Assembly: GCF_000373965.1 (NCBI RefSeq)
Contig: NZ_KB892835.1
Span: forward strand, 17,400-81,399
Reading direction: 5' to 3'
Origin: Uliginosibacterium gangwonense DSM 18521
Lineage (GTDB): Bacteria > Pseudomonadota > Gammaproteobacteria > Burkholderiales > Rhodocyclaceae
DNA length: 64,000 nucleotides
Notes under the pieces: generated by a model
The model's input: only the letters and a program-made list of their open reading frames with translations
Told to the model about the DNA's origin: nothing
Databases searched by the model: none
Shown here: positions 1 through 64,000 of the stretch, piece after piece
Position numbering within the stretch: position 1 is the first letter of the stretch
Layout: each line of letters starts with the position of its first letter
Made by a program: the position numbers and the translations under genes

Positions 1-112
1 CCCCCGCCACATTACCCCGGAAGAATTTCTGCGTGCGCATATGGATATCCTGCTCAATGGCTTGCTGACCGCGCCCCATAAAACATCATTGCCCATGGAG
101 CATTTCCGATGA
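1..112 (+). CDS. C-terminal end of a TetR-type transcriptional regulator (partial)
   Basis: An open frame enters from the left edge, with codons starting at base 2, and ends at TGA 110-112. The last 36 residues contain PEEFLRAHMDILLNGLL, which resembles the final helix of TetR-family repressors. The stop overlaps the start of the efflux adaptor gene as ATGA, so the two are translationally coupled. A TetR repressor at the head of an RND efflux operon is a very common arrangement. The DNA-binding half lies outside the window, so the family call rests on a short tail plus context. Confidence 0.55.
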   Translation, partial: PRHITPEEFLRAHMDILLNGLLTAPHKTSLPMEHFR

Positions 113-1224
113 AGTCATTCCTCTTTATCCGCCAGTATGTCAAATACTTGGCCTTGCTGGCGCCGCTGGCCTTGTTGGCCTGTGGTCATAAGGATGCACC
201 CCAGGCCGGGCCGCGCCCGGCGGTGGTGATGACGGTGGGGGATCACGCCGACGCCGCATGGTCGGTGTATTCCGGCGAGGTTCGCGCCCGTCATGAGGTG
301 GATCTGGGCTTCCGTATTGCGGGCAAGATCATCTCGCGCTCGGTCAATCTGGGAGACAAGGTGCGCAAGGGGCAGGAGATCGCCCGGCTGGACCCGCAGG
401 ACGCGAAGCTTTCCGCCAGCGCTTCTCAGGCCCAAGTGGCGGCGGCACAGGCTGATCTGGCGCTGGCCCAGGCGGAATATGAACGCGCCCGGAATCTGGC
501 CGCGCAAAAATTCATCAGCTCCAGTGTGCTCGATACGCGCCAGACCCAGATGGATGCAGCCGAAGCCAAGCTCAATCAGGCCAAGGCGCAGGCCAATGTG
601 TCGGGTAATCAGGTGGGTTATGCTACCTTGATGGCCGACCGGGACGGCGTGGTGACGGCGCTCTCCGCCGAATCCGGCCAGGTGGTGGCCGCCGGGCAAC
701 TGGTTGCGCGGATTGCCGACCCCGCCGAACTGGAGGTGCAGATCTGGATTCCCGAGACGCGTGCCAATACGTTCAAACCCGGTATGCCTGCATTTGTCCG
801 CCCCTGGAATACCCAGGAACTGACTTTGCCGGCCCAGGTGCGCGAGATTGCGGCGAGTGCCGACAGCGCCACCCGTACGTATGCTGTTCGCGTCAAGCTG
901 CTGAGCCCGGATGCGAAAATCAGCCTGGGCTCTACCGCTGCGGTTGCCTTTGCCAACGCCAGCAGCGAAGGGGCAATCAAGATTCCGCTTGCCGCTGTCA
1001 TCAAGCGCGACCAGGGGACGCAGGTCTGGGTGGTGGATGCCAAAAACACAATCCAGCCACGTCTGGTTGAGGTGGGGGAATACCGTGATGAATCTGTTGT
1101 CATCCGCAGCGGGTTGGTGCGGGGGGATCGGGTCGTGACCGTCGGAGCACACATCTTGAATGCAGGCACGCAGGTGCGCCCTGTAGAGCAGAAGGCTCCT
1201 GTAGCATTGGATGTGACGCGATGA
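109..1224 (+). CDS. RND efflux periplasmic adaptor (membrane fusion) lipoprotein
   Basis: The 371-residue protein starts with a lipoprotein signal whose lipobox LLAC ends at Cys25, so it should be anchored in a membrane facing the periplasm. A lipoyl/biotinyl half-domain begins around residue 60 (EVDLGFRIAGKI). An Ala/Gln-rich alpha-helical hairpin follows at about 95-165, then the second lipoyl half and beta-barrel segments. This is the standard HlyD/AcrA order. The adaptor bridges the inner-membrane RND pump to a TolC-type channel. It overlaps the regulator upstream and the pump gene downstream, both by ATGA, so the three form one operon. Substrate cannot be read from sequence. Confidence 0.9.
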   Translation: MKSFLFIRQYVKYLALLAPLALLACGHKDAPQAGPRPAVVMTVGDHADAAWSVYSGEVRARHEVDLGFRIAGKIISRSVNLGDKVRKGQEIARLDPQDAKLSASASQAQVAAAQADLALAQAEYERARNLAAQKFISSSVLDTRQTQMDAAEAKLNQAKAQANVSGNQVGYATLMADRDGVVTALSAESGQVVAAGQLVARIADPAELEVQIWIPETRANTFKPGMPAFVRPWNTQELTLPAQVREIAASADSATRTYAVRVKLLSPDAKISLGSTAAVAFANASSEGAIKIPLAAVIKRDQGTQVWVVDAKNTIQPRLVEVGEYRDESVVIRSGLVRGDRVVTVGAHILNAGTQVRPVEQKAPVALDVTR

Positions 1225-4200
1225 AGGGCTTCAATCTTTCCGAGTGGGGGCTGCGGCATCCCCAGTTCGTTCTGTTCCTGATGATTGTGTGCACTCTCAT
1301 CGGTCTGGGGGCTTACACCCGCCTGGGGCAGAGCGAAGACCCGCCGTTTACCTTCAAGGTGATGGTGGTGCAAACCAATTGGCCGGGGGCCAGCGCCAGG
1401 GAGGTGGAGGAGCAAGTCACCGACAAGATCGAGAAGAAACTGCGCGAGATGAGCGAGGTGGAAACCTTGCGGAGTTACTCCCGCCCGGGTGAATCCCAGA
1501 TCCTGGTGCTGGCGCGAGACTCGATGCCCTCATCCGCCATGAAGGATGTCTGGTATCAGGTGCGCAAGAAGGTGGGGGACATCCGCCAGACCCTGCCAAG
1601 CGGCGTCAATGGCCCATATTTCAACGATGAATTCGGCGACACCTTCGGTAATATCTTTGCCCTGAGCGGCGAAGGCATGAGCTATACCGAACTCAAGCGG
1701 TATGCCGAAGCCATCCGGCAGGAACTGCTGCGCGTGCCTGATGTGGCCAAGGTAGATTTTTTTGGTGAGCAGGACCAGCGCATCTATGTAGAGTTCTCGC
1801 CCATCAAGATGGCCTCCTTGGGGATTGCCCCGCAGACTTTGCTGGCAGCCATCTCGGAACAGAACAGCAAGAGTGCCAGCGGGTATTTCGAGCTGCATGA
1901 TGAACGCGTTTATCTGCGCCCGAGTGGAGAATTCAAGACCCTGGAGGACATGCGCGAGCTGCCCATCCGTGCCGCAGGGCGCACGATCCGCCTGGGTGAC
2001 GTAGCAGAGATCAAGCGTGGCTACGTTGATCCCCCGGTGGGCAAGATGCGCTTCATGGGGCGCGAGGCGTTGGGGATTGGCGTTTCAATGCGCAGCAATG
2101 GCGACATCGTCGCGCTGGGCAAGCATCTGGATGTTACGGTGGCCCATATCGAACAGCAGCTACCCCATGGGGTAACGCTGGAGCGGGTGGCGGACCAACC
2201 TCGCGCGGTGCGCGCATCGGTGAATGACTTCATGCACTCACTGATTGAAGCGGTGGTCATTGTGCTGGCGGTCAGCCTGCTCTCATTGGGGCTGCGCACG
2301 GGTGTGGTGGTGGCGATCTCGATCCCGGTGGTGCTGGCGATCACCTTTTTGGTGATGTATGAATTTGACATCGGACTGCATAAAATCTCGCTCGGCGCGC
2401 TGATTCTTGCGCTCGGTTTGCTGGTGGATGACGCCATCATTGCGGTGGAGATGATGGCCACCAAGATGGAGCAGGGCTGGGAGCGCGCCAAGGCCGCCAG
2501 TTTCGCCTATACCTCCACGGCCATGCCGATGCTCTCCGGCACCCTGGTGACGGCGGCGGGTTTCTTGCCGATCGCCACGGCCGCTTCCTCAACGGGGGAA
2601 TACACGCGTTCAATATTCCAGGTTACCGTGATTGCGTTGTTGATCTCTTGGATTGCGGCGGTGCTATTCGTTCCCTTCATCGGCTATTACCTCCTGCCCA
2701 ACTACAGCAATCAGGCGCACAAGCCCAGCTTGTTTGTCCGTCTCCTCGGGCTGCTTTCGCCCCGCTTTGCAGACAGTATGGCCAAGCGCGGCGAGCACCA
2801 CCCGCACGATGAGAATGCCATCTACAGCACGGGCTTTTACCGCCATTTCCGCCTGCTTGTGGAGTGGTGCGTGCGCCATCGTTGGATTGTGATCGGCAGC
2901 ACGCTGGCCAGTTTCGTACTGGCGATGTGGGGCTTTACGCTGGTGCCGCAGCAGTTCTTTCCGGATTCGATCCGCCCGGAATTGCTGGTGGATTTGCGCC
3001 TGCAACAAGGGGCGTCCTACGAATCGGTGGAAAAATCGGTCAAGCGTCTGGAAACTTTCATCGCCAAGCAGCCGGGCATTGAAAATTATGTGTCTTACGT
3101 CGGGATGGGCAGTCCGCGCTTTTACCTGCCACTCGATCAGCAACTGCCGCAGAGCAACTATGCCCAGTTCGTGATCCTGACCGATGGGGACGCCTCCCGT
3201 GAAGCCTTGCGCAAAAAGCTGATTGAGCTGTTTGCGCAGGATTTCACCGAGCTGCGCGCCTCGATCAACCGTCTGGAAACCGGCCCCCCGGTGGGTTTCC
3301 CGGTGCAGTACCGGGTCAGTGGCCCGGATCACGAGGAAGTGCAGCGCATTGCCGACAAGGTGGCGGTGGTCATGAGCACCGCGCCCGCCTTGGCGAACGT
3401 GCAGAAGGATTGGGACGAGCCGTCCAAGACCGTGCGCGTGGAAGTGGACACGGAAAAAGCGCGTCTGGCTGGCTTGTCTCGCCAGGATGTGCAGACTTTC
3501 CTGGCTACGGCACTCAATGGCAGCACAGCAAGCCAGTTCCGTGAAGGCATCGAGACCATCGATATCACCTTGCGCGGTTCGCGCCGGGAACTGGGCATGG
3601 CCTGGTTGTCTGAATTGATGATTCCGAACGGCACCAGTCGTGGCGTGCCACTCACGCAGATTGCCAAGCTCGGCTATAGCTTTGAGCCGGGCATGATCTG
3701 GCGCCGTAACCGGGTGCCCACCGTTACCGTGCGGGCCAATCTGTATGGGCAGGTGCAGCCAGCGGAGGTGGTGAAGGCCTTGAGCCCGGCCATCGCCCAG
3801 CTTGAGCGGGAATTGCCATTGGGCTATCACTTGGAGCTGGGCGGGTCTGTGGAAGAAAGCGCCAAGGGCGGCGCCTCGGTGGCGACGGGTGTGCCACTGT
3901 TCATCCTGGTGGTACTCACGGTGCTGATGCTGCAGCTACAGAACTTTTCGCGCATGACCATGGTGGTGCTGACTGCGCCATTGGGCATGGTGGGGGTCAC
4001 GCTTGCGCTCCTGGTGTTCCGGCAGCCTTTTGGCTTTGTGGCGATGCTGGGAACGATTGCCTTGTCGGGCATGATCATGCGCAATTCGGTGATCCTGATC
4101 GACCAGATCGACCAGGATGAGAAGGCGGGGCTGCACGCCTGGGAGGCCATCATCAGCTCCACGGTGCGGCGTTTCCGCCCGATCATACTGACCGCGCTGG

Positions 4201-4367
4201 CGGCGATCCTCTCCATGATTCCGCTCTCGCGCAGCGTATTTTTTGGGCCGATGGCCGTGGCAATCATGGGCGGCCTGTTCTTTGCCACGCTGCTGACGCT
4301 GCTTTTCCTGCCCGCACTCTACGCCGCCTGGTATCGTGTAAAACAACCAGAAGGGCGAAAGGGCTAG
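1221..4367 (+). CDS. RND-family multidrug efflux permease (HAE-type)
   Basis: At 1048 residues the protein has the usual length and layout of an AcrB-class proton antiporter. An N-terminal membrane segment is followed by two large periplasmic loops and two blocks of membrane helices. The paired aspartates of the proton relay are visible as LVDDAIIAVEM at about residues 403-404. A second hydrophobic block ends near the C-terminus. It is translated with the adaptor through an ATGA overlap. A TolC-type gene 1.1 kb downstream on the same strand may supply the outer-membrane channel. The drug range is unknown. Confidence 0.93.
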   Translation: MKGFNLSEWGLRHPQFVLFLMIVCTLIGLGAYTRLGQSEDPPFTFKVMVVQTNWPGASAREVEEQVTDKIEKKLREMSEVETLRSYSRPGESQILVLARDSMPSSAMKDVWYQVRKKVGDIRQTLPSGVNGPYFNDEFGDTFGNIFALSGEGMSYTELKRYAEAIRQELLRVPDVAKVDFFGEQDQRIYVEFSPIKMASLGIAPQTLLAAISEQNSKSASGYFELHDERVYLRPSGEFKTLEDMRELPIRAAGRTIRLGDVAEIKRGYVDPPVGKMRFMGREALGIGVSMRSNGDIVALGKHLDVTVAHIEQQLPHGVTLERVADQPRAVRASVNDFMHSLIEAVVIVLAVSLLSLGLRTGVVVAISIPVVLAITFLVMYEFDIGLHKISLGALILALGLLVDDAIIAVEMMATKMEQGWERAKAASFAYTSTAMPMLSGTLVTAAGFLPIATAASSTGEYTRSIFQVTVIALLISWIAAVLFVPFIGYYLLPNYSNQAHKPSLFVRLLGLLSPRFADSMAKRGEHHPHDENAIYSTGFYRHFRLLVEWCVRHRWIVIGSTLASFVLAMWGFTLVPQQFFPDSIRPELLVDLRLQQGASYESVEKSVKRLETFIAKQPGIENYVSYVGMGSPRFYLPLDQQLPQSNYAQFVILTDGDASREALRKKLIELFAQDFTELRASINRLETGPPVGFPVQYRVSGPDHEEVQRIADKVAVVMSTAPALANVQKDWDEPSKTVRVEVDTEKARLAGLSRQDVQTFLATALNGSTASQFREGIETIDITLRGSRRELGMAWLSELMIPNGTSRGVPLTQIAKLGYSFEPGMIWRRNRVPTVTVRANLYGQVQPAEVVKALSPAIAQLERELPLGYHLELGGSVEESAKGGASVATGVPLFILVVLTVLMLQLQNFSRMTMVVLTAPLGMVGVTLALLVFRQPFGFVAMLGTIALSGMIMRNSVILIDQIDQDEKAGLHAWEAIISSTVRRFRPIILTALAAILSMIPLSRSVFFGPMAVAIMGGLFFATLLTLLFLPALYAAWYRVKQPEGRKG

Positions 4368-4416
4368 AATGGTGGATTCAGTACCCACCCAGTACCTTGG
4401 CAGAGGATAGACAATA

Positions 4417-5070
4417 ATGGATATGGAACGCGCCCGTTACCTGATGATTGAGCAACAGATCCGCCCCGCTGGCGTGATTGACCCGCAGGTGCTTGAGATT
4501 CTGGCCCTGGTCAAACGCGAACGCTTTGTGGCGGAAGAAAACCGTGCGTTTGCCTTTGCAGAGGCCCTGCTGCCCATCGGTAACGGTCAAAGCATGTTGG
4601 AGCCCAAGATTGAGGGCCGCATCCTGCAGGCCTTGGCGCTCAAAGGCACGGAAAGCGTGTTGGAGATTGGTGCTGGCTCGGGCTACATGGCCGCCTTGCT
4701 GGCGGCTCGGGCCGAATGGGTACGCACGCTGGAAATCGACCCCGATCTGGCTCGTTTGGCCCATACCAATCTGGAAAAAAACGGCGTCTTCAACGTGATT
4801 ACCGTTGAAACCGATGGCAGCACGGGGTGGGCTGAGCGCGCGCCCTACGACGTGATCGTGGCCAGCGGTTCCGTGCTCCGCATCCCGCAGGCATGGCTGG
4901 ATCAGCTTAAGGTGGGAGGGCGCCTGTTTGCCGTGGTTGGCGCAGACCCCGTCATGCAGGCACGCCTAGTCACGCGCGTGAGCGAAGACAGTTGGCATGG
5001 CACCACGGTTTTTGAAACCAATCTGCCCCCGCTGCATATCAAGGCCTCAAGCAAGGAGTTTGTGCTTTGA
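4417..5070 (+). CDS. pcm: Protein-L-isoaspartate O-methyltransferase family protein
   Basis: The 217-residue PCMT-family protein has the S-adenosylmethionine-binding motif VLEIGAGSGYMAALLA at about residues 82-97 and an acidic loop (EIDPDL) after the next strand. Family members methylate damaged isoaspartyl residues so that they can be repaired. This copy is not beside surE/nlpD/rpoS as in enterobacteria. It sits in front of a rhodanese and a TolC-like channel. The start at 4417 follows a GAGG-type ribosome site about 12 bases upstream, and the stop overlaps the rhodanese start. Fold and cofactor are secure; repair of isoaspartate is by homology only. Confidence 0.8.
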   Translation: MDMERARYLMIEQQIRPAGVIDPQVLEILALVKRERFVAEENRAFAFAEALLPIGNGQSMLEPKIEGRILQALALKGTESVLEIGAGSGYMAALLAARAEWVRTLEIDPDLARLAHTNLEKNGVFNVITVETDGSTGWAERAPYDVIVASGSVLRIPQAWLDQLKVGGRLFAVVGADPVMQARLVTRVSEDSWHGTTVFETNLPPLHIKASSKEFVL

Positions 5071-5408
5071 GCATGGCAAGCCCCCCCGTTCCACTGCAGG
5101 CCCGCGAACTGGCTGACTGGTTGGCGGACGCACAACGCCCGCGCCCCTTGCTGCTGGACGTGCGGGAAGAGTGGGAGTTTGAGCACTGCCATCTCGCGGG
5201 GGCGATGCATGTGCCCATGGCGCAGATTCCTATGCGCATGGGTGAGCTGGGCGATGCTGCGGACATTGTATGCATCTGTCACCACGGGGTGCGCAGCCTC
5301 CAGGTGGCCCATTACCTGGTGCGGCAGTGTCAAGGCAAAGTGTTCAATTTGCAGGGCGGCGTTGAAGCCTGGGCGCAGGACGTTGATCCTGCTATGCCAA
5401 GGTACTAA
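5067..5408 (+). CDS. Rhodanese-like sulfurtransferase, single domain
   Basis: A 113-residue single rhodanese domain. The active-site loop is CHHGVR with the catalytic Cys at residue 71, and the family signature DVREEWEFEHCHLAGA lies at 31-46. Such proteins move sulfur as a cysteine persulfide. TTG at 5067 is preferred over ATG at 5073, because AAGGAG at 5053-5058 is 8 bases from the TTG but 14 from the ATG. The TTG also overlaps the upstream stop (TTGA), giving coupling to the methyltransferase gene. A short gap of 25 bases leads into the TolC-like gene. The physiological acceptor is not evident. Confidence 0.88.
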   Translation: MSMASPPVPLQARELADWLADAQRPRPLLLDVREEWEFEHCHLAGAMHVPMAQIPMRMGELGDAADIVCICHHGVRSLQVAHYLVRQCQGKVFNLQGGVEAWAQDVDPAMPRY

Positions 5409-5433
5409 CCGGAAAGAGTTTCAGGAGAATGCA

Positions 5434-6744
5434 ATGAAGCAGTTGCTGGTGTTGATGATGCTGTCCGGTGTGGTGAGTAGCGCTACGGCAGCGGATTTGC
5501 TGGATACCTATCGTGAGGCCTATGGGGCTGACGCCAAGCTCGCCAGCGCACGCTCGCAGCTCGAAGCCGGACGCGAGAAGGCGCCGCAGGCGCGCGCCGC
5601 ACTGCTGCCCAGTGTGGCGCTGACAGCATCCAGCAGCTACTCCAGCTACTCCATGACCGAGCCCGTTGTGCGGGATGCGCACTACAACACCAATACCTAC
5701 GGCGTGCAGCTTACCCAGCCGCTGTTCAATATGCAGAGCGTGATTGCGGCCAAGCAAGGGGATATTGCAGTCAATATTGCCGAAGCCCAGTATGCCAATG
5801 CCCTGATTGATCTCATGCAGCGTACTGCACAAGCTTATTTTGATGTGTTGTATGCCGAAGACACCTTGTCTTCCGTCCAGGCACTCAAGACGGCGGCCAA
5901 TGAGCAATTGCAACTGGCCAAGAAGAGTTTCGAGGTGGGCACTGTCACCATCACTGACGTCAACGAGGCGCAATCCCGCTTTGATCTGGCCTCTGCGCAA
6001 GAGATTGCTGCGCAAAATGACATTAGCGTCAAGCGTCAGGCACTGCGCCTGATTACCGGGCATGAACCGGGGGAACTGGCCCACTTGCGCACCGGCCTGA
6101 ATATTGCCCCCCCGCTGCCAGCCAACATGGAAGACTGGGTGAGTGCCGCCGAGCGCGACAATGTGGACGTGCAGGCGCAGAAACTCGCTGTGGAGAACGC
6201 CACGCGTGAAACTGAGCGTGCCCGTGCGGGTCATCTGCCCACGGTCAGTGTTACCGCCGGTTACAACAACAGCCACGCGACGGGTTCAATCAGCAGTGCC
6301 AGCCCCTCGCTTTACAACGGTTGGTCGGTGGGCCTGAACTTTTCCATGCCCTTGTATCAGGGGGGGGGCATCCAGTCCAAGGTGCGCGAAAGCGCTGCGC
6401 TAGAAGACAAGGCACGCTCCGACCTTGACCTGACCAAGCGAACCGCCGCACAGACTGTGCGCCAATCCTTTCTGGGGGTGACCAATGGTATTGCCCAGAT
6501 CAAGGGCTACGAGGCGGCGCTGATTTCCAGCCAGAGTGCGCTGGACTCAAACAAGTTGGGCTATCAGGTGGGGATGCGCATTAATATCGACGTACTCAAC
6601 GCCCAATCCCAATTGGCGGATACCCAGCAGAAGCTCGCCCGCGTGCGGTATGACGCCATCCTGTCCCAGCTCAAGCTCAAGGCTGCAGTGGGTGCTTTGA
6701 GCGTGCCAGACCTGGAAGACATCAACAACCTGCTTGCGCATTGA
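5434..6744 (+). CDS. tolC: TolC-family outer-membrane efflux channel
   Basis: The ATG at 5434 follows AGGAGA and opens a signal peptide that ends near AtaA; the longer upstream frame reads through the rhodanese gene and is not real. The mature 436-residue product has the internally repeated layout of outer-membrane factors. Two long Ala/Gln-rich helical regions (about 55-200 and 260-420) each contain the conserved start TYREAYGADAKL or its repeat. The motif VGTVTITDVNEAQ and its second copy VGMRINIDVLNAQSQL are typical of TolC. It probably pairs with the RND pump upstream and may also serve the MATE-independent export routes of the cell. Confidence 0.9.
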   Translation: MKQLLVLMMLSGVVSSATAADLLDTYREAYGADAKLASARSQLEAGREKAPQARAALLPSVALTASSSYSSYSMTEPVVRDAHYNTNTYGVQLTQPLFNMQSVIAAKQGDIAVNIAEAQYANALIDLMQRTAQAYFDVLYAEDTLSSVQALKTAANEQLQLAKKSFEVGTVTITDVNEAQSRFDLASAQEIAAQNDISVKRQALRLITGHEPGELAHLRTGLNIAPPLPANMEDWVSAAERDNVDVQAQKLAVENATRETERARAGHLPTVSVTAGYNNSHATGSISSASPSLYNGWSVGLNFSMPLYQGGGIQSKVRESAALEDKARSDLDLTKRTAAQTVRQSFLGVTNGIAQIKGYEAALISSQSALDSNKLGYQVGMRINIDVLNAQSQLADTQQKLARVRYDAILSQLKLKAAVGALSVPDLEDINNLLAH

Positions 6745-6750
6745 TCAAGC

Positions 6751-6774
6751 GGCCAGCCCCTCATCAGGCTGGCC
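6751..6774. terminator. Hairpin between convergent tolC and cupin genes
   Basis: GGCCAGCC at 6751-6758 pairs with GGCTGGCC at 6767-6774 around an 8-base loop. It lies between the two convergent stops, where a two-way terminator is expected. No clear T-run follows on either strand, so intrinsic termination would be weak. Confidence 0.4.
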
Positions 6775-6788
6775 ACGGCAGGCCGTGC

Positions 6789-7172
6789 TTACTCTTTGAC
6801 GAACAAGGTGGCCAGGGGCTCATGCCCCACTTGGCAGCTCCAGTGCCCGTGCACGGCTGGGTCAAACGTGGCGCCTTCCGGCAGCACGTCGGCAGAGTAG
6901 AAATGCTCACCCGCCTTGAAAATGCGGGTGGCGCCGTCTGCCAGACCAATCTTCATCTCACCACGCAGGATAAAGACCCATTGCGGCGTACCGGTGCAAT
7001 GCACGGGGCTGCGGAAGCCGACCGGGCTTTCACGCAGTTGCACGCCCGTGGCAGGCAGAATGGCAGACAGCGCCACGGCAGGTGTGCCTTCGCTCAAAGG
7101 CAGGACTTCATCACGAAACTTCGCTTTGCCATCGCTATCGGTATATAAAACAACCTGAGTAAAACTTGCCAT
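6789..7172 (-). CDS. Small cupin-domain protein
   Basis: The protein is 127 residues long with a single cupin barrel. The core stretch PQWVFILRGEMKIGLADG is followed by FKAGEHFYSADVLPEG. The start at 7172 (MASFTQ) was chosen because AGGAGG lies 6 bases upstream; an adjacent ATG at 7175 is only 3 bases away, and longer versions have no ribosome site. The metal-binding histidines of classical cupins are not all evident, so a catalytic role is uncertain. Divergent from the nitroreductase gene across about 115 bp, with which it may share regulation. No specific ligand can be assigned. Confidence 0.72.
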   Translation of the reverse strand: MASFTQVVLYTDSDGKAKFRDEVLPLSEGTPAVALSAILPATGVQLRESPVGFRSPVHCTGTPQWVFILRGEMKIGLADGATRIFKAGEHFYSADVLPEGATFDPAVHGHWSCQVGHEPLATLFVKE

Positions 7173-7290
7173 CATCAGCCTCCTGTACGCGGCAACGGCA
7201 CAAACCGCCACCTGAAAAAGTGCGGCAATTGTGCCTGATTTGGCCTGCGCTCAGGAAGGTTAACCCTAATATCATTCACTGGAGATTGAT

Positions 7291-8031
7291 ATGAACGAAA
7301 CTCTCAAGCTGCAACACACCCATCGCAGTGACCGTTCCTTCACTGACGCCCCTATTAGTGATGGACAGCTCGATGCCATCGTCGAAGCCGCCTACCGTGC
7401 CCCCACCTCGATCAATAGCCAGCAAGTCTCACTGGTGGTGGTGCGTGACGCAGCCCGCCGGGCGCAGATCGCCCAGATTGCTGGCGGCCAGCCCTGGATT
7501 GCCAAGGCTCCGGTCTTTATCACCGTAGTGGTGGATTTCAACAAGACCCGCCTTGGGCTGGAAGCCGCAGGCGAGCAACAGGTGATCCACGAAAGCGTAG
7601 AAGGCTTCGCCGCCGGGGCCGTGGATGCCGGGATTGCCTTGGGCAACCTGCTCGTGGCCGCACGCTCGCTGGGCCTGGGCGTGGTGCCGATTGGTGGCAT
7701 CCGGCGCGATCCGCAGGCCCTGATCGATCTGCTCCAGCTCCCCGCGCAGACCTACCCCATCGCGGGCATCGCAATCGGCCATGTGGATAAGCCTGCCCAC
7801 CAAAAGCCCCGCCTGCCGATGGCCTCTTTCCGCCATGACGAGTTCTACCATGCCGATGCGATTGCCCCAGCGATTGCAGAATATGACAAAGAATTGCCGA
7901 GATATTGGCAAAGCATTGGCCGCGCCGATGGCCTGCCCTGGAGCGCCAACACCGCGCAGAGCTACCGCACGGTGTACTTCCCGCTGACCCGGCCCGTCAG
8001 CGTCAAACAGGGTTTCCTGAACGACAAGTGA
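7291..8031 (+). CDS. NADPH-dependent nitroreductase / flavin reductase family protein
   Basis: The 246-residue protein matches the NfsA/FRP branch of FMN-binding nitroreductases. HRSDRSFTDAPI at about residues 11-22 and YRAPTSINSQQVSLVVVRD at 36-54 form the FMN phosphate and ring site. GLGVVPIGGIRRDP at about 129-142 is the second flavin contact. The C-terminal region near residue 215 carries the NfsA-like basic segment. Family members reduce nitro-compounds, quinones or free flavins with NADPH and form homodimers. A ribosome site (ACTGGAGAT) precedes the ATG by about 6 bases. It is a single-gene unit; the natural substrate is unknown. Confidence 0.85.
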   Translation: MNETLKLQHTHRSDRSFTDAPISDGQLDAIVEAAYRAPTSINSQQVSLVVVRDAARRAQIAQIAGGQPWIAKAPVFITVVVDFNKTRLGLEAAGEQQVIHESVEGFAAGAVDAGIALGNLLVAARSLGLGVVPIGGIRRDPQALIDLLQLPAQTYPIAGIAIGHVDKPAHQKPRLPMASFRHDEFYHADAIAPAIAEYDKELPRYWQSIGRADGLPWSANTAQSYRTVYFPLTRPVSVKQGFLNDK

Positions 8032-8081
8032 TGGCGGCTGCACGCGATGCCGGGCGTATGGTCTGGCATCCTTGATTGGCG

Positions 8082-8606
8082 CTATGCAGCAATTTCATGC
8101 AGCTCGGCATAAGCAAAATGCTGCGCCAGCCATTCTTCCGGCGCCTTCTGGCGGAAGTGGCCGAGGATCGCCCGTAGCGGTCCACCGTGGCTGACGATCA
8201 GTAGCGCTCGTCCCCCGGCTCGCTGGTGCCAGTGCTGTGCAGCAGCTTGGGCGCGGGTGGTCATTTCGGCGGCGGTCTCCCCCTTGGGGGGGCGAAAATG
8301 CAGCGGATTGGCGGCCCAGGTGTCGATCAGGCTGCGCTCGATGTGCTCATACGCCTGCAATTCCCAATCGCCAAAGTTGATCTCCATGAGGCGCGGGTCA
8401 GTTTCCACCGGCCCCAGCGCCTGTGCCAGCAGCAGGCAGCGCGATAGCGGACTGCTGACGATCAGCACGTCTGCTGGCAGGGCAGGCCGCAGCCGGGCGG
8501 CGATGGGGGCCACCTCCTCTGCCAGGGCCACATCGCTGTGCCCATAGCAGGTGCCCGGCGCCACCGCCACGGCAGGGTGGCGCAGTAGGAAGACCGGGCC
8601 GCTCAT
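8082..8606 (-). CDS. cobC: Alpha-ribazole phosphatase / histidine phosphatase CobC
   Basis: A 174-residue histidine phosphatase. The catalytic segment is LLRHPAVAV near residue 6, and the second histidine region is IVSHGGPLRAILGH. In the pathway it removes the 5'-phosphate of alpha-ribazole phosphate or adenosylcobalamin phosphate at the end of B12 assembly. The start at 8606 gives an ATGA overlap with the upstream cobS stop, which fixes both start and pathway; a longer version reaching 8630 would lie inside cobS. RHP replaces the commoner RHG motif; this substitution is familiar in CobC-type members. It is separate from the main B12 operon 43 kb away. Confidence 0.88.
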   Translation of the reverse strand: MSGPVFLLRHPAVAVAPGTCYGHSDVALAEEVAPIAARLRPALPADVLIVSSPLSRCLLLAQALGPVETDPRLMEINFGDWELQAYEHIERSLIDTWAANPLHFRPPKGETAAEMTTRAQAAAQHWHQRAGGRALLIVSHGGPLRAILGHFRQKAPEEWLAQHFAYAELHEIAA

Positions 8607-9379
8607 CCTTGCCCGATCAGGCTGGCGCATAGCGCGAGGTAGGTGGCAATCTCGGCAATCTGCTGGCTAGCGCCCAGTGCATCCCCTGTGTAACCCCCGA
8701 TGCGGCGGTAGATGTAGAACGCCCAGAGCAGGGTTGCCATGATGCAGCTGAGCCAGCAGGCTAGCATGGCGCGCAGGGGCAGCACGTCAAAGGCCAGCAC
8801 CGCGATGAAGGGGGCCAGCCCGAGGCACAGGCCGAGGACCCAGTCCGTCTTGCTCAACCCCTCGGCTACAGGCTTGGCGCGGGTGCTGTCGTCTTGCCGC
8901 ACGTACTTCATCGCCGCCATCACCAGCAAGGCCATGGTGCGGGAAAGCGTATGCGCCAGCGGCAGGGCGATCAGGGTGAACAGCCCGAGCGCGTCGAGCA
9001 CCAGAAACTTCATCAGCAGCGCCGTGACCAGTGCAATCGCGCCATAAGTGCCGATGCGCGAATCCTTCATGATGGTGAGGATCTGATCCTTGCCCCAGCC
9101 ACCGCCGAAACCATCGGCGCTGTCAGCCAGCCCGTCCTCATGAAACGCGCCGGTGATGAGCAGGCTGGCAATCATCGACAGCAACAACGCCACCCGCAGG
9201 GGCAGGAACAGGCTGGCGAGGTAGAAAACACCCGCAACGAGCAGGCCGACAAGTAGGCCCACCAAGGGGAAGTAACGCGTGGCGTGGTTCAGCTCGCTGG
9301 ACGACCAGCCCACCCAGGCGGGGACCGGCAGGCGGGTGAAGTAGCCCAGGGCGATAAAGAAACGGCGGATTTCGAGCAT
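8603..9379 (-). CDS. cobS: Adenosylcobinamide-GDP ribazoletransferase CobS
   Basis: The 258-residue integral membrane enzyme joins adenosylcobinamide-GDP to alpha-ribazole (phosphate) to form the lower-ligand loop of B12. The hallmark metal/substrate motif HEDGLADSADGFGGG is present at about residues 80-94. FFIALGYFTRLPVPAW at the N-terminus and several hydrophobic helices match the family. It is coupled to cobC by ATGA. No cobalamin riboswitch is visible upstream (9380-9480), in contrast to the two larger B12 operons in this window. cobU and cobT are not adjacent. Confidence 0.95.
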   Translation of the reverse strand: MLEIRRFFIALGYFTRLPVPAWVGWSSSELNHATRYFPLVGLLVGLLVAGVFYLASLFLPLRVALLLSMIASLLITGAFHEDGLADSADGFGGGWGKDQILTIMKDSRIGTYGAIALVTALLMKFLVLDALGLFTLIALPLAHTLSRTMALLVMAAMKYVRQDDSTRAKPVAEGLSKTDWVLGLCLGLAPFIAVLAFDVLPLRAMLACWLSCIMATLLWAFYIYRRIGGYTGDALGASQQIAEIATYLALCASLIGQG

Positions 9380-9481
9380 GGCAAGGTTGGGATCAATCTA
9401 TGTAGCGCCTAATGGTAGCAGAGGGTAGCAGAGCCACCCTCTGGCTTCGCGGCCACATGCCATCTATAATCACACATCTTT

Positions 9482-9570
9482 CCGAGGAGCGTTGCGAGGC
9501 CTTTCCCCAGGTCCCAGGCTCGGAACCCGCCGCAGACCTGCGTGGCGGTCGCTTCAACGGCGCTCACCCA
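9482..9570 (+). promoter_or_regulatory. S-adenosylhomocysteine (SAH) riboswitch upstream of metH
   Basis: The segment begins CCGAGGAGCGTTGCGAGG and contains CCCAGGCTCGG at 9523-9533. It ends CAACGGCGCTCACCC at 9555-9569. These are the conserved blocks of the SAH riboswitch. GAGCG near 9486 can pair with CGCTC at 9561-9565 (P1). CCGAG at 9482-9486 can pair with CTCGG at 9529-9533 (pseudoknot). Known SAH riboswitches turn on ahcY and metH when SAH builds up, which fits the downstream gene. The call is from motif recognition by eye. Confidence 0.88.
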
Positions 9571-9666
9571 TTACCGTGTTGGTCACGGAACAAGGGTGAG
9601 AGGCTTTCACACTCCCCCTTCTCCTGCACCCATACGGCAACGTGTTTCGTCGTTTGGAGAGTCACC

Positions 9667-12600
9667 ATGCAAGCAGACCGCAGTACCGAAATCAAAGCCC
9701 TGTTGGCCCAGCGCATCCTGATCCTGGATGGCGGCATGGGCACCATGATCCAGCGCCACAAGCTGGGCGAGGCCGACTACCGGGGCAGCCGCTTTGCCCA
9801 GCACGGCAAAGACCTGAAAGGCAATAACGATCTTCTGGTGCTCACGAAGCCAGAGGTGATCCGTGGCATCCACCGGGAATACCTGGATGCTGGCGCCGAC
9901 ATCATCGAGACCTGTACCTTCAATGCCACCCGCGTATCGCAGGCCGAATACGGGCTCGAAGATGTTGCCTACGAACTCAACGTAGCCGGTGCCCGCCTCG
10001 TGCGCGAACTGTGCGATGAATACACCGCCCGCAACCCGGCCAAACCTTGCCTTTGCGCAGGCGTGCTCGGGCCGACTTCGCGCACCCTGTCTATTTCACC
10101 CGATGTAAATGACCCCGGCTATCGCAACATCAGTTTTGATGCGCTGGCTGAAGACTACTACCAGTCTGCCAAGGCGCTGCTCGAAGGTGGCGCAGACATT
10201 CTGCTGATCGAAACCGTATTCGATACGCTCAACGCCAAAGTTGCCGTGTTTGCCGTGGAAAAGCTCTTTGCCGATCTGGGGCGCCGCTGGCCGGTGATGA
10301 TTTCGGGAACGATTACTGATGCCTCGGGCCGCACGCTCTCCGGGCAGACGGCCACCGCCTTCTGGCATTCGCTGGCCCATGCCAATCCCATATCCTTTGG
10401 CCTGAACTGTGCGCTGGGCGCCAAGGAGTTGCGCCAGTACGTGGCCGAACTCTCCGGGGTTTGCAATACGCATATCTCCGCCCACCCCAATGCAGGCTTG
10501 CCGAATGCTTTCGGTGGCTATGACGAAACCCCCGTCCAACTGGCCGATGACATCCGCGAATGGGCCAAGAGCGGCCTGCTCAACATCGTGGGCGGGTGCT
10601 GTGGCACCACGCCGGAACACATTGCCGCCATTGCGGCGGCGGTGGCCGGCGTCAAGCCACGCGCGATTCCGGCTATTGAGGTGCGACAGCGCCTCTCCGG
10701 CCTGGAACCATTCAGCATCGGCCCCGGCAGCCTGTTTGTAAACGTAGGCGAGCGCAACAACGTCACTGGCTCCAAGCTGTTTGCCAAGATGATTATCGAA
10801 GGGCGCTTCGATGATGCCCTCGGCGTAGCCCGCCAACAGGTGGAAAACGGCGCGCAGATCATCGACATCAACATGGATGAGGCGATGCTGGATTCCAAGG
10901 CCGCGATGGAGCGCTTCCTCAAGCTCATCGCTGCCGAGCCGGACATCAGCAAGGTGCCCATCATGATCGATTCCTCCAAGTGGGAGGTGATCGAGGCGGG
11001 CCTCAAATGCATCCAGGGTAAGGGCATTGTCAATTCCATCTCGATGAAAGAGGGCGAGGAAGCCTTCCTGCATCACGCCCGTCTGTGCATGCACTACGGC
11101 GCGGCTGCCGTGGTGATGGCCTTCGACGAGAAAGGGCAGGCGGATACCTATCAGCGCAAGACCGAAATCTGCAAACGCGCCTACGATTTATTGATGAGCA
11201 TCGGCTTCCCGCCCGAAGACATCATCTTCGACGCGAACATTTTCGCCATTGCCACCGGCATAGAAGAGCATAACAACTACGCCGTCGACTTCATCGAAGC
11301 TGTGCGCTGGATTACCCAGAATCTGCCATATGCCAAAACCAGCGGCGGGGTGTCCAACGTGAGCTTCTCCTTCCGGGGCAACGACCCGGTGCGCGAAGCC
11401 ATCCACACCGTATTCCTCTACCACGCCATCAAGGCCGGGCTGACGATGGGCATTGTCAACGCCGGGCAACTTGGCGTGTATGACAACCTTGACCCCGTGC
11501 TGCGCGAAAAGGTGGAGGACGTGGTACTCAATCGGCATCCTGAAGCTGGTGAGCGCCTGGTTGAAATTGCCCAGACGGTGAAGGGGCAAGCCAAAGAGAA
11601 CACGCAAGATCTGGCCTGGCGCGAATGGAGCGTGGAAGAGCGCCTCTCGCATGCCTTGGTCAAGGGTATCACCCAGTTCGTGGTGGAAGATACCGAAGAA
11701 GTGCGCGCCAAGCTCGCGGCTGAAGGCAAGCCGCCCTTGTCGGTGATTGAAGGCCCGTTGATGGCAGGCATGAGCGTGGTGGGGGACTTGTTCGGTGCGG
11801 GCAAGATGTTCTTGCCCCAGGTCGTCAAATCTGCCCGTGTCATGAAGCAGGCGGTGGGCCACCTCATCCCCTATATCGAGGAAGAGAAAAAGCGTACCGG
11901 TGCTGCCGCCAAGGGCAAGATCATCATGGCCACGGTGAAGGGCGATGTGCATGACATCGGTAAGAATATCGTTGGCGTGGTGCTTGGTTGTAATGGCTAC
12001 GACGTGATCGACCTTGGCGTGATGGTGCCCTGCGACAAGATTCTGGCTGCAGCCCGTGAGCATGGCGCACAGGCCATCGGTTTGTCTGGCCTGATTACTC
12101 CGTCATTGGAGGAAATGGCCTATGTTGCCTCCGAAATGGAGCGCCAAGGCTTCGACGTACCCTTGATGATTGGCGGCGCTACGACCAGCCGCGCGCACAC
12201 TGCAATCAAGATTGCACCCAACTACTCCCACCCCGTGGTGTACGTGCCGGACGCTTCGCGTGCCGTGGGCGTGGTCACGAGCCTGCTCTCCGAGACCCAA
12301 CGCGATGCCTACGCGGCGGAAGTCGCAGCAGACTACGAACGGGTACGCCAGCAGCATGCGCAGAAAAAGGGCGTGCAACTGGTGTCTCTGCCCGCTGCCC
12401 GCGCCAACCGGTTCCGCTGGAACGAAGATGCGGCCTATGTGCCTGCCACGCCTTCGCGCACCGGGGTCAAGCTGCTGCGCAATATCGATCTGGAATTGCT
12501 CGAATCCTATATCGATTGGGGCCCCTTCTTCCAGACCTGGGACCTAGCAGGGAGCTTTCCCAAGATTCTTGAGGATGAAACGGTCGGTGAGACTGCCCGC

Positions 12601-13350
12601 AATGTGTTCCGTGATGCGAAAATCATGCTGCGGCAAGCCATCGAGAACCATTGGATCGAAGTGCATGCTGTTTTCGGCATCTTCCCCGCCGCAGCGGAAA
12701 ATGACGATGTGTTGATCTATCGGGATGACTCGCGCCGCGAAATCATTGCCCGTTGGCACGGCCTGCGTCAGCAGCAGGAACGCCCCGCCGGACGCCCGCA
12801 TTACTGCCTGAGCGATTTCATTGCCGACGCAGGTAGTGGCGTGCCGGATCACATCGGCGCATTTGCCATCAACGCTGGGCGTGGGCTGGAAAAGAAGCTT
12901 GCCGAATACGAAGCGGTGCATGACGATTATCACGCCATCATGCTCAAATCCCTGGCTGACCGCTTAGCCGAAGCGGCTGCAGAATGGCTGCACCAGCGCG
13001 TGCGCAGCGATTACTGGGCCTATGCCAAGGATGAGAAGCTGAGCCTGGAGGAATTGGTCAAGGAAGAATATCGTGGCATCCGCCCCGCGCCGGGCTACCC
13101 CGCATGCCCGGATCATACCTCCAAGGGGGAAATCTTCAAGCTGCTCAACCCCGAAGAAGCCATCGGCCTGCAATTGACCGAAACCTACGCCATGTTCCCG
13201 GCCTCGGCGATTAGTGGCTTCTATCTCGCCCACCCTGAAGCACGTTATTTTGCCATCAGCAAAATTGCAGAAGATCAACTGCAAGACTGGGCTCAGCGCG
13301 CCGGATTCAGCGAGGCAGAAGCCAAGCGCTGGCTGGCGCCGATTCTTTGA
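9667..13350 (+). CDS. metH: Cobalamin-dependent methionine synthase MetH
   Basis: From ATG 9667 (GGAGA upstream) the product is 1227 residues, the same length as E. coli MetH. The homocysteine domain has zinc ligands at about C248 (LNCALG) and C311/C312 (GGCCGTT). The pterin domain follows (residues ~350-640). The B12 domain has the lower-ligand motif DVHDIG with His at about 762. The AdoMet reactivation domain is at the C-terminus ([12 protein letters not shown]). It methylates homocysteine using methyltetrahydrofolate and recycles folate. An open frame extends 85 codons further upstream, but it runs through the SAH riboswitch and is not coding. It is the B12 user in a window rich in B12 genes. 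Confidence 0.97.
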
Positions 13351-13360
13351 GTTTGGGGAG

Positions 13361-13382
13361 CAAGGCCGCGTTTGCGGCCTTG
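13361..13382 (+). terminator. Terminator-like hairpin after metH
   Basis: CAAGGCCGC at 13361-13369 pairs with GCGGCCTTG at 13374-13382 around GTTT. The stem is strong and sits 10 bases past the metH stop. Only a short T-rich stretch (TTCCT) follows. Confidence 0.6.
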
Positions 13383-13510
13383 TTCCTACCCAATTGGGCA
13401 GGTCAAAAGCTGCTATTGCTAATGATATAAGAGTATCTTGTTTGCTAATGTATTTTGAGTCTTAATAGATAAGTAAGACCGTATTTTGCAGCATTACAAG
13501 GATACTAAAA

Positions 13511-14065
13511 ATGCAAGGGGTAGATGCACTGAAATTGCTGTTGAGTGATTTACATGATCGACATGTCGGGCTCACTCCTGCTCTTGCAGCTTCACTTACT
13601 GAGCAGGCTGTTGTTTGTTTAAGTAAATACCATGAATCTCCAGTTGAGTTTTTGGTAACCAACGGAGGTGGTTGCAAGGCGTATGCAGTTGATTTTAGTA
13701 AGCCTAATGATTTGATGTTAAATGCGTATGCAAATGATATTGATGCGACAGAAAATGGGGCGTATGGCGTTTCCTTGGCTGCTGTTGAAGCGGAGGCTCG
13801 TCTTGTTGCGGTGAGGCGTGCGGAAACGTTAACAGGAGCCGATTGGTATGTCGCCCCAATAGGTACGACTGCGGTAGATCTTGAAAGTTGCTTTAGGCTT
13901 GAAGTGTCTGGAACTGGCGCCGGAGATCAGACCAGAATTAAAACTAAGTTAAGAGAAAAAGTTGAACAGACGAAGCGTGGCGCCAGTAATCTCCCCGCGA
14001 TAGCCGCTGTCGTAGGGTTTAAAGAGCTAACCGTTGCAATTGAGCAAGTGAGTGATGAAAAATGA
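13511..14065 (+). CDS. Unrecognised protein, first gene of AT-rich two-gene islet
   Basis: I do not recognise this 184-residue protein. It has no signal peptide or membrane segment. The N-terminal third is mixed helix/strand (LVTNGGGCKAYAVDF). A central acidic patch ENGAYGVSLAAVEAEARL is followed by LESCFRLEVSGTGAGDQTRIKTKLREKVEQ and a C-terminal SNLPAIAAVVGFKELTVAI. This reads as a compact cytoplasmic alpha/beta protein. AAGGA lies about 9 bases before the ATG. Its stop overlaps the next gene as ATGA, so the two are co-made. Base composition (about 43 percent GC) and codon use differ sharply from metH and yjdM on either side, which suggests acquisition by transfer. No mobility gene accompanies it. 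Confidence 0.75.
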   Translation: MQGVDALKLLLSDLHDRHVGLTPALAASLTEQAVVCLSKYHESPVEFLVTNGGGCKAYAVDFSKPNDLMLNAYANDIDATENGAYGVSLAAVEAEARLVAVRRAETLTGADWYVAPIGTTAVDLESCFRLEVSGTGAGDQTRIKTKLREKVEQTKRGASNLPAIAAVVGFKELTVAIEQVSDEK

Positions 14066-15201
14066 GTTGGGTTGATTTTCACTCTGAAAGTGAAAGACTT
14101 GCTATCGAAGCTCAATTGAAAATAAATGAGCGGCGTATGCCAGAGGCTTTGTTGCTATATAAAGCGGCAGCAGAGGCAGAGCAGAGCGCACTAAATTGCT
14201 TAGAGATTGCAAAAGCCAGAACTAGAGGAATTACCGCTGTAAGTGCTGTAGCGTTATGGTTTAAAGCAGGGGAATTTGCAAAAGCAGAACAGTTGGCTCA
14301 TCTAATGCTGGCTGATTCCAAAATGCCTGAATTTGCACGTCGGGATTTGAAAAATCTAGTTCAAACCATTTCGACTGAAGAGGCTAAAAGAGAGGCCAGG
14401 GTTGCATTTCTGCGAGGGCATGTTTTGGTTTCGGTTAAAGGGGGAGAGGTTGTAACTGGTGGAGCTCCTTTGGATTTGGTTGTTGATAAAGTGCAAACAA
14501 TTCAGTCTATGTATTACCGCACGATTGAGCACTTAAATGGAGTCCCCCACAGAAGATCAGGCCCTCCTTCTAAAGAGTTGCAGGCTAGTTGTCGACCTTG
14601 GCTGTTTCAGCAGCCTCCAGGGAGCTATCAATTTTCAGTTGCAATCCAAAAGCCCGCCCAGCCGGATTTTTTTAGGCAAGAAGTCGATCCAGAAGAAATA
14701 GCAATCCGGTTTCTTGAGATTATTAGAGCATCCGCAAGCGACGATACTGCATTGCTTAATGCGATTGTTCCTGAAGAGGACTATCGAACTACTTTCTTAA
14801 AATTGGCTAGGAATTTAGCACCGACAGGCAAAGCGTTTGAGCGTATTGAACTACGTACCTCAGGTGATGGGGTTAAGCCTGTTGAGCTTCAAACAGAGTC
14901 CCGCACGAATATTATCAAACAGATTCGGCAGCACGAGAATTTAACTCTATTGGTTCCAGACTCTCCGCCTGAGATATTGAATTTGCAAGGTACATTAAGA
15001 GCTGTACATCTTGATGACGACTGGCTTGACCTTCTTCTGGTGGATGGAAAATCAGTGCATGTTGAAGGGCTTGGTGATGCTGTTGATGATCTGATTGGGC
15101 CTATGGTTAATAGGCCCGTGGTCGTAAGGGCGACTCGTCGAATTACGAAAGAACAATCAAAGAATAAATATTTATTCATCGACATCGAACTAGATGAATA
15201 A
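14062..15201 (+). CDS. Unrecognised protein with TPR-like N-terminus, second gene of islet
   Basis: The 379-residue protein is not recognised as a named family. Residues 1-115 are repeated helices with TPR-like spacing (EALLLYKAAAEAEQSALNCL, ALWFKAGEFAKAEQLAHLML). The middle (about 125-235) is mixed and basic, with PHRRSGPPSKELQ and a FRQEVDPEEIAIRFLEII segment. The C-terminal third (about 290-379) is predicted beta-rich, ending in RRITKEQSKNKYLFIDIELDE. No signal peptide or membrane helix is seen. It overlaps the preceding gene by ATGA and shares its low GC. A helical-repeat protein with a small partner may act as a complex; that is inference. The function is unknown. Confidence 0.75.
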   Translation: MSWVDFHSESERLAIEAQLKINERRMPEALLLYKAAAEAEQSALNCLEIAKARTRGITAVSAVALWFKAGEFAKAEQLAHLMLADSKMPEFARRDLKNLVQTISTEEAKREARVAFLRGHVLVSVKGGEVVTGGAPLDLVVDKVQTIQSMYYRTIEHLNGVPHRRSGPPSKELQASCRPWLFQQPPGSYQFSVAIQKPAQPDFFRQEVDPEEIAIRFLEIIRASASDDTALLNAIVPEEDYRTTFLKLARNLAPTGKAFERIELRTSGDGVKPVELQTESRTNIIKQIRQHENLTLLVPDSPPEILNLQGTLRAVHLDDDWLDLLLVDGKSVHVEGLGDAVDDLIGPMVNRPVVVRATRRITKEQSKNKYLFIDIELDE

Positions 15202-15213
15202 ACGGTTACGTGA

Positions 15214-15552
15214 TTAGGCTTTTCGTAGGAAACACGCTTTCAGCATGAAGTTGCCTGCATCCATCTTGCAGTCGACTTCGTGATCGCCGCCGACCAGGCG
15301 GATGCTCTTGACCTTGGTGCCTTGCTTGAGGGTGATGGAGGAGCCTTTGACTTTCAGGTCCTTGATCAGGACAACGGCATCGCCATCCTGCAGCACGGTA
15401 CCGTTGGCGTCCTTGACGATGGCTTTGTCCTCTTCTTCGGTGCTGGCTGCTGCGATGGGCCATTCGTAGCCGCAATCGGCGCAGACGTAGTTATCCCCGT
15501 CCGGGTAGGTGTTTTCCAGGGTACATTGGGGGCAGGCGGGGATATTGGACAT
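15214..15552 (-). CDS. yjdM: Zinc-ribbon PhnA/YjdM family protein
   Basis: The 112-residue protein has an N-terminal zinc ribbon, CPQC at about residues 7-10 and CADC at about 24-27. A C-terminal small barrel contains DANGTVLQDGDAVVLIKDLKVKG. Length and both domains match E. coli YjdM (formerly PhnA), once linked to alkylphosphonate use but without a proven reaction. The start at 15552 (MSNIPACPQC) is chosen because a longer frame adds 24 residues with no family resemblance and runs back through the terminator. It faces the islet genes tail to tail, 12 bases apart. Confidence 0.88.
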   Translation of the reverse strand: MSNIPACPQCTLENTYPDGDNYVCADCGYEWPIAAASTEEEDKAIVKDANGTVLQDGDAVVLIKDLKVKGSSITLKQGTKVKSIRLVGGDHEVDCKMDAGNFMLKACFLRKA

Positions 15553-15577
15553 GGTGTCGCTTTCAAAGGCGGGTCTG

Positions 15578-15611
15578 AAAAGCCCCGGAGTATACCTGTC
15601 CGGGGCTTTTT
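15578..15611 (-). terminator. Terminator between the NamZ-like gene and yjdM
   Basis: AAAAGCCCCGG at 15578-15588 pairs with CCGGGGCTTTT at 15600-15610. Read on the minus strand the stem ends in TTTT. It lies 10 bases past the NamZ-like stop and would separate its transcript from yjdM. Confidence 0.7.
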
Positions 15612-15620
15612 CGCCAGGGT

Positions 15621-16838
15621 TCAACGATATAGCAGGAATTCTTCACGCTCGGCGAGCCAGCTTTGCTCGTCGGGCAGCGTGATGGCATCCAGATCGGCGG
15701 GCGTGCTCTTGGGGTTGTCCACCCACTCGCGCAGCAGGGGGCTGCCGTTGATGAGGTCGATGGCGAGCCGGTCGTGCTCGTATTCGTAGGGGAAGTCGCG
15801 CCACAGGGGGTATTCCGGATGCATGTCGCGCAGCGCCTTGAAGGCGAGGCTTTGCAGGCGCCAGGGGCGGAAGGCCGGGTGATTGTAGGCCCCGGCTTCC
15901 ACGTGAATCTGCACCCCGCTGCATAGTTTGCCTGCATGCTTGTGGAATGTAGGCTCAAACCAGCATTCGCGCAGGATGCAGCCTTGCAACCATTGCGGGG
16001 CGAGGCTGTGCATGCGGGCGAGCAGGGAGTGGGCATCAATATCGGGGGCGCCGAAAATCTCCAGCGCCCGGGTAGTGCCGCGCCCTTCCGAGAGTGTGGT
16101 GCCTTCCAGCATCACGGTACCGGCATAGGCACGCGCCATGGCGAGGCTGGCGGCGTTTGGGCTGGGATTCACCCAGTTGCGCTCGGTCAGCGGCCAGCCG
16201 TAGCCGGGGGCCTGTTCCGGTGCCCAATCCTGCATGGTGATCACGCGGTATTCCAGCTTCAGCCCAAGTTGTGCAATGAACCAGTGGCCCAGCTCGCCCA
16301 TGGTCAGGCCGTGGCGCATGGGTAGCGGCCCCGCGCCCACAAAGCTCTCCCAGCCTTCGCGCAGGCGCAGTCCTTCCACCGGACGCCCGGCGGGGTTGGG
16401 GCGGTCCAGTACCCATACGGCCTTGCCGTGTTGGGCGGCGGCTTCCAGCACGTAGCGCAGCGTGGTGATGAAGGTGTAGATGCGGCAGCCCAGGTCTTGC
16501 AGATCCACGAGCAGCACATCAAAGCTCTCCATCATCGCCGGGGTGGGGCGGCGCACTTGCCCGTACAGGCTGAAGATGGGGATGCCGTGGCGCGGGTCGT
16601 GGTAGTCGGGCGACTCGACCATGTTGTCCTGCTTGTCGCCGCGCAGGCCGTGTTGCGGGCCGAACGCTGCGCTCAGGCGTACATCCGGCAAGGCGGCCAG
16701 CGCGTCCAGCGCGTGCTCAAGGTCTCGCGTCACGGAGGCCGGGTGGGCAAGCAGGGCAACGCGACGGCCTTCGAGCGGCGCGCGCAAGCTGGCGTCAGCA
16801 ATGAAACGGTCGAGGCCGAAGAGGACGGGGGCGGTCAT
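15621..16838 (-). CDS. namZ: DUF1343 exo-beta-N-acetylmuramidase (NamZ-like)
   Basis: The 405-residue protein matches the DUF1343 family. GRRVALLAHPASV lies at about residues 23-35, then FGPQHGLRGDKQDNM, and DVLLVDLQDLGCRIYTFITT at about 110-129. The characterised member NamZ removes terminal MurNAc from peptidoglycan fragments. The start at 16838 (MTAPVLFG) follows a GGAATC stretch; a longer frame adds only 15 unrelated residues. No signal peptide is obvious, so a cytoplasmic role in muropeptide recycling is possible. It is a single-gene unit ended by a terminator. Exact substrate is by homology. Confidence 0.82.
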   Translation of the reverse strand: MTAPVLFGLDRFIADASLRAPLEGRRVALLAHPASVTRDLEHALDALAALPDVRLSAAFGPQHGLRGDKQDNMVESPDYHDPRHGIPIFSLYGQVRRPTPAMMESFDVLLVDLQDLGCRIYTFITTLRYVLEAAAQHGKAVWVLDRPNPAGRPVEGLRLREGWESFVGAGPLPMRHGLTMGELGHWFIAQLGLKLEYRVITMQDWAPEQAPGYGWPLTERNWVNPSPNAASLAMARAYAGTVMLEGTTLSEGRGTTRALEIFGAPDIDAHSLLARMHSLAPQWLQGCILRECWFEPTFHKHAGKLCSGVQIHVEAGAYNHPAFRPWRLQSLAFKALRDMHPEYPLWRDFPYEYEHDRLAIDLINGSPLLREWVDNPKSTPADLDAITLPDEQSWLAEREEFLLYR

Positions 16839-16967
16839 GGGGATTCCTTGAAAACTGTTTTGTGATGCGTGGTTCGGGGGCAAGGGCTGCTATTTTAATC
16901 AGGCTCAGTCCTGTTTTGCATGAATTGCCCGCATCCAAAGAGCAATTGATTATGAAAGTGTTCGGGG

Positions 16968-17261
16968 TCAAGAAGGTGTGCTACTTGTGCGTTTGCGCCG
17001 CATGAGATAGCGATGCCAGAGCCAGCCACCGCCAAGATGCCAAAGTGCAAGGGGCCACAACAGCAAACACATGCCCCAGCTTGCTATGGTTGAGTTCATG
17101 ACTGTAGACGTGATCACACGTGAACATTCTGTTTCTGGGTGTGCGATAGGCCACAACATAGAGTCTGCCAGAGATTCATATAGCGCTACCGGTATATATG
17201 CGATTGCAATCCAGTACCCGATTTTTAACAGCGTCAGTATGTGTTTTATAGCTTGCTTCAT
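16968..17261 (-). CDS. Small two-helix membrane protein, unknown
   Basis: The 97-residue protein is not recognised. Two hydrophobic stretches (about residues 12-28 and 57-76) are separated by a polar loop containing a single Cys (HPETECSRV). A basic tail RYLMRRKR suggests a cytoplasmic C-terminus. GC is lower than in the neighbours. It lies just upstream of a broken DOMON-like fragment, in a patch that appears rearranged. Length and hydrophobicity make it a credible gene, but no family support can be seen. Confidence 0.5.
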   Translation of the reverse strand: MKQAIKHILTLLKIGYWIAIAYIPVALYESLADSMLWPIAHPETECSRVITSTVMNSTIASWGMCLLLWPLALWHLGGGWLWHRYLMRRKRTSSTPS

Positions 17262-17289
17262 TGTTATCTTGGTTTTATGGGGGATTTTT

Positions 17290-17408
17290 TTAAACCATTA
17301 AAGGTGCACAAAACGCGTCTCGTTGATGAAAATCCGGCTTGAGGCGGGGATGGGCCAAAGCCCAGTAGCTGCGGCTGCCGTCAGCAAGTTCGATGACTGC
17401 AGTCAGGC
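17290..17408 (-). pseudogene. C-terminal fragment duplicated from the DOMON-like gene
   Basis: About 113 bases here match the 3' end of the intact DOMON-like gene at 18103-18219 in the same orientation. The reading frame is preserved: LTAVIELADGSRSYWALAHP is followed by two changed residues and then KPDFHQRDAFC, ending at a TAA at 17290-17292. The 5' part is missing and the match stops abruptly at 17408. Most base differences are silent, so the copy diverged while under some protein-level constraint, or came from a related strain. The rest of 17409-17567 shows nothing recognisable. Confidence 0.78.
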
Positions 17409-17567
17409 GTGGTTTCTGAACAGCCTTGGATGCAACCGCTATAGAGTATTAGTCAAGCAATCTAAGCGAACCTAACGATTGCCCCCGCAAGTTGTCGAGT
17501 CGATCAAGCCAATCCATCTTGCTGCTAACACTCTAAGCATTGCACTTTACGCGATGATACGTCACGG

Positions 17568-18002
17568 TTACTTTGATTTCGGAGCGCAGCATTCATTTTG
17601 GACGGAAGGATGCAGCTGCCTGGGGAACTGGTCTTCAAGATAGTGCATGATTGCCAAACCAGGATATGCCCATAAAATTATATATCCAATAGAAATAGCC
17701 GTGTAAATCGTCTTCTTTCGTATATTAAGCGGTGCGTTGTCGCCAAGTGGTAGGTGCCACATTATGCAAGCGATTAATATAGAAAAGAAGGATATTTTTA
17801 TTCCGGAAAAATAGGGAAATGGCCTGATGCTCGAGGTGAGCATCATCAGCCACATTGCAGAAAGATAGGCGATGAAAAGTGGGATTGTCCAGCGCCTAGA
17901 ACACAGTTTTCCGCATTTTTCGCATCGTATGTTGCGCCCCTTGAGTAACAATTTTTTGACCGGGATCGTTGCACTGCAGTGTGGGCAAGTTCGATTATTC
18001 AT
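17568..18002 (-). CDS. Zinc-ribbon membrane protein, unknown
   Basis: The 144-residue protein begins with two cysteine pairs, CPHC at residues 6-9 and CEKC at 28-31, forming a probable zinc ribbon. Three or four hydrophobic segments follow (about 42-58, 70-84, 100-120). This layout is common in small unclassified inner-membrane proteins. It lies exactly between the DOMON fragment and the intact DOMON gene. GC is low, about 42 percent. Function unknown; it was probably brought in or preserved by the rearrangement that made the direct repeat. Confidence 0.65.
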   Translation of the reverse strand: MNNRTCPHCSATIPVKKLLLKGRNIRCEKCGKLCSRRWTIPLFIAYLSAMWLMMLTSSIRPFPYFSGIKISFFSILIACIMWHLPLGDNAPLNIRKKTIYTAISIGYIILWAYPGLAIMHYLEDQFPRQLHPSVQNECCAPKSK

Positions 18003-18091
18003 AGACGGTTTCAGGTAACACTGTGTTCAGTCGTAAGAGGAAATACTAGCGCATCATTGGTGCAGGATGATATTGAAGTGTATTGCCGAGC

Positions 18092-18637
18092 CTATTGTTC
18101 CCACTTCATCCAAGGCACGCAAAACGCGTCGCGTTGATGGAAATCCGGTTTTGTGCCGGGGTGGGCCAAGGCCCAGTAGCTGCGGCTGCCGTCGGCAAGT
18201 TCGATGACTGCAGTCAGGCCAAGTTGCAGGGGCGTACCAGCCGGTAGCAGGGCTGCGGGGATGTCTGCAGTCAATTCCAGATGGGTGGTGCTTGTTTGCG
18301 TCCGGATGTTGGGTGAAATGCTCGGGGTATAGTTAGTATCGCGTTCCCGGTAGGCATGAAAGGCGTATGCCGCCCATTGCCTGGAGGGGGAGAAATTGAA
18401 TTCGCGGTAGGCGGCGCTACCTTGTTCTGCAACAAAGGCTTCCAGACAGGTGTGTTCCCATAGCCCGTCGGCAAATGCAGGTGCGGTTGCGGTGGGGATG
18501 AGCAGGCTATCTGGTGCGTGTTCGATGCGGTAGTGCAGGCGCAGGTGGCCTCCAGCCAGCGGCTCAATATGTACCTGGATGCCTTGGATGGTGGCGCAGG
18601 GGGTGGTGGGGTGGCAGTGCAGGGAGAGCGTTGTCAT
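18092..18637 (-). CDS. DOMON-like domain protein
   Basis: The 181-residue protein has the features of the bacterial DOMON-like family. RLHYRIEHAPDSLLIP at about residues 33-48 is followed by GLWEHTCLEAFVAEQGSAAYREFNFSPSRQWAAYAF, and the C-terminus is SYWALAHPGTKPDFHQRDAFC. Related proteins are beta-sandwich domains thought to bind heme or sugars, but none of the soluble stand-alone forms has a firm function. There is no signal peptide. The last 38 codons are duplicated 800 bases downstream on the same strand. It is a single gene, not tightly coupled to neighbours. Confidence 0.75.
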   Translation of the reverse strand: MTTLSLHCHPTTPCATIQGIQVHIEPLAGGHLRLHYRIEHAPDSLLIPTATAPAFADGLWEHTCLEAFVAEQGSAAYREFNFSPSRQWAAYAFHAYRERDTNYTPSISPNIRTQTSTTHLELTADIPAALLPAGTPLQLGLTAVIELADGSRSYWALAHPGTKPDFHQRDAFCVPWMKWEQ

Positions 18638-18691
18638 TTATCAGAGACGGGCTATATCGACGAAGCATTACTTTACCCCGTTATGACAGCT

Positions 18692-19003
18692 TCAGCGTAG
18701 CTGTGTGCCTACCTGCTGGCGGATGGCTTCCAGCGAATCGAAAGGGGGCGCCCCCCGTAGTTCGCGCACTTCATGCAGGATCTGTGGCAGCGAGCAGGAT
18801 GCACAGGAAGCCCACAGGCGCAGGAAGTAGCCTTCCCCTTCAAATTCCGGGCGTAGCGGGCCGCCGTCTGCGGCGAAGAACAGGTAGCGCTGGGCCCGGA
18901 CATCAGCCACCGCGCAGGCGGCGGTGGCCTGCGCGGGGTTGGGATACACAGTGAGCTGCCCGGCGTCTGGACTGAAGACGAAGACTGTTTGTGTGCTGCG
19001 CAT
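18692..19003 (-). CDS. Conserved hypothetical protein downstream of SPFH gene
   Basis: The 103-residue protein starts at 19003 (MRSTQTVFVF), 2 bases after the SPFH stop, which argues for co-transcription. A longer frame into the SPFH gene was discarded. The sequence is soluble and mixed alpha/beta. It contains a close cysteine pair WASCASC near residue 70, possibly a redox or metal site, and the acidic stretch RPEFEGEGYFLRLW. I do not recognise a family. It may be a partner of the SPFH protein, on the basis of position only. Confidence 0.6.
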   Translation of the reverse strand: MRSTQTVFVFSPDAGQLTVYPNPAQATAACAVADVRAQRYLFFAADGGPLRPEFEGEGYFLRLWASCASCSLPQILHEVRELRGAPPFDSLEAIRQQVGTQLR

Positions 19004-19005
19004 GC

Positions 19006-19902
19006 CTACTTGTTGGCGCTGGTGGGGGCGGGGATGTTGAAGAGCATACCATTGCCTTCGCCACCACTCATTACAGAGGGCATCTGGCCGTTCCACTTGT
19101 TGATAGCTTCGCGTTGTAGCTTGATGCGTTCCCAGGCGAGCAGGCGGTCGTCGAGCGAGGAGGCCAGCGCCCGGTTCGCAGCGGCTTCGCCTTCGGCAAT
19201 GGCGACACGCTTCTTGGCCTCGGCCTGGGCGGCGCGGACTTCGTTTTCGGTGCGGATGGAATCCTGGATGGCCTTGGTCTTGGCGTTGACGGCTTCAAGC
19301 AGGGCTTGCGGCGGACGCAGGGCGCCTACCAGCCCGAACTGCTGGATGGTGATGCCCAGCGGGTTGACGCGGGCGTTCAATTCGCGGGTGATGCGGTCGA
19401 GGAACTCTTCTTTCTTGGCGCCATTCACGTCGTCAAAGGAATACTCCGAGCCGACGGATACCACCACGTTGCGAGCGGTGTCGCGCAAGTAACCGTGGGT
19501 GAAGCTTTCGATGTGGTCGGCGCGGAACTTGGTGTAGAACTCGGGCACCTTGGCGGCGTCCAGTAGGTAGGAGACGGCCACATCCAGGGTGACGGGCACG
19601 GAATCCTTGGTGTTGAAGGTCAGCTCCTCGTTGGTGCGGCTGCCTTCCTGCATGTCGTGCGTCCAGATGACGCGCTGCACAAAGGTGGGGTAGACGACGA
19701 TCACGGACTGGATGGGGTTGTAGAACACGAAGCCGGTGACTACGTTTTCCCGGCTGATGCCCCGGTCGATCAGCCGGTTGATCTTGATGCCGGTGTAGCC
19801 GGGGTTGATCACGGTCCAGCTTAGGATCGTGCCTCGCAGCAGCACCAGCAATACGACGAGCAGGATCAGACCGAATACGATTTTGACGCCAAGGGTTTTC
19901 AT
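19006..19902 (-). CDS. SPFH/prohibitin-family membrane protein
   Basis: The 298-residue protein has one N-terminal membrane helix (about residues 6-24). An SPFH domain follows (about 28-200, with VINPGYTGIKINRL, ELTFNTKDSVPVTLDVAVSY and NPLGITIQQFGLV). A charged coiled coil with alternating Ala/Glu (ENEVRAAQAEAKKRVAIAEGEAA) lies at about 230-265. This is the order seen in prohibitin and HflK/C-like proteins, which form large ring oligomers and organise membrane proteases. No NfeD partner is adjacent. The specific client here is unknown. Confidence 0.88.
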   Translation of the reverse strand: MKTLGVKIVFGLILLVVLLVLLRGTILSWTVINPGYTGIKINRLIDRGISRENVVTGFVFYNPIQSVIVVYPTFVQRVIWTHDMQEGSRTNEELTFNTKDSVPVTLDVAVSYLLDAAKVPEFYTKFRADHIESFTHGYLRDTARNVVVSVGSEYSFDDVNGAKKEEFLDRITRELNARVNPLGITIQQFGLVGALRPPQALLEAVNAKTKAIQDSIRTENEVRAAQAEAKKRVAIAEGEAAANRALASSLDDRLLAWERIKLQREAINKWNGQMPSVMSGGEGNGMLFNIPAPTSANK

Positions 19903-20285
19903 GCAGTTCTCCTAGCAGAAGCGCATACGCAAAAAGCGGATGGGCTATTGGAGATCATAGCGCGTGTTTGGGGCCGGTGGGATGGTGTTGCAGACGTTTG
20001 GATGGTGCACAGCGACATGAGTATGGATTTTGTGTCAGGAGGTTACAGAGCGTGATGAAGGGGATATCCGGCCCGCTGTTCGCTATAATGCGCCGCCTTT
20101 GGCCTGTTCTTTTGCTGTCATGTCTGGCAAAGGGGGCTGCTGTGGATAGGTTGCCGCAGGCCGATTACGTATAACATGCCGGGTTCCCATGTATTTTCGC
20201 AGCCTGGCTCCCGTCTGTGCGGGTGTATATGCTGCAGAAAACACGGGCAATACACCGCCGGAATTTGAATAAAGGGGTAGCAATA
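19903..20285 (+). other. Intergenic region between SPFH and FadL-like genes
   Basis: The two genes diverge, so promoters in both directions are expected here. A good -10 match TATAAT lies at 20084-20089 on the plus strand, but no convincing -35 precedes it. AAAGGGG at about 20270-20276 is the ribosome site of the FadL-like gene. Several short open frames are present but show no coding character. No RNA gene or repeat was recognised. Confidence 0.4.
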
Positions 20286-21569
20286 GTGAAGAAGACCGTC
20301 GTAGCACAATCCGTGGCGCTGGTTGCAGGCCTGTTTTCGATGGGGCATGCAGGCGCCTCCGGGTTCCAGTTGCTGGAGCAGGATGCCAGCGGCTTGGGCA
20401 ACGCCTATGCCGGTTCGGCGGCTGTGGCGGAAGACGCGGGCACAATCTATTACAACCCGGCTGGCATGACCCGGCTCAAAGACATGGAAATTTCGCTGGG
20501 GGTGGCCGCGATCCGCCCGAGCTACAAGTACAACAACGGCAATTCCACCTCTGGTGTGTTGAATGGCGATGGTGGGGATGCGGGTGGCGTGTCGGCGCTG
20601 CCCAATGCTTATGGCAGCTATGCCGTCAGCAAGAATGTGTATCTGGGCGTTGGCGTGGGGGCTCCGTTTGGTTTGCGTACGGAATATGACAACCCTTGGG
20701 TGGGAGCGGCCCAATCGTTGAAGTTTGATATCAAGACCAAGAACGTTAATCCTTCACTGGCTTGGCGCGTCAATGACAAGCTTTCTGTGGGGGGCGGAAT
20801 CAACGTACAGAAGATTGATATCGATTATTCCCGCGCGGTGTCGGTTGCGGCGCCTTCCCTGGCGGCTTCAACGGCCCGATTCAAGGCGGACGATACCGCG
20901 ACGGGCTGGAACCTTGGGGCCATCTACCAAGCTTCGCAGAGCATGCGCCTGGGAGTGTCCTACCGCTCTGCCATCAAGTACAAGGTCAAGGGTAATTTGA
21001 GCGTGACCGGCCCGGTTGCTGCGCTGAATGCCGCAGGCACGAGTGAGGCGGAAGCCCAGGTCAAGCTGCCCAGCACCTTTATCCTGAGTGTGGTGCAGCA
21101 ACTCGATGAGCGCTGGGAGATGCTGGGCGATATTTCCCACACCTCCTGGAGCGATATCCACGAGGTGGACATCATCCGCAGCAGTGGTGCCGCAGCCGGG
21201 CAGGTTGCCCAGGTGCTGGATACCGATTTCCGTGACACCTGGCGTGTTGCCCTGGGAGGCACCTATCGCGTCAATGATGCCTGGCGTGCCCGTTTTGGTA
21301 TCGCCTACGACCAAAGCCCGGTCAAGGGGGCCAGCACGCGTCTGGTATCTCTGCCGGACAACGACCGCGTCTGGCTCTCAACCGGGGCACAGTGGGCGTT
21401 TGCCAAGGATTCGCGCCTGGACCTGGGGCTGACCTACCTCTATATCCACAAGACCCAGGTCCACAACGACCAGACGTCTTCTACTGCTACGGCCAACCGT
21501 GGTCTGGTGGACGGCTACTTCAAGGGCAGCGTATGGGTGCTGGCCATGCAGTATTCGCAAGCCTTCTGA
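20286..21569 (+). CDS. FadL/OmpP1/TodX-family outer-membrane transporter
   Basis: GTG at 20286 is preferred because it opens a normal signal peptide (VKKTVVAQSVALVAGLFSMG) and follows AAAGGGG. The longer frame adds a charged extension before it. Mature residues begin with GFQLLEQDASGLGNAYAG, the N-terminal hatch of FadL-type channels. NPAGMTRL, also conserved, lies at about 57-64. The remaining alternating segments fit a 14-strand barrel ending in aromatic QYSQAF. These proteins import hydrophobic compounds such as long-chain fatty acids across the outer membrane. Followed by a strong terminator; single-gene unit. Substrate is not decided by sequence. Confidence 0.9.
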   Translation: MKKTVVAQSVALVAGLFSMGHAGASGFQLLEQDASGLGNAYAGSAAVAEDAGTIYYNPAGMTRLKDMEISLGVAAIRPSYKYNNGNSTSGVLNGDGGDAGGVSALPNAYGSYAVSKNVYLGVGVGAPFGLRTEYDNPWVGAAQSLKFDIKTKNVNPSLAWRVNDKLSVGGGINVQKIDIDYSRAVSVAAPSLAASTARFKADDTATGWNLGAIYQASQSMRLGVSYRSAIKYKVKGNLSVTGPVAALNAAGTSEAEAQVKLPSTFILSVVQQLDERWEMLGDISHTSWSDIHEVDIIRSSGAAAGQVAQVLDTDFRDTWRVALGGTYRVNDAWRARFGIAYDQSPVKGASTRLVSLPDNDRVWLSTGAQWAFAKDSRLDLGLTYLYIHKTQVHNDQTSSTATANRGLVDGYFKGSVWVLAMQYSQAF

Positions 21570-21605
21570 TGCGCCGCTTCGGCTAAAGCGTTTCTGTGTC
21601 TTATG

Positions 21606-21649
21606 CCGCCCGGATATCGCCCCTCCTGGGGCGATATCCGGGCGGTTTT
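21606..21649 (+). terminator. Strong 18-bp intrinsic terminator after the FadL-like gene
   Basis: A perfect 18-base inverted repeat (21606-21623 with 21628-21645) encloses a TCCT loop and is followed by TTTT and further T-rich sequence. It is 36 bases past the stop. Confidence 0.92.
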
Positions 21650-21743
21650 GTGTGTGTTTTCCGGCTTGATATGAAAACGATTTCGTGTCACGCTTGTTCG
21701 CTTTCCCCTTGATGCCGCGCCTGCGGCGTATCCCTAGCCTGCC

Positions 21744-23105
21744 ATGTCTGCCCAAGCGCCCGCTGCCCGTCCAGGGCTCTTTGCCATCACTTGGCCGATT
21801 CTGTCGGAGCATCTGCTCCAGGCCTGTGTCAACCTGCTCTTCGTGTGGCTGTTTGCCAGCATGTCGGATTCCACGGCGGCGACCTATGGGCTGTCCACGC
21901 AGATCATCCGTTTCTTCTTCGTCCTGTTCCGCATTGTGAGCATGGGCACCAGTGTGGTGATTACCCAGCATCTGGGCGGTGGGGACCGCGAAGGCGCCAA
22001 CCAGATTGCCCGGGCCAGCCTGTGGGCTGCCATCTGGATGGGCATGGCCTCTGCCCTGGTGATCATTGCGGGCTCCGGCTGGCTGCTGGATCTGATGAAA
22101 GCCCCCAACGAAATCCGTGCCCAGGCCAGCGCTTACCTGACGCTTGCTGCCTGGACGCTGGTGGCTGATTCGATCAACGCTACCGCTGCGGCCGTGTTGC
22201 GCGCCAACACCCGCACCCGGGATGCGATGCGCCTGATTCTGTGTTCCAACGTAATCGCCATTGTGGTTGCCTTGCCACTGCTGCGCGGCTGGTTTGGCCT
22301 GCCTGCGCTGGGCCTGATTGGTGCAGGGGTGGCCTTCCTGTTTGCGGGTGTGGTGCTGATGGGCTTGAACTTCCTGCTCTGGCGGCGTCTGGGCATTCAT
22401 CCAAAGCTGAGTGACTGGGTGGTGCCGCAGTGGAAGCGGCTGCGGCAGGTGCTGCACATCGGCTTGCCGGGCGGTGGCGAAAACGTGGCCTACCGTGTGA
22501 GCTTCATGATCAATTTTGCCTTCGTCTCGGCGATGGGCGCAGCTGCGCTGGCGACGCATACCTATTTGTTGCAGGTGTCATACTTTATCCTGCTCTCTGG
22601 ATTAGCCATCGGCTTTGGCACCGAGATCGTGGTGGGCCATCACATTGGCGCAGGCAAGGTGAAAGAGGCCAATCAGGTGGTGATGAAAGCCCTGCGCTAT
22701 GGTCTGAGTACCGGCTTCATCTTTGCGCTGATTGCGGCATTGTTCGGGCCACAGATCATCGGCCTGTTTTCCCGCGACCCGGATGTCATTCGCATGGGTA
22801 GCACCGTGTTGTGGGTGGAAGTGTTCCTGGAGCCGGGGCGGACGTTCAACATGGTCGTCATCAACGGCCTGCGGGCCACGGGCGATGCCCGTTTCCCGGT
22901 GGCCTTTGGCGTCTTCTCGATGCTGATTGTCGGCTGTGGCGTGGCCTATCTGCTGGGCGTCTGGATGGGGTTGGGCGTGCTGGGCGTATGGATCGGCTTT
23001 GCTGCGGATGAATGGGTGCGTGGGCTGGCCATGTTTGCCCGCTGGCGTTACCTCGCCTGGATTCCCCATGCGCGGAAATCCCGCCGCCGCGTGCTGGCGC
23101 GCTGA
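21744..23105 (+). CDS. MATE-family multidrug/Na+ efflux transporter (first copy)
   Basis: The 453-residue membrane protein has about twelve hydrophobic helices in two related halves. MATE features include ITWPILSEHLLQACVNLLFVW at the start and GLPGGGENVAYRVSF opening the second half at about residue 237. EVFLEPGRTFNMVVINGLRATGDARFPV lies at about 355-382. Such carriers export drugs or metabolites using Na+ or H+ gradients. The other MATE gene at 25.6 kb has the same second-half motifs, including ICLEPGRTFNLVFVNALRATGDARYP, so they are paralogues of one subgroup. Single gene, convergent with gpx 9 bases away. Confidence 0.93.
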   Translation: MSAQAPAARPGLFAITWPILSEHLLQACVNLLFVWLFASMSDSTAATYGLSTQIIRFFFVLFRIVSMGTSVVITQHLGGGDREGANQIARASLWAAIWMGMASALVIIAGSGWLLDLMKAPNEIRAQASAYLTLAAWTLVADSINATAAAVLRANTRTRDAMRLILCSNVIAIVVALPLLRGWFGLPALGLIGAGVAFLFAGVVLMGLNFLLWRRLGIHPKLSDWVVPQWKRLRQVLHIGLPGGGENVAYRVSFMINFAFVSAMGAAALATHTYLLQVSYFILLSGLAIGFGTEIVVGHHIGAGKVKEANQVVMKALRYGLSTGFIFALIAALFGPQIIGLFSRDPDVIRMGSTVLWVEVFLEPGRTFNMVVINGLRATGDARFPVAFGVFSMLIVGCGVAYLLGVWMGLGVLGVWIGFAADEWVRGLAMFARWRYLAWIPHARKSRRRVLAR

Positions 23106-23114
23106 CCCCCGTAT

Positions 23115-23603
23115 TTAGCGCGTGCGGCCCAGAGCTGTATCGATGTGTGATGCAAGGCGCTTGGGCTTGGTGATGGGGGCGAAGCGCTTGATCGGTGTGC
23201 CATCCCGCCCGATCAGGAACTTGGTGAAATTCCAGCGGATACGCGGACCGAAAAAGCCGGGGAGCTGCGTGGTCAGCCACTGGAAAAGCGGATGTGCGCC
23301 CGCGCCATTGACCTCCAGTTTCTCAAACATCGGGAAATTCACCCCGTAATTGATCAGGCAGGTCTGCTCAATTTCGGCCACACTTCCCGGTTCCTGGCTA
23401 CCGAACTGATTGCAGGGGAAGCCCAAAATGACCAAACCCTGCTCCCGGTACTGCTGATAGAGCGCCTCCAGGCCCGCATACTGGGGCGTCAGCCCGCATT
23501 GGCTGGCGGTGTTGACGACCAAGACCACCTGACCGGCATAGCGGGACAAGGCTATCTCCTCGCCACGCAGGCTGCGCGCCGTGAGTTGGTAAAAGCTGCT
23601 CAT
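23115..23603 (-). CDS. Glutathione peroxidase-family thiol peroxidase
   Basis: The 162-residue protein has the GPx core. VNTASQCGLTPQY contains the peroxidatic Cys36. LGFPCNQFGSQEPG at about 68-81 holds the Gln of the catalytic site and the second Cys often used as resolving residue. RWNFTKFLIGRDG supplies the Trp/Asn. It reduces hydrogen or lipid peroxides; bacterial Cys-type members usually take electrons from thioredoxin rather than glutathione. Single gene, divergent from the small HicA-like gene. Confidence 0.93.
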   Translation of the reverse strand: MSSFYQLTARSLRGEEIALSRYAGQVVLVVNTASQCGLTPQYAGLEALYQQYREQGLVILGFPCNQFGSQEPGSVAEIEQTCLINYGVNFPMFEKLEVNGAGAHPLFQWLTTQLPGFFGPRIRWNFTKFLIGRDGTPIKRFAPITKPKRLASHIDTALGRTR

Positions 23604-23726
23604 TGTGTCAATCCTTGCTCCAGGAACCTGCTGGCAATCATACTACGCAGGCCTGCCCACAGGACAGTGGCGGCGGACACCCATTCGGCTCTATGATAAA
23701 TAGAACTTGTCGCCCAGGAGCCCGCC

Positions 23727-24020
23727 GTGAGCCACAAACACCTGTCTTTGCTGCGCACCCTCTTCCAGGACCCCATCAACACCAACATCCACTGGCGGGA
23801 GGTCGAATCTCTGCTCGAACACCTCGGGGCCGCAATCGAACCCACCCACGGCGGGCGCTTTCGCATCCTGCTCAATCGCCAGGAAGGCTTTATCAGCGCC
23901 CCCCACCACAACAGCACCTGCTCGCGCGATCTGATCAAGCATCTGCGCGAATACCTCGGGCATGCAGGCGTGAGCCTGGCTGCGTATGAGGATGGGATAA
24001 AGCAGGAGCGGCAGGAATAG
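23727..24020 (+). CDS. Orphan HicA-like mRNA-interferase-fold protein
   Basis: The 97-residue protein resembles chromosomal HicA-like proteins. HLSLLRTLFQDPINTNIHWREVESLLEHLGAAI is followed by HGGRFRILLNRQEGFISAPHH and a final helix KHLREYLGHAGV. HicA toxins fold like a double-stranded RNA-binding domain and use a conserved His in a GSH-type motif. Here the equivalent is HGGR, so the catalytic histidine is displaced or changed. No HicB antitoxin gene lies on either side. It may therefore be a non-toxic RNA-binding relative. Preceded by GCCCGCC rather than a clear ribosome site. Confidence 0.65.
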   Translation: MSHKHLSLLRTLFQDPINTNIHWREVESLLEHLGAAIEPTHGGRFRILLNRQEGFISAPHHNSTCSRDLIKHLREYLGHAGVSLAAYEDGIKQERQE

Positions 24021-24294
24021 CGCCTTGCTGCGCGTGTAGGGGTGATATTTTGATGTGTTTGGCATTTTTTGTCGTGTGCCGATGGCGCATGGAGATGGCT
24101 TGGTGCTGCAACACGCGCAAAGGATATGTCTGTTGGCGTAGAGATGCGCTGCCTGCCGCTTGTCAGTCCGTTACCGGCGAAGCGAGCCAAGGGGTGGTTC
24201 CTGGCGAATTCTCTGCGGTTTTGAACACACTGTTTTTGGTCGATTGTTTTACAATGAGGCAGAGTTGTAACGCTTCGCTACACTTCTGCATCTG

Positions 24295-25083
24295 ATGTCA
24301 AAACGATCCATGAAAAGTTCAATGATTTTAGGTGTGGCCTTGCTGCTAGCCGCCACACAGGTTCAGGCGAAGGATTTCTCCTATTGCTATGAAAAATCCT
24401 ATCCGCACAATGTAAAAAGGCTGGACGCTAACAAGATCAGCGTAAGCGGCAAGGAATTCAAGATCGAGTCAAGTGGGGCGACCGATTTCGATACCTTGTT
24501 CAATGATGCCGGGCTGATTGATCAGGTCTCCCAGAAATACTCGGCTGATTTCACTGTGCCGCAGTTGAATCAAGACCCAGGCCGACTGCGCCATGAAAAG
24601 TTTTTTGACGCGCTCTATGGCACATCACGTGCCGAAGTAGAGCAGAACCTGAGCAAAGTGAGATGGTTGCCATCGGGTGAAACGGTGAGTTTTTCATCGG
24701 TCGGTGGCGCCGATCAGGCGCTGGCGGCTGTTGCCAAGGAGATTGATGGCAATCCTCGCCTGATGAAGCTCGTCAGCAAGACAGCTGGAACCTTTTACTA
24801 CCGCAAGATTTCTGGCGAAGACAAGAAGAGTGCTCACTCATATGGCATTGCAATTGACTTTACGCTGCCAGACGGCTTGGGAAAATACTGGAAATGGAAC
24901 AAATGCACCAAGGGGAAACAATGTCAGTATCCCAGTGGGGTGATGAACAACAAAGACCTGCAGGATGTGGTTTCCATTTTTGAAAAACACCACTTTGTCT
25001 GGGGCGGCAAGTGGTATCACTATGATTCGGTCCATTTTGAATACCGGCCGGAACTGTTTGAACAAACGTGTATATCTGAGTAA
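24295..25083 (+). CDS. Secreted M15-type peptidoglycan peptidase
   Basis: The 262-residue protein starts with a signal peptide (SSMILGVALLLAATQVQA); a second ATG at 24310 is an equal start. The C-terminal half shows zinc peptidase M15 motifs. SAHSYGIAIDF supplies His and Asp ligands (HxxxxxxD), and WYHYDSVHFEYRPEL supplies the catalytic and third-ligand region. M15 enzymes cut D,D- or L,D-peptide bonds in cell-wall stems. The N-terminal 150 residues (SSGATDFDTLFNDAGL) are not recognised. GC is lower than average, near 50 percent. The next gene starts 12 bases later and is also secreted, so the two probably act together. Confidence 0.82.
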   Translation: MSKRSMKSSMILGVALLLAATQVQAKDFSYCYEKSYPHNVKRLDANKISVSGKEFKIESSGATDFDTLFNDAGLIDQVSQKYSADFTVPQLNQDPGRLRHEKFFDALYGTSRAEVEQNLSKVRWLPSGETVSFSSVGGADQALAAVAKEIDGNPRLMKLVSKTAGTFYYRKISGEDKKSAHSYGIAIDFTLPDGLGKYWKWNKCTKGKQCQYPSGVMNNKDLQDVVSIFEKHHFVWGGKWYHYDSVHFEYRPELFEQTCISE

Positions 25084-25095
25084 GCGGGAGTTTTT

Positions 25096-25521
25096 ATGTC
25101 GAGTTCTGTATCCAAGTATGTATTGGCCTTGTTGATGTGCCTGCCAGCGGCTGGTTTTGCCAAGGATTATCTGTGCACGTATCAGGCCAGAATATCCAAC
25201 GCGGATAAATACAACAGTGCGGGCGAGCCCCTCAAGAAGAGCGGGTCTGATGTGGCTACCGTAGCCGCCATCTTGCGGCAGGATCGGGCCAACTTCCACG
25301 TATTTAACAAAAGAGATTCGGAAGATCAGACGGATTGTGTCTTTGACGAAAAGAAAAACAGGGAGATTTTTGAAAGCTTTGTGCGCAATGGGAGCATATC
25401 AAACGATGCATCCTATGCCATCATCAATGGTAATCCGTTGATCAATGTTGAAATCTACCCAGAATATGTGAAGGTCAAGATTGTGGATGAGCCTGTCCGC
25501 AAGAAGTCCACTGTCCAGTAA
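25096..25521 (+). CDS. Small secreted protein paired with M15 peptidase, unknown
   Basis: The 141-residue protein has a clear signal peptide ending PAAGFA-KD and a strong ribosome site GGGAG. The mature part of about 118 residues holds two cysteines (YLCTYQ, TDCVFD) that could form a disulfide. The rest is mixed charged sequence ending basic (RKKSTVQ). No family is recognised. Its position 12 bases after a secreted wall peptidase makes a periplasmic inhibitor or accessory factor plausible, similar in layout to effector-immunity pairs. This is inference. Confidence 0.72.
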   Translation: MSSSVSKYVLALLMCLPAAGFAKDYLCTYQARISNADKYNSAGEPLKKSGSDVATVAAILRQDRANFHVFNKRDSEDQTDCVFDEKKNREIFESFVRNGSISNDASYAIINGNPLINVEIYPEYVKVKIVDEPVRKKSTVQ

Positions 25522-25626
25522 GTGTCAGCTTTTGGAATTGGCCGTGTTTTGAAGGCTCTTGCCATCAACACGGCCAAATTTTCGATACGTTTTACCCTGT
25601 CTTTGCTTGATTCCGATGCGCCCGCC

Positions 25627-27018
25627 TCACGCCACTGCCGGGGCGGTAGCTTGTGCTGTTGCATGCGTGCGTTTGGCATGTGGCAGCCATTTGCGCTGAC
25701 GCCAGCGACGCAGGAAGAGCATGCCGCGCAGCCATTCATCAGCAGCGAAGGCGATCCATACGCCGGGTAGCCCCCAACCCAGATGGGTGCCAAGTAGCCA
25801 GGCGCCACCCACCATGATGGTCCATTGCGAGGCGATTCCCAGCAGCAGCGGATAGCGAGCGTCCCCTGTGGCGCGCAGCGCGTTGACGAAGACCAGATTG
25901 AAGGTGCGGCCCGGTTCCAGGCAGATCGATAGGCGTACCAGCAGGGCGCCGGTGGCGATGATGACAGGGTCATCGGTAAACAGGTCAAGCAGCACAGGCG
26001 CCAGGATTGCAGCAAGGATTACGGTGCCGATGGTGATGACCAGCCCGAATTTGAGGTTGTTCATGGCTTGATGGTAGGCATCTTCGAATTTGCCCGCGCC
26101 GATCATGTGGCCGATGATGATTTCCCCAGCCACGGCAATTGCAATCCCGCACAGCATGATGATCATGGATATCTGGAACGCATAGGATTGGGTGGCCAGT
26201 TGTGTGTCCCCCATGCGGGCGGTGAGGGCGGTGACGAACATGAAGGCGAGCCACCAACTGATGTTTTCACCCGCTGCGGGCAACCCGATGTGCAGGATGC
26301 GGCCCAGGCGGTCCCGTTTGAGGTAGAAGAAGTCACGGGCGCGGATCTTGAGGTGGGTGTAGTGCTCGACCAGTATCCACAGGGCAATGCAGGCCACGAA
26401 GCGGCTGAATACCGTCGACAGGGCGACCCCGACAACGCCGAGTTTTGGGGCGCCAAACAGGCCGAAGAGCAGGATGCAGTTGCCAATGACGTTGAGTACA
26501 TTTTGCAGTACGGTGACCAGCATTACCGGGCGGGTGTGGGTGTGGGCGCGCAGGATGGCGGAGAGAGCGAAGTTGATGGATTCCAGGAACAGGGTGCCCC
26601 CCATGAGGTGCAGGAAAGGCAGCGCATAGCTCTTGAGCTCTTCCGAGAGCTGCATGATGCCCAGCATGGGTTCGGCGAAGTACCAGACCAGGAGGCTGGC
26701 GATGAGCCCGATCCAGGTGTTGACGCCGATGGCGGTAGTGGCGACCTGATCGGCGCCTGCCGGGTCTTTTCCGCCCAGGTGATGGGTGATGACCACGCTG
26801 GCGCCAATCGATACAAAGCTGAAGATAATGATGAAGAACACCACGATCTGGTTGGCCGTGCCCAGCGCGGCAACGGCGTTGTCCGAGATGTGGCTGACCA
26901 TGAAGGTATCCACCGTGCCGGTCATGATGTGCAGCAACTGCTCGACAAAGATCGGCCAGGCAAGGGCGATGAGGCTGGGTTTGAGAATGCTGCTGGGTGA
27001 ATCGTTGGTTGGGCTCAT
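25627..27018 (-). CDS. MATE-family efflux transporter (second copy)
   Basis: The 463-residue protein has about twelve membrane helices in two halves. LIALAWPIFVEQLLHIMTGTVDTFMV is the first-helix motif. HIGLPAAGENISWWLAF opens the second half, and LSICLEPGRTFNLVFVNALRATGDARYPL is shared with the other MATE gene of the window. The C-terminus is Ala/His-rich and divergent. Start at 27018 is the first ATG of a good MATE alignment. It faces the secreted pair tail to tail. Substrate unknown. Confidence 0.93.
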   Translation of the reverse strand: MSPTNDSPSSILKPSLIALAWPIFVEQLLHIMTGTVDTFMVSHISDNAVAALGTANQIVVFFIIIFSFVSIGASVVITHHLGGKDPAGADQVATTAIGVNTWIGLIASLLVWYFAEPMLGIMQLSEELKSYALPFLHLMGGTLFLESINFALSAILRAHTHTRPVMLVTVLQNVLNVIGNCILLFGLFGAPKLGVVGVALSTVFSRFVACIALWILVEHYTHLKIRARDFFYLKRDRLGRILHIGLPAAGENISWWLAFMFVTALTARMGDTQLATQSYAFQISMIIMLCGIAIAVAGEIIIGHMIGAGKFEDAYHQAMNNLKFGLVITIGTVILAAILAPVLLDLFTDDPVIIATGALLVRLSICLEPGRTFNLVFVNALRATGDARYPLLLGIASQWTIMVGGAWLLGTHLGWGLPGVWIAFAADEWLRGMLFLRRWRQRKWLPHAKRTHATAQATAPAVA

Positions 27019-27426
27019 GGGTATCAGGTATGATCAGGGGGTATGCCGGGTGATGGGGCCGGTCCAGTTATATGCTCAGCAGGCCTCGGCGGCGGAGGCT
27101 GGTCCATGGGGACAGGAGCTTGCTGCGTGAAGATCCAAACGATGATCGAGTACAAAAAAGCTGCGGCAGCAGTCTGTTGAGGAGAGGTGTAACAGGCCAC
27201 TGCCGCCGCATCCAAGGCAGAAAGGGATGATTACATTTTCTCCACTCTGCATACGTTTGGCGATGCCAATAGCCGTTACTGCATTGTCCAGAGCCTAGAT
27301 TTTGCCACGTTTGCTTTTACCTGCCTTTACGTCACAACACGGTGAAGAAGCAAATGCGCTGCCACTATGATCACACACTATAGAATAATCTTTACTGGCA
27401 CCCATTGTGGTGGGAGGAGACGTGTC
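27019..27426 (+). other. Intergenic region between MATE and subtilisin genes
   Basis: This 408-base gap separates two divergent genes. TATAGAATAAT at about 27380-27390 is a plausible -10 region for the protease. GGGAGGAGA at about 27411-27419 is its ribosome site. No repeat, RNA gene or coding frame of normal character was recognised in the rest. A short frame on the minus strand (27024-27215) lacks coding signals. Confidence 0.4.
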
Positions 27427-29262
27427 ATGATAAGAAACCAGCATCTTGCCCAGCTAGCCCTGGCTGTGTGTCTGAGTGGGGCAGCGCTCTTGGCGCTACC
27501 GGCACATGCAGAGACCGGGCGGGTTATCGTCAAGTTCCGCAGCAGTTCCACGATTCAGGTTTTGAGCAGCGATTCGGCCCGGATTCAGGCCATGAGCGCG
27601 CAAACCGGCCTGAAGGTGTTGGCCAGCAATAATCTGATTGGGCGGATGCACGCGATGCGGGTGGATGGCATCAGTTCCAGTGAATTGGCCACCCGCTTGG
27701 CCGCGCGTGCTGATGTGGAGTATGCCGTCCCCGACGAGCGCCGATATATCCGTGCCGTGCCCAGTGACCCCGTGTATGCGCAACAGTGGTATCTGCAATC
27801 GACCAAGGCTTCGGCCATCAACGCGCAGTCCGCATGGGACAGCACCACCGGGAGCAGCAGCGTTGTGGTCGCAGTGCTGGATACCGGCATCCTACCCAAC
27901 CACCCGGACCTGACCAGTAAGCTGACCTATAACGGCAGCACGCTGTATGGCTACGATTTTGTCTCAAACGCAGAAGTCGCCAACGATGGAGATGGGCGTG
28001 ATGCCGATCCTTCCGACCCCGGTGACTGGGTGACGACGACCGAATCTACAACGACGTCTGGCATTTTTTTTGGCTGTACAGTGACGGATAGTACCTGGCA
28101 CGGTTCTATGGTGGCAGGTATCATCGGGGCCGCCAGCAACAACGCCCAAGGCGTGGCCGGGGTGGCCTGGGGCGCCAAGATTCTGCCGGTGCGGGTGATG
28201 GGCAAGTGCGGCGGCTATGATAGTGACATTCTGGCAGGCATGCTCTGGGCGGCAGGTTTATCCGTGAGCGGGGTGAGTACCAATATCTACCCGGCCAAGG
28301 TGATCAACATGAGCATCGGCGGCACGGGTACCTGCAATTCTGCCTATACGGATGTTGTCAAACAGGTAATCGTCGCTGGGAGTACGATTCTGGCCGCTGC
28401 AGGCAATGACGCAGGCAGTGTGGGGGTGCCTGCCAACTGCCCAGGGGTGGTGGCGGTGTCGGCGCTCAACAATACGGGGTCCAAAGCCTACTACAGCGAT
28501 TTCGGCTCTGCTGCGGGGATTGCTGCACCCGGCGGGGATTGCGGCAGCGCAACCACTTCGGCCACATGCGAATATCCTATCTATTCCACCAAGAATAGTG
28601 GCACAACCTCACCACAAACCGACAACTACTCGGTCGCCAGCGACGCCGAGCGCGGAACGAGTTTTGCCACACCGCTGGTAGCCGGGGTGGTGGCCTTGAT
28701 GCGTTCGGCCAATTCCTCGCTGACGCCTGCGCTCCTGGTAGCCCGACTCAAGGCCAGCGCTTCGGCCTTCCCCACCGTGACGGGCTTGCAGAGTTGCTCG
28801 GCTGTGGCTTCTGGCACACGGGTCGATTGCAACTGTACCACGAGCACCTGTGGCGCGGGGATGCTCAACGCCGCCAACGCGGTCAGCGCAGCACTGCGCC
28901 CCGTTGCGGTGATCACTGCCGCGAGCAGCGCCACGGCGGGAGATAGCCTCAGCCTGAGTAGTACAGGGAGTACCGTGGCAGATGGGCACACGATTGCCAG
29001 CTATTTGTGGACCACATCGGCAGGCTCGATCACCAATGCGACCCAGGCCAGCGCTACGCTGGCCGCGAGCATTGCCGGTACGGTGACAGTGACCCTGACG
29101 ATTACCGATGATGCCGGGAAAACCGATACCGCCAGCACAACCATTGCTGTGGCAGAGGCACCTAGTTCGGGTGGTGGCGGTGGCGCAATTGATGCCTGGA
29201 GTTTGCTGCTCCTGCTGGCCCTGGCTGGCGTGGTTTATTGTGGCCGAGCACTCCGGCGTTGA
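27427..29262 (+). CDS. Secreted subtilisin-family (S8) protease with GlyGly-CTERM-like tail
   Basis: From ATG 27427 the protein is 611 residues: signal peptide (ends AHA-ET), inhibitor-type propeptide (GRVIVKFRSS onward, to about 105), and catalytic domain. The triad is visible: Asp152 in VAVLDTGI, His225 in WHGSMVAG and Ser412 in GTSFATPLVAG. A PKD-like domain follows (about 497-580). A Ser/Gly stretch SSGGGGG then leads into one hydrophobic helix (WSLLLLLALAGVVY) and a basic end RALRR. That last part fits GlyGly-CTERM sorting tails, which a rhombosortase cleaves. Its convergent neighbour encodes just such an enzyme. An upstream in-frame ATG at 27367 is ignored because GGGAGGAGA serves 27427. 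Confidence 0.93.
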   Translation: MIRNQHLAQLALAVCLSGAALLALPAHAETGRVIVKFRSSSTIQVLSSDSARIQAMSAQTGLKVLASNNLIGRMHAMRVDGISSSELATRLAARADVEYAVPDERRYIRAVPSDPVYAQQWYLQSTKASAINAQSAWDSTTGSSSVVVAVLDTGILPNHPDLTSKLTYNGSTLYGYDFVSNAEVANDGDGRDADPSDPGDWVTTTESTTTSGIFFGCTVTDSTWHGSMVAGIIGAASNNAQGVAGVAWGAKILPVRVMGKCGGYDSDILAGMLWAAGLSVSGVSTNIYPAKVINMSIGGTGTCNSAYTDVVKQVIVAGSTILAAAGNDAGSVGVPANCPGVVAVSALNNTGSKAYYSDFGSAAGIAAPGGDCGSATTSATCEYPIYSTKNSGTTSPQTDNYSVASDAERGTSFATPLVAGVVALMRSANSSLTPALLVARLKASASAFPTVTGLQSCSAVASGTRVDCNCTTSTCGAGMLNAANAVSAALRPVAVITAASSATAGDSLSLSSTGSTVADGHTIASYLWTTSAGSITNATQASATLAASIAGTVTVTLTITDDAGKTDTASTTIAVAEAPSSGGGGGAIDAWSLLLLLALAGVVYCGRALRR

Positions 29263-29906
29263 TAGTGTGCGGATAGGGCTGTGCAGCAGGCAAAGCACAG
29301 CCCGCCCAGATAGCCATACAGATGGGCGCCCTGTGCCACACTGGCGTTAGCCAGGAGCATGCCTCCCCCGATGCCCAATAGCGCCTTGGCGCCGGTTCCA
29401 ACGCCGATGATGAAGGCCGTTAGCTTGAGGTGCCAGGAGTCCGCTTGCCGAACCGCTTCCAATGCCAGCCATACAAAGACGCCATACAGGGCGCCAGACA
29501 TGCCCACATACCAGCTCAGGGGCGGGGTTTCCATCTGCAGACCAAGGCCTACCGCTACGGCACTCGTCAGCAGGGCGCCGGGCAGGCGGCTCAGGCTGTG
29601 CAGGTATCCGGCAATAAGGGCTGCGCCAAGCAAGGCCGCCAGATTCATGAGCAGGTGAGGCGTATTCAAATGAACGCATTGCGCAGGCAATGCACGCCAT
29701 AGCGCATCGTTTGCCGGGTGATAATAGAGCATGTGCCCCCAGGCGGGATAGACACCCAGCGCCACGACTGCAATGACCAGCGCAGCCACAAAGCCGCCCG
29801 CAAGCCATGTCATGGCGTGTTGGCAGCGGCTGACGCGGGGCGGTGGAAGCTGCATGGGGCATCCGGCAAATGGGGCAAGCGCCGTTTGGCGCGTTGCCCC
29901 TAGCAT
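29235..29906 (-). CDS. Rhombosortase (rhomboid-family intramembrane sorting protease)
   Basis: The 223-residue protein has six hydrophobic helices and rhomboid catalytic residues. VHLNTPHLLMNLAALLGA (His84, Asn88) forms the oxyanion region. VGMSGALYG carries Ser137, and GAHLYGYLGG carries His195. Small six-helix rhomboids of this form are rhombosortases, which process GlyGly-CTERM proteins. The last 28 bases overlap the end of the subtilisin gene on the other strand, and that protease carries such a tail. The start is unsure: ATG 29906 lies 3 bases after creD, while 29855 gives a more usual length. Either way it probably shares the creD transcript. Confidence 0.85.
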   Translation of the reverse strand: MLGATRQTALAPFAGCPMQLPPPRVSRCQHAMTWLAGGFVAALVIAVVALGVYPAWGHMLYYHPANDALWRALPAQCVHLNTPHLLMNLAALLGAALIAGYLHSLSRLPGALLTSAVAVGLGLQMETPPLSWYVGMSGALYGVFVWLALEAVRQADSWHLKLTAFIIGVGTGAKALLGIGGGMLLANASVAQGAHLYGYLGGLCFACCTALSAHYQRRSARPQ

Positions 29907-29909
29907 ACA

Positions 29910-31259
29910 TCACTGATCGGATGGCGTCTGACTGTGTACAGCCAGCAAGGCATGCCAGTCGACCTTGCGGGTGCCGACCATCACGCAGGCCAGTAGGCCG
30001 AACAGCAGCAGGCTGCCCATGAGCAGGGCATTCTGTTCCGAGAGCAGGATCACATATAGGGCGCCATACAGGCTGCCCAGGCCCAAGGTAAAGCCCGCCG
30101 CCAGCCACGTACTACGCAACAGATTTGCGCTATAGAAGCCGATCAGCAACACGCAGGCACTGGCGGCAGCCAGATAGGCGGGGCCAAAACCGATGTGCTC
30201 AGATAAAGACAACAGCATGACAAAGAAGATCAGCAGTGCCGCCCCGATTAACAGGTAATTCATGGGGTGCAGTTGCAGATTGCGCAGCAGTTCAAAGAGC
30301 AGGAAGGCGCCAAGCGTGAGCGTGATGAACAATTCAGCATATTTGCTGGCGCGGTCAGACATCGAATAAATATCCACCGGGTCGATCATGGTGACGCCAA
30401 AGCTATCCACTGCGCTGCTGATCTGCCCCGACTGTGTGCCGCGCCAGGTTTGGCGTGCATTCGAAGCCAGTGCGTTGATGTTCCATTCCGCCTCGAAACC
30501 ATTTGCGCTCACCTGCCGTGCCACGGGCAGGAAGCGCCCATTGAAGGAAGGGTGTGGCCAGTGTGAATTGAGGTTGGCATAGGTTTCACGCGCCAACGGG
30601 ACTATGCTGAAGTCATCCGTTCCCGCCAGTTGCAGATCCAGCACTGCATTCAATGTCTGCCCGAATTTCTGCGTCGGGTTGGGGATTTCCGCCTGTGCGC
30701 CATTGCCATCCGGTTTGGTTCCCGTTCCAGACTCCATGCGCAGGGCCTGATCGCCGAGCTTCAAATCCAGTTTGCGCAGGCCGCGCGGATCGCTGACGGC
30801 GAGGATCAGGCGGGCATGCTCCACCGTAACGGTGGCCCCTGCTTTGCTGCGTGGCAATTCTTCCAGCGTCGGCATTTTCAGGGTGCTGGTGAGCTTGCCT
30901 GAAAGCAGATAGGTATTGACGTGAAAGATGCCTCGGTAGCGTGTGTCATTGTTCAGCGTACCGGTGAGTCGGGCTGTCTCCGGCAATATGATCGTCTGGC
31001 CGGGGATGGTATTTTGCTCCTCCCGTAAAACGCTTCCGTCATTGCGCAGGATTGGTGTGGCATAGTGCTCGGTGTAATCGACCACGAGCGCCAAGCCTGC
31101 AATGGTCTGGCTGTCTGCCAGACTCTCGGCAATCGAGTGGCTGGCCTGATTGCGGTTAGCAATGCGGTCACTGACCACGCCCCGCACGAAAATCCCCGCC
31201 GTCATCAACACCCCGACCACTACGATGATGACCAGCATCTTGTAGAGAAAACCACGCAT
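29910..31259 (-). CDS. creD: Inner-membrane protein CreD
   Basis: The 449-residue protein has an N-terminal membrane helix, a long periplasmic beta-rich part (about 35-310), and five or six C-terminal helices. YHVNTYLLSGKL-like and LNVQLVG-type CreD motifs appear here as FHVNTYLLSGKL and LDLQLAGTDDFSIVPLARET; the helices begin EYAELFITLTLGAFLLFEL. CreD is the main output of the CreBC two-component system and affects envelope stress and beta-lactam or colicin tolerance in other bacteria. creB, creC and an isoprenyl transferase are nearby. A CreB-type site lies upstream at 31306-31332. Confidence 0.93.
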   Translation of the reverse strand: MRGFLYKMLVIIVVVGVLMTAGIFVRGVVSDRIANRNQASHSIAESLADSQTIAGLALVVDYTEHYATPILRNDGSVLREEQNTIPGQTIILPETARLTGTLNNDTRYRGIFHVNTYLLSGKLTSTLKMPTLEELPRSKAGATVTVEHARLILAVSDPRGLRKLDLKLGDQALRMESGTGTKPDGNGAQAEIPNPTQKFGQTLNAVLDLQLAGTDDFSIVPLARETYANLNSHWPHPSFNGRFLPVARQVSANGFEAEWNINALASNARQTWRGTQSGQISSAVDSFGVTMIDPVDIYSMSDRASKYAELFITLTLGAFLLFELLRNLQLHPMNYLLIGAALLIFFVMLLSLSEHIGFGPAYLAAASACVLLIGFYSANLLRSTWLAAGFTLGLGSLYGALYVILLSEQNALLMGSLLLFGLLACVMVGTRKVDWHALLAVHSQTPSDQ

Positions 31260-31305
31260 CTGAATACTCCCTGATATAAAGGTGGGAGCATCATGCTGCG
31301 TGGGT

Positions 31306-31332
31306 GTGAGGAGAAAATGATGTGTGGGTGAA
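31306..31332 (-). promoter_or_regulatory. CreB half-site array before creD
   Basis: On the minus strand TTCAC (31332-31328), ATCAT (31321-31317) and CTCAC (31310-31306) lie exactly 11 bp apart. The known CreB binding tag is a TTCAC direct repeat with a 6-base spacer, which is also an 11-bp period. The array starts 47 bases upstream of the creD ATG. Only one half-site is perfect. Confidence 0.6.
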
Positions 31333-31365
31333 GCTGCTTTTCACACAGAGTGTGACGTGCATGGC

Positions 31366-32148
31366 TCAGCCCACCATGCGTTTTTCCTTGATCTGCTCAC
31401 TAGTGCGGCCAAAGCGCCGTTCCCGCCGTTGGAATGAGGCAATGGCCAGATCAAAAGCCGCCTCGTCAAATTCAGGCCACAGGCAATCGGTGAAATAGAA
31501 TTCGGTGTATGCCAACTGCCAGAGCAGGAAGTTGCTCACGCGCTGCTCGCCGCCGGTGCGGATGAACAGATCCGGCTCGGGCAGGTCCGCCAGACACAGA
31601 TGGGGGCGTAAATCCTCTTCGGTGAAGTCACCGTGCCTGTCCGGCTCGGTTGCAACCATGTGGTTGACGGCCTGCATCAAATCCCAGCGCCCGCCGTAAT
31701 TGGCGGCAATCGACAGGTTGAGCGCCGTGTTGCCAGCCGTCAGCGCCTCGGCCTCCGCAATGGCAGCCTGGAGTTCCGGCGCGAAGCGCGAGGTCTCACC
31801 TATCACCCGCAGGCGGATGTGGTGCTTGTGCAGCAGCTTCACTTCTTCACGCAAGGCGCGCATGAAAAGCTGCATCAGGAAGCTGACTTCATCGGCAGGG
31901 CGACGCCAGTTTTCGGAACTGAACGCGAACAGAGTCAGATTCGGCACCCCGCGTTCAATGCACAGTTGCACCATACGGCGCACGGTTTCCAACCCCCGCT
32001 TGTGCCCGGCTACCCGTGGCATCAGGCGTTTGCTAGCCCAGCGCCCATTGCCATCCATGACGATGGCAATATGGTTGGGGAATTCGGAATGCGTGGGAAT
32101 TTCCTGTGTGGAACTGACAGGGGCAGGTGAGCGCAAAAAGCCAAACAT
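31366..32148 (-). CDS. uppS: Isoprenyl (undecaprenyl) diphosphate synthase
   Basis: The 260-residue cis-prenyltransferase condenses farnesyl diphosphate with isopentenyl diphosphate to make the C55 wall-carrier lipid. Catalytic Asp32 is in IVMDGNGRWA. SSENWRRP at about 104-111 and DLFIRTGGEQRVSNFLLWQ at about 198-216 bind substrate. The start at 32148 follows AGGAG by 7 bases. In most proteobacteria uppS lies in the pyrH-frr-uppS-cdsA cluster; this one stands between creC and creD. It may be a second copy or have a different chain length. A CreB-type array precedes it. Confidence 0.92.
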   Translation of the reverse strand: MFGFLRSPAPVSSTQEIPTHSEFPNHIAIVMDGNGRWASKRLMPRVAGHKRGLETVRRMVQLCIERGVPNLTLFAFSSENWRRPADEVSFLMQLFMRALREEVKLLHKHHIRLRVIGETSRFAPELQAAIAEAEALTAGNTALNLSIAANYGGRWDLMQAVNHMVATEPDRHGDFTEEDLRPHLCLADLPEPDLFIRTGGEQRVSNFLLWQLAYTEFYFTDCLWPEFDEAAFDLAIASFQRRERRFGRTSEQIKEKRMVG

Positions 32149-32195
32149 CGGGCATCTCCTCAGCAATCAAGATGCCTTGAGAATGCGACCGGGGC

Positions 32196-32233
32196 GTGAG
32201 GGGGAAATGAGTGCTTTGTGAAGGGAGTGTGAA
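32196..32233 (-). promoter_or_regulatory. CreB binding array before uppS
   Basis: Read on the minus strand: TTCAC, ACTCCC, TTCAC, AAAGCA, CTCAT, TTCCCC, CTCAC. The first two form a perfect CreB tag TTCAC-N6-TTCAC (32233-32218). Two weaker half-sites extend it at the same 11-bp step (32211-32207 and 32200-32196). It lies 48-85 bases before uppS, right after creC. Confidence 0.85.
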
Positions 32234-32241
32234 GTGAGACC

Positions 32242-33678
32242 CTAAATGAATCGGGCGGGCAGGCGCAGGGTGGCGAGTGCTCCGCCTTCCGGGTGATTGC
32301 CCAGGGTCAGGCTACCGTGGTGGAGGCGGGCGACTTCGTGGGCGATGGCCAGCCCCAGGCCGGAGCCCTTGCTGCCATCGGGGCGGGGCAGACCGTAGAA
32401 GCGTTCACACAGATGGGGTAGGGCATAGTCGGGAATGCCAGCGCCATGGTCGCGGATGCCGATGCTCACCCAGCCGGGTTCGTGGCTCACGTTCAGGGCG
32501 ATGGTGCTGCCTGTCGGGGCATGGTCTAGGGCGTTATCCAGCAGGTTCCCCAGCGCCAGCATCAGGCGTTCCTTGTCCCCCTTGAGCGGAGTGCTGCGGG
32601 TGGGCAACTCGCAGATAAGTTCAATCCCCTGTGCATCGGCACGGCCCTGCCGGGCGAGGCTTAACTCCTGTACGAGTTCGCAGGCATCCAGACGCTTGAA
32701 GGCTTCCAGCCCACGGCCGGATTCCAGCCGGGAGAGTTCCAGCATGCGGTCCACGCAATGCGTCATGCGCTGGCTCTGCGTCAGCACATGCTGGGCGAAT
32801 TGGCGTCGCTCGGTGTCTGGCAGAGAGGGCTCAGCCAGGATTTCGCCCGCGCCGCGCAGTGCCGCCAGCGGACTTTTGAGTTCGTGGGTGAGCGCCTGCA
32901 CCGTCTGCTCGATGTACTGCTTGCCTTCGAGCTTTTCACGCATCGCGGCCATGGCCCGGGCCAGATCGGAGAGTTCCTGTCCGCCGCCGGTGGGTGGGGT
33001 GGCAGGCTCACCCGCCGCCACGGCCTGGGCATAGTTGCGCAGGCGGCGGATAGAGCCGGTGAGCCACAGCGTTACCGCCAAGCCGATCAGGGCCGAGCCG
33101 CCGAGCAGCCAGATGCCGTGGCGCAGGATGGTCTGCTCGCTGCGGGTGATGATGGGCTGCACGGTGCGTGCTGGCTTGGCCAGGGTCAGCACGCCGATGA
33201 TGCGATTGTCACTGCGAATCGGGGCTGCGACGTAGAACACCGAGCTGCTGTCATCCTCGGGGTCTTCGCGCGTGGCACGGGCGCCATATTCGCCACGCAG
33301 GGTGAGGGAGACGTCCCGCCAGTGCGAATAGTCTGCGCCTTCGGCCTTGTGTTCGGAGTCGAAACGGACTATACCTTTGTCATCGGTGATAGTGACGCGG
33401 AAATCCAGCGTGCTTTTGCGGAAGTGCCAGATCGGCGCATCTACGCTGCCCTTGCGATAGGCTTCCATCTGCTGGGCAAAGCGCCCGTTGGCAATATGCC
33501 CTTCGCGTAGATCATCGGTTGCTAGCACGGCCAGGATGTTGGCCGTGTCGACCATGGTCTCTTCAATGCTCTCGCGCACGCTGGGGCGCACTTCACCCAC
33601 AAAGATGCGCAGCACGAAGAAGGCGGCAAGCCCCACCACCAGGAAGTATCCCAGCAGTACGCGCAGCGGCAGATTCAT
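32242..33678 (-). CDS. creC: Sensor histidine kinase CreC
   Basis: The 478-residue kinase has two membrane helices (about residues 9-25 and 188-207) bracketing a periplasmic sensor of about 160 residues. A HAMP linker follows, then the phospho-acceptor His265 in ALTHELKSPLAAL. The ATPase boxes are NLLDNALDHAP (N), IRDHGAGIPD (G1) and GSGLGLAIAHEV (G2). The start overlaps creB's stop by ATGA, so the two are translated together. CreC homologues respond to metabolic state or to loss of a D,D-peptidase, depending on the organism. The sensor ligand is unknown here. Confidence 0.94.
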   Translation of the reverse strand: MNLPLRVLLGYFLVVGLAAFFVLRIFVGEVRPSVRESIEETMVDTANILAVLATDDLREGHIANGRFAQQMEAYRKGSVDAPIWHFRKSTLDFRVTITDDKGIVRFDSEHKAEGADYSHWRDVSLTLRGEYGARATREDPEDDSSSVFYVAAPIRSDNRIIGVLTLAKPARTVQPIITRSEQTILRHGIWLLGGSALIGLAVTLWLTGSIRRLRNYAQAVAAGEPATPPTGGGQELSDLARAMAAMREKLEGKQYIEQTVQALTHELKSPLAALRGAGEILAEPSLPDTERRQFAQHVLTQSQRMTHCVDRMLELSRLESGRGLEAFKRLDACELVQELSLARQGRADAQGIELICELPTRSTPLKGDKERLMLALGNLLDNALDHAPTGSTIALNVSHEPGWVSIGIRDHGAGIPDYALPHLCERFYGLPRPDGSKGSGLGLAIAHEVARLHHGSLTLGNHPEGGALATLRLPARFI

Positions 33679-34364
33679 GGGCTGAGCGAGTAGCCCATGC
33701 CGCGATGGGTCTGGATTGGGTCGAGTTCGGGTGACACCGCGCGCAGCTTGGCGCGCAGGGTCTTGATGTGGGTATCCACCGTGCGGTCGGTGCTGTCGCT
33801 ATCATGTCCCCACACCGCGTCCAGCAACTGGTTGCGTGAAAACACCCGGCCCGGCGAGAGCAGCAGGTGGCACAGCAGCAGATACTCATAGCGCGTTAAT
33901 GGCAGGGCGATGCCGTTGTGGCGAATCTGCGCGGCTGCTTCATCCAGCATCAGGGCATCGCTGCTCGCACCATTGGGTGCCGGGGCTGGGGGGCTGGCGC
34001 GGCGCAGCATCACCCGCAGGCGGGCGGCGACTTCACGTGGGCTGAAAGGCTTGGCGACATAATCGTCCGCCCCGATCTCAAAGCCCAGCACGCGGTCAAT
34101 CTCCTCGCTGCGGGCGGTGAGGAACATCACCGGCAGACTGGTATCGTGGGCACGGATGCGGCGGCAGACCTCGAAGCCGGACAAGTCCGGCAGCCCCACA
34201 TCCAGTACCACCACGGATACATCACCTGCCTGCAAGCGCTCCAGCGCAGCGTGACCAGTGGCCACATGGCAGGGGGAAAAGCCTTCGCTCTTGAGCGTCC
34301 ACGTCAGCGTATCGGCAATCGCCGGTTCGTCTTCAACGAGGAGGATGACGGGACGCTCAGTCAC
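33675..34364 (-). CDS. creB: OmpR-type response regulator CreB
   Basis: The 229-residue regulator has a receiver domain with phospho-acceptor Asp55 (VVVLDVGLPD), acidic pocket EDE at 11-13 and Lys near 105 (YVAKPFSP). The C-terminal winged helix contains LTRYEYLLLCHLLLSPGRVFS and the recognition part STDRTVDTHIKTLRAKL. The sequence is CreB-like and creC and creD are adjacent. It begins 9 bases after the gatB stop, so it may ride on the gatB transcript. It should bind the TTCAC arrays before uppS and creD. Confidence 0.94.
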   Translation of the reverse strand: MTERPVILLVEDEPAIADTLTWTLKSEGFSPCHVATGHAALERLQAGDVSVVVLDVGLPDLSGFEVCRRIRAHDTSLPVMFLTARSEEIDRVLGFEIGADDYVAKPFSPREVAARLRVMLRRASPPAPAPNGASSDALMLDEAAAQIRHNGIALPLTRYEYLLLCHLLLSPGRVFSRNQLLDAVWGHDSDSTDRTVDTHIKTLRAKLRAVSPELDPIQTHRGMGYSLSP

Positions 34365-34373
34365 GATATGGTC

Positions 34374-35858
34374 TTAGCCCAGCTTCTTCTTCAGCAACTC
34401 ATTGACCTGCGCCGGGCTGGCCTTGCCCTTGCTGGCCTTCATGACTTGGCCGACCAGGGCGTTGAAGGCTTTTTCCTTGCCCGCACGGTACTCTTCAACG
34501 TTCTTGGCGTTGTTGGCGATCACCTCGTCGATGATCGGTTCGATGGCTGAGGCGTCCGTCACCTGCTTGAGCCCCTGCTTCTCGATGATCTCATCGGCAC
34601 TGGCGCCTTCCCCGTTCCACAGCGCCTCGAAGACCTTCTTGGCGATGTTGTTGGAGATGGTGTTGTCGATAACGCGAGCAACTAGGCCTGCCAGTTGCTT
34701 AGGCGAAATACGAGAAGTGCTGAATTCCAGTTGTTCTCTGTTCAGCGCTGCACCTACCGTATTAATAACCCAATTCTGTGCATGTTTTGCGTTTGCTACT
34801 TCAGGACTCTGGGTCCCGTAAGGAAGCCCCGGGATTGAACACAGTTCGGCGAGAGTTGCTTCAAAAAAACGAGCCTTATCAAGCGTATTTGTGAGTTCGC
34901 TGGCATCTTGCTCAACCATTGCATAGTCACGCTTGTAACGCTCATATTTTTGTTGAGGAAGTTCGGGCATTGATGCCTTAACTTCAGTCTTCCAGTCTTC
35001 AGAAATTTCCAGCGGCAGCAGGTCAGGGTCAGGGAAGTAGCGGTAATCGTGCGCGTCTTCCTTGGTGCGCATTACGCGGGTTTCCCCCGTATCCGGGTCG
35101 AACAGCATCGTGGCCTGTTGCACCTTGTCACCGTCTTCGATGATGCGGATCTGCTCATCGATTTCGTATTCAATCGCCTGTTGCAGGAAGCGGAAACTGT
35201 TCAGGTTCTTGATCTCGCGGCGCGTGCCCAGCGGCTGCCCGGGTTTGCGCACCGAGACGTTGGCGTCGCAGCGGAAGGACCCTTCCTGCATGTTGCCGTC
35301 ACAGATGTCGATCCATTGCACCAGCGCATGCAGCGCCTTGGCGTAGGCCACGGCTTCAGCTGCGCTGCACATGTCCGGCTCAGTCACGATTTCCAGCAGC
35401 GGCGTGCCTGCGCGGTTCAGGTCGATACCGGAGTAGGAACCTTCGTGCTGGCTCTTGCCCGCATCTTCTTCCAGGTGGGCACGGGTCAGGTGGACCACCT
35501 TGGTATAGGCCTTGTCGCCTTCGCCAACCTGGATGGTGACGGTGCCGCCGACCACAACGGGCAGTTCGAACTGGCTGATCTGGTAGCCCTTGGGCAGATC
35601 GGGGTAGAAGTAGTTCTTGCGGGCAAACACCGAGCGCGGCGCGACTTCGGCGCCAATCGCCAGCCCGAATTTGATGGCGCGTTCGACCGCGCCCTTATTG
35701 AGAACGGGCAGCACGCCGGGCAGGGCGATATCCACCGCACAGGCCTGAACGTTCGGCTCCGCGCCAAACGTGGTGCTGGCACCCGAGAAAATCTTGGAGG
35801 CAGTGTTGAGCTGGACGTGGGTTTCCAGACCGATGACGACTTCCCAATCGCTACGCAT
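34374..35858 (-). CDS. gatB: Aspartyl/glutamyl-tRNA(Asn/Gln) amidotransferase subunit B
   Basis: The 494-residue GatB has the kinase-type N-terminal part ([24 protein letters not shown] at 5-28), the conserved [16 protein letters not shown] at about 82-97, [12 protein letters not shown] at about 270-281, and the C-terminal tRNA-binding YqeY-like tail. With GatA and GatC it amidates mischarged Glu-tRNAGln or Asp-tRNAAsn. gatC and gatA are not next to it. Bases about 34681-35010 (residues roughly 283-392) are AT-richer, near 46 percent GC, than the rest of the gene; the frame stays open and the protein aligns normally. This looks like a replaced segment. Confidence 0.96.
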
Positions 35859-35931
35859 GAGAGGCTTTCCAACTAGTTTGAGCTAACCCCGTATGGTAGC
35901 GCATGCAGCGAGAATGGCGTGAATATCCCGC

Positions 35932-36258
35932 TTATTGCATGGCCTGCACGCACCACAAAGCGCACATACCCAGGGTAATGGTGGCCAGCACGCTACGAGT
36001 GTAGAGTGCGGCCAGCACCGCGACCACGGTTGCCAACAGACGCGGGTTACCCGGTGAGAGCACCAGTTGGCCTTTGTGCAGCAACACCTCCGGCGCAATC
36101 AGCGCGGCCAGTACGGCAGGCGGCACGTAGCTGAGGAGCTGGCGAAAACGTGGGCCCAGCGCAAAGCGCTCCCCGCTGACGATGAACAGCGCCCGCGCCG
36201 CATAGGTGAGCAGGCCCCCGGCCAGCATGGCGAGGAAGAGCAGCAGATCCTTGTTCAT
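35932..36258 (-). CDS. azlD: Branched-chain amino acid exporter small subunit AzlD
   Basis: The 108-residue protein has four hydrophobic helices and the AzlD motif LTYAARALFIVSGER at about 17-31, followed by LSYVPPAVLAALIAPEVL. AzlCD/YgaZH pairs export branched-chain amino acids. The start at 36258 overlaps azlC's stop by ATGA; the longer frame into azlC is ignored. Confidence 0.93.
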   Translation of the reverse strand: MNKDLLLFLAMLAGGLLTYAARALFIVSGERFALGPRFRQLLSYVPPAVLAALIAPEVLLHKGQLVLSPGNPRLLATVVAVLAALYTRSVLATITLGMCALWCVQAMQ

Positions 36259-36980
36259 GGGGTGGCTTTCTTTTTGTCGAAACGGCTGGTGAGCATGCCC
36301 ACAGCCATGCCGACCACGGCCGCGAGCACGATCCACAGCTTGTAGGGCAGCGCTTGGGTGAGCAGTGCCGTCGTACCCGCAGCAAACGCCGCGAACAGCT
36401 CACTACGCCGGCGCAGGTTCGGGGCCAGCAGGGCGATAAAGGTCAGCGCGATGGAAAATTCCAGCGACCAGCCTGCGGGGATGGTGGCGCCTAGCAATAC
36501 ACCCAACACACTGGCGATCTGCCAGCCCAGCCAGAGGGTGAATCCCGTGCCGAGCAGGAACCAATGGCGATAGGCGCCCTGTGGCCCATTGGCAAGCCGC
36601 CCCACAGCGGCCATGTAGGCTTCATCGGTCAGTAGATAGGCCAGCAGCAGCTTCCAGCGCCGGGGGAGAGTGCCCAGCAGCGGGGTGATGCTGGCGCTGT
36701 AGAGCAGGTGGCGCAGATTGACCACGCCCACCGTGCCGATGATGACAGGCGAGGGCAGCAGCGCGCCCCACAATTGCGCAAACACTACTTGCGAAGCGCC
36801 GCCGAACAGCACGGCAGACATCGCAATCACCGCCCACATCGGCAGACCCGCCTGCAAACCTAGCACACCATACACCAGCCCGAAGGGCACCACGCCCAGC
36901 AGCAGGGGCAGTTCAGCCTGCACCCCGGCACAGAATTCCCGGCTTCGTCCTGCGTCTTGCAGGTATTCCCAATTCGACAT
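36255..36980 (-). CDS. azlC: Branched-chain amino acid exporter large subunit AzlC
   Basis: The 241-residue membrane protein has the AzlC/YgaZ start (GVQAELPLLLGVVPFGLVYGVLGLQAGL) and GGASQVVFAQLWG at about 60-72. LRHLLYSASITPLL lies at about 88-101. It forms the export pore with AzlD, to which it is coupled by ATGA. It starts 2 bases after the benE stop, so benE-azlC-azlD should form one transcript. In this arrangement the XRE-cupin regulator and palindromes upstream of benE could control all three genes. Confidence 0.93.
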   Translation of the reverse strand: MSNWEYLQDAGRSREFCAGVQAELPLLLGVVPFGLVYGVLGLQAGLPMWAVIAMSAVLFGGASQVVFAQLWGALLPSPVIIGTVGVVNLRHLLYSASITPLLGTLPRRWKLLLAYLLTDEAYMAAVGRLANGPQGAYRHWFLLGTGFTLWLGWQIASVLGVLLGATIPAGWSLEFSIALTFIALLAPNLRRRSELFAAFAAGTTALLTQALPYKLWIVLAAVVGMAVGMLTSRFDKKKATP

Positions 36981-36982
36981 GG

Positions 36983-38149
36983 CTATTGCTTTCTTCCTAT
37001 CCCGGCCGTGACAAGGCCAAACACAAGCCCCCAGAATGCACTGCCGATGCCAAACAAGACAAGCCCCGATGCAGTCACGAGGAAGGTGATCAGTGCTGCG
37101 TCGCGCTCGGTTTCATGCGCGAGTGCACCTGCCAGGCTGTTGCCAATGGTGCCGAGCAGGGCCAAGCCGGCAATTGCAAGCACCAGGGCATGCGGAATCG
37201 CGCCAAACAGACTGGCTACCGCACCACCGAGCAAGCCGGTGATGAGGTAGAACACCCCCGCCCAGATAGCTGCATGGTAGCGCTGGGTGGGGTCGGCATC
37301 TGCATCCTTGCTCATGCAGATGGCGGCGGTGATGGCGGCAAGGTTGAATGAGAACCCGCCGAAGGGCGCGAGGATCACCCCGAGCAAGCCGGTGCTGCCC
37401 ACGAGTGGAGAGGCGGGCGTGGCATAGCCATTGGCACGCAGCACGGCCATGCCGGGGACATTCTGCGAAGTCATGGTGACAATGAAAAGCGGCAGGCCCA
37501 CCCCCAGCATGGTGGGCAGTGAGAACACCGGCATTACGAAAATCGGCTGGGCCAGATCCAGATGCAGGGTGTCGAACTGCAATACGTTCTGCATGCCTGC
37601 AACACAGAGCCCGGCAACAAAGGTAATGGCAACCGCATAGCGGGGCAACAGGCGGCGGGTGAGCAGAAAGACGATCAGCATTGATGCAACAAGCACCGGC
37701 TGCTTGGGGAGCTGCACAAACAACTCCAGCCCGAAGCGCAGCAGGATGCCCCCGAGCATGGCTGCGGCAAGGCTTTTGGGCACGTACTGCATCAGGCGCT
37801 CAAACCAGCCGGTGAAGCCGACCAGGGCGATCAACAGGGAAGCGAACATGAATGCCCCCAATGCCTGGGCCATTGGAACGCCAACCAGACTGGTTGCCAG
37901 CAGTGCGGCACCGGGCGTCGACCACGCCGTCAGAATCGGGCTACGCGACCACAGCGACAAGCCGATACAGCTGACGCCCATCCCCAGACCCAGGGCCCAT
38001 AGCCAGGAGGCAATTTCGGCGGGCGAGGCGCCTGCTGCATGCGCGGCCTGGAACACGATGGCAGCCGAACTGCTGTAACCGACCAACACAGCAATAAAAC
38101 CCGCTGCAACGTGTGAAAACGCAAACCATTTGCCAAAGAACTTGCCCAC
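36983..38149 (-). CDS. benE: BenE-family benzoate/organic-acid transporter
   Basis: The GTG at 38149 gives a 388-residue protein of the usual BenE length and follows GGGGCGG; the longer frame reads back through the operator palindromes. About twelve helices are present. HVAAGFIAVLVGYSSSAAIVFQAA is the first-helix motif. MTSQNVPGMAVLRANGY at about 267-283 and APFGGFSFNLAAITAAICMS are conserved family segments. Characterised relatives are linked to benzoate uptake, but no benzoate catabolic genes are in this window. The next two genes (azlCD) suggest it could carry another small acid. Confidence 0.88.
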   Translation of the reverse strand: MGKFFGKWFAFSHVAAGFIAVLVGYSSSAAIVFQAAHAAGASPAEIASWLWALGLGMGVSCIGLSLWSRSPILTAWSTPGAALLATSLVGVPMAQALGAFMFASLLIALVGFTGWFERLMQYVPKSLAAAMLGGILLRFGLELFVQLPKQPVLVASMLIVFLLTRRLLPRYAVAITFVAGLCVAGMQNVLQFDTLHLDLAQPIFVMPVFSLPTMLGVGLPLFIVTMTSQNVPGMAVLRANGYATPASPLVGSTGLLGVILAPFGGFSFNLAAITAAICMSKDADADPTQRYHAAIWAGVFYLITGLLGGAVASLFGAIPHALVLAIAGLALLGTIGNSLAGALAHETERDAALITFLVTASGLVLFGIGSAFWGLVFGLVTAGIGRKQ

Positions 38150-38179
38150 TGCCGCCCCATTTCTGCTGTAATGCGTGCC

Positions 38180-38227
38180 GTGCGCTATAGCGCACAAACA
38201 GATTAACAGATGTGCGTTATAACGCAC
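38180..38227. promoter_or_regulatory. Twin operator palindromes between benE and XRE-cupin regulator
   Basis: Two 16-base perfect palindromes, GTGCGCTATAGCGCAC (38180-38195) and GTGCGTTATAACGCAC (38212-38227), have centres 32 bp apart, about three helical turns. Both fit GTGCGYTATARCGCAC. They lie between the divergent genes, so the regulator likely binds them to control itself and benE-azlCD. Confidence 0.88.
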
Positions 38228-38246
38228 AAGTTTGAATCCAGAACAC

Positions 38247-38855
38247 ATGCATCGTTCCAGCGAATCCACGCCGCCCTCCAATCCACAGGATGTGAACCTC
38301 CATCTGGCCGGGCAGTTGCGGCAATTGCGCCTGGGGCGAGGGTGGAGCCTGGATCAGGCGGCGCAGGCCACTGGGGTGAGTAAGGCTATGTTGGGGCAGA
38401 TCGAGCGCGGGGAATCCAGCCCGACCGTGGCAACCTTATGGAAGATTGCGACGGGCTTCGGCTGCGCGCTCACGAGTTTTCTCGGCATGCCGGTGGCACC
38501 GATGGCGCAGGCGGTTTTTCGTGACGCGGCCCAATTGCGGAGCAAGCCTGCTACCGATGATATGCTGGTGGCAACGCTGTTTCCATATGACCCGCGTTTT
38601 GCGTTTGAATTGATGGAGCTGACGCTCCAGCCGGGCTATGTGCGCCAGTCAGAAGCGCATGCAGCGGGCGTGACCGAGCATGTCATTGTATTGCGCGGGA
38701 AAATGGATGTATGGATCGATGGCGCATGGCAAGCCCTTGTGGAAGGGGCTGCCGTGCGTTTTTCTGCAGACCAGCCGCATGGCTACCGTAACCTGCACGC
38801 TGAGCCAGCGGTTTGTCATGACCTGATCCACTATCCATCAGGCATGGTCAGATAG
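38247..38855 (+). CDS. XRE-family regulator with C-terminal cupin domain
   Basis: The 202-residue protein has a Cro/CI helix-turn-helix at about 20-75 (LGRGWSLDQAAQATGVSKAMLGQIERGESSPTVATLWKIA) and a cupin sensor at about 115-185 (HVIVLRGKMDVWIDG, FSADQPHGYRNL). Such regulators bind a small ligand in the cupin. ATG 38247 is preferred over TTG 38232, which lies nearer the operator and lacks a ribosome site. It is divergent from benE across the twin palindromes. Ligand unknown. Confidence 0.9.
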   Translation: MHRSSESTPPSNPQDVNLHLAGQLRQLRLGRGWSLDQAAQATGVSKAMLGQIERGESSPTVATLWKIATGFGCALTSFLGMPVAPMAQAVFRDAAQLRSKPATDDMLVATLFPYDPRFAFELMELTLQPGYVRQSEAHAAGVTEHVIVLRGKMDVWIDGAWQALVEGAAVRFSADQPHGYRNLHAEPAVCHDLIHYPSGMVR

Positions 38856-38869
38856 GGCAAGGCCGGTTT

Positions 38870-38986
38870 AGAAGCCATAACAAAGTGGTTCTGGCGTTGT
38901 TACGCCGCCTTGCCGTACTAGATGTACTGTCTGCGCCGGCGCGCCTAGCCAGAACCGTTGCACTCCATTTTGTTACAGTTTCTTAG
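38870..38986 (-). repeat. Inverted-repeat element, copy A (abuts carbonic anhydrase stop)
   Basis: About 115 bases match copy B at 50133-50249, with a run of about 60 near-identical bases (CCTTGCCGTACT, GCGCGCCTAGCCAGAACCGTTG). Ends are inverted repeats: AGAAGCCATAACAAA on the left and TTTGTTACAGTTTCT on the right. GGTTCTGGC and GCCAGAACC give a second inner pair. The right end overlaps the TAA stop of the carbonic anhydrase gene. Confidence 0.85.
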
Positions 38987-39717
38987 TCGAGCACCGGGCG
39001 TGCATTGACGGATTGCACCGGGCGGTTGTTCGGGTGATGCATGACCTTTTCAAACGCTGCAATCTGCTCGGCTGAAGCCGTGACCGGGTGCTTGAGCACC
39101 AACCAGCGCACGCCTTCGGAGCAAGGCGGTGTTGTCAGCGAACCATTGAAGCGGTAATAGGCGCGACTCTTGGGCAGCAATTCCAGCGCGGACACCTGTG
39201 TGGGCAGAGCTTGTGGTTCGCCTGCTTCCTGGGGCATGGCTGCCCAGGCTTGGGCCAGGGCCTTGTTGGCTTTGCCCTTGACGAACATCACGGCCAGCAC
39301 GGTGAGGTTGCCATCCTTGTCGGCATGTACCAGATGCCCTTCGAGGGGATAAGACTTCCCCTTGATCAGGTTTTCGCTCGGTGCATGAAAATGGAATTGC
39401 TTGAGTTCAAAGACCTTGCCATCCAGGCTCAAGCTACTGCCCGGCGCATAGTTGATCTGCACCGTATGACCATTATTGACAATGCTCTGCCCACCTGCCT
39501 GATACTTTATTTTCAGCGGCTTGAGTTCGGCCTGGATGAATCCGCTCAGATCAATCGGTGATTGATTTTTGCCGCTGCAGGCAAAAAAATCCGGCGACAG
39601 TTTGGCCCAGTTTTCCGGCCCGTTTTCACCTTCATAGCCCCACTTGACGCTTCCCTCGGAAGCCATGGCTGCCAACGGCAAAAGGGCAAGGCCCAACAAC
39701 GCTATCCTTCTCTTCAT
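38983..39717 (-). CDS. cah: Periplasmic alpha-class carbonic anhydrase
   Basis: The 244-residue protein has a signal peptide (ends AMA-SEG) and the alpha-CA core. QSPIDL lies at about 52-57. Zinc ligands are H109 and H111 (FHFHAPSEN) and H128 (EGHLVH). The LTTPPCSEGVRW loop near 195 holds Thr and Cys, and C47 with the later Cys probably forms the usual disulfide. It interconverts CO2 and bicarbonate in the periplasm. The stop codon is also the end of repeat copy A. Single-gene unit. Confidence 0.96.
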   Translation of the reverse strand: MKRRIALLGLALLPLAAMASEGSVKWGYEGENGPENWAKLSPDFFACSGKNQSPIDLSGFIQAELKPLKIKYQAGGQSIVNNGHTVQINYAPGSSLSLDGKVFELKQFHFHAPSENLIKGKSYPLEGHLVHADKDGNLTVLAVMFVKGKANKALAQAWAAMPQEAGEPQALPTQVSALELLPKSRAYYRFNGSLTTPPCSEGVRWLVLKHPVTASAEQIAAFEKVMHHPNNRPVQSVNARPVLD

Positions 39718-39891
39718 GATCGATACCTATCGCTTGAATCGCTAAAGTTGTGATGCAGCTTCTCCGGAAAAGGAGTTTCCGGTCTCCATGACGGCAGTGT
39801 TTGGTTAAAAACCACAGTTATAGAGTGGGTATTGTCAGCTAAGTTCCCCTTTGACAGGAAATTTTGATTGCTGCGCTGTGGTATGCAAAAG

Positions 39892-40914
39892 TCATCGATT
39901 CATGCCGTTGGGGTCGGCGAGCAGTTCGCGTTTGATGTCTTCCGGCACGTTGGCCAATACAATGGTGTCATGGGCGCGGTCGTAAGCCACGTCTCCTGAG
40001 CGCAGGCCGCTGCGGTTGAATTCCAGCTTCCAGTTCTGCGCAGCCGCTTTCAGGCGCAGCAGCGGGCGGATGGCGCGGCGATCTGGAATGCAGCCTTCAC
40101 GCAAGCCCAACTGCTCATCGCGCAAGGTGCTGCGCAGTGCTTCGGCCTGCTGCGGGGCGATGGTGGTGGCGACGGTATCCACATCCCAGGGCACGCTGTT
40201 TTCTCCCAGATCTTCCAGGTAGCGGTGGGCGTTTTCGTAGAGTTCATCACGGGCCTGGGGTTCCAGTTGCTGGGTTTCGGCGAACTGCTCAATGCCCTTG
40301 ATGAGCTTTTTGGTTTCCTTGAGGGCGGCCACCACGTCGTTGCAGCCCAAGAAGCGTTTGAAATAGGCCGCCACATCGGTGCGCCCCTTCAGGAAGCTGA
40401 TGTAGCGCCCGTCATCATTGCGCCATGCGGCGAGATCAATACGCCCGGCCACGCGCAGTTTGTCCAGATCCAGGTAAGCCTGCTCGACCAGCTCACCGCT
40501 GTCGTTCAGCGTAAAGCTCTGCGCTTCGCCGATGATGGCTACGAACAGGAAATCTACCGATTCGCTGTGCTGGGCGCGGGCAAACAGCACATGGCCCACG
40601 TCAAAGATGTTTTCTTCGCGCAGTAAGTCGGTGAGTTGCCCCATCATCTTCTGGCTCAGTTCGACGAAGCTTAGCGTGTTCTCTTGAGCGTACTCACGCA
40701 GCAGGCGCGGCAGGGGGTAGAGGGCCTCGTCTTCCTCAAACCGGCCATAGCCTTTGCTCTGCTTGGCCGCATACAGCGCCGAAAGGTGCTCCACGAGGCG
40801 CTGTGCCACGGGGGAAGCGAGCATTTTGCCCTGTGCCAGTTCGGCTGCCGCTTGGCCTTGCTCATTCTTGTAGAGCGAGTGGAGGATGATGTTCAGAGTG
40901 GAAGCGGTTTCCAT
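39892..40914 (-). CDS. Nucleoid-associated protein YejK/NdpA family
   Basis: The 340-residue protein belongs to the YejK (NdpA) family of nucleoid-associated proteins. Family segments include LREENIFDVGHVLFARAQ at about 97-114, FLFVAIIGEAQSFTL at about 121-135 and YFKRFLGCNDVVAALKETK at about 183-201. The C-terminal half is charged and helical. Family members bind DNA with little sequence preference; the exact role is unknown. Single gene, followed by an element-like inverted repeat region before the MocR gene. Confidence 0.88.
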   Translation of the reverse strand: METASTLNIILHSLYKNEQGQAAAELAQGKMLASPVAQRLVEHLSALYAAKQSKGYGRFEEDEALYPLPRLLREYAQENTLSFVELSQKMMGQLTDLLREENIFDVGHVLFARAQHSESVDFLFVAIIGEAQSFTLNDSGELVEQAYLDLDKLRVAGRIDLAAWRNDDGRYISFLKGRTDVAAYFKRFLGCNDVVAALKETKKLIKGIEQFAETQQLEPQARDELYENAHRYLEDLGENSVPWDVDTVATTIAPQQAEALRSTLRDEQLGLREGCIPDRRAIRPLLRLKAAAQNWKLEFNRSGLRSGDVAYDRAHDTIVLANVPEDIKRELLADPNGMNR

Positions 40915-40984
40915 GTGAGAGACCTTGGTTTTCTTTTACGAAGCGGGGCGGGGATTGTCCTGCTTGGACGAGAATCATGCAATG

Positions 40985-41132
40985 CTTAGCACTTGTTCAA
41001 AATCTGTAGCGAGAGGCCGTCAGCGGGGTGAAGAGCAGCGCAGAAACCGGAGTTTATGTGGATAAATGAGGATTTCGAGCAGCGCATGAGCCCCGATCAT
41101 GGCCTCGCAGCAAGACTATGAACAGGTTCTTA
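40985..41132 (+). repeat. Putative non-coding inverted-repeat element C
   Basis: Ends are imperfect inverted repeats: CTTAGCACTTGTTCA at 40985-40999 and TGAACAGGTTCTTAG at 41119-41133. Inner pairs such as AGCGAGAGGCC and GGCCTCGCAGC add to the fold. No coding frame is present. The right end overlaps the TAA stop of the MocR gene. No second copy is in the window, so repeat status is inferred from shape. Confidence 0.55.
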
Positions 41133-42629
41133 GCGGGCCAAGCGGCTCCGCCGCGTAGCCTGGATGCGCTCTTCCACCACCTGCGCCAACATCGGCACGG
41201 CGCTGCGGATGCGCTCGACGGGCACCCCACCGTAGCCCAGGTTCATGCCGTTGCGTACCAGATCCTTGTCCTGATAGTACATGGAGAGTGGGCGTACGAT
41301 CAGGCCTTTTGAGAGGGCATCAGAGGCCACCATCGCATCATCGACTTCTTCGGTGAAGCAATATAACAGTTGCAACCCCGCATGCCCGCCAGACAGGCTC
41401 AGCGCCCCACCCAGGTGGGATTCCATTTCTGCGCGCATCACATCACGCCGCTCCCGGTAGACCGAGCGCATTTTCTTGATGTAAGCGGTGAAGTGCCCCT
41501 CGGCGATGAATTCTGCGAGTACCGCCTGCTCAATGAGCCGCCCACCACGGTAGAGTTCCGAATTGCCGATCTGGAAGGCCTCCACCAGATCTTCCGGCAA
41601 TACGAGATATGCCAGACGCAAACCGGGAAACAGCACCTTGCTGAAAGTGCCTTGATAGATCACCCGTTGCCTGCTTGCCAGACCAAAAAGGGAGGCGACG
41701 GCACGATTGTCATAGCGCTGCTCGTTGTCATAATCATCTTCGATGATCCAGGCGCCCGTCCTGTCCGCGCCTTCCAGCAGCTCCAGGCGGCGTTCCAGAG
41801 AAAGCACCGTGCCAGTGGGATACTGGCTGGAAGGGGACACGTAGATCAACCTTGGGGGCGTCTCCCAGTCCTGCGCCGCCGGGGCGATCCCCTTGTCGTC
41901 GAGCGGAATAGGCACCGTGGTCAGCCCGGAAGCACGTAGTACATTACGTGCCCCCCAATAGCCGGGCTCCTCGATCCAGGCCCGGTCGCCCACGTCGCAG
42001 AGCATGCGGGCGCACAAGTCCAGCGCCTGATGCGAGCCATTGAGGATCAACACCTGCTGAGGGTGGCAGCTCATCAGGCGGGCCACCCCCAGATACTCGG
42101 CAATCGCGGATTTCAGTGGCCCGTAGCCGCCACCGGAGTAGTCCAGAAATCGCCCGCTCTCCCTGTTCAAGTGCTTGGTATACAGCCGCTTCCAGGTGGA
42201 GAAAGGGAATTGCTCGGTATCGGGCACGCCGGGAATAAATGCACCACGTTGGATCGCGCTGCTGGTGGCATGGCTCGCAATCTGGTTGCCGCGCCGCGAT
42301 AACCCTTCTCGCCGTGTGCCAATGAGGCGCTTCGGACTGGCAAAGTTCTTGCGTCCACTCAGTGCCTCAGAGACATAAGAACCCGAACCCGTGCGCCCTT
42401 CCAGGTAACCTTCGATCAGTAATTGCTCATACGCCCTCACCACCGTGTTGCGGCCCAGATTCAGCTCTTTGCACAGCAGGCGGGTAGAAGGGAGCTGCTC
42501 GCCACCGTGTAGCTGCCCATCCAGAATGACCTGCCGCAACACCAGGTAGAGGCGGTTGTGCAAAAGCTGGGCAGGATCGAGCCGATCAAGATTGTTGCGA
42601 ACAAGCTCACAAATGAGTTCTTTGTCCAT
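41130..42629 (-). CDS. MocR/GabR-type PLP-binding transcriptional regulator
   Basis: From ATG 42629 the protein is 499 residues; the longer frame reads through the control region. An N-terminal GntR winged helix (LYLVLRQVILDGQLHGGEQLPSTRLLCKELNLGRNTVVRAYEQL, about 23-66) is fused to an aminotransferase-fold domain. That domain has YVSPSSQYPTGTVL and the PLP lysine loop YQGTFSKVLFPGLRLAYL near 325-340. GabR and relatives activate GABA-use genes when GABA and PLP bind. Here the divergent operon holds a polyamine-type transporter, gabD and gabT, so this is the likely regulator. Confidence 0.92.
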   Translation of the reverse strand: MDKELICELVRNNLDRLDPAQLLHNRLYLVLRQVILDGQLHGGEQLPSTRLLCKELNLGRNTVVRAYEQLLIEGYLEGRTGSGSYVSEALSGRKNFASPKRLIGTRREGLSRRGNQIASHATSSAIQRGAFIPGVPDTEQFPFSTWKRLYTKHLNRESGRFLDYSGGGYGPLKSAIAEYLGVARLMSCHPQQVLILNGSHQALDLCARMLCDVGDRAWIEEPGYWGARNVLRASGLTTVPIPLDDKGIAPAAQDWETPPRLIYVSPSSQYPTGTVLSLERRLELLEGADRTGAWIIEDDYDNEQRYDNRAVASLFGLASRQRVIYQGTFSKVLFPGLRLAYLVLPEDLVEAFQIGNSELYRGGRLIEQAVLAEFIAEGHFTAYIKKMRSVYRERRDVMRAEMESHLGGALSLSGGHAGLQLLYCFTEEVDDAMVASDALSKGLIVRPLSMYYQDKDLVRNGMNLGYGGVPVERIRSAVPMLAQVVEERIQATRRSRLAR

Positions 42630-42637
42630 GAATGCAG

Positions 42638-42692
42638 GGCTCCAGAAAAAGTGGTTCCTTCTTTTTATTGAAAAGTGGATCTCGTTGGAGCC
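42638..42692. promoter_or_regulatory. Probable binding sites of the MocR regulator
   Basis: AAAAGTGGTTC (42647-42657) and AAAAGTGGATC (42671-42681) form a direct repeat with a 24-bp step. GGCTCC (42638-42643) and GGAGCC (42687-42692) flank them as an inverted pair. MocR-type proteins usually bind direct repeats, and this is the divergent control region. Confidence 0.65.
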
Positions 42693-42774
42693 AATTATTG
42701 CCTTAGGATGAAACCATGAACAGTGCCAAAGAGCCGAATGCTCGAAAATGCAGGTTCGCAATCTGATGGAGAGG

Positions 42775-43899
42775 ATGGCCGTGACGATCAACCCAGACAC
42801 TCAGCACCCCGACTCACATGTGACCTTCCGCAGCGTCCAGAAAACCTACGATGGCAGCACGCTCATCGTCAAGGATCTGAACCTCGATATCCGTCGCGGC
42901 GAATTCCTCACGCTGCTGGGGCCGTCCGGCTCAGGCAAGACAACCTGTCTGATGATGCTGGCCGGGTTTGAAACGCCCACCTCGGGCGAGATCCGCGTGA
43001 ATGCCCAGGTGGTCAACAGCGTGCCACCGCACAAGCGCAACATCGGCATGGTGTTCCAGAATTATGCGCTATTTCCGCATATGACGGTACGTGAGAACCT
43101 GCGTTTTCCCCTAGCCATCCGCAAGCTCTCGGCTGCCGAAATCGACAAGAAGGTCGAGAAAGCGTTGGATATGGTGCAATTGGGCGCCTTTGGCAGCCGC
43201 TACCCGCAGCAGCTCTCAGGTGGGCAACAGCAGCGCATTGCCTTGGCCCGTGCCCTGGTATTTGACCCGGAACTCATTTTGATGGATGAGCCGCTGGGCG
43301 CGCTCGACAAGCAATTGCGCGAGCATATGCAGCTGGAAATCAAGAATATCCATCAGCAACTCGGGGTGACCGTGGTTTTTGTGACCCACGATCAGAGCGA
43401 GGCATTGACCATGTCGGACCGCATTGCGGTGTTCAATCGTGGTGTGATCCAGCAGATTGACAGCCCCACCGCGCTGTATGAAAAGCCGGAGAACAACTTT
43501 GTGGCGAGCTTCATCGGTGAAAACAATGCCCTGGAGGGGGTCGTGGAATCGGTCGAAGGCGATGTCTGCGGCGTCAAGCTTGCCAACGGCACGCGGGTCA
43601 AGGCGGCCATGCGCAACCCCTTGAGCGAAGGCGGCAAGGCCATGCTTTCCGTGCGCCCGGAGTGCGTGCAGTTGAATGCGCAATCCCTGGGTTGTACCAA
43701 CCGCCTTGGTGGATATGTCAAAGACATTATCTATCTAGGCGACCATATCCGCGTGCGGGTCGAACTGGCCGGGCGCAAGGAAATCACTGTCAAGGCGCCT
43801 GCCGCCCAGCACAAAACCCGTTTTGACAAAGGCGATGCAATTCACGTTGGCATCAATCCCGAGCACCTTCTGGCGCTGGACCCGAGTCTGGGCGCTTGA
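42775..43899 (+). CDS. Polyamine/GABA-type ABC transporter ATP-binding protein (PotA-like)
   Basis: The ATPase has Walker A GPSGSGKTT, signature LSGGQQQRIALARAL, Walker B LILMDEPLGALD and the H-loop FVTHDQSEA. The C-terminal TOBE domain covers roughly 270-370. It powers uptake with the two permeases and binding protein that follow. Start is uncertain: ATG 42748, 42766 or 42775, or GTG 42781, which has GGAGAGG 6 bases upstream. All encode the same core. The operon is divergent from the MocR regulator and ends in GABA catabolism, so a polyamine or GABA substrate is likely. Confidence 0.92.
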   Translation: MAVTINPDTQHPDSHVTFRSVQKTYDGSTLIVKDLNLDIRRGEFLTLLGPSGSGKTTCLMMLAGFETPTSGEIRVNAQVVNSVPPHKRNIGMVFQNYALFPHMTVRENLRFPLAIRKLSAAEIDKKVEKALDMVQLGAFGSRYPQQLSGGQQQRIALARALVFDPELILMDEPLGALDKQLREHMQLEIKNIHQQLGVTVVFVTHDQSEALTMSDRIAVFNRGVIQQIDSPTALYEKPENNFVASFIGENNALEGVVESVEGDVCGVKLANGTRVKAAMRNPLSEGGKAMLSVRPECVQLNAQSLGCTNRLGGYVKDIIYLGDHIRVRVELAGRKEITVKAPAAQHKTRFDKGDAIHVGINPEHLLALDPSLGA

Positions 43900-43941
43900 T
43901 TATTTTGGCATAACCACTGTTTCTTGATTCAGGAGAAAACC

Positions 43942-44991
43942 ATGTTTCTTCCCCCTGCAAAGTTGAGCCTCTTCTCTGTTGCCTGTGCAGCGTTTTGCCT
44001 GATGTCTGGCACTGCATCGGCTGACGTGACCGTGATTTCGTTTGGGGGCTCCAATCAGAAAGCCCAGGTCAAGGCATACTATGAACCCTTCATGAAAACT
44101 ACCGGCTCCAAACTCGTCACCGGTGAATACAATGGAGAACAGGCCAAGATCAAGGCCATGGTTGAAGCCAAGAATGTCTCCTGGGACGTGGTCGAAGTTG
44201 AATCCCCTGAACTCGCGCGTGGTTGCGAAGAAGGCCTGTACGAGAAACTTGATATGGGCAAGATCGGCGCCAAGAAAGATTTCGTACCGGCTGCCGTATC
44301 GGAGTGTGGGATTGGCCTTTTCGTGTGGTCGACCGTGTTGGCTTACAACGGTGAGGCACTCAAGACCGCCCCCACTTCCTGGGCCGACTTCTGGGATTTG
44401 AAGAAATTCCCCGGCAAGCGTGGCCTGCGTAAAGGGGCGAAATTCACGCTTGAATTTGCTTTGCTGGCCGATGGCGTGACACCCGAGGATGTCTACAAGG
44501 TGCTTGGCACGAAGGCCGGTGTGGAGCGCGCATTCAAGAAACTCGACCAGATCAAGCCCAGCATCCAGTGGTGGGAAGCCGGTGCACAGCCTCCGCAACT
44601 GTTGGCTGCAGGCGATGTGGTGATGACAACTGCCTATAATGGACGCATCGCCACTGCGCAGAAGGAAGGCAAGAAACAGCTCAAGATCGTATGGACCAAC
44701 AACATCTACGATTTTGATTCCTGGGCGATTCCGGTTGGTGCACCGAACAAGACCGATGCCTACAAATTCATCGCCTTTGCCAGCAAGCCCGAAAATCAAA
44801 AGGTGTTTGCGAGCGAGATTCCGTATGGCCCGACCAACCTGAAGGGCACTGCGCTGGTTGACAAGGCGATTGCCGCCGAATTGCCTACTGCCCCGCAAAA
44901 CATGAAGGGCGCATTGGCCAGCAACACCCCGTTCTGGGTCGAGCATGGTGAAGACCTGGAGCAACGCTTCAACGCCTGGGCCGCCAAGTAA
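43942..44991 (+). CDS. ABC transporter substrate-binding protein (PotD/PotF-like)
   Basis: The 349-residue periplasmic protein starts at ATG 43942 after AGGAGA with a signal peptide (ends ASA-DV). The N-lobe begins VTVISFGGSNQKAQVKAYYEPF and the hinge includes LAYNGEALKTAPTSWADFWD at about 133-152, a typical polyamine-binding protein segment. YNGRIATAQKEGK and WAIPVGAPNKTDAYKFI follow. It captures the ligand for the permease pair. Precise ligand is not fixed; acidic residues for polyamine contact cannot be confirmed by eye. Confidence 0.9.
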   Translation: MFLPPAKLSLFSVACAAFCLMSGTASADVTVISFGGSNQKAQVKAYYEPFMKTTGSKLVTGEYNGEQAKIKAMVEAKNVSWDVVEVESPELARGCEEGLYEKLDMGKIGAKKDFVPAAVSECGIGLFVWSTVLAYNGEALKTAPTSWADFWDLKKFPGKRGLRKGAKFTLEFALLADGVTPEDVYKVLGTKAGVERAFKKLDQIKPSIQWWEAGAQPPQLLAAGDVVMTTAYNGRIATAQKEGKKQLKIVWTNNIYDFDSWAIPVGAPNKTDAYKFIAFASKPENQKVFASEIPYGPTNLKGTALVDKAIAAELPTAPQNMKGALASNTPFWVEHGEDLEQRFNAWAAK

Positions 44992-45054
44992 GACCGTTTA
45001 TCCAGGCCCGGCTTTTGCGATAGCAGAGGCCGGGCATGAATCCAAAGCAGCCGG

Positions 45055-46338
45055 ATGGAGAAAGACAACGTCATGTCCAGCCTGACCGCAACGATATTGA
45101 CCGAGATGCATACAGAAAACAGTGCTTCCCTAAAGGATCAGCTACGCCGTGCCGAGCGAATGAAAAAGCTCCGCTATGGCGCACTGATTCTGCCCCTGGC
45201 TCTGTTCCTGTTGCTGACTTTCGTCTGGCCTATTGCCGCGCTGCTCAAACGTAGCGTGGACAACCCGGAGATCGTGGGGGCTTTTCCCGTCACTAGCAGC
45301 CTTCTACATAACTGGAATGGCAAGGCGCTGCCGGACGAAGCCACTTTTGTCGCTTTTGCCGATGAGCTGGGCAAGACCAAGGGCACACCACCCCTTGCCG
45401 CCGCAGCCAAGCGGCTCAATATGGAACAACCGGGTTTTCGCAGCGTGATGATGCATTCGGCCCGTGCAATGCCACCTGAGACTGGGACTTCCCCCAAGGA
45501 TGCGCTGATTGCGGCTGATTCGCGTTGGGGCGAGATTGCCACCTGGCAATTCCTGGCCCGCAACGCCAGCCCCTATACGGCACGCTATCTTCTGGCCTCG
45601 GTGGATCGAAAATATGACGAGCAGGGCAATATTGTCGCTGCTGATGAAGATGAAGCCATCTACGTCGATGTGCTGGTGCGCACCTTCGAGATGTCCTTTG
45701 TGGTAACCGTGTGCTGTCTGTTGCTGGGATTTCCGTTGGCCTACATGATGGCAAGCCAGCCGCCAAAGATTGCCAACGTCATCATGATCTTTGTGTTGCT
45801 GCCATTCTGGACATCCATTCTGGTTCGCGTGGCTGCCTGGATTGTGTTGCTGCAATCGCAGGGGTTAGTGAATCAGGCCTTGATGGCGATGGGCATCATC
45901 CATGAACCCCTGCAACTGGTATTCAACCGTGTCGGTGTATATATTGCCATGGTGCATATTTTGTTGCCCTTCATGATTCTGCCCCTGTACAGCGTGATGA
46001 AAGGCATCTCCCCTACCTATGTGCGTGCCGCCCAGTCCCTGGGGTGCCCGCCCTTGCGCAGTTTCTGGAAGGTGTACTTCCCGCAGGCGCTGCCCGGTGT
46101 GGGGGCCGGTGGTTTGCTGGTATTCATCCTGTGTATGGGCTACTACATTACACCGGCATTACTGGGGAGCCCGAAGGAACAGATGGCCAGCTATTTCGTT
46201 GCCTTCTATACCAACCAAACCATCAACTGGGGCATGGCTGCGGCACTCTCTGCCATCCTGTTTGTGGCTACCTTGGTGCTCTATATGGTGTATTCCAAAC
46301 TGGTGGGCAGCCCGGACGTGGCGTCTAAGGCGCGGTAA
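45055..46338 (+). CDS. ABC transporter permease (PotB-like) with enlarged periplasmic loop
   Basis: The 427-residue protein is longer than PotB (about 285). Helix 1 (ALILPLALFLLLTFVWPIAAL, about 43-63) is followed by an extra periplasmic domain of about 140 residues (70-205). The standard permease core comes next, with the coupling-loop motif YVRAAQSLGCPPLRSFWKVYFPQALPG at about 322-348. Extended loops of this type are known in a subgroup of spermidine/putrescine permeases from proteobacteria. Start at 45055 or at the internal ATG 45073. Confidence 0.9.
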   Translation: MEKDNVMSSLTATILTEMHTENSASLKDQLRRAERMKKLRYGALILPLALFLLLTFVWPIAALLKRSVDNPEIVGAFPVTSSLLHNWNGKALPDEATFVAFADELGKTKGTPPLAAAAKRLNMEQPGFRSVMMHSARAMPPETGTSPKDALIAADSRWGEIATWQFLARNASPYTARYLLASVDRKYDEQGNIVAADEDEAIYVDVLVRTFEMSFVVTVCCLLLGFPLAYMMASQPPKIANVIMIFVLLPFWTSILVRVAAWIVLLQSQGLVNQALMAMGIIHEPLQLVFNRVGVYIAMVHILLPFMILPLYSVMKGISPTYVRAAQSLGCPPLRSFWKVYFPQALPGVGAGGLLVFILCMGYYITPALLGSPKEQMASYFVAFYTNQTINWGMAAALSAILFVATLVLYMVYSKLVGSPDVASKAR

Positions 46339-46351
46339 GAGGAGAGAAGAT

Positions 46352-47176
46352 ATGATCGCATCCTACGCTTCCCCTGCTGAACGAGTCTGGTATTACGCCT
46401 TTCGCATCATCTGTGCGCTGGTGCTGGTGTTTCTGATGTTGCCGATTCTGGTGATCGCACCTTTGTCGTTCAACTCGGACTCCTTCCTGCTCTACCCGAT
46501 GTCCGGCTTCTCGCTGCGCTGGTATGACGAATTTCTGACTTCTCCTGCATGGCGTCAGGCCTTCATGAACAGCTGCATCGTCTCCCCGTTTGCTACCTTG
46601 CTTGCCATGGTGCTGGGTACGCCCGCTGCGGTGGGGCTGACACGCATCGATTTCCCCGGCAAGGCGCTGCTGACTTCCATTCTGATCTCCCCGATGGTTG
46701 TGCCGGTGGTGATCGTCGGGGTGGCAACTTATCTGGTCTTTGCGCCAATCGGCCTGTCTGGCAGTTATGTCGGTTTGATACTGGTACATGCTGCGCTGGG
46801 CGTGCCGTTTGTGGTGACGACTGTTTCGGCTACGCTGCAAGGCTTTGATTTCAACCTTGTACGCGCTGCCGCCAGCCTGGGGGCGAATCCATTGACGACC
46901 TTCTTCCGTGTCACCTTGCCACTGGTGGCGCCCGGGGTGATTTCGGGTGGACTGTTTGCCTTTGGCACTTCTTTTGATGAAGTGGTGGTCACGCTGTTCT
47001 TAGCCGGGCCGGAGCAGACCACGCTGCCACGCCAGATGTTTGCAGGGATTCGAGAGAACATCAGCCCGACCATTGCTGCGGTAGCCACCATTCTGACCAT
47101 ATTGTCTACACTGATGTTGATTACGCTGGAGTGGTTGCGTCGCCGTAGTGAGCGCATGCGCGGTGTGGCCCACTAA
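46352..47176 (+). CDS. ABC transporter permease (PotC-like)
   Basis: From ATG 46352 (GGAGAG upstream) the product is 274 residues with six helices. The coupling motif LVRAAASLGANPLTTFFRVTLPLVAPG is at about 168-194. YAFRIICALVLVFLMLPILVIAPLSF is the first helix. It forms the pore with the PotB-like partner, whose stop is 13 bases upstream. Confidence 0.93.
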   Translation: MIASYASPAERVWYYAFRIICALVLVFLMLPILVIAPLSFNSDSFLLYPMSGFSLRWYDEFLTSPAWRQAFMNSCIVSPFATLLAMVLGTPAAVGLTRIDFPGKALLTSILISPMVVPVVIVGVATYLVFAPIGLSGSYVGLILVHAALGVPFVVTTVSATLQGFDFNLVRAAASLGANPLTTFFRVTLPLVAPGVISGGLFAFGTSFDEVVVTLFLAGPEQTTLPRQMFAGIRENISPTIAAVATILTILSTLMLITLEWLRRRSERMRGVAH

Positions 47177-47213
47177 GAATATCCCCGACATCATGAATAA
47201 AGGACCATCCAAC

Positions 47214-48671
47214 ATGCTGAACCTGAAAGACGCCTCGCTCTTCCGCCAACTTGGCTATATCGATGGAGTTTGGGTGGCTGCTGACTCCAGAGCCAGTATC
47301 GAAGTCTACAACCCTGCTACTGGCGAGGCACTGGGAACGATTCCGAATATGGGGGAGGGCGAAACGCGTCGGGCGATTGCCGCTGCCGAAGTCGCCTTGC
47401 CGGGCTGGCGTGCCAAAACTGCTGCTGAACGCGCCAAGTTGCTGCGGCGCTGGTTTGAACTGATGCACACACATCAGGATGACCTGGGCATGATCATGAC
47501 TTGCGAGCAAGGCAAGCCGCTGGCCGAAGCCAAGGGCGAAATCTCCTACGCTGCAAGTTACCTGGAATGGTTTGCCGAAGAGGGTAAGCGTGCATATGGC
47601 GAAATCATACCGCCGAACGGCAATGATCGTCGTTTGCTCGTCACGCGCGAACCCGTAGGCGTGTGTGCGGCGATTACCCCGTGGAACTTCCCTTCTGCCA
47701 TGATTACCCGCAAGGCCGGGGCCGCGCTGGCGGCCGGATGCACAATGGTGCTTAAACCCGCCACCCAGACGCCCTATTCCGCGCTTGCACTGGCCGAGCT
47801 TGCAGAGCGCGCGGGTATTCCCAGGGGGGTTTTTAACGTGCTGACGGGCTCGGCCCGCGCTATCGGCGGGGAGCTGTGCGCCAATCCCGTGGTGCGCAAA
47901 CTCTCCTTTACCGGTTCAACCGAAGTGGGTTCAAAGCTGATCGCGCAATGTGCGCCAACGGTCAAAAAACTGTCGATGGAGCTGGGGGGAAATGCCCCCT
48001 TCATTGTATTCGACGACGCCGATCTGGATGCAGCCGTGGTGGGTGCCATGGCTTCCAAATATCGCAATGCAGGGCAGACCTGTGTGTGTGCCAATCGTTT
48101 GTTGGTGCAGGAAGGCGTATATGGCGCTTTTGTGGAAAAACTGATGCAGGCGGTCGCTGGGCTGAAAGTTGGCAATGGTCTGGAAGCTGGTGTGACCCAA
48201 GGGCCTCTGATTGATACCAGTGCCCTGGAAAAGGTTGAAGAACTTGTGGCTGATGCACGTGAAAAAGGCGCGCGGGTGGTGTGTGGTGGCAAGCCGCATG
48301 AGTTGGGCAAGACCTTCTTTGAGCCGACTATCCTGGCGGATGTAACCCAGGATATGCGTGTGGCACGCGAAGAGATTTTCGGGCCCGTTGCGCCCGTGTT
48401 CAGCTTCAAGACAGAAGAGGATGCCATCCGGATGGCAAATGATACAGAATTCGGACTGGCTTCGTATTTCTATGCGCGGGATGTGGCGCGAATTTTCCGC
48501 GTATCAGATAGCCTGGAATATGGCATGGTGGGGGTCAATACTGGCATCATTTCCACAGAAATTGCCCCGTTTGGCGGCGTGAAATCATCAGGACTTGGGC
48601 GTGAAGGTTCCCGTCATGGCCTGGATGACTATCTGGAAATGAAATATGTCTGCATTGGCGGTATCCGCTGA
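47214..48671 (+). CDS. gabD: Succinate-semialdehyde dehydrogenase (NADP+) GabD
   Basis: From ATG 47214 (AAAGGA upstream) the enzyme is 485 residues. Catalytic Cys290 is in GQTCVCANR and Glu in MELGGNAPFIVF at about 256. The cofactor segment ITPWNFPSAMITRK lies at about 150-163. It oxidises succinate semialdehyde from GABA to succinate. Length and motifs match GabD rather than the NAD-type aldehyde dehydrogenases. Co-transcription with the transporter and gabT is expected. Two earlier in-frame starts exist (47148 and 47193) but the first lies within the permease gene. Confidence 0.94.
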   Translation: MLNLKDASLFRQLGYIDGVWVAADSRASIEVYNPATGEALGTIPNMGEGETRRAIAAAEVALPGWRAKTAAERAKLLRRWFELMHTHQDDLGMIMTCEQGKPLAEAKGEISYAASYLEWFAEEGKRAYGEIIPPNGNDRRLLVTREPVGVCAAITPWNFPSAMITRKAGAALAAGCTMVLKPATQTPYSALALAELAERAGIPRGVFNVLTGSARAIGGELCANPVVRKLSFTGSTEVGSKLIAQCAPTVKKLSMELGGNAPFIVFDDADLDAAVVGAMASKYRNAGQTCVCANRLLVQEGVYGAFVEKLMQAVAGLKVGNGLEAGVTQGPLIDTSALEKVEELVADAREKGARVVCGGKPHELGKTFFEPTILADVTQDMRVAREEIFGPVAPVFSFKTEEDAIRMANDTEFGLASYFYARDVARIFRVSDSLEYGMVGVNTGIISTEIAPFGGVKSSGLGREGSRHGLDDYLEMKYVCIGGIR

Positions 48672-48824
48672 GGCCAATTTTGAACTGAACCAAGACTGAA
48701 TCATCACCCTGTGATGCGGGCAGGGTAGACGTAAGCGCTTGCGCAAACGCTGTGAAGTATATCGTCGCCTGCGGCTTTGGTCCGGCAGGCTCTGGACCCG
48801 CAGATTTATCTGGAGAACGCAAAC

Positions 48825-50135
48825 ATGAACGCACCTACGAGCATCATCCCTGTCTTGACCAATGCCGATCTCATGGAACGTCGTAAAGCTGCGCTGCCGC
48901 GCGGGGTGGGGCAGGGGCACCCGATCTTTGCTGCGCGTGCCGAGAATGCGGAGATTTGGGATGTGGAAGGGCGCCGTTGGATCGATTTCTGCGCTGGGAT
49001 TGCCGTGGTCAATACCGGGCATCGCCACCCCAAAATTGTGGAAGCCGTGCGGAAGCAATTGGAATCTTATACGCATACCTGCTTCCAGGTTGTTGCCTAT
49101 GAAGGCTACGTCGCCCTGTGTGAGCGCCTGAACAAGCTGGCCCCAGGCACGACACCGAAGAAGTCCTTTCTCATGAATTCCGGTGCGGAAGCGGTGGAAA
49201 ATGCCGTCAAGGTGGCGCGTGCCTATACCGGCCGCCGTGGCGTGATTGCGTTTGGCGGTGGCTTCCACGGGCGCACCATGTTCACCATGGCGCTGACCGG
49301 CAAGGTCGATCCCTACAAGATCAAGTTCGGCCCGTTTGCAGGGGATATTTATCATGTGCCCTATCCCGATCCGCTTCACGGCGTGACCGAGGAAGAAACC
49401 TTTATTGCGATTAACCGCCTGTTCAAGTGGGATATCGAAGCAACTGAAGTGGCAGCCATTGTTGTTGAGGCCGTACAAGGTGAAGGTGGTTACATCCCCG
49501 CCTCCACGAGCTTCATCAAGGGCTTGCGCGAATTGTGCGACAAGCATGGCATCATGCTGATCGTGGATGAAGTCCAGACCGGTGTTGCGCGTTGCGGCAA
49601 AATGTTTGCCATTGAGCACCATGGCGTGGAACCCGATATCATGACGATGGCAAAGGGGCTGGGCGGTGGTCTGGTGATTTCTGCGGTGATTGGCAAATCG
49701 CACGTCATGGATGCGGCTGTGCCTGGAGGTTTGGGTTCCACCTACGCAGGCAATCCGTTGGCCGTGGCCTCTGCCCTGGCGGTGCTGGATGTGGTGGAAG
49801 AAGAAAAGCTGGCCGATCGCGCTGCCATGTTGGGCCAGCGCATGCGTCTGCGACTAGGCAAGCTCAAGGATCGTTTTGATTGCGTGGCTGATGTGCGCGG
49901 CCTAGGTGCCATGACAGCCGTGGAGTTCTGCCATCAGGGGGACCCGCATCATCCGGCTGGCGATCTTGCTACGGCGCTCAAGAACGAAGCGGCCAAACGT
50001 GGATTGCTCTTGCTGAACTGCGGTAGTTATGGCAATGTACTACGCATCATGATTCCGTTGACCATTCCGGAAGCGGTACTCGACGAAGGACTGAGTATTA
50101 TCGAGGAGTCACTGGCCGTAGTGACCGGCAAGTAA
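48825..50135 (+). CDS. gabT: 4-aminobutyrate aminotransferase GabT
   Basis: From ATG 48825 (TGGAGA upstream) the enzyme is 436 residues. PLP-lysine is about K277 (MTMAKGLGGG). NSGAEAVENAVKVARAYTGR (about 117-136) and FGGGFHGRT bind the cofactor phosphate. It moves the amino group of GABA (or 5-aminovalerate) to 2-oxoglutarate, giving succinate semialdehyde for GabD. A 153-base gap follows gabD, which could hold a second promoter, but none is obvious. The stop codon abuts repeat copy B. Confidence 0.95.
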   Translation: MNAPTSIIPVLTNADLMERRKAALPRGVGQGHPIFAARAENAEIWDVEGRRWIDFCAGIAVVNTGHRHPKIVEAVRKQLESYTHTCFQVVAYEGYVALCERLNKLAPGTTPKKSFLMNSGAEAVENAVKVARAYTGRRGVIAFGGGFHGRTMFTMALTGKVDPYKIKFGPFAGDIYHVPYPDPLHGVTEEETFIAINRLFKWDIEATEVAAIVVEAVQGEGGYIPASTSFIKGLRELCDKHGIMLIVDEVQTGVARCGKMFAIEHHGVEPDIMTMAKGLGGGLVISAVIGKSHVMDAAVPGGLGSTYAGNPLAVASALAVLDVVEEEKLADRAAMLGQRMRLRLGKLKDRFDCVADVRGLGAMTAVEFCHQGDPHHPAGDLATALKNEAAKRGLLLLNCGSYGNVLRIMIPLTIPEAVLDEGLSIIEESLAVVTGK

Positions 50136-50249
50136 GAAACCGTAAAAAATGCCTATGGCGTTGTTGCGCTGCCTTGCCGTACTCGCTGTACTGTCTGCGT
50201 CGGCGCGCCTAGCCAGAACCGTTGTACTTCATTTGGGTACGGTTTCTAA
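50133..50249 (+). repeat. Inverted-repeat element, copy B (abuts gabT stop)
   Basis: This is the second copy of the element at 38870-38986. Perfect 10-base ends AGAAACCGTA (50135-50144) and TACGGTTTCT (50238-50247) enclose about 93 bases. The left end starts at the TAA stop of gabT. Internal sequence CCTTGCCGTACT and GCGCGCCTAGCCAGAACC match copy A. Relative to the adjacent gene the element is in opposite orientation to copy A. Confidence 0.88.
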
Positions 50250-50322
50250 ATCATACAAAGAATTGGTCGCCACTGGGGAGCGGCGACCATGCTTGGTGGG
50301 CATCGTTTGGGGTTAGCGATGT

Positions 50323-51573
50323 CTACGCAGAGGTGGCCTGTGCTTCGGCACAGGCCATTTTTGTTTTGTGTTGTGGTGTATGAATATGGTCAAGGGCACT
50401 GGTCATGTCGGAAATCAGGTCCTCGACGTTTTCCAGTCCGGCATGGATGCGGATCAGGTGGCCTTGTTGCGCCCAGGGCGTTGCGCTACGGACTGGTGTG
50501 CCAACAGGGAGTGCAAGGCTCTCGAAACCACCCCATGACAATCCAATCCCAAAGAGTTTGAGTTCGCGGAAGAAGCATGGGAGAATTTCAGGTGCGGCAC
50601 TATTGAGCACAATAGCAAACAGGCCGGTTGCACCGAGAAAATCTCTTTGCCATATCTCGTGCCCTGGGGCGCCCGGCAATGCCGGGTGAAGCACTTGGGC
50701 AACCGCAGGGTGTAGTGCCAATTGTTGCGCCAGCATCAAGCCATTCTGCCAATGTTGTTTCAGGCGTACCGACAGTGTGCGCAGGCCACGCAATGCCAGA
50801 TAGACTTCCTCCGGCCCGGCTGTTTCGCCAAATACATGCGCACTGGACTGCAGGCGTTCCCAGGTATTCTGATTGCAGGTCACAATGCCCAGCAAGCCAT
50901 CCGAATGACCCAGGATGTATTTGGTTGCGGCCTGAATCGAGACATCCACACCATGCGCGAACGGCTTGAAATAAAGTGGTGAGGCCCAGGAGTTATCTGC
51001 AATGACGACAGCGTTGTTGGCGTGGGTGACTTGGGCGATAGCGGGAATGTCGCAGACTTCAAAAGTGAGCGAACCCGGGGATTCCACAAATACCAAGCGG
51101 GTATTGGGGCGCATGAGTGACTGGATTTCAGCACCGATGCCAGGCGCAAAGTAGCTGACCTCTACCCCGAAGCGGCGCAGTGTGTGGTCGGCAAAGCTGC
51201 GCGTAGGGCCATAAACGTTATCCGCAATCAAGACATGGTCGCCGCAGGAGAGAAAGGCCATCAGCGCGTGGGTGCAGGCGGAAAGGCCGGAAGGAAACAC
51301 CTGGGCGCGATAGCCACCTTCCAGTTCCGCGACAGCCGCTTCCAGTGCCCGTGTGGTGGGGGAGCCGTAGCGACCGTAGTTGCGATAAGGGTTGTCGCCC
51401 TGTTTGCTGGCTTCCCAATCCTCGTAGCTGGAGGCCAGGATGGTGGAGCCACGAAACGCCGGGGTATTGACGTAGCCGCCATAGGCCGCAGGGTCGCGCC
51501 CGGTGCTGGTGAGCAAGGTTTCTGGCTGAAGAGAGGCAAATGAATTCATGGCATGACCTGGCGCGGTGGACAT
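50323..51573 (-). CDS. metC: Cystathionine beta-lyase
   Basis: The 416-residue PLP enzyme of the Cys/Met-metabolism class has the lysine at about K218 (AATKYILGHSD). The cofactor and substrate segments are NYGRYGSPTTRALE at about 65-78, FPSGLSACTHAL, and VIADNSWASPLYFKP at about 190-204. GGFESLALP is the usual C-terminal signature. Beta-lyases convert cystathionine to homocysteine, the substrate of MetH. Its last 12 codons overlap a terminator on the other strand. Divergent from an Lrp-type gene that may control it. A start at 51549 is also possible. Confidence 0.9.
   Translation of the reverse strand: MSTAPGHAMNSFASLQPETLLTSTGRDPAAYGGYVNTPAFRGSTILASSYEDWEASKQGDNPYRNYGRYGSPTTRALEAAVAELEGGYRAQVFPSGLSACTHALMAFLSCGDHVLIADNVYGPTRSFADHTLRRFGVEVSYFAPGIGAEIQSLMRPNTRLVFVESPGSLTFEVCDIPAIAQVTHANNAVVIADNSWASPLYFKPFAHGVDVSIQAATKYILGHSDGLLGIVTCNQNTWERLQSSAHVFGETAGPEEVYLALRGLRTLSVRLKQHWQNGLMLAQQLALHPAVAQVLHPALPGAPGHEIWQRDFLGATGLFAIVLNSAAPEILPCFFRELKLFGIGLSWGGFESLALPVGTPVRSATPWAQQGHLIRIHAGLENVEDLISDMTSALDHIHTPQHKTKMACAEAQATSA
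50334..50361 (+). terminator. Intrinsic terminator for the gab operon, inside the metC 3' end
   Basis: TGGCCTGTGC (50334-50343), a TTCG loop and GCACAGGCCA (50348-50357) are followed by TTTTT. The stem ends transcription coming from gabT. The same bases are the last codons of metC on the minus strand. Confidence 0.9.
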
Positions 51574-51682
51574 GGAGTTATCGTAGGCACCCAGCGGGTG
51601 AATGTTTTTCCCAAATTTGAGCAGAAGTGCTCTAAAATGAAAATTATTTCCTTGTTATGACGAAAATCAGGAAAAATTATTC

Positions 51683-52144
51683 ATGGACAAGTTTGATATC
51701 GCAATTCTTGACCAATTGCAGCAGGATTGCTCCCTATCACTCAACGATTTGGCTGCAGCCGCCAATCTGGGGCCAACGGCTTGCTGGCGGCGTGTGCAGA
51801 AGCTGGAAGAGACGGGGGTGATCCGTGGCCGGGTGGCGGTACTGGATCGCAAAGCCTTGAATGTGGGAGTAACGGTCTTTGTATCGGTGCGAACCAGTCA
51901 GCATAACGCCAAGTGGATACAGTCGTTCCACGATACCGTAGCTGCAATCCCCGAAGTGATGGAACTCTATCGCATTGCTGGGGAGTCAGATTACCTGATG
52001 CGTGTGGTGGTGCCAGACATTGCTGCGTATGATTCGGTGTACAAACGCCTGATCCGTGTGCCAGGGATTGCGGATGTGAGTTCGAGTTTTGCGATGGAGC
52101 AGATCAAGTATACCACTGCGCTGCCCCTGGAGTATGCCAAGTAG
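51683..52144 (+). CDS. Lrp/AsnC-family transcriptional regulator
   Basis: The 153-residue protein has an N-terminal helix-turn-helix (DIAILDQLQQDCSLSLNDLAAAANLGPTACWRRVQKLEETGVI) at about 4-47 and a C-terminal RAM domain (about 70-145) that binds amino acids. The intergenic region with metC (51574-51682) is AT-rich and has the palindrome GAGCAGAAGTGCTC. Control of metC by methionine or a related amino acid is inferred from position. Confidence 0.9.
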   Translation: MDKFDIAILDQLQQDCSLSLNDLAAAANLGPTACWRRVQKLEETGVIRGRVAVLDRKALNVGVTVFVSVRTSQHNAKWIQSFHDTVAAIPEVMELYRIAGESDYLMRVVVPDIAAYDSVYKRLIRVPGIADVSSSFAMEQIKYTTALPLEYAK

Positions 52145-52162
52145 CAGCGCGTGCTGGCAGGG

Positions 52163-53152
52163 TCAGGATTCTGCTTCTGCCTCTTGACCCATGTCGTCAT
52201 CAAGCATGGCATCCTCGTCCAGAATATGCTGGATGTATTCTGTTGGAAGTTGATACTGTTGCGCCAGGGCTTCCGCACCTTGGCCGCTTGTGCGCAGGGT
52301 TTGTAGCCAACCACTCAGCCCGGTACTCAGGGAACGTCCGGCACTTTCTCCTGCATGGGGTGTCGCGTTTTCCAGGTCGTATTTGTTGGCATAGCCACGT
52401 GGGGTCACCATCAGGCCGTGGCGGATGAAGGTGTTGGAGTTGCCAATCAGCACGGTTGAAAGCATGCCGATTTCGCAGTCCGCCATTTTCTCCAACGTGG
52501 TGAATTCGATGCGCTGCTTGGGGCGGTAGGCGGATTTGACGATGGCAACGGGCGTATCTGGTGCGCGATGGGCCAGGAACAGGCGTTGCGCTTCCTGGAT
52601 GTGGCGCGTGCGTCGCCCGCTTTTTGGGTTGTAGAGCGCTACCACGAAGTCTGCCATGGCAACGGCATTGACTCGGCGGGCGATCACTGGCCAGGGGGTG
52701 AGCAGGTCGGAGAGTGAAATTGCGCAAAAGTCATGCGTCAGCGGTGCGCCGACCAATGCGGCGCAGGTATTCAGCGCGGACGCGCCGGGGATGATCTCTA
52801 CTTCCACATCTCCGGAGTCGGGAATCCAGCCTGCCTGAAAAAGCACCTCAAACGTGGGGCCCGCCATGCCATAGACGCCTGCGTCGCCCGAGGAGATCAG
52901 CGCCACCTTCTTGCCTGCACGTGCACGTTCCAGTGCTTCGATGGCGCGATCCAGTTCCTCGGTCATGGATTTCTTGATGATTTCCTTGCCCTCCAGCAGA
53001 TCGGCCACCAAGCGAATGTAGGTGACATAACCGATTACTGTGTCGGCCTCTGCCAGTGCGGCGCGGGCGCGTTGGCTCATGTGATCCACGCTGCCGGGGC
53101 CAAGGCCGACGAGCATGATTTTTCCTGGGGTGAAGGGTGGGTTATTTGTCAT
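52163..53152 (-). CDS. cobJ: Precorrin-3B C17-methyltransferase CobJ/CbiH with C-terminal tail
   Basis: The 329-residue SAM-dependent methyltransferase contracts the corrin ring by C17 methylation. LVGLGPGSVDHMSQRARAAL lies at about 15-34, SSGDAGVYGMAGP near 87-99, and TVLIGNSNTFIRHGLMVTPRGY at about 233-254. The catalytic core ends near 255. About 75 extra residues follow, Ser/Gln-rich then acidic (ILDEDAMLDDDMGQEAEAES), and are unrecognised. Start overlaps cobE's stop as ATGA. It is the last gene of the operon. Confidence 0.9.
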   Translation of the reverse strand: MTNNPPFTPGKIMLVGLGPGSVDHMSQRARAALAEADTVIGYVTYIRLVADLLEGKEIIKKSMTEELDRAIEALERARAGKKVALISSGDAGVYGMAGPTFEVLFQAGWIPDSGDVEVEIIPGASALNTCAALVGAPLTHDFCAISLSDLLTPWPVIARRVNAVAMADFVVALYNPKSGRRTRHIQEAQRLFLAHRAPDTPVAIVKSAYRPKQRIEFTTLEKMADCEIGMLSTVLIGNSNTFIRHGLMVTPRGYANKYDLENATPHAGESAGRSLSTGLSGWLQTLRTSGQGAEALAQQYQLPTEYIQHILDEDAMLDDDMGQEAEAES

Positions 53153-53553
53153 AAAATCACTTTGGCGATTGAAACCGTTGCATGGCGACCATCAAGGCCA
53201 CGCAAACGATGTTTTTCAAGAATGAGTTGGGACATATCTGCACGGGCGGCAAGCAAGGCAGCTGCCTCTGATACAGAAGGCGTGCCGGTATGGCGCAATA
53301 CAGTAGCAGAGGGATTAGGTACTTCGACCGAGGCTAGTTCTTCCGGCGTATAGAACTGCAGCGGCCAGTGGTGTGCAGCGGCGCAGGCCAGCAATCCTTG
53401 TTCGTCAGCCTTGAGCGTAATACTGGCAAGCCCTGAAATTTGCTCAGAGTTCAAGCCCGCAAGCGCCAGCGCTTCGCCAATTGCCGCTTCAATGGTGGAT
53501 TGAGGTGTGCCACGGTCACAGCCGACCCCCAATGCAATTCGAATGTATGCCAT
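53149..53553 (-). CDS. cobE: CobE / CbiG C-terminal domain protein
   Basis: The 134-residue protein equals the C-terminal domain of CbiG (RIALGVGCDRGTPQSTIEAAIGEAL at about 5-29; AAALLAA, ILEKHRLRGLDGRHATVSIA at the end). In CbiG this part is fused to the lactone-opening hydrolase domain; here it is a separate gene, starting 1 base after the N-terminal part stops. The function of the isolated domain is poorly defined. The start at 53553 gives the family start; the longer frame overlaps cbiG. Confidence 0.85.
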   Translation of the reverse strand: MAYIRIALGVGCDRGTPQSTIEAAIGEALALAGLNSEQISGLASITLKADEQGLLACAAAHHWPLQFYTPEELASVEVPNPSATVLRHTGTPSVSEAAALLAARADMSQLILEKHRLRGLDGRHATVSIAKVIL

Positions 53554-53554
53554 G

Positions 53555-54334
53555 TTATGATTTGGTGCCGACCCGGTAGATGATGCGCTTGCCCGCCAGC
53601 CTATCCGTCCAGGTCTGTGGCAGATCACGATCACTGATCCACAGGATCGCAGAGAATGCTTCTGGCGTAATCTCTTCGAGCCGGGTAAAACAATGGATAT
53701 TCTTGGGAAGCTGGCTGCTGCGTCCGTTGGCGTGGTTCCGCCACCAGTCTGGCGAGCCAGCTTCCTGTACTAGGGCAATAGGCTCATCATTGACCACAGC
53801 GGCGCTGGCGCGAACCAGCTCGTCATGGCTGGCCTCAAAATGCCAACCGAGTTCGCGGCCCAGCAGATCAACAGCCAGGGTTTGGCGTGAATCTGAGGCT
53901 GTCGTCAATACTGGCGTGGCGCCGAGTGCTGTCGCCAGATGTCCGGCCAGTTCGTTGGCGCCACCTAGATGCCCGGAGAGAACTGGAATGACGAAACGGC
54001 TGCCTTCGTCCACTACGACAATCGCAGGGTCTTTTGACTTGTCCAGGATGCAGGGCGCAATCAGGCGGACCAGGGCGCCCAGTGAAACCACAGCCACGAT
54101 AGCGTCATATTGAGCAAACAGTATGGGAATCTGTTCCCCAAGCTTGCCCGCATAGCAAGTATGGGAGGCAGGAGAGGCTGTCGCTGCTTCGGCGGCGAAC
54201 TTCTCCGGCGCATAGAGATGGGCACCAGGCAGTGCTGCAATGATCTTGCCTGCGCAAGTAATGCCATGGCGCGTGATGGAAACCACTGCAGTACGCGAGG
54301 CTGCCGTGGAGCGGGCGATGACCGGGGTGCTCAT
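53555..54334 (-). CDS. cbiG: Cobalt-precorrin-5A hydrolase CbiG, N-terminal and central domains
   Basis: The 259-residue protein carries CbiG residues for opening the delta-lactone of cobalt-precorrin-5A with loss of acetaldehyde. DAIVAVVSLGALVRLIAPCILDKSKDPAIVVVDEGSRFVIPVLSGHLGGANELA covers the active region at about 73-126. The C-terminal domain is missing and is provided by the next gene, so the usual single protein is split. Start 54334 follows AGGAGG and overlaps cobI as ATGA. Its presence marks the anaerobic (early-cobalt) route. Confidence 0.9.
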   Translation of the reverse strand: MSTPVIARSTAASRTAVVSITRHGITCAGKIIAALPGAHLYAPEKFAAEAATASPASHTCYAGKLGEQIPILFAQYDAIVAVVSLGALVRLIAPCILDKSKDPAIVVVDEGSRFVIPVLSGHLGGANELAGHLATALGATPVLTTASDSRQTLAVDLLGRELGWHFEASHDELVRASAAVVNDEPIALVQEAGSPDWWRNHANGRSSQLPKNIHCFTRLEEITPEAFSAILWISDRDLPQTWTDRLAGKRIIYRVGTKS

Positions 54335-55119
54335 GCTACTGCCTCCTTGCGCTTGCGGCAACCGCGGCGCAGTTCGCCCCGGGCACGCTTGGGGTTTTGT
54401 ACCAGCATCAATGACAAATAATTGACGCATTGCCCCTTCAGGCTGGCCAGATCAGTCACGACGCGCTGATCCGGCGCGCCTACACGCTCAATGAAGCAGC
54501 TTGTGGCAAGTAGATCGCGCTGTTCGAGCAATTCGATGATCTCGTCGACCAGCGGTTTGACCTTCATGAGGATCAGGGTGTCGAACTCATCCAACAGGTG
54601 GTCGATGACTGAGATGCCGTATGCCGCAGGGATCACTGCGATGGTTTCATCCTCTTCCGCCAGTGCTTTGCCTACACAAGCTGCGGCAGCGGAAAATGAG
54701 GATACGCCAGCGATGGTTTCCACTTCCACTTCGGGCGTGATTTCGCGCACAGCACGTGCTAGATGGCTGAAGGTCGCAAAAGTGGAGGCGTCACCCTCTA
54801 CCAGAAAGACCAGATCACGCCCTTCTGCCAGCAACTCCAAGGTGCGTGCCGCTGCCCGTGCCCAGGCTTTGGCAAGAATGGTCGCATCGCGTGTCATGGG
54901 GAAGACAAGCGGCTCGATATCCGCAGGTAATTCCAGACCGGCCCGGCAGACAATGTCCAAAGCATAAGACCTTTCTTCTGCCTTTTTGACGGGATAAATC
55001 CAACGGGCACCCGAATGCAGTGCCTCCCAGGCGCGCCGGGTAATGAGGCCGGGATCGCCTGGGCCAAGCGAGGCACCAATCAGGCGTCCGTATGTGACTT
55101 TGTCTTGAGTCGGTGTCAT
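54331..55119 (-). CDS. cobI: Precorrin-2 C20-methyltransferase CobI/CbiL
   Basis: The 262-residue SAM-methyltransferase has the family start GRLIGASLGPGDPGLITRRAWEAL at about 12-35. FLVEGDASTFATFSHLAR at about 107-124 and ETIAGVSSFSAAAACVGKALAEEDETIAVIPA follow. It methylates C20 of (cobalt-)precorrin-2. The C-terminus ends in a basic tail RKRKEAVA. Coupled on both sides by ATGA. Confidence 0.92.
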   Translation of the reverse strand: MTPTQDKVTYGRLIGASLGPGDPGLITRRAWEALHSGARWIYPVKKAEERSYALDIVCRAGLELPADIEPLVFPMTRDATILAKAWARAAARTLELLAEGRDLVFLVEGDASTFATFSHLARAVREITPEVEVETIAGVSSFSAAAACVGKALAEEDETIAVIPAAYGISVIDHLLDEFDTLILMKVKPLVDEIIELLEQRDLLATSCFIERVGAPDQRVVTDLASLKGQCVNYLSLMLVQNPKRARGELRRGCRKRKEAVA

Positions 55120-56399
55120 GGTTTTTGTGCAGAAACAATCCATACGGGGTTTTGTGCAGCCATTCTGTGCATATCCAGAATGGGTTGGCTACGCGAGGCC
55201 TGGAGTTGTACCACGTCCCAATTTGCCCTGTGCGTGGCAAGCGTTTGGGTTGCAACCGCGAGGTTCTCCAAGGTCACGAAATTCATCACCAGATGCCCAC
55301 CGGGTTTGAGGCGATCCAGAATCAGCGCAATCAACTGCGCCAGTTCTCCTCCTGACCCACCGATGAAAACGGCATCTGGGGCGGGCCATTGTTCCAGGCC
55401 TGCCGGGGCTTTGCCTTCAATCAGCGTGTAGTTGGTGGCACGCAGGCGGCGGGCGTTGACGCGGGCATTGGCAGCATCATCCACGTTCTTTTCAATGGCA
55501 TAGACGTGGCCTTGACAGGCCAGTCTGGCTGCTTCCAGTCCCACTGAGCCAGAGCCTGCGCCGATGTCCCAGATGATGCTATCTTCATGAATTCCCAGGC
55601 GAGCAAGCGATACTGCACGCACCTCCTGTTTTGTAATCAAGCCTTTTTCTGGCTGACGCTGAATGTAGTCTGCGTCTGCGAAACCGAAGATCGCCTGCCT
55701 GGGTACGGATAGATGCTCAATGAGCACCACGTTGGGTTGTGGAAACTCTGTTTGTGCCGCTTCTTGCAGCGAGAGGTTTTCAAAGAGCGCTTCGTCAGGC
55801 AGGTGCAGGCGTGCAGCGACGGAAATCCGGATGTCCGAGCTGTCATATCCTGCCGCCAGAAGAGCCCGTGCAATGCGGGCAGGCGTGTTTTCCGGGCTGG
55901 TGAAGGCGGCGACGTGAGGATTACGGCTGATGGCCTGCATCAGGTCGTAGAGGCTATGTGCTGGAGTATTGCTGTTGTCATTCGCCCATTCACCGCTATC
56001 CGGGCCGTGGCAGGAGGCGATGCGGTAGATTTGGCTGGGGCGGGCGAAATGGGCAAAGGCTAGTTGTAGGCACGATAGATTGGGGAGTATTTCTAGATTC
56101 TCCAATCGATTGCCGAGCAGGCTGCCAATCCCATGGCACAAGGGATCTCCGGTTGCGAGAATGACGGCGTTCTGGCCTGACATGCGGGCTTGCAGAACCC
56201 AGTCTGCAACTTCACGAACGTGGCCATCCATGTCCCGGCATTCGATATGCGTAGGGATATGGGGGCGAATCAGTTCCAAGGTCCGGCCTGCGCCGATGAT
56301 CAATTGGGCGCCGAAGATGCGTTGGCGCGCAGGCTCAGTGAGCCCGGCCCAACCGTTGTCAAGTATGCCAATAAGGGTGTCAGTAGGGGATTGCGTCAT
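55116..56399 (-). CDS. cobL: Bifunctional precorrin-6Y C5,15-methyltransferase/decarboxylase CobL (CbiE-CbiT)
   Basis: The 427-residue protein fuses CbiE-type and CbiT-type methyltransferases. The first half has IIGAGRTLELIRPH at about 34-47 and VILATGDPLCHGIGSLL at about 74-90. The second half has IWDIGAGSGSVGLEAARLACQGHVYAIEKN at about 276-305 and APDAVFIGGSGGEL. It methylates C5 and C15 and removes the C12 acetate carboxyl. Coupled by ATGA to cbiD and cobI. Confidence 0.93.
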   Translation of the reverse strand: MTQSPTDTLIGILDNGWAGLTEPARQRIFGAQLIIGAGRTLELIRPHIPTHIECRDMDGHVREVADWVLQARMSGQNAVILATGDPLCHGIGSLLGNRLENLEILPNLSCLQLAFAHFARPSQIYRIASCHGPDSGEWANDNSNTPAHSLYDLMQAISRNPHVAAFTSPENTPARIARALLAAGYDSSDIRISVAARLHLPDEALFENLSLQEAAQTEFPQPNVVLIEHLSVPRQAIFGFADADYIQRQPEKGLITKQEVRAVSLARLGIHEDSIIWDIGAGSGSVGLEAARLACQGHVYAIEKNVDDAANARVNARRLRATNYTLIEGKAPAGLEQWPAPDAVFIGGSGGELAQLIALILDRLKPGGHLVMNFVTLENLAVATQTLATHRANWDVVQLQASRSQPILDMHRMAAQNPVWIVSAQKP

Positions 56400-57577
56400 G
56401 ATTGTGTGCCGGGGAGGTTTGCTTCGTCTTGTTCTACGCGCACGATGAGTTGGCCTTCAAAATCACAGACCAAAACTGTCAGAGTATAGGGGCCTGCATG
56501 CTGCTGACGTAGGCTGCGAATGGCCCGGATTGCCAATTCGCGGTGGAAGGCGATAGCCAGCCCGAGTGCCTGCAGGCGTTCAGCGGCGAAGCGGGCGGTT
56601 TCTGCGGCGCGGATTTCTTCGACCAGATCGGCAGGGGCACCTACCTGGTGGGCGCAGTCCGCGAGGAGATCGCGGTCAACCGCTTCTTTCCAGGCATGGG
56701 TGACAGCGAGGCCCTGGCCCATTTTTGTGAGTTTGCCCACCATCGCGCCGATGTATATGTTTGTCATCTTGCGCTTAATGGCAGTCTGGAAGGCGGCTTT
56801 GACAAAATCGCCCATCTGTACGAAGCACGATTCAGCCAATTCCGGCAGTTCGCGCATGGCGAATTTTTCGGTGCGCCCCCCGGTGGTAAACACCACGCTA
56901 CGCTGCCCCTGGCGGGCAGCTACGTCAATGGCCTGCACGACGCTGGCGCGGAAAGCTGCCGTCGAGTAGGGGCGCACGATGCCGGTGGTACCCAGGATCG
57001 AGATGCCACCGAGAATGCCTAGGCGTGCGTTGAGGGTTTTGCGGGCCATCTCTTCACCGCCGGGAACCGATACGGTGACTTCGAGACTATCTCCTTGTGC
57101 AAGGATGGTTTCACCTACGCGTTTGACATTTTCCGTGATGTTGCGCCGGGGCACAGGGTTGATGGCGGGCCCGCCTACCTCCAAGCCCAGGCCATCCTTG
57201 GTGACTGTGCCGATGCCAGCGCCACCTTTGAGGATGATGGCACCAAGCCCATCGGCAATGCGGCGCACATCAACCGTGAGATGGGCGCCCTGGGTGGCAT
57301 CCGGGTCGTCGCCCGCATCTTTGATGCTGACAGCATGTGCCGTGTTGTCTTCAATCCTGCCATCGTGGATGGCAAATTCAGTCTGTTGCCCGTTGGGCAG
57401 CTGGCAGAGGACGCGCTCGGGCACCTTGCCCTCCACCAGCCCAAGCGTGGCGGCAACGGCTGCTGCAGCCGCATTTGCACCGGTGGTGAAACCCGTGCGA
57501 TTACCCCGATCACGCTTGGCATCGCCTTTGCGGACTTTTTCTGCTGGCGCGCTGTTCTCTGTGGGTTGGGCTGACAT
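56396..57577 (-). CDS. cbiD: Cobalt-precorrin-5B C1-methyltransferase CbiD
   Basis: The 393-residue protein has the CbiD start GNRTGFTTGANAAAAAVAATLGLV at about 25-48 and GTVTKDGLGLEVGGPAINPVPRRNI at about 123-147. LGILGGISILGTTGIVRPYSTAAFRASV follows at about 185-212. It adds the C1 methyl in the anaerobic pathway. It shares one base with the cobH stop (TAATG). Confidence 0.93.
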   Translation of the reverse strand: MSAQPTENSAPAEKVRKGDAKRDRGNRTGFTTGANAAAAAVAATLGLVEGKVPERVLCQLPNGQQTEFAIHDGRIEDNTAHAVSIKDAGDDPDATQGAHLTVDVRRIADGLGAIILKGGAGIGTVTKDGLGLEVGGPAINPVPRRNITENVKRVGETILAQGDSLEVTVSVPGGEEMARKTLNARLGILGGISILGTTGIVRPYSTAAFRASVVQAIDVAARQGQRSVVFTTGGRTEKFAMRELPELAESCFVQMGDFVKAAFQTAIKRKMTNIYIGAMVGKLTKMGQGLAVTHAWKEAVDRDLLADCAHQVGAPADLVEEIRAAETARFAAERLQALGLAIAFHRELAIRAIRSLRQQHAGPYTLTVLVCDFEGQLIVRVEQDEANLPGTQS

Positions 57578-58266
57578 TACCTGCGAGTCGCTCGTTCGTG
57601 CTGCTCGGCCAGTTGCATCAGGGCGTGGATGGCTGCGACAACCAGCGTGGAGCCCCCTTTGCGGCCTCGCACGATGATCCAGGGGATGTTATCCAATTCG
57701 GCTAGCATGTCTTTGGATTCTGCTGCCGAAACAAATCCCACCGGCATGCCGACTACCAAGGCCGGGCGGATATGTTCTTCACGGATCAGGCGGATGAGTT
57801 CGATCAGCGCTGTGGGGGCATTGCCAATGCAGACGATGGCGCCATTTAGCAGGCCCAGGCTGTGGGCCTTGCGTATGGCCTGGGTGGCACGGGTGGTGTT
57901 TTCTGCGCGTGCCTGGGCGATGACATCCACGTCGGAGATGAATTGGTGCGGGCGGATTTTGAAATGGCTCAGGCGCGTGGTTGAGAGCCCCACGCAAATC
58001 ATCTCCACGTCAGCCACAATGCTTGAGTTGCGGCTCAGTAGCGCCATGACACCAGCGCTGACGGCATCCGGGTGGAATTCGGTCAGGCCATTGAAATCGA
58101 AATCCGCGTTGGCATGGATCATCCTCCGCACGATTGGCCACTGGTGTAGGTCATAGCGATGGGAGCCGACCTCTGCATCAATAATGGCAAAGGAATCGTA
58201 CTCGATGGCCTGACCTACTGGCGTCAATTGTTCGGTGACAAGTGGTTTGGAGGAGTTAGTATTCAT
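57577..58266 (-). CDS. cobH: Precorrin-8X methylmutase CobH/CbiC
   Basis: The 229-residue enzyme moves the C11 methyl to C12 to form hydrogenobyrinate or cobyrinate. Family residues include VRRMIHANADFDFNGLTEFHPDAV (with the catalytic His) at about 46-69 and CIGNAPTALIELIRLI at about 142-157. Another is PALVVGMPVGFVSAAESK at about 167-184. A 18-base gap separates it from cbiX. Confidence 0.93.
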   Translation of the reverse strand: MNTNSSKPLVTEQLTPVGQAIEYDSFAIIDAEVGSHRYDLHQWPIVRRMIHANADFDFNGLTEFHPDAVSAGVMALLSRNSSIVADVEMICVGLSTTRLSHFKIRPHQFISDVDVIAQARAENTTRATQAIRKAHSLGLLNGAIVCIGNAPTALIELIRLIREEHIRPALVVGMPVGFVSAAESKDMLAELDNIPWIIVRGRKGGSTLVVAAIHALMQLAEQHERATRR

Positions 58267-58284
58267 TTTTCATTCGTCAGCAGG

Positions 58285-59145
58285 TCAGGCGTGAGCATGA
58301 ATGTGGATTGCCGTGTGAGTATGATCGTGCAGGTGGTGGGCCTGGGCGTCTGCCCGGTACTTGCAACCATCGCACTCTAGCAGGCTTGCCTGTGAATTGT
58401 CCTGGTTAGTGGCGCGCATATCAAGCAGATCGAATATCCCGGGGTCAAACCCGAAGTGGGCGCTCAGAGCAAAGGCTGTTTGTGGGTATTGCTGGCGCAA
58501 TCGGGCTGTCTGGGCCTGGATGCGGTCTATCAGCACGCCAGTGAAAAGATAGACCGGGATAATGGCAATTTGCCGCATCCCCAGGGTGATCTGCCGCTGC
58601 ACCACCGTTTCTAGGCGCGGCCAGGTGATGCTGGTGAAGGCGATGTCGACCAGATCGTGGTCGGTTTCTTCAAAAATCCAGCGTGCCATCTTGGCCAGTT
58701 CGCTGTTTGCCCCGGCGTCTGAAGATCCGCGCCCAAGCAGGATCACCCCTGTGTTGTGGGGGTCTGGCATATCCAGTTCCTGCATCAGGTGCTCAAGCTG
58801 CGCGATGAGTACGGCAAAGATTTCCCGCCCCATGCCCAGGTGGCGCACGCATTCAAAATGCACGTGCGGGTGGCGCTGGCGGGCCGCTTCCATGGCTGCG
58901 GGCAGCTCCATCTTCACGTGCCCTGCAGCATTGAGAATGAAAGGGATCACCATGACGCGGCGAGCGCCTTGCGCGGCATGGTCGAGTCCGCCGTTGAGCA
59001 GGATTTCGGCATGCTCGATGAAGCAGACTTCAATGCGCCAATCGGGGTGACGAGCCCGCCACTGCTCGGCAAAACGCATGATTTCCTGATTCCCTTCGAC
59101 GTTACGGGAACCATGCCCAACGAGAAGTAGAGTTGTATTATCCAT
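58285..59145 (-). CDS. cbiX: Sirohydrochlorin cobaltochelatase CbiX, with His-rich tail
   Basis: The 286-residue protein inserts Co2+ into sirohydrochlorin. LLLVGHGSRNVEGNQEIMRFAE at about 6-27 holds the metal-binding His. A second half repeats the fold (VILLGRGSSDAGANSELAKMARWI at about 134-157), giving the long CbiX type. The C-terminus has DGCKYRADAQAHHLHDHTH and more His, ten histidines in the last 22 residues, probably a metal store or site. Early cobalt insertion means the anaerobic route. Confidence 0.93.
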   Translation of the reverse strand: MDNTTLLLVGHGSRNVEGNQEIMRFAEQWRARHPDWRIEVCFIEHAEILLNGGLDHAAQGARRVMVIPFILNAAGHVKMELPAAMEAARQRHPHVHFECVRHLGMGREIFAVLIAQLEHLMQELDMPDPHNTGVILLGRGSSDAGANSELAKMARWIFEETDHDLVDIAFTSITWPRLETVVQRQITLGMRQIAIIPVYLFTGVLIDRIQAQTARLRQQYPQTAFALSAHFGFDPGIFDLLDMRATNQDNSQASLLECDGCKYRADAQAHHLHDHTHTAIHIHAHA

Positions 59146-59159
59146 ATGTCGTATCCGGT

Positions 59160-59942
59160 TCAGGCGCTGGAGGCGCGACGAAAGCGATGGGTAAAGGCCG
59201 GGTCATAGAGTTTGGAGCGGGCAATCGTCTCCCAGTCTCGTGCGCCCAACGCCGGGCTGGCGATAATCATGGCTTGTGAGGCGATCTTCTGCTCTTGGCA
59301 AAGACTTTTGATGTTGGCGAGTGTGCCACGCACAATCTTTTCCTCTCCGGGCCAACTGGCCTTTTGCACCACCACGATCGGCGCATCCTCCGGCCAGCCT
59401 GCTGTGCGCAGCGCTTTTTGCACCTCATGCAGCAGGGTGATGGACAGGAAAATGCATAAGGTGCAGCGGTGAGCCGCCAAGGCTTCCAGGTCTTCGCCAG
59501 GGGGCATGGGGGTGCGGCCCGCCACGCGGGTCAGGATGACTGTCTGCGTGACTTCCGGCAGGGTCAGGCTTTCCCCGGCGGCGGCGGCCGAGGCAAAGGC
59601 AGAGGATACCCCCGGCACGACGCCCCAGGCGATGCCTTGGTCATCCAATGGGCGGGTCATTTCGACCAGGGCGCCGTACAGGCCTGGGTCACCGGTTTGC
59701 AGACGTACTATGTTGTCATGCTTGTGGGCGGCATCAATGAGCCAGGCGACGATTTCTTCCAGGGTCATGTCCCGCGAATCGCGGATCGCACAGCCTGCCG
59801 GAGCATAGTAGGTGGCTGCACGGTCAACGAGCGAGCCCGCATACAAAATTGCTCCGGCGGACTCCAGCAGGCGAACGCCTTTGACGGTGAGCAGATCAGG
59901 GTCGCCAGGGCCTGCACCCACAAACCACACTTTGCCGCTCAT
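59160..59942 (-). CDS. cobM: Precorrin-4 C11-methyltransferase CobM/CbiF
   Basis: The 260-residue SAM-methyltransferase has VWFVGAGPGDPDLLTVKGVRLLESA at about 5-29 and IVRLQTGDPGLYGALVEMTRPLDDQGI at about 78-104. VVPGVSSFA-type segment appears as VVPGVSSAFASAAAAGESLTLPEV. First gene of the operon after the leader with a cobalamin riboswitch. Confidence 0.94.
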   Translation of the reverse strand: MSGKVWFVGAGPGDPDLLTVKGVRLLESAGAILYAGSLVDRAATYYAPAGCAIRDSRDMTLEEIVAWLIDAAHKHDNIVRLQTGDPGLYGALVEMTRPLDDQGIAWGVVPGVSSAFASAAAAGESLTLPEVTQTVILTRVAGRTPMPPGEDLEALAAHRCTLCIFLSITLLHEVQKALRTAGWPEDAPIVVVQKASWPGEEKIVRGTLANIKSLCQEQKIASQAMIIASPALGARDWETIARSKLYDPAFTHRFRRASSA

Positions 59943-60177
59943 ACGTGTGAGCCTGCCAAGTGAATTGCCTGCGAGGCGAAGACGAAATGAAAACGCATAA
60001 GGCTCCCGGAAACAGTTTGTGCCGATGGCATAAACCCGGGAAGTATCAATGCTCGAATGGATTCGCGGATCGCAATAAGCCTGTTAAATGTCCGCGCCCC
60101 AAGGCGGGAAAAGTGCTTTCTGTGATCCAGCGGCCAAGCGACCCACACCCCGGGGTAACACCACAACCAAGTACATC

Positions 60178-60390
60178 CGGGCCGGTCTTCTGGCTTGCCT
60201 GCATTCATCCCCACCTACCTTCCCATGCGTGAGCACAGTGGCGTTTGGTGGTTCGATCAGAAACTGCTCGTGGTGAGCTGTTTCTCAGGCCTACAGCAGC
60301 GGGGGCTGCGCCGGACTGGGAGAGCGTCTCTCCGCACCGGCTTCCCGTTTCACCCAGGCCATGGCAATGGCACTGAGCACCCGAATGGGG
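60178..60390 (-). promoter_or_regulatory. Cobalamin riboswitch controlling the cob operon
   Basis: On the minus strand the leader shows the AdoCbl riboswitch blocks in order: GGTGAAACGGGAAGCCGGTG (about 60354-60335), CAGCCCCCGCTGCTGT (about 60309-60294), GCCACTGTGCTC (60246-60235), GGGAAGG and GGGGATGA, and finally AAGCCAGAAGACC near 60183. B12 would lower expression of cobM onward. About 235 bases to the cobM start give room for the expression platform. Confidence 0.93.
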
Positions 60391-60542
60391 TGGATACTAT
60401 GCCAAACCGGCAAGGGAAGTAAACCGTTCTTTATCGTTTGAAAACCCGTCCACAAACAGGGTTTTGAGCATTTCAAGGTGCTTGACGCAGGGGCTGAACC
60501 CCTCTATCGTGCATCCCCAGATGGTTCCTCTGCATGCATATT

Positions 60543-60758
60543 CGGTGTGTGCAGGGGTGAAAAGGGAACACGGGATACGCATCATGTGGCATGGTCAGAC
60601 GTGCTCAGGCGTTGTGCCGTGGCTGCCCCCGCAACTGTAAGCGGTGAGGTTCTGGCTCCTCTATGCCACTGGTCGTCTTGCTCTCCACCGGGCAAGGCAG
60701 CGAGACCGGGAAGGCTCGGCCTGGATCATGGACCCGCAAGCCAGGAGACCTGCCATCG
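60543..60758 (+). promoter_or_regulatory. Cobalamin riboswitch controlling the cbiMNQO operon
   Basis: Conserved blocks in order: GGGGTGAAAAGGGAACACGGG (60554-60574), GGCTGCCCCCGCAACTGTAA (60622-60641), GCCACTGG (60664-60671), CCGGGAAGGC (60706-60715) and AAGCCAGGAGACCTGCC (60738-60754). The cbiM start follows about 85 bases later. High B12 should repress cobalt uptake. Confidence 0.94.
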
Positions 60759-60839
60759 TTTGAGCGCTATACGCATTGCCGGGCGGGGTGTCCCGGTGGG
60801 TGTTCCTGTATGGCGTGCCCATTTCAAGGTGGTTTCATT

Positions 60840-61511
60840 ATGCATATCATGGAAGGTTACCTGCCTGTCGCGCACGCGGTGGGCTGGTTTGCTGCTTCTG
60901 CCCCCTTTGTGGCTGCAGGTGTCGTGTCATTCAGGAAGATCGTGGCCCGGCATCCTGAAGCCCGCTTGAGCGTTGCCGCTGCCGGGGCGTTCACGTTTGT
61001 ACTCTCCGCACTGAAAATGCCGAGCGTGACCGGATCATGCTCCCATCCTACGGGTACAGGGCTCGGGGCAGTCATGTTCGGTCCTTCCGTTATGGCTTTG
61101 CTTGGCACGATCGTGCTGCTTTTCCAGGCCTTATTGCTCGCGCATGGGGGGCTGACGACCTTGGGCGCCAATGTTTTCTCCATGGCGATTGTCGGCCCCT
61201 GGGTGAGTTGGGCGGTGTGGCAGTGCTCGCGCAAACTGGGGCTATCGCAGGCCGTGGCAGTGTGCTTGGCGGCCGCCATAGGGGATTTGGCGACTTATCT
61301 GACGACTTCTGCCCAGCTTGCCTGGGCCTATCCTGATCCGGTGAGCCATTTTGGTGGTGCATTCGCCAAGTTCGCCGGCATTTTTGCCATCACGCAGTTG
61401 CCTCTGGCGGTTGCCGAAGGTTTGCTGACGGTGGTGGCAATCAATGCGCTCTCTGCCAGAATCGGGCATTTGGATTCGTTTGGCATGGTTGAGGAAAGGA
61501 AGCGGGCATGA
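60840..61511 (+). CDS. cbiM: Cobalt ECF transporter substrate-binding membrane subunit CbiM
   Basis: The 223-residue protein starts [16 protein letters not shown]; the N-terminal Met-His-Ile-Met with His2 is the cobalt-binding hallmark of Cbi[28 protein letters not shown] lies at about 61-87, also conserved. About seven hydrophobic helices are seen. It recognises Co2+ for the ECF transporter whose other parts follow. Stop overlaps cbiN as ATGA. Confidence 0.95.
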
Positions 61512-61798
61512 AGAAGTATTCCTCAGTAATACTGCTGCTCGTGGCCTGCCTGATCATTGTGATACCGCTTGTGATTCCCGCTTTTGGCGGTGAGTTTGCG
61601 GGTACGGATGATCGTGCAACCCAAGCCATTGCAAGCCTGAAACCCGGCTATAAACCCTGGTTTGAGCCACTGTGGGTGCCCCCCAGCAAGGAAATCGAGA
61701 GCCTTCTTTTTGCTTTGCAGGCTGCATTAGGGGCAGGCTTGCTGGGCTATGTCATCGGTCGTCGTCACGAAGCCCAGCGCCGCAATGTTGATCATTGA
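61508..61798 (+). CDS. cbiN: Cobalt ECF transporter auxiliary subunit CbiN
   Basis: The 96-residue protein has two membrane helices (about 5-22 and 66-84) joined by a periplasmic loop with [15 protein letters not shown] and [26 protein letters not shown], the family signature. It helps CbiM load cobalt. The last 14 bases overlap cbiQ. Confidence 0.94.
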
Positions 61799-62516
61799 TC
61801 AGCTTGCACATGGCAATGCGTGGCGCCACCACGCATTGATCGAAAAAATCTGCCTTGGATTGGGTGGTTTGGGCGTGGTGATAGGGCAACCGGGGTGGGT
61901 AACAGGGACTTTGGTTTCCTGTGCATTGATGGCTGCGGCAGTATGGGGCGCCAGAATTCCGTTCGGCTTCCTGCTGCGAGTGCTGTGCATCCCAGCAGGG
62001 TTTGTTGTGTTGGGGGCGCTCACCTTTCTGTTCTCAGTGGATGCTAATGGGATTCATTTTGTGGCCAGCGGTGTGGCGGCAGCTTTTACGCTGATAGGGC
62101 GTAGTTTTGCCGCAACGGTCTGCGTGTGTTTCCTTGCCCTGACTACGCCTGCGACAGATTTGCTCTGTGGTATGCGTCGCGTGGGCCTGCCGCGCGATGT
62201 GGCGGAGATCGCCTTGCTTACCTACCGGTTTTTGTTCCAGATTGCAGAAACGGCTGCCACCATGCATGCGGCGCAAGCAGCCCGCCTGGGGCATGTAACG
62301 CCGATGCGCCGTCTGCGCTGCCTGGGGATGCTCGTTGCCAATTTGTTGCCGCGAGCATTTGAACGCGCACGGCATATGGAGATCGGCTTGGCTGCCCGTA
62401 ACTGGAATGGGGAGCTACGGGTGCAGGCGTCTGCGGTGCCCGTGTCCTGGTGGCGTGTGGCCGCGATTGTATGGGGCTGGATTTGTGTACTGTGGGCGGG
62501 AAGGGTGATGCAGTGA
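61785..62516 (+). CDS. cbiQ: Cobalt ECF transporter transmembrane subunit CbiQ
   Basis: The 243-residue T-component has five helices and the coupling-helix motifs AAQAARLGHVTPMRRLRCLG (about 155-174) and ERARHMEIGLAARNWNGELR (about 190-209), which contact the ATPase. ATG 61785 is chosen because it gives the family start; the earlier ATG 61749 lies deeper in cbiN. Confidence 0.92.
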   Translation: MLIIDQLAHGNAWRHHALIEKICLGLGGLGVVIGQPGWVTGTLVSCALMAAAVWGARIPFGFLLRVLCIPAGFVVLGALTFLFSVDANGIHFVASGVAAAFTLIGRSFAATVCVCFLALTTPATDLLCGMRRVGLPRDVAEIALLTYRFLFQIAETAATMHAAQAARLGHVTPMRRLRCLGMLVANLLPRAFERARHMEIGLAARNWNGELRVQASAVPVSWWRVAAIVWGWICVLWAGRVMQ

Positions 62517-63367
62517 GCATGATTGTGGCGGAAGCCTTACACTACGCCTACCCCGGCGGTGGCGATGCATTGGCAGGATTGAGTCTGACGGTGAAGCGTG
62601 GGCGCAGGCTTGCAATTCTTGGCCCGAACGGGGCAGGCAAGACGACTTTGCTGCTGCACCTGAATGGCTCATTGCGGCCTGCGCAGGGGCGGGTTTTGCT
62701 TGATGGGGTGGAGGCCGCTTATTCGCGCACTGCACTGGCGGCATGGCGGCGGCGTGTTGGGCTGGTTTTGCAGGATGCCGATGACCAGCTTTTTGCTTCT
62801 TCCGTAGCAGAAGATGTATCGTTCGGCCCGTTGAATCTGGAATTGCCTCCTGATCAAGTCCGTGACCGGGTGGATGCGGCGCTGCATGCTATGGGAATTT
62901 CTGCGCTGGCAGAGAAAGCCCCGCATATGCTTTCTTTTGGGCAAAAGAAGCGTGTGGCCATTGCGGGCGCATTGGCGATGCAGCCTGAAGTGTTGCTGCT
63001 GGATGAACCTACCGCAGGACTGGACTATTTGGGAACCCGCCAACTCCTGGAGGCACTTGGGGCGTTGGCCGAGACGACGCTGGTTTTTACCACGCATGAC
63101 GCCGGATTGGCGCTGGCCTTTGCCGATGAGGTGGCTTTGTTCGCACAGGGCAGGGTAATCGCGCAGGGGGATGCACAGACCGTGCTGTCTGATGCCAATG
63201 CCATGAAGCAGGCTTCGCTAGAGGTGCCTTTTGTGGCGCGACTGGCAGCCCGTTTGCAAGGCTTGGGGCTGCCAGCGCAACACCTCCGAACCGAGGAGGA
63301 TGTGCTGGCCGTGCTGGCAGCACATCCTTTGGCCGTAGATCAGATCAGTGTTTCCGGTGCGGTGTAA
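62513..63367 (+). CDS. cbiO: Cobalt ECF transporter ATPase CbiO
   Basis: The 284-residue ATPase has Walker A GPNGAGKTT at about 38-46, Q-loop LVLQDADDQLF, signature LSFGQKKRVAIAGAL, Walker B VLLLDEPTAGLD and H-loop FTTHD. GTG 62513 overlaps cbiQ's stop (GTGA) and has AAGGGTG upstream; ATG 62519 is an alternative. The C-terminal 28 bases overlap alanine dehydrogenase on the other strand. Confidence 0.94.
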   Translation: MSMIVAEALHYAYPGGGDALAGLSLTVKRGRRLAILGPNGAGKTTLLLHLNGSLRPAQGRVLLDGVEAAYSRTALAAWRRRVGLVLQDADDQLFASSVAEDVSFGPLNLELPPDQVRDRVDAALHAMGISALAEKAPHMLSFGQKKRVAIAGALAMQPEVLLLDEPTAGLDYLGTRQLLEALGALAETTLVFTTHDAGLALAFADEVALFAQGRVIAQGDAQTVLSDANAMKQASLEVPFVARLAARLQGLGLPAQHLRTEEDVLAVLAAHPLAVDQISVSGAV

Positions 63368-64000
63368 GGCAGATTCAGCGCATCGGCCACTTCCTTGCAG
63401 GTCAGCTTGCCGCCACTGATATTCAGGCCGCGCCGCAGATGTGCGTCCTCACGCACGGCGGCTTTCCAGCCCTTGTTGGCCAGGGCCAGGGCGAAAGGTA
63501 GGGTGGCTGCATTGAGCGCGTAGGTGGACGTTCGCGCCACCGCGCCCGGCATATTCGCCACGCAGTAATGCACCACGCCATCAATCACATAGGTTGGGGC
63601 ATCGTGGGTGGTGGCCTCGGAAGTTTCGCAGCACCCACCCTGGTCGATTGCCACGTCGACGATGACCGAGCCCGGTTTCATCTTGGGCAGCATGGCGCGG
63701 GTCACCAGCTTGGGGGCGGCGGCACCGGGGATCAGCACGGCGCCGATCACCAAATCCGCCTGACATACCGCCGCTTCAACCGAATCCTTGTTGGCATGCA
63801 CGGTTTTCACGCGGGTGCCAAATTGAGCGGCCAAGCGGCGTAGCACAGCCGGGCTGCGGTCCAGTACCGTGACATCTGCGCCCATGCCTGCAGCAACCAG
63901 GGCGGCATTGCTGCCGACAATCCCCCCGCCGAGTATGACGACCTTGCCCGGCTCCACGCCCGGCACACCGCTGAGCAGTACGCCACGGCCACCCGCTGCT
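63340..64000 (-). CDS. ald: Alanine dehydrogenase, C-terminal part (gene runs off the window)
   Basis: The visible 219 residues begin in the NAD-binding domain (GRGVLLSGVPGVEPGKVVILGGGIVGSNAALVAAGMGADVTVLD) and continue with LVIGAVLIPGAAAPKLV and VDVAIDQGGCCETSEATTHDAPTYVIDGVVHYCVANMPGAVARTST, typical of alanine dehydrogenase. It oxidises alanine to pyruvate and ammonia with NAD+. The frame is open to the right edge, so the start is outside. It is convergent with cbiO and overlaps it by 28 bases. Confidence 0.94.
   Translation of the reverse strand, partial: AAGGRGVLLSGVPGVEPGKVVILGGGIVGSNAALVAAGMGADVTVLDRSPAVLRRLAAQFGTRVKTVHANKDSVEAAVCQADLVIGAVLIPGAAAPKLVTRAMLPKMKPGSVIVDVAIDQGGCCETSEATTHDAPTYVIDGVVHYCVANMPGAVARTSTYALNAATLPFALALANKGWKAAVREDAHLRRGLNISGGKLTCKEVADALNLPYTAPETLI

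Follow-up and report, generated by a model that had tools for sequence, protein, structure and literature searches.

Sites of PhoB-family response regulators commonly share a layout of direct repeats with an 11-bp period. The pho box itself, CTGTCAT with an AT-rich spacer, has this period and also occurs in multi-box promoters. At sites overlapping the -35 region, the effector domains of PhoB occupy tandem direct repeats head to tail, according to the available part of one report (PMC3348028). For CreB of Escherichia coli and BlrA of Aeromonas, the accessible portions of two papers give the cre/blr tag as a single pair, TTCAC-N6-TTCAC (PMC4689548, PMC3660660). A literature search on CreB with direct repeats or TTCAC, or with a DAP-seq binding motif, found no paper; the primary E. 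coli and Aeromonas tag papers may already report sites past the pair or their spacing to the -10, and priority for further half-sites beyond the pair is uncertain.

CreBC is an envelope-stress system of many Gram-negative bacteria, and its signal is disputed. The idea that it answers a shortage of the undecaprenyl carrier has so far been based, in the accessible parts of two reports, on the induction of creD and cbrABC in E. coli by colicin M, which cleaves lipid II and frees undecaprenol (PMC3599342), and on glycan-blocked Burkholderia cenocepacia, where CreD rises more than 30-fold once the carrier pool is fouled and the growth defect is partly relieved by additional UppS (for one of the two UppS, in just one of the two mutants; PMC12152626). 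The authors of the latter work, in the same portion of their text, already proposed a role for CreD in Und-P/Und-PP recycling (PMC12152626). A single carrier signal is nevertheless disfavoured because, in the sections available, CreBC of Salmonella is reported to sense pyruvate and lactate (PMC7873081) and creD expression in S. maltophilia is reported as a poor indicator of CreBC activation (PMC4689548). Salmonella CreB is also reported there to bind vrpB, a promoter without a typical cre tag (PMC7873081). Literature on creBC or creD together with undecaprenyl pyrophosphate synthase or undecaprenyl phosphate describes, in its accessible portions, no uppS in a cre locus.

The cre locus and its half-site arrays

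We analysed a stretch of 64,000 nucleotides of Uliginosibacterium gangwonense DSM 18521, hereafter the window, whose minus strand carries the gene order creB-creC-uppS-creD, with uppS intervening between creC and creD:

33675..34364, minus strand: creB, PhoB-family response regulator (NCBIfam NF008296 CreB, 337.5 bits, cut-off 273; Pfam Response_reg and Trans_reg_C)
32242..33678, minus strand: creC, sensor histidine kinase (NCBIfam NF008312 CreC, 600.1 bits, cut-off 356)
31366..32148, minus strand: uppS paralogue, second undecaprenyl diphosphate synthase (Pfam Prenyltransf, 1.5e-83; TIGR00055, 284.3 bits, cut-off 109.55)
29910..31259, minus strand: creD, inner membrane protein (NCBIfam NF008712 CreD, 447.7 bits, cut-off 275)

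The NCBIfam equivalogs CreB, CreC and CreD each score above cut-off, as a CreBC(D) regulatory locus should, and the second-best NCBIfam model for the window CreB is PhoB. Just past creD, 3 bp beyond its stop codon, begins a rhombosortase-like gene (29235-29906, minus strand; 83.3 bits, cut-off 84), which may be on a common transcript with creD. Convergent with it lies the gene of an S8-type serine protease (27367-29262, plus strand) with a GGGGG... tail, noted by eye, that resembles a GlyGly-CTERM signal. No relative of the window rhombosortase was found in the ~1 kb that follows creD in related genomes (20 stretches and 5 shorter creD loci).

Upstream of both uppS and creD, short half-sites recur on the minus strand:

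32229..32233, minus strand: predicted uppS operator half-site 1, TTCAC, distal, by sequence and 11-bp run
32218..32222, minus strand: predicted uppS operator half-site 2, TTCAC, by sequence and 11-bp run
32207..32211, minus strand: predicted uppS operator half-site 3, CTCAT, by sequence (CTCAT likewise in G002, G003, G006, G007 and G019)
32196..32200, minus strand: predicted uppS operator half-site 4, CTCAC, where the -35 box would be, by sequence and alignment (counterparts in aligned relatives CTCAT, CTCAA, CTCAC or CCCAC)
32180..32185, minus strand: uppS -10-like hexamer CATTCT, by eye, 10 bp past half-site 4 (equal distance in seven aligned promoters)
31328..31332, minus strand: predicted creD operator half-site, TTCAC, by sequence and 11-bp run
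31317..31321, minus strand: predicted creD operator half-site, ATCAT, by sequence and 11-bp run
31306..31310, minus strand: predicted creD operator half-site, CTCAC, where the -35 box would be, by sequence and 11-bp run
31290..31295, minus strand: creD -10-like hexamer CATGAT, by eye, 10 bp past the last creD half-site

The preliminary description of this DNA had read these half-sites at exact 11-bp steps, from 32233 to 32196 before uppS and from 31332 to 31306 before creD, and the sequence confirms both runs. Its mention of four-fold arrays holds for uppS; creD has three half-sites, one being ATCAT, and the position one unit upstream (31343-31339) reads TGAAA. The exact tag is thus present before uppS (32233-32218), and creD lacks it, reading TTCAC-N6-ATCAT-N6-CTCAC. 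At both genes a CATNNT -10-like hexamer follows the last half-site at exactly 10 bp. A promoter scan found no sigma-70-type promoter on the minus strand between 31200 and 32300 of the window, which is expected if an activator substitutes for the -35 contact. A PhoB-type multi-box promoter is defined by 11-bp repeats running up to a fixed distance from the -10, with no good -35, and judged by sequence the layout here is of that kind. We consider it about 75% probable that the two arrays serve as operators for the CreB encoded next to them, laid out like tandem pho boxes and activating uppS and creD.

Could a TC-rich stretch have produced such TCA repeats by chance? The exact tag alone is common, with six occurrences in the genome and four in the reversed control, and tag pairs with up to two mismatches, tried as a regulon scan of the window, came at chance level (43, 41.35 expected) and were dropped. 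The longer runs behave differently, bearing in mind that the half-site definition was derived post hoc from the finding itself. Within the 64 kb, runs of at least three [ACT]TCA[CT] at step 11 are confined to the uppS and creD arrays, and all steps from 6 to 20 add one further run of three, at step 7. When the 93 bp between creC and uppS were dinucleotide-shuffled, 0 of 20,000 replicates reached four YTCAY at step 11; when the 106 bp that precede creD were shuffled, three [ACT]TCA[CT] at step 11 appeared in 0.135% of replicates, and a run of three at any step from 6 to 20 in 1.3% of 3,000. Across the 5.02-Mb genome, YTCAY occurs four times at 11-bp steps once, in the uppS array (reversed control 0), and three times solely within the same array (control 0). 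Genome-wide counts, shuffles and the genus pattern search below, together with the conservation of the register in relatives, reject chance or base composition as an explanation, and we give it next to no weight.

None of the five remaining exact tags in this genome extends into a run of three YTCAY with an 11-bp step. At one of them (L065, G000:C31:210568-210583, minus strand), TTCAC stands at 0, 11 and 21 behind ispD/ispF-like ORFs named by eye, with its first base 99 bp before a gene for a YdjM-family membrane protein. This gene has no match in the other seven genus genomes; the array is a possible candidate for a further Cre target.

Conservation of the register in other creD promoters

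Orthologous loci provide additional clues. Among the 101 genomes searched, that of the window included, 26 have creD; within the genus it is found in five of eight genomes, and the identical five have a creC match at E<=1e-80. The pattern TTCAY-N6-TTCAY-N6-YTCAY has four matches in the eight genus genomes (reversed control 0), namely the promoters of creD in G002 and G007 and of uppS in G003 and the window, and none in G001, G004 and G005, all of which lack creD as well as any creC match at E<=1e-80. Genome G006, in which creBCD is present, escapes the pattern because the third unit of its array is CACAC. These results also bear on whether another PhoB-family regulator, PhoB or a paralogue, binds the arrays in place of CreB, as the 11-bp direct-repeat layout common to the family and three further response regulators of the window genome matching CreB at E<=1e-40 might suggest. 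However, the genus pattern is restricted to genomes in which both creD and a creC match are present, and there lies only before creD or cre-linked uppS, and TTCAC-N6-TTCAC is the published Cre tag in the available parts of the literature (PMC4689548, PMC3660660), which makes a different regulator very improbable.

Seven promoters were aligned at the last half-site and the -10: window uppS, window creD, G003 uppS, and creD of G002, G006, G007 and G019. The five relatives were picked by eye for visible arrays from the 25 relatives with creD, and G014 (L035), also with in-register units, was left out. Because promoters were picked and anchored by eye, agreement at the anchors is circular, and the outer half-sites are the test. 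Register and the 10-bp distance to the -10 are retained and the spacers have diverged, with pairs agreeing at 15 to 26 of 26 half-site and -10 letters and at 14 to 36 of 48 spacer letters; agreement with the other six is lowest for the creD promoter of the window (15 to 20 of 26). The creD array of G006 has six units (TTCAC TTCAC CACAC CTCAC CTCAT CTCAC) and that of G019 five (TTCAC TTCAC CACAT CTCAT CCCAC), so that the strong pair lies two units further out in the former and one in the latter, and in-register half-sites continue to 10 bp before the -10. The preliminary description had proposed scanning relatives for arrays before uppS and creD; the 11-bp register is kept in the five relatives aligned, and loss of conservation, the outcome that would have spoken against it, was not seen.

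A more diverse set comprised 105 creD upstream regions (80 named loci, 23 relatives, E. coli and the window), with creD starts extrapolated from protein alignment rather than annotated. Left out were G007, identical to locus L067, a partial second match in G024, and G003, whose creD shows two frames and is not preceded by a pair. TTCA-N7-TTCA lies within 350 bp in 65 of the 105 regions; the 40 without it include window creD and all seven Pseudomonas-named loci. Of the 65, 63 have the pair 50-130 bp ahead of the start, and removal of similar sequences left 40 promoters with <70% identity to one another; offsets were counted from the pair's first base; shuffles were mononucleotide, with base composition only preserved. 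Y[TC]CAY stands at +20-22 in 18 of the 40 promoters and at +31-33 in 21 (~1.9 expected at each), one unit further there is a smaller rise at +42-44 (8/40), and the remaining counts are 2 at +34-36, 1 at +37-39 and 4 at +45-47. At least one of +20-22 and +31-33 is filled in 31 promoters (shuffle mean 3.57) and both, under the strict definition, in 8 (shuffle mean 0.07). The -10-like YANNNT peaks at +48, with 13 of 40 where 1.04 are expected and where the maximum at any offset in 1000 shuffles is 8. Lesser rises occur at +59 (5/40), one unit past the peak, and at +24 (6/40) and +33 (5/40), neither of these two being explained by the array layout. In E. coli, the creD promoter reads TTCAC, TTCAC, TTCAA, CCCAC (steps 11, 10, 11), N10, TATCCT.

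In an alternative scenario the CreB site is the distal TTCAC pair alone, as in the published tag, and the proximal look-alikes are -35-region promoter sequence that happens to resemble the motif. The proximal half-sites are indeed degenerate, and the cbrA and cbrB promoters of E. coli contain a single pair, followed by N10 and TAGTCT or TAAATT (-10s by eye), which on their sequence are a two-half-site version of the array. Yet the half-sites of the 40 creD promoters concentrate at the two in-register positions, with none at +17-19, +23-25 or +26-28; the sigma-70-type scan gave no promoter on the minus strand of the window between 31200 and 32300; and in G006 and G019 the half-sites still reach 10 bp before the -10 with the strong pair further out. 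We therefore regard a pair-only site as unlikely. From the extra positions across the 40 creD promoters we infer that the cre tag probably forms just the distal portion of an extended PhoB-like operator, in which degenerate proximal half-sites would replace the -35 box. That half-sites extend past the two-site tag in one register, as first proposed from the window, is upheld by the aligned relatives, the genus pattern search and the 40 creD promoters alike.

Across 399 genomes of the order, TTCAC-N6-TTCAC-N6-YTCAY was found at 43 places in 26 genomes, against 16 in 9 genomes for the control (hand count), and creD lies near 2 of 29 loci (L160-L188) from this search. Given the control count and the rarity of creD nearby, the three-half-site pattern is by itself not diagnostic of a CreB site outside the genus. 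Seven genomes of one family, f16 (G204, G241, G271, G330, G387, G414, G439), carry mostly AT-rich arrays with 11-bp steps, for example TTCACATATTATTCACATATTATTCAC, at up to six places per genome among the matches listed. No creD was found in the f16 loci checked, and L179 has weak response-regulator and kinase matches.

The second uppS as a candidate cre target

The window uppS is 80% identical to the other genomic copy, which lies on a separate contig, flanked by frr-like and cdsA-like ORFs and with pyrH-like and dxr-like ORFs nearby (named by eye). Its product is a predicted undecaprenyl diphosphate synthase paralogue: motifs common to six aligned UppS are retained, e.g. MDGNGRWA and RTGGEQR-SNFLLWQ, and the Prenyltransf domain and TIGR00055 are passed, with the narrower NF007596 below cut-off (302.6 vs 418). 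A second uppS is found in two of the eight genomes of the genus, that of the window and G003; each time it stands immediately ahead of creD and is preceded by an array of four half-sites. The uppS-creD pair of G003 is on a different contig from its creBC-like pair (58% and 38% identical). In the tree, the cre-linked UppS proteins of the two genomes fall together with support of 93/89 (below the tree program's star), and from this grouping a single duplication behind both appears likely. Compared with the creD promoters of G002 and G007, the window uppS promoter agrees in 24 of 26 letters and the window's own creD promoter in 19 of 26; as the uppS promoter is the nearer of the two, uppS may have slipped in behind the ancestral creD promoter, with creD now on a weaker, perhaps newer one.

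The presence of uppS in a cre locus is rare. The flanks (up to 5 kb) of the 80 named creD loci contain none, and the relatives, covered by 20 stretches and 5 shorter creD loci, supply one case, G003. Both cre-linked uppS have the pair TTCA-N7-TTCA within 1.5 kb upstream, and it was found before 0 of 16 other uppS matches; over the same distance, none of the 8 uppS matches in 7 further creD genomes has it, one of these 8 having an internal stop.

Two further features of G003 deserve mention. Its creD (L036 4964-6296) is split into two overlapping frames, the frameshift being either in the gene itself or in the 89%-complete assembly. On contig C53 (L199 346-2474, 2502-3968), after the creBC-like pair, we noted by eye an array that reads TTCAC, TTCAC, one poor unit, TTCAA and CCCAC, then ten bases and AATCCT, and which precedes a gene for a marine proteobacterial sortase target-like protein (below cut-off); an XrtQ exosortase (above cut-off) also lies behind it. 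This is a putative Cre-type operator ahead of a protein-sorting operon.

A proposed operator model and its relation to known systems

In the model that we put forward, monomers of phosphorylated CreB would line up head to tail, each on one 11-bp unit, with the strong distal TTCAC pair occupied first. CreB on this pair would help more CreB onto the degenerate proximal half-sites (CTCAT, CTCAC), which stand where a -35 box belongs, 10 bp before a poor -10 hexamer. There CreB would sit beside sigma, the monomers nearest the -10 in contact with it, and RNA polymerase would be recruited. If CreB occupies both operators, CreBC activation would thus raise the second UppS along with CreD, the benefit being more undecaprenyl carrier during envelope stress. 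Binding, cooperativity, order of occupancy, activation and benefit are all steps that we infer from the DNA sequence; cooperative binding, already suggested in the preliminary description, is plausible from the contiguity and phase of the half-sites. Against the model stand the failure of the genus pattern to capture G006, the 40 of 105 creD upstream regions that are pairless, the three half-sites only of window creD, the small share of the 40 creD promoters (8) in which both extra positions are filled, the two half-sites only of E. coli cbrA and cbrB, and the reported binding of Salmonella CreB to vrpB.

The existence of a cre-linked second UppS fits a CreBC that answers undecaprenyl-carrier stress. 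Tentatively, and with more doubt than belief, we extend this to a CreB operator of general occurrence, with two to six head-to-tail half-sites of which the known tag is just the distal part, and with a length that grows by 11 bp (in some cases 10 bp) per unit outward from a fixed point 10 bp ahead of the -10. CreBC would on this reading be in essence a response to undecaprenyl-carrier shortage, into which this lineage has wired a second UppS of its own. The arrays would make of the two-site tag a testable operator grammar of 11-bp units at a fixed 10 bp to the -10, and a CreB-controlled UppS, if true, would be a direct genetic handle on whether CreBC senses or repairs carrier shortage.

Compared with pho boxes, in the available description of PhoB, the window arrays are likewise direct repeats in the -35 place, and the second-best NCBIfam model of their presumed regulator is PhoB. 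In contrast, their half-site is TTCAC with a GC-rich spacer rather than CTGTCAT with an AT-rich one. With the cre/blr tag they share the half-site, the 11-bp period and the location before genes beside creBC. Unlike the pair described in the accessible portions of the tag literature, the window has four (uppS) or three (creD) in-register half-sites, the proximal ones degenerate and the last 10 bp from the -10. In B. cenocepacia, as far as the available text goes, CreD and UppS are both tied to the undecaprenyl carrier pool, as would be the case here. However, whereas the locus tags of the two putative UppS genes of that species (BCAL2087, BCAM2067) are distant from that of creD (BCAM1996), the window uppS stands between creC and creD, behind a CreB-type array.
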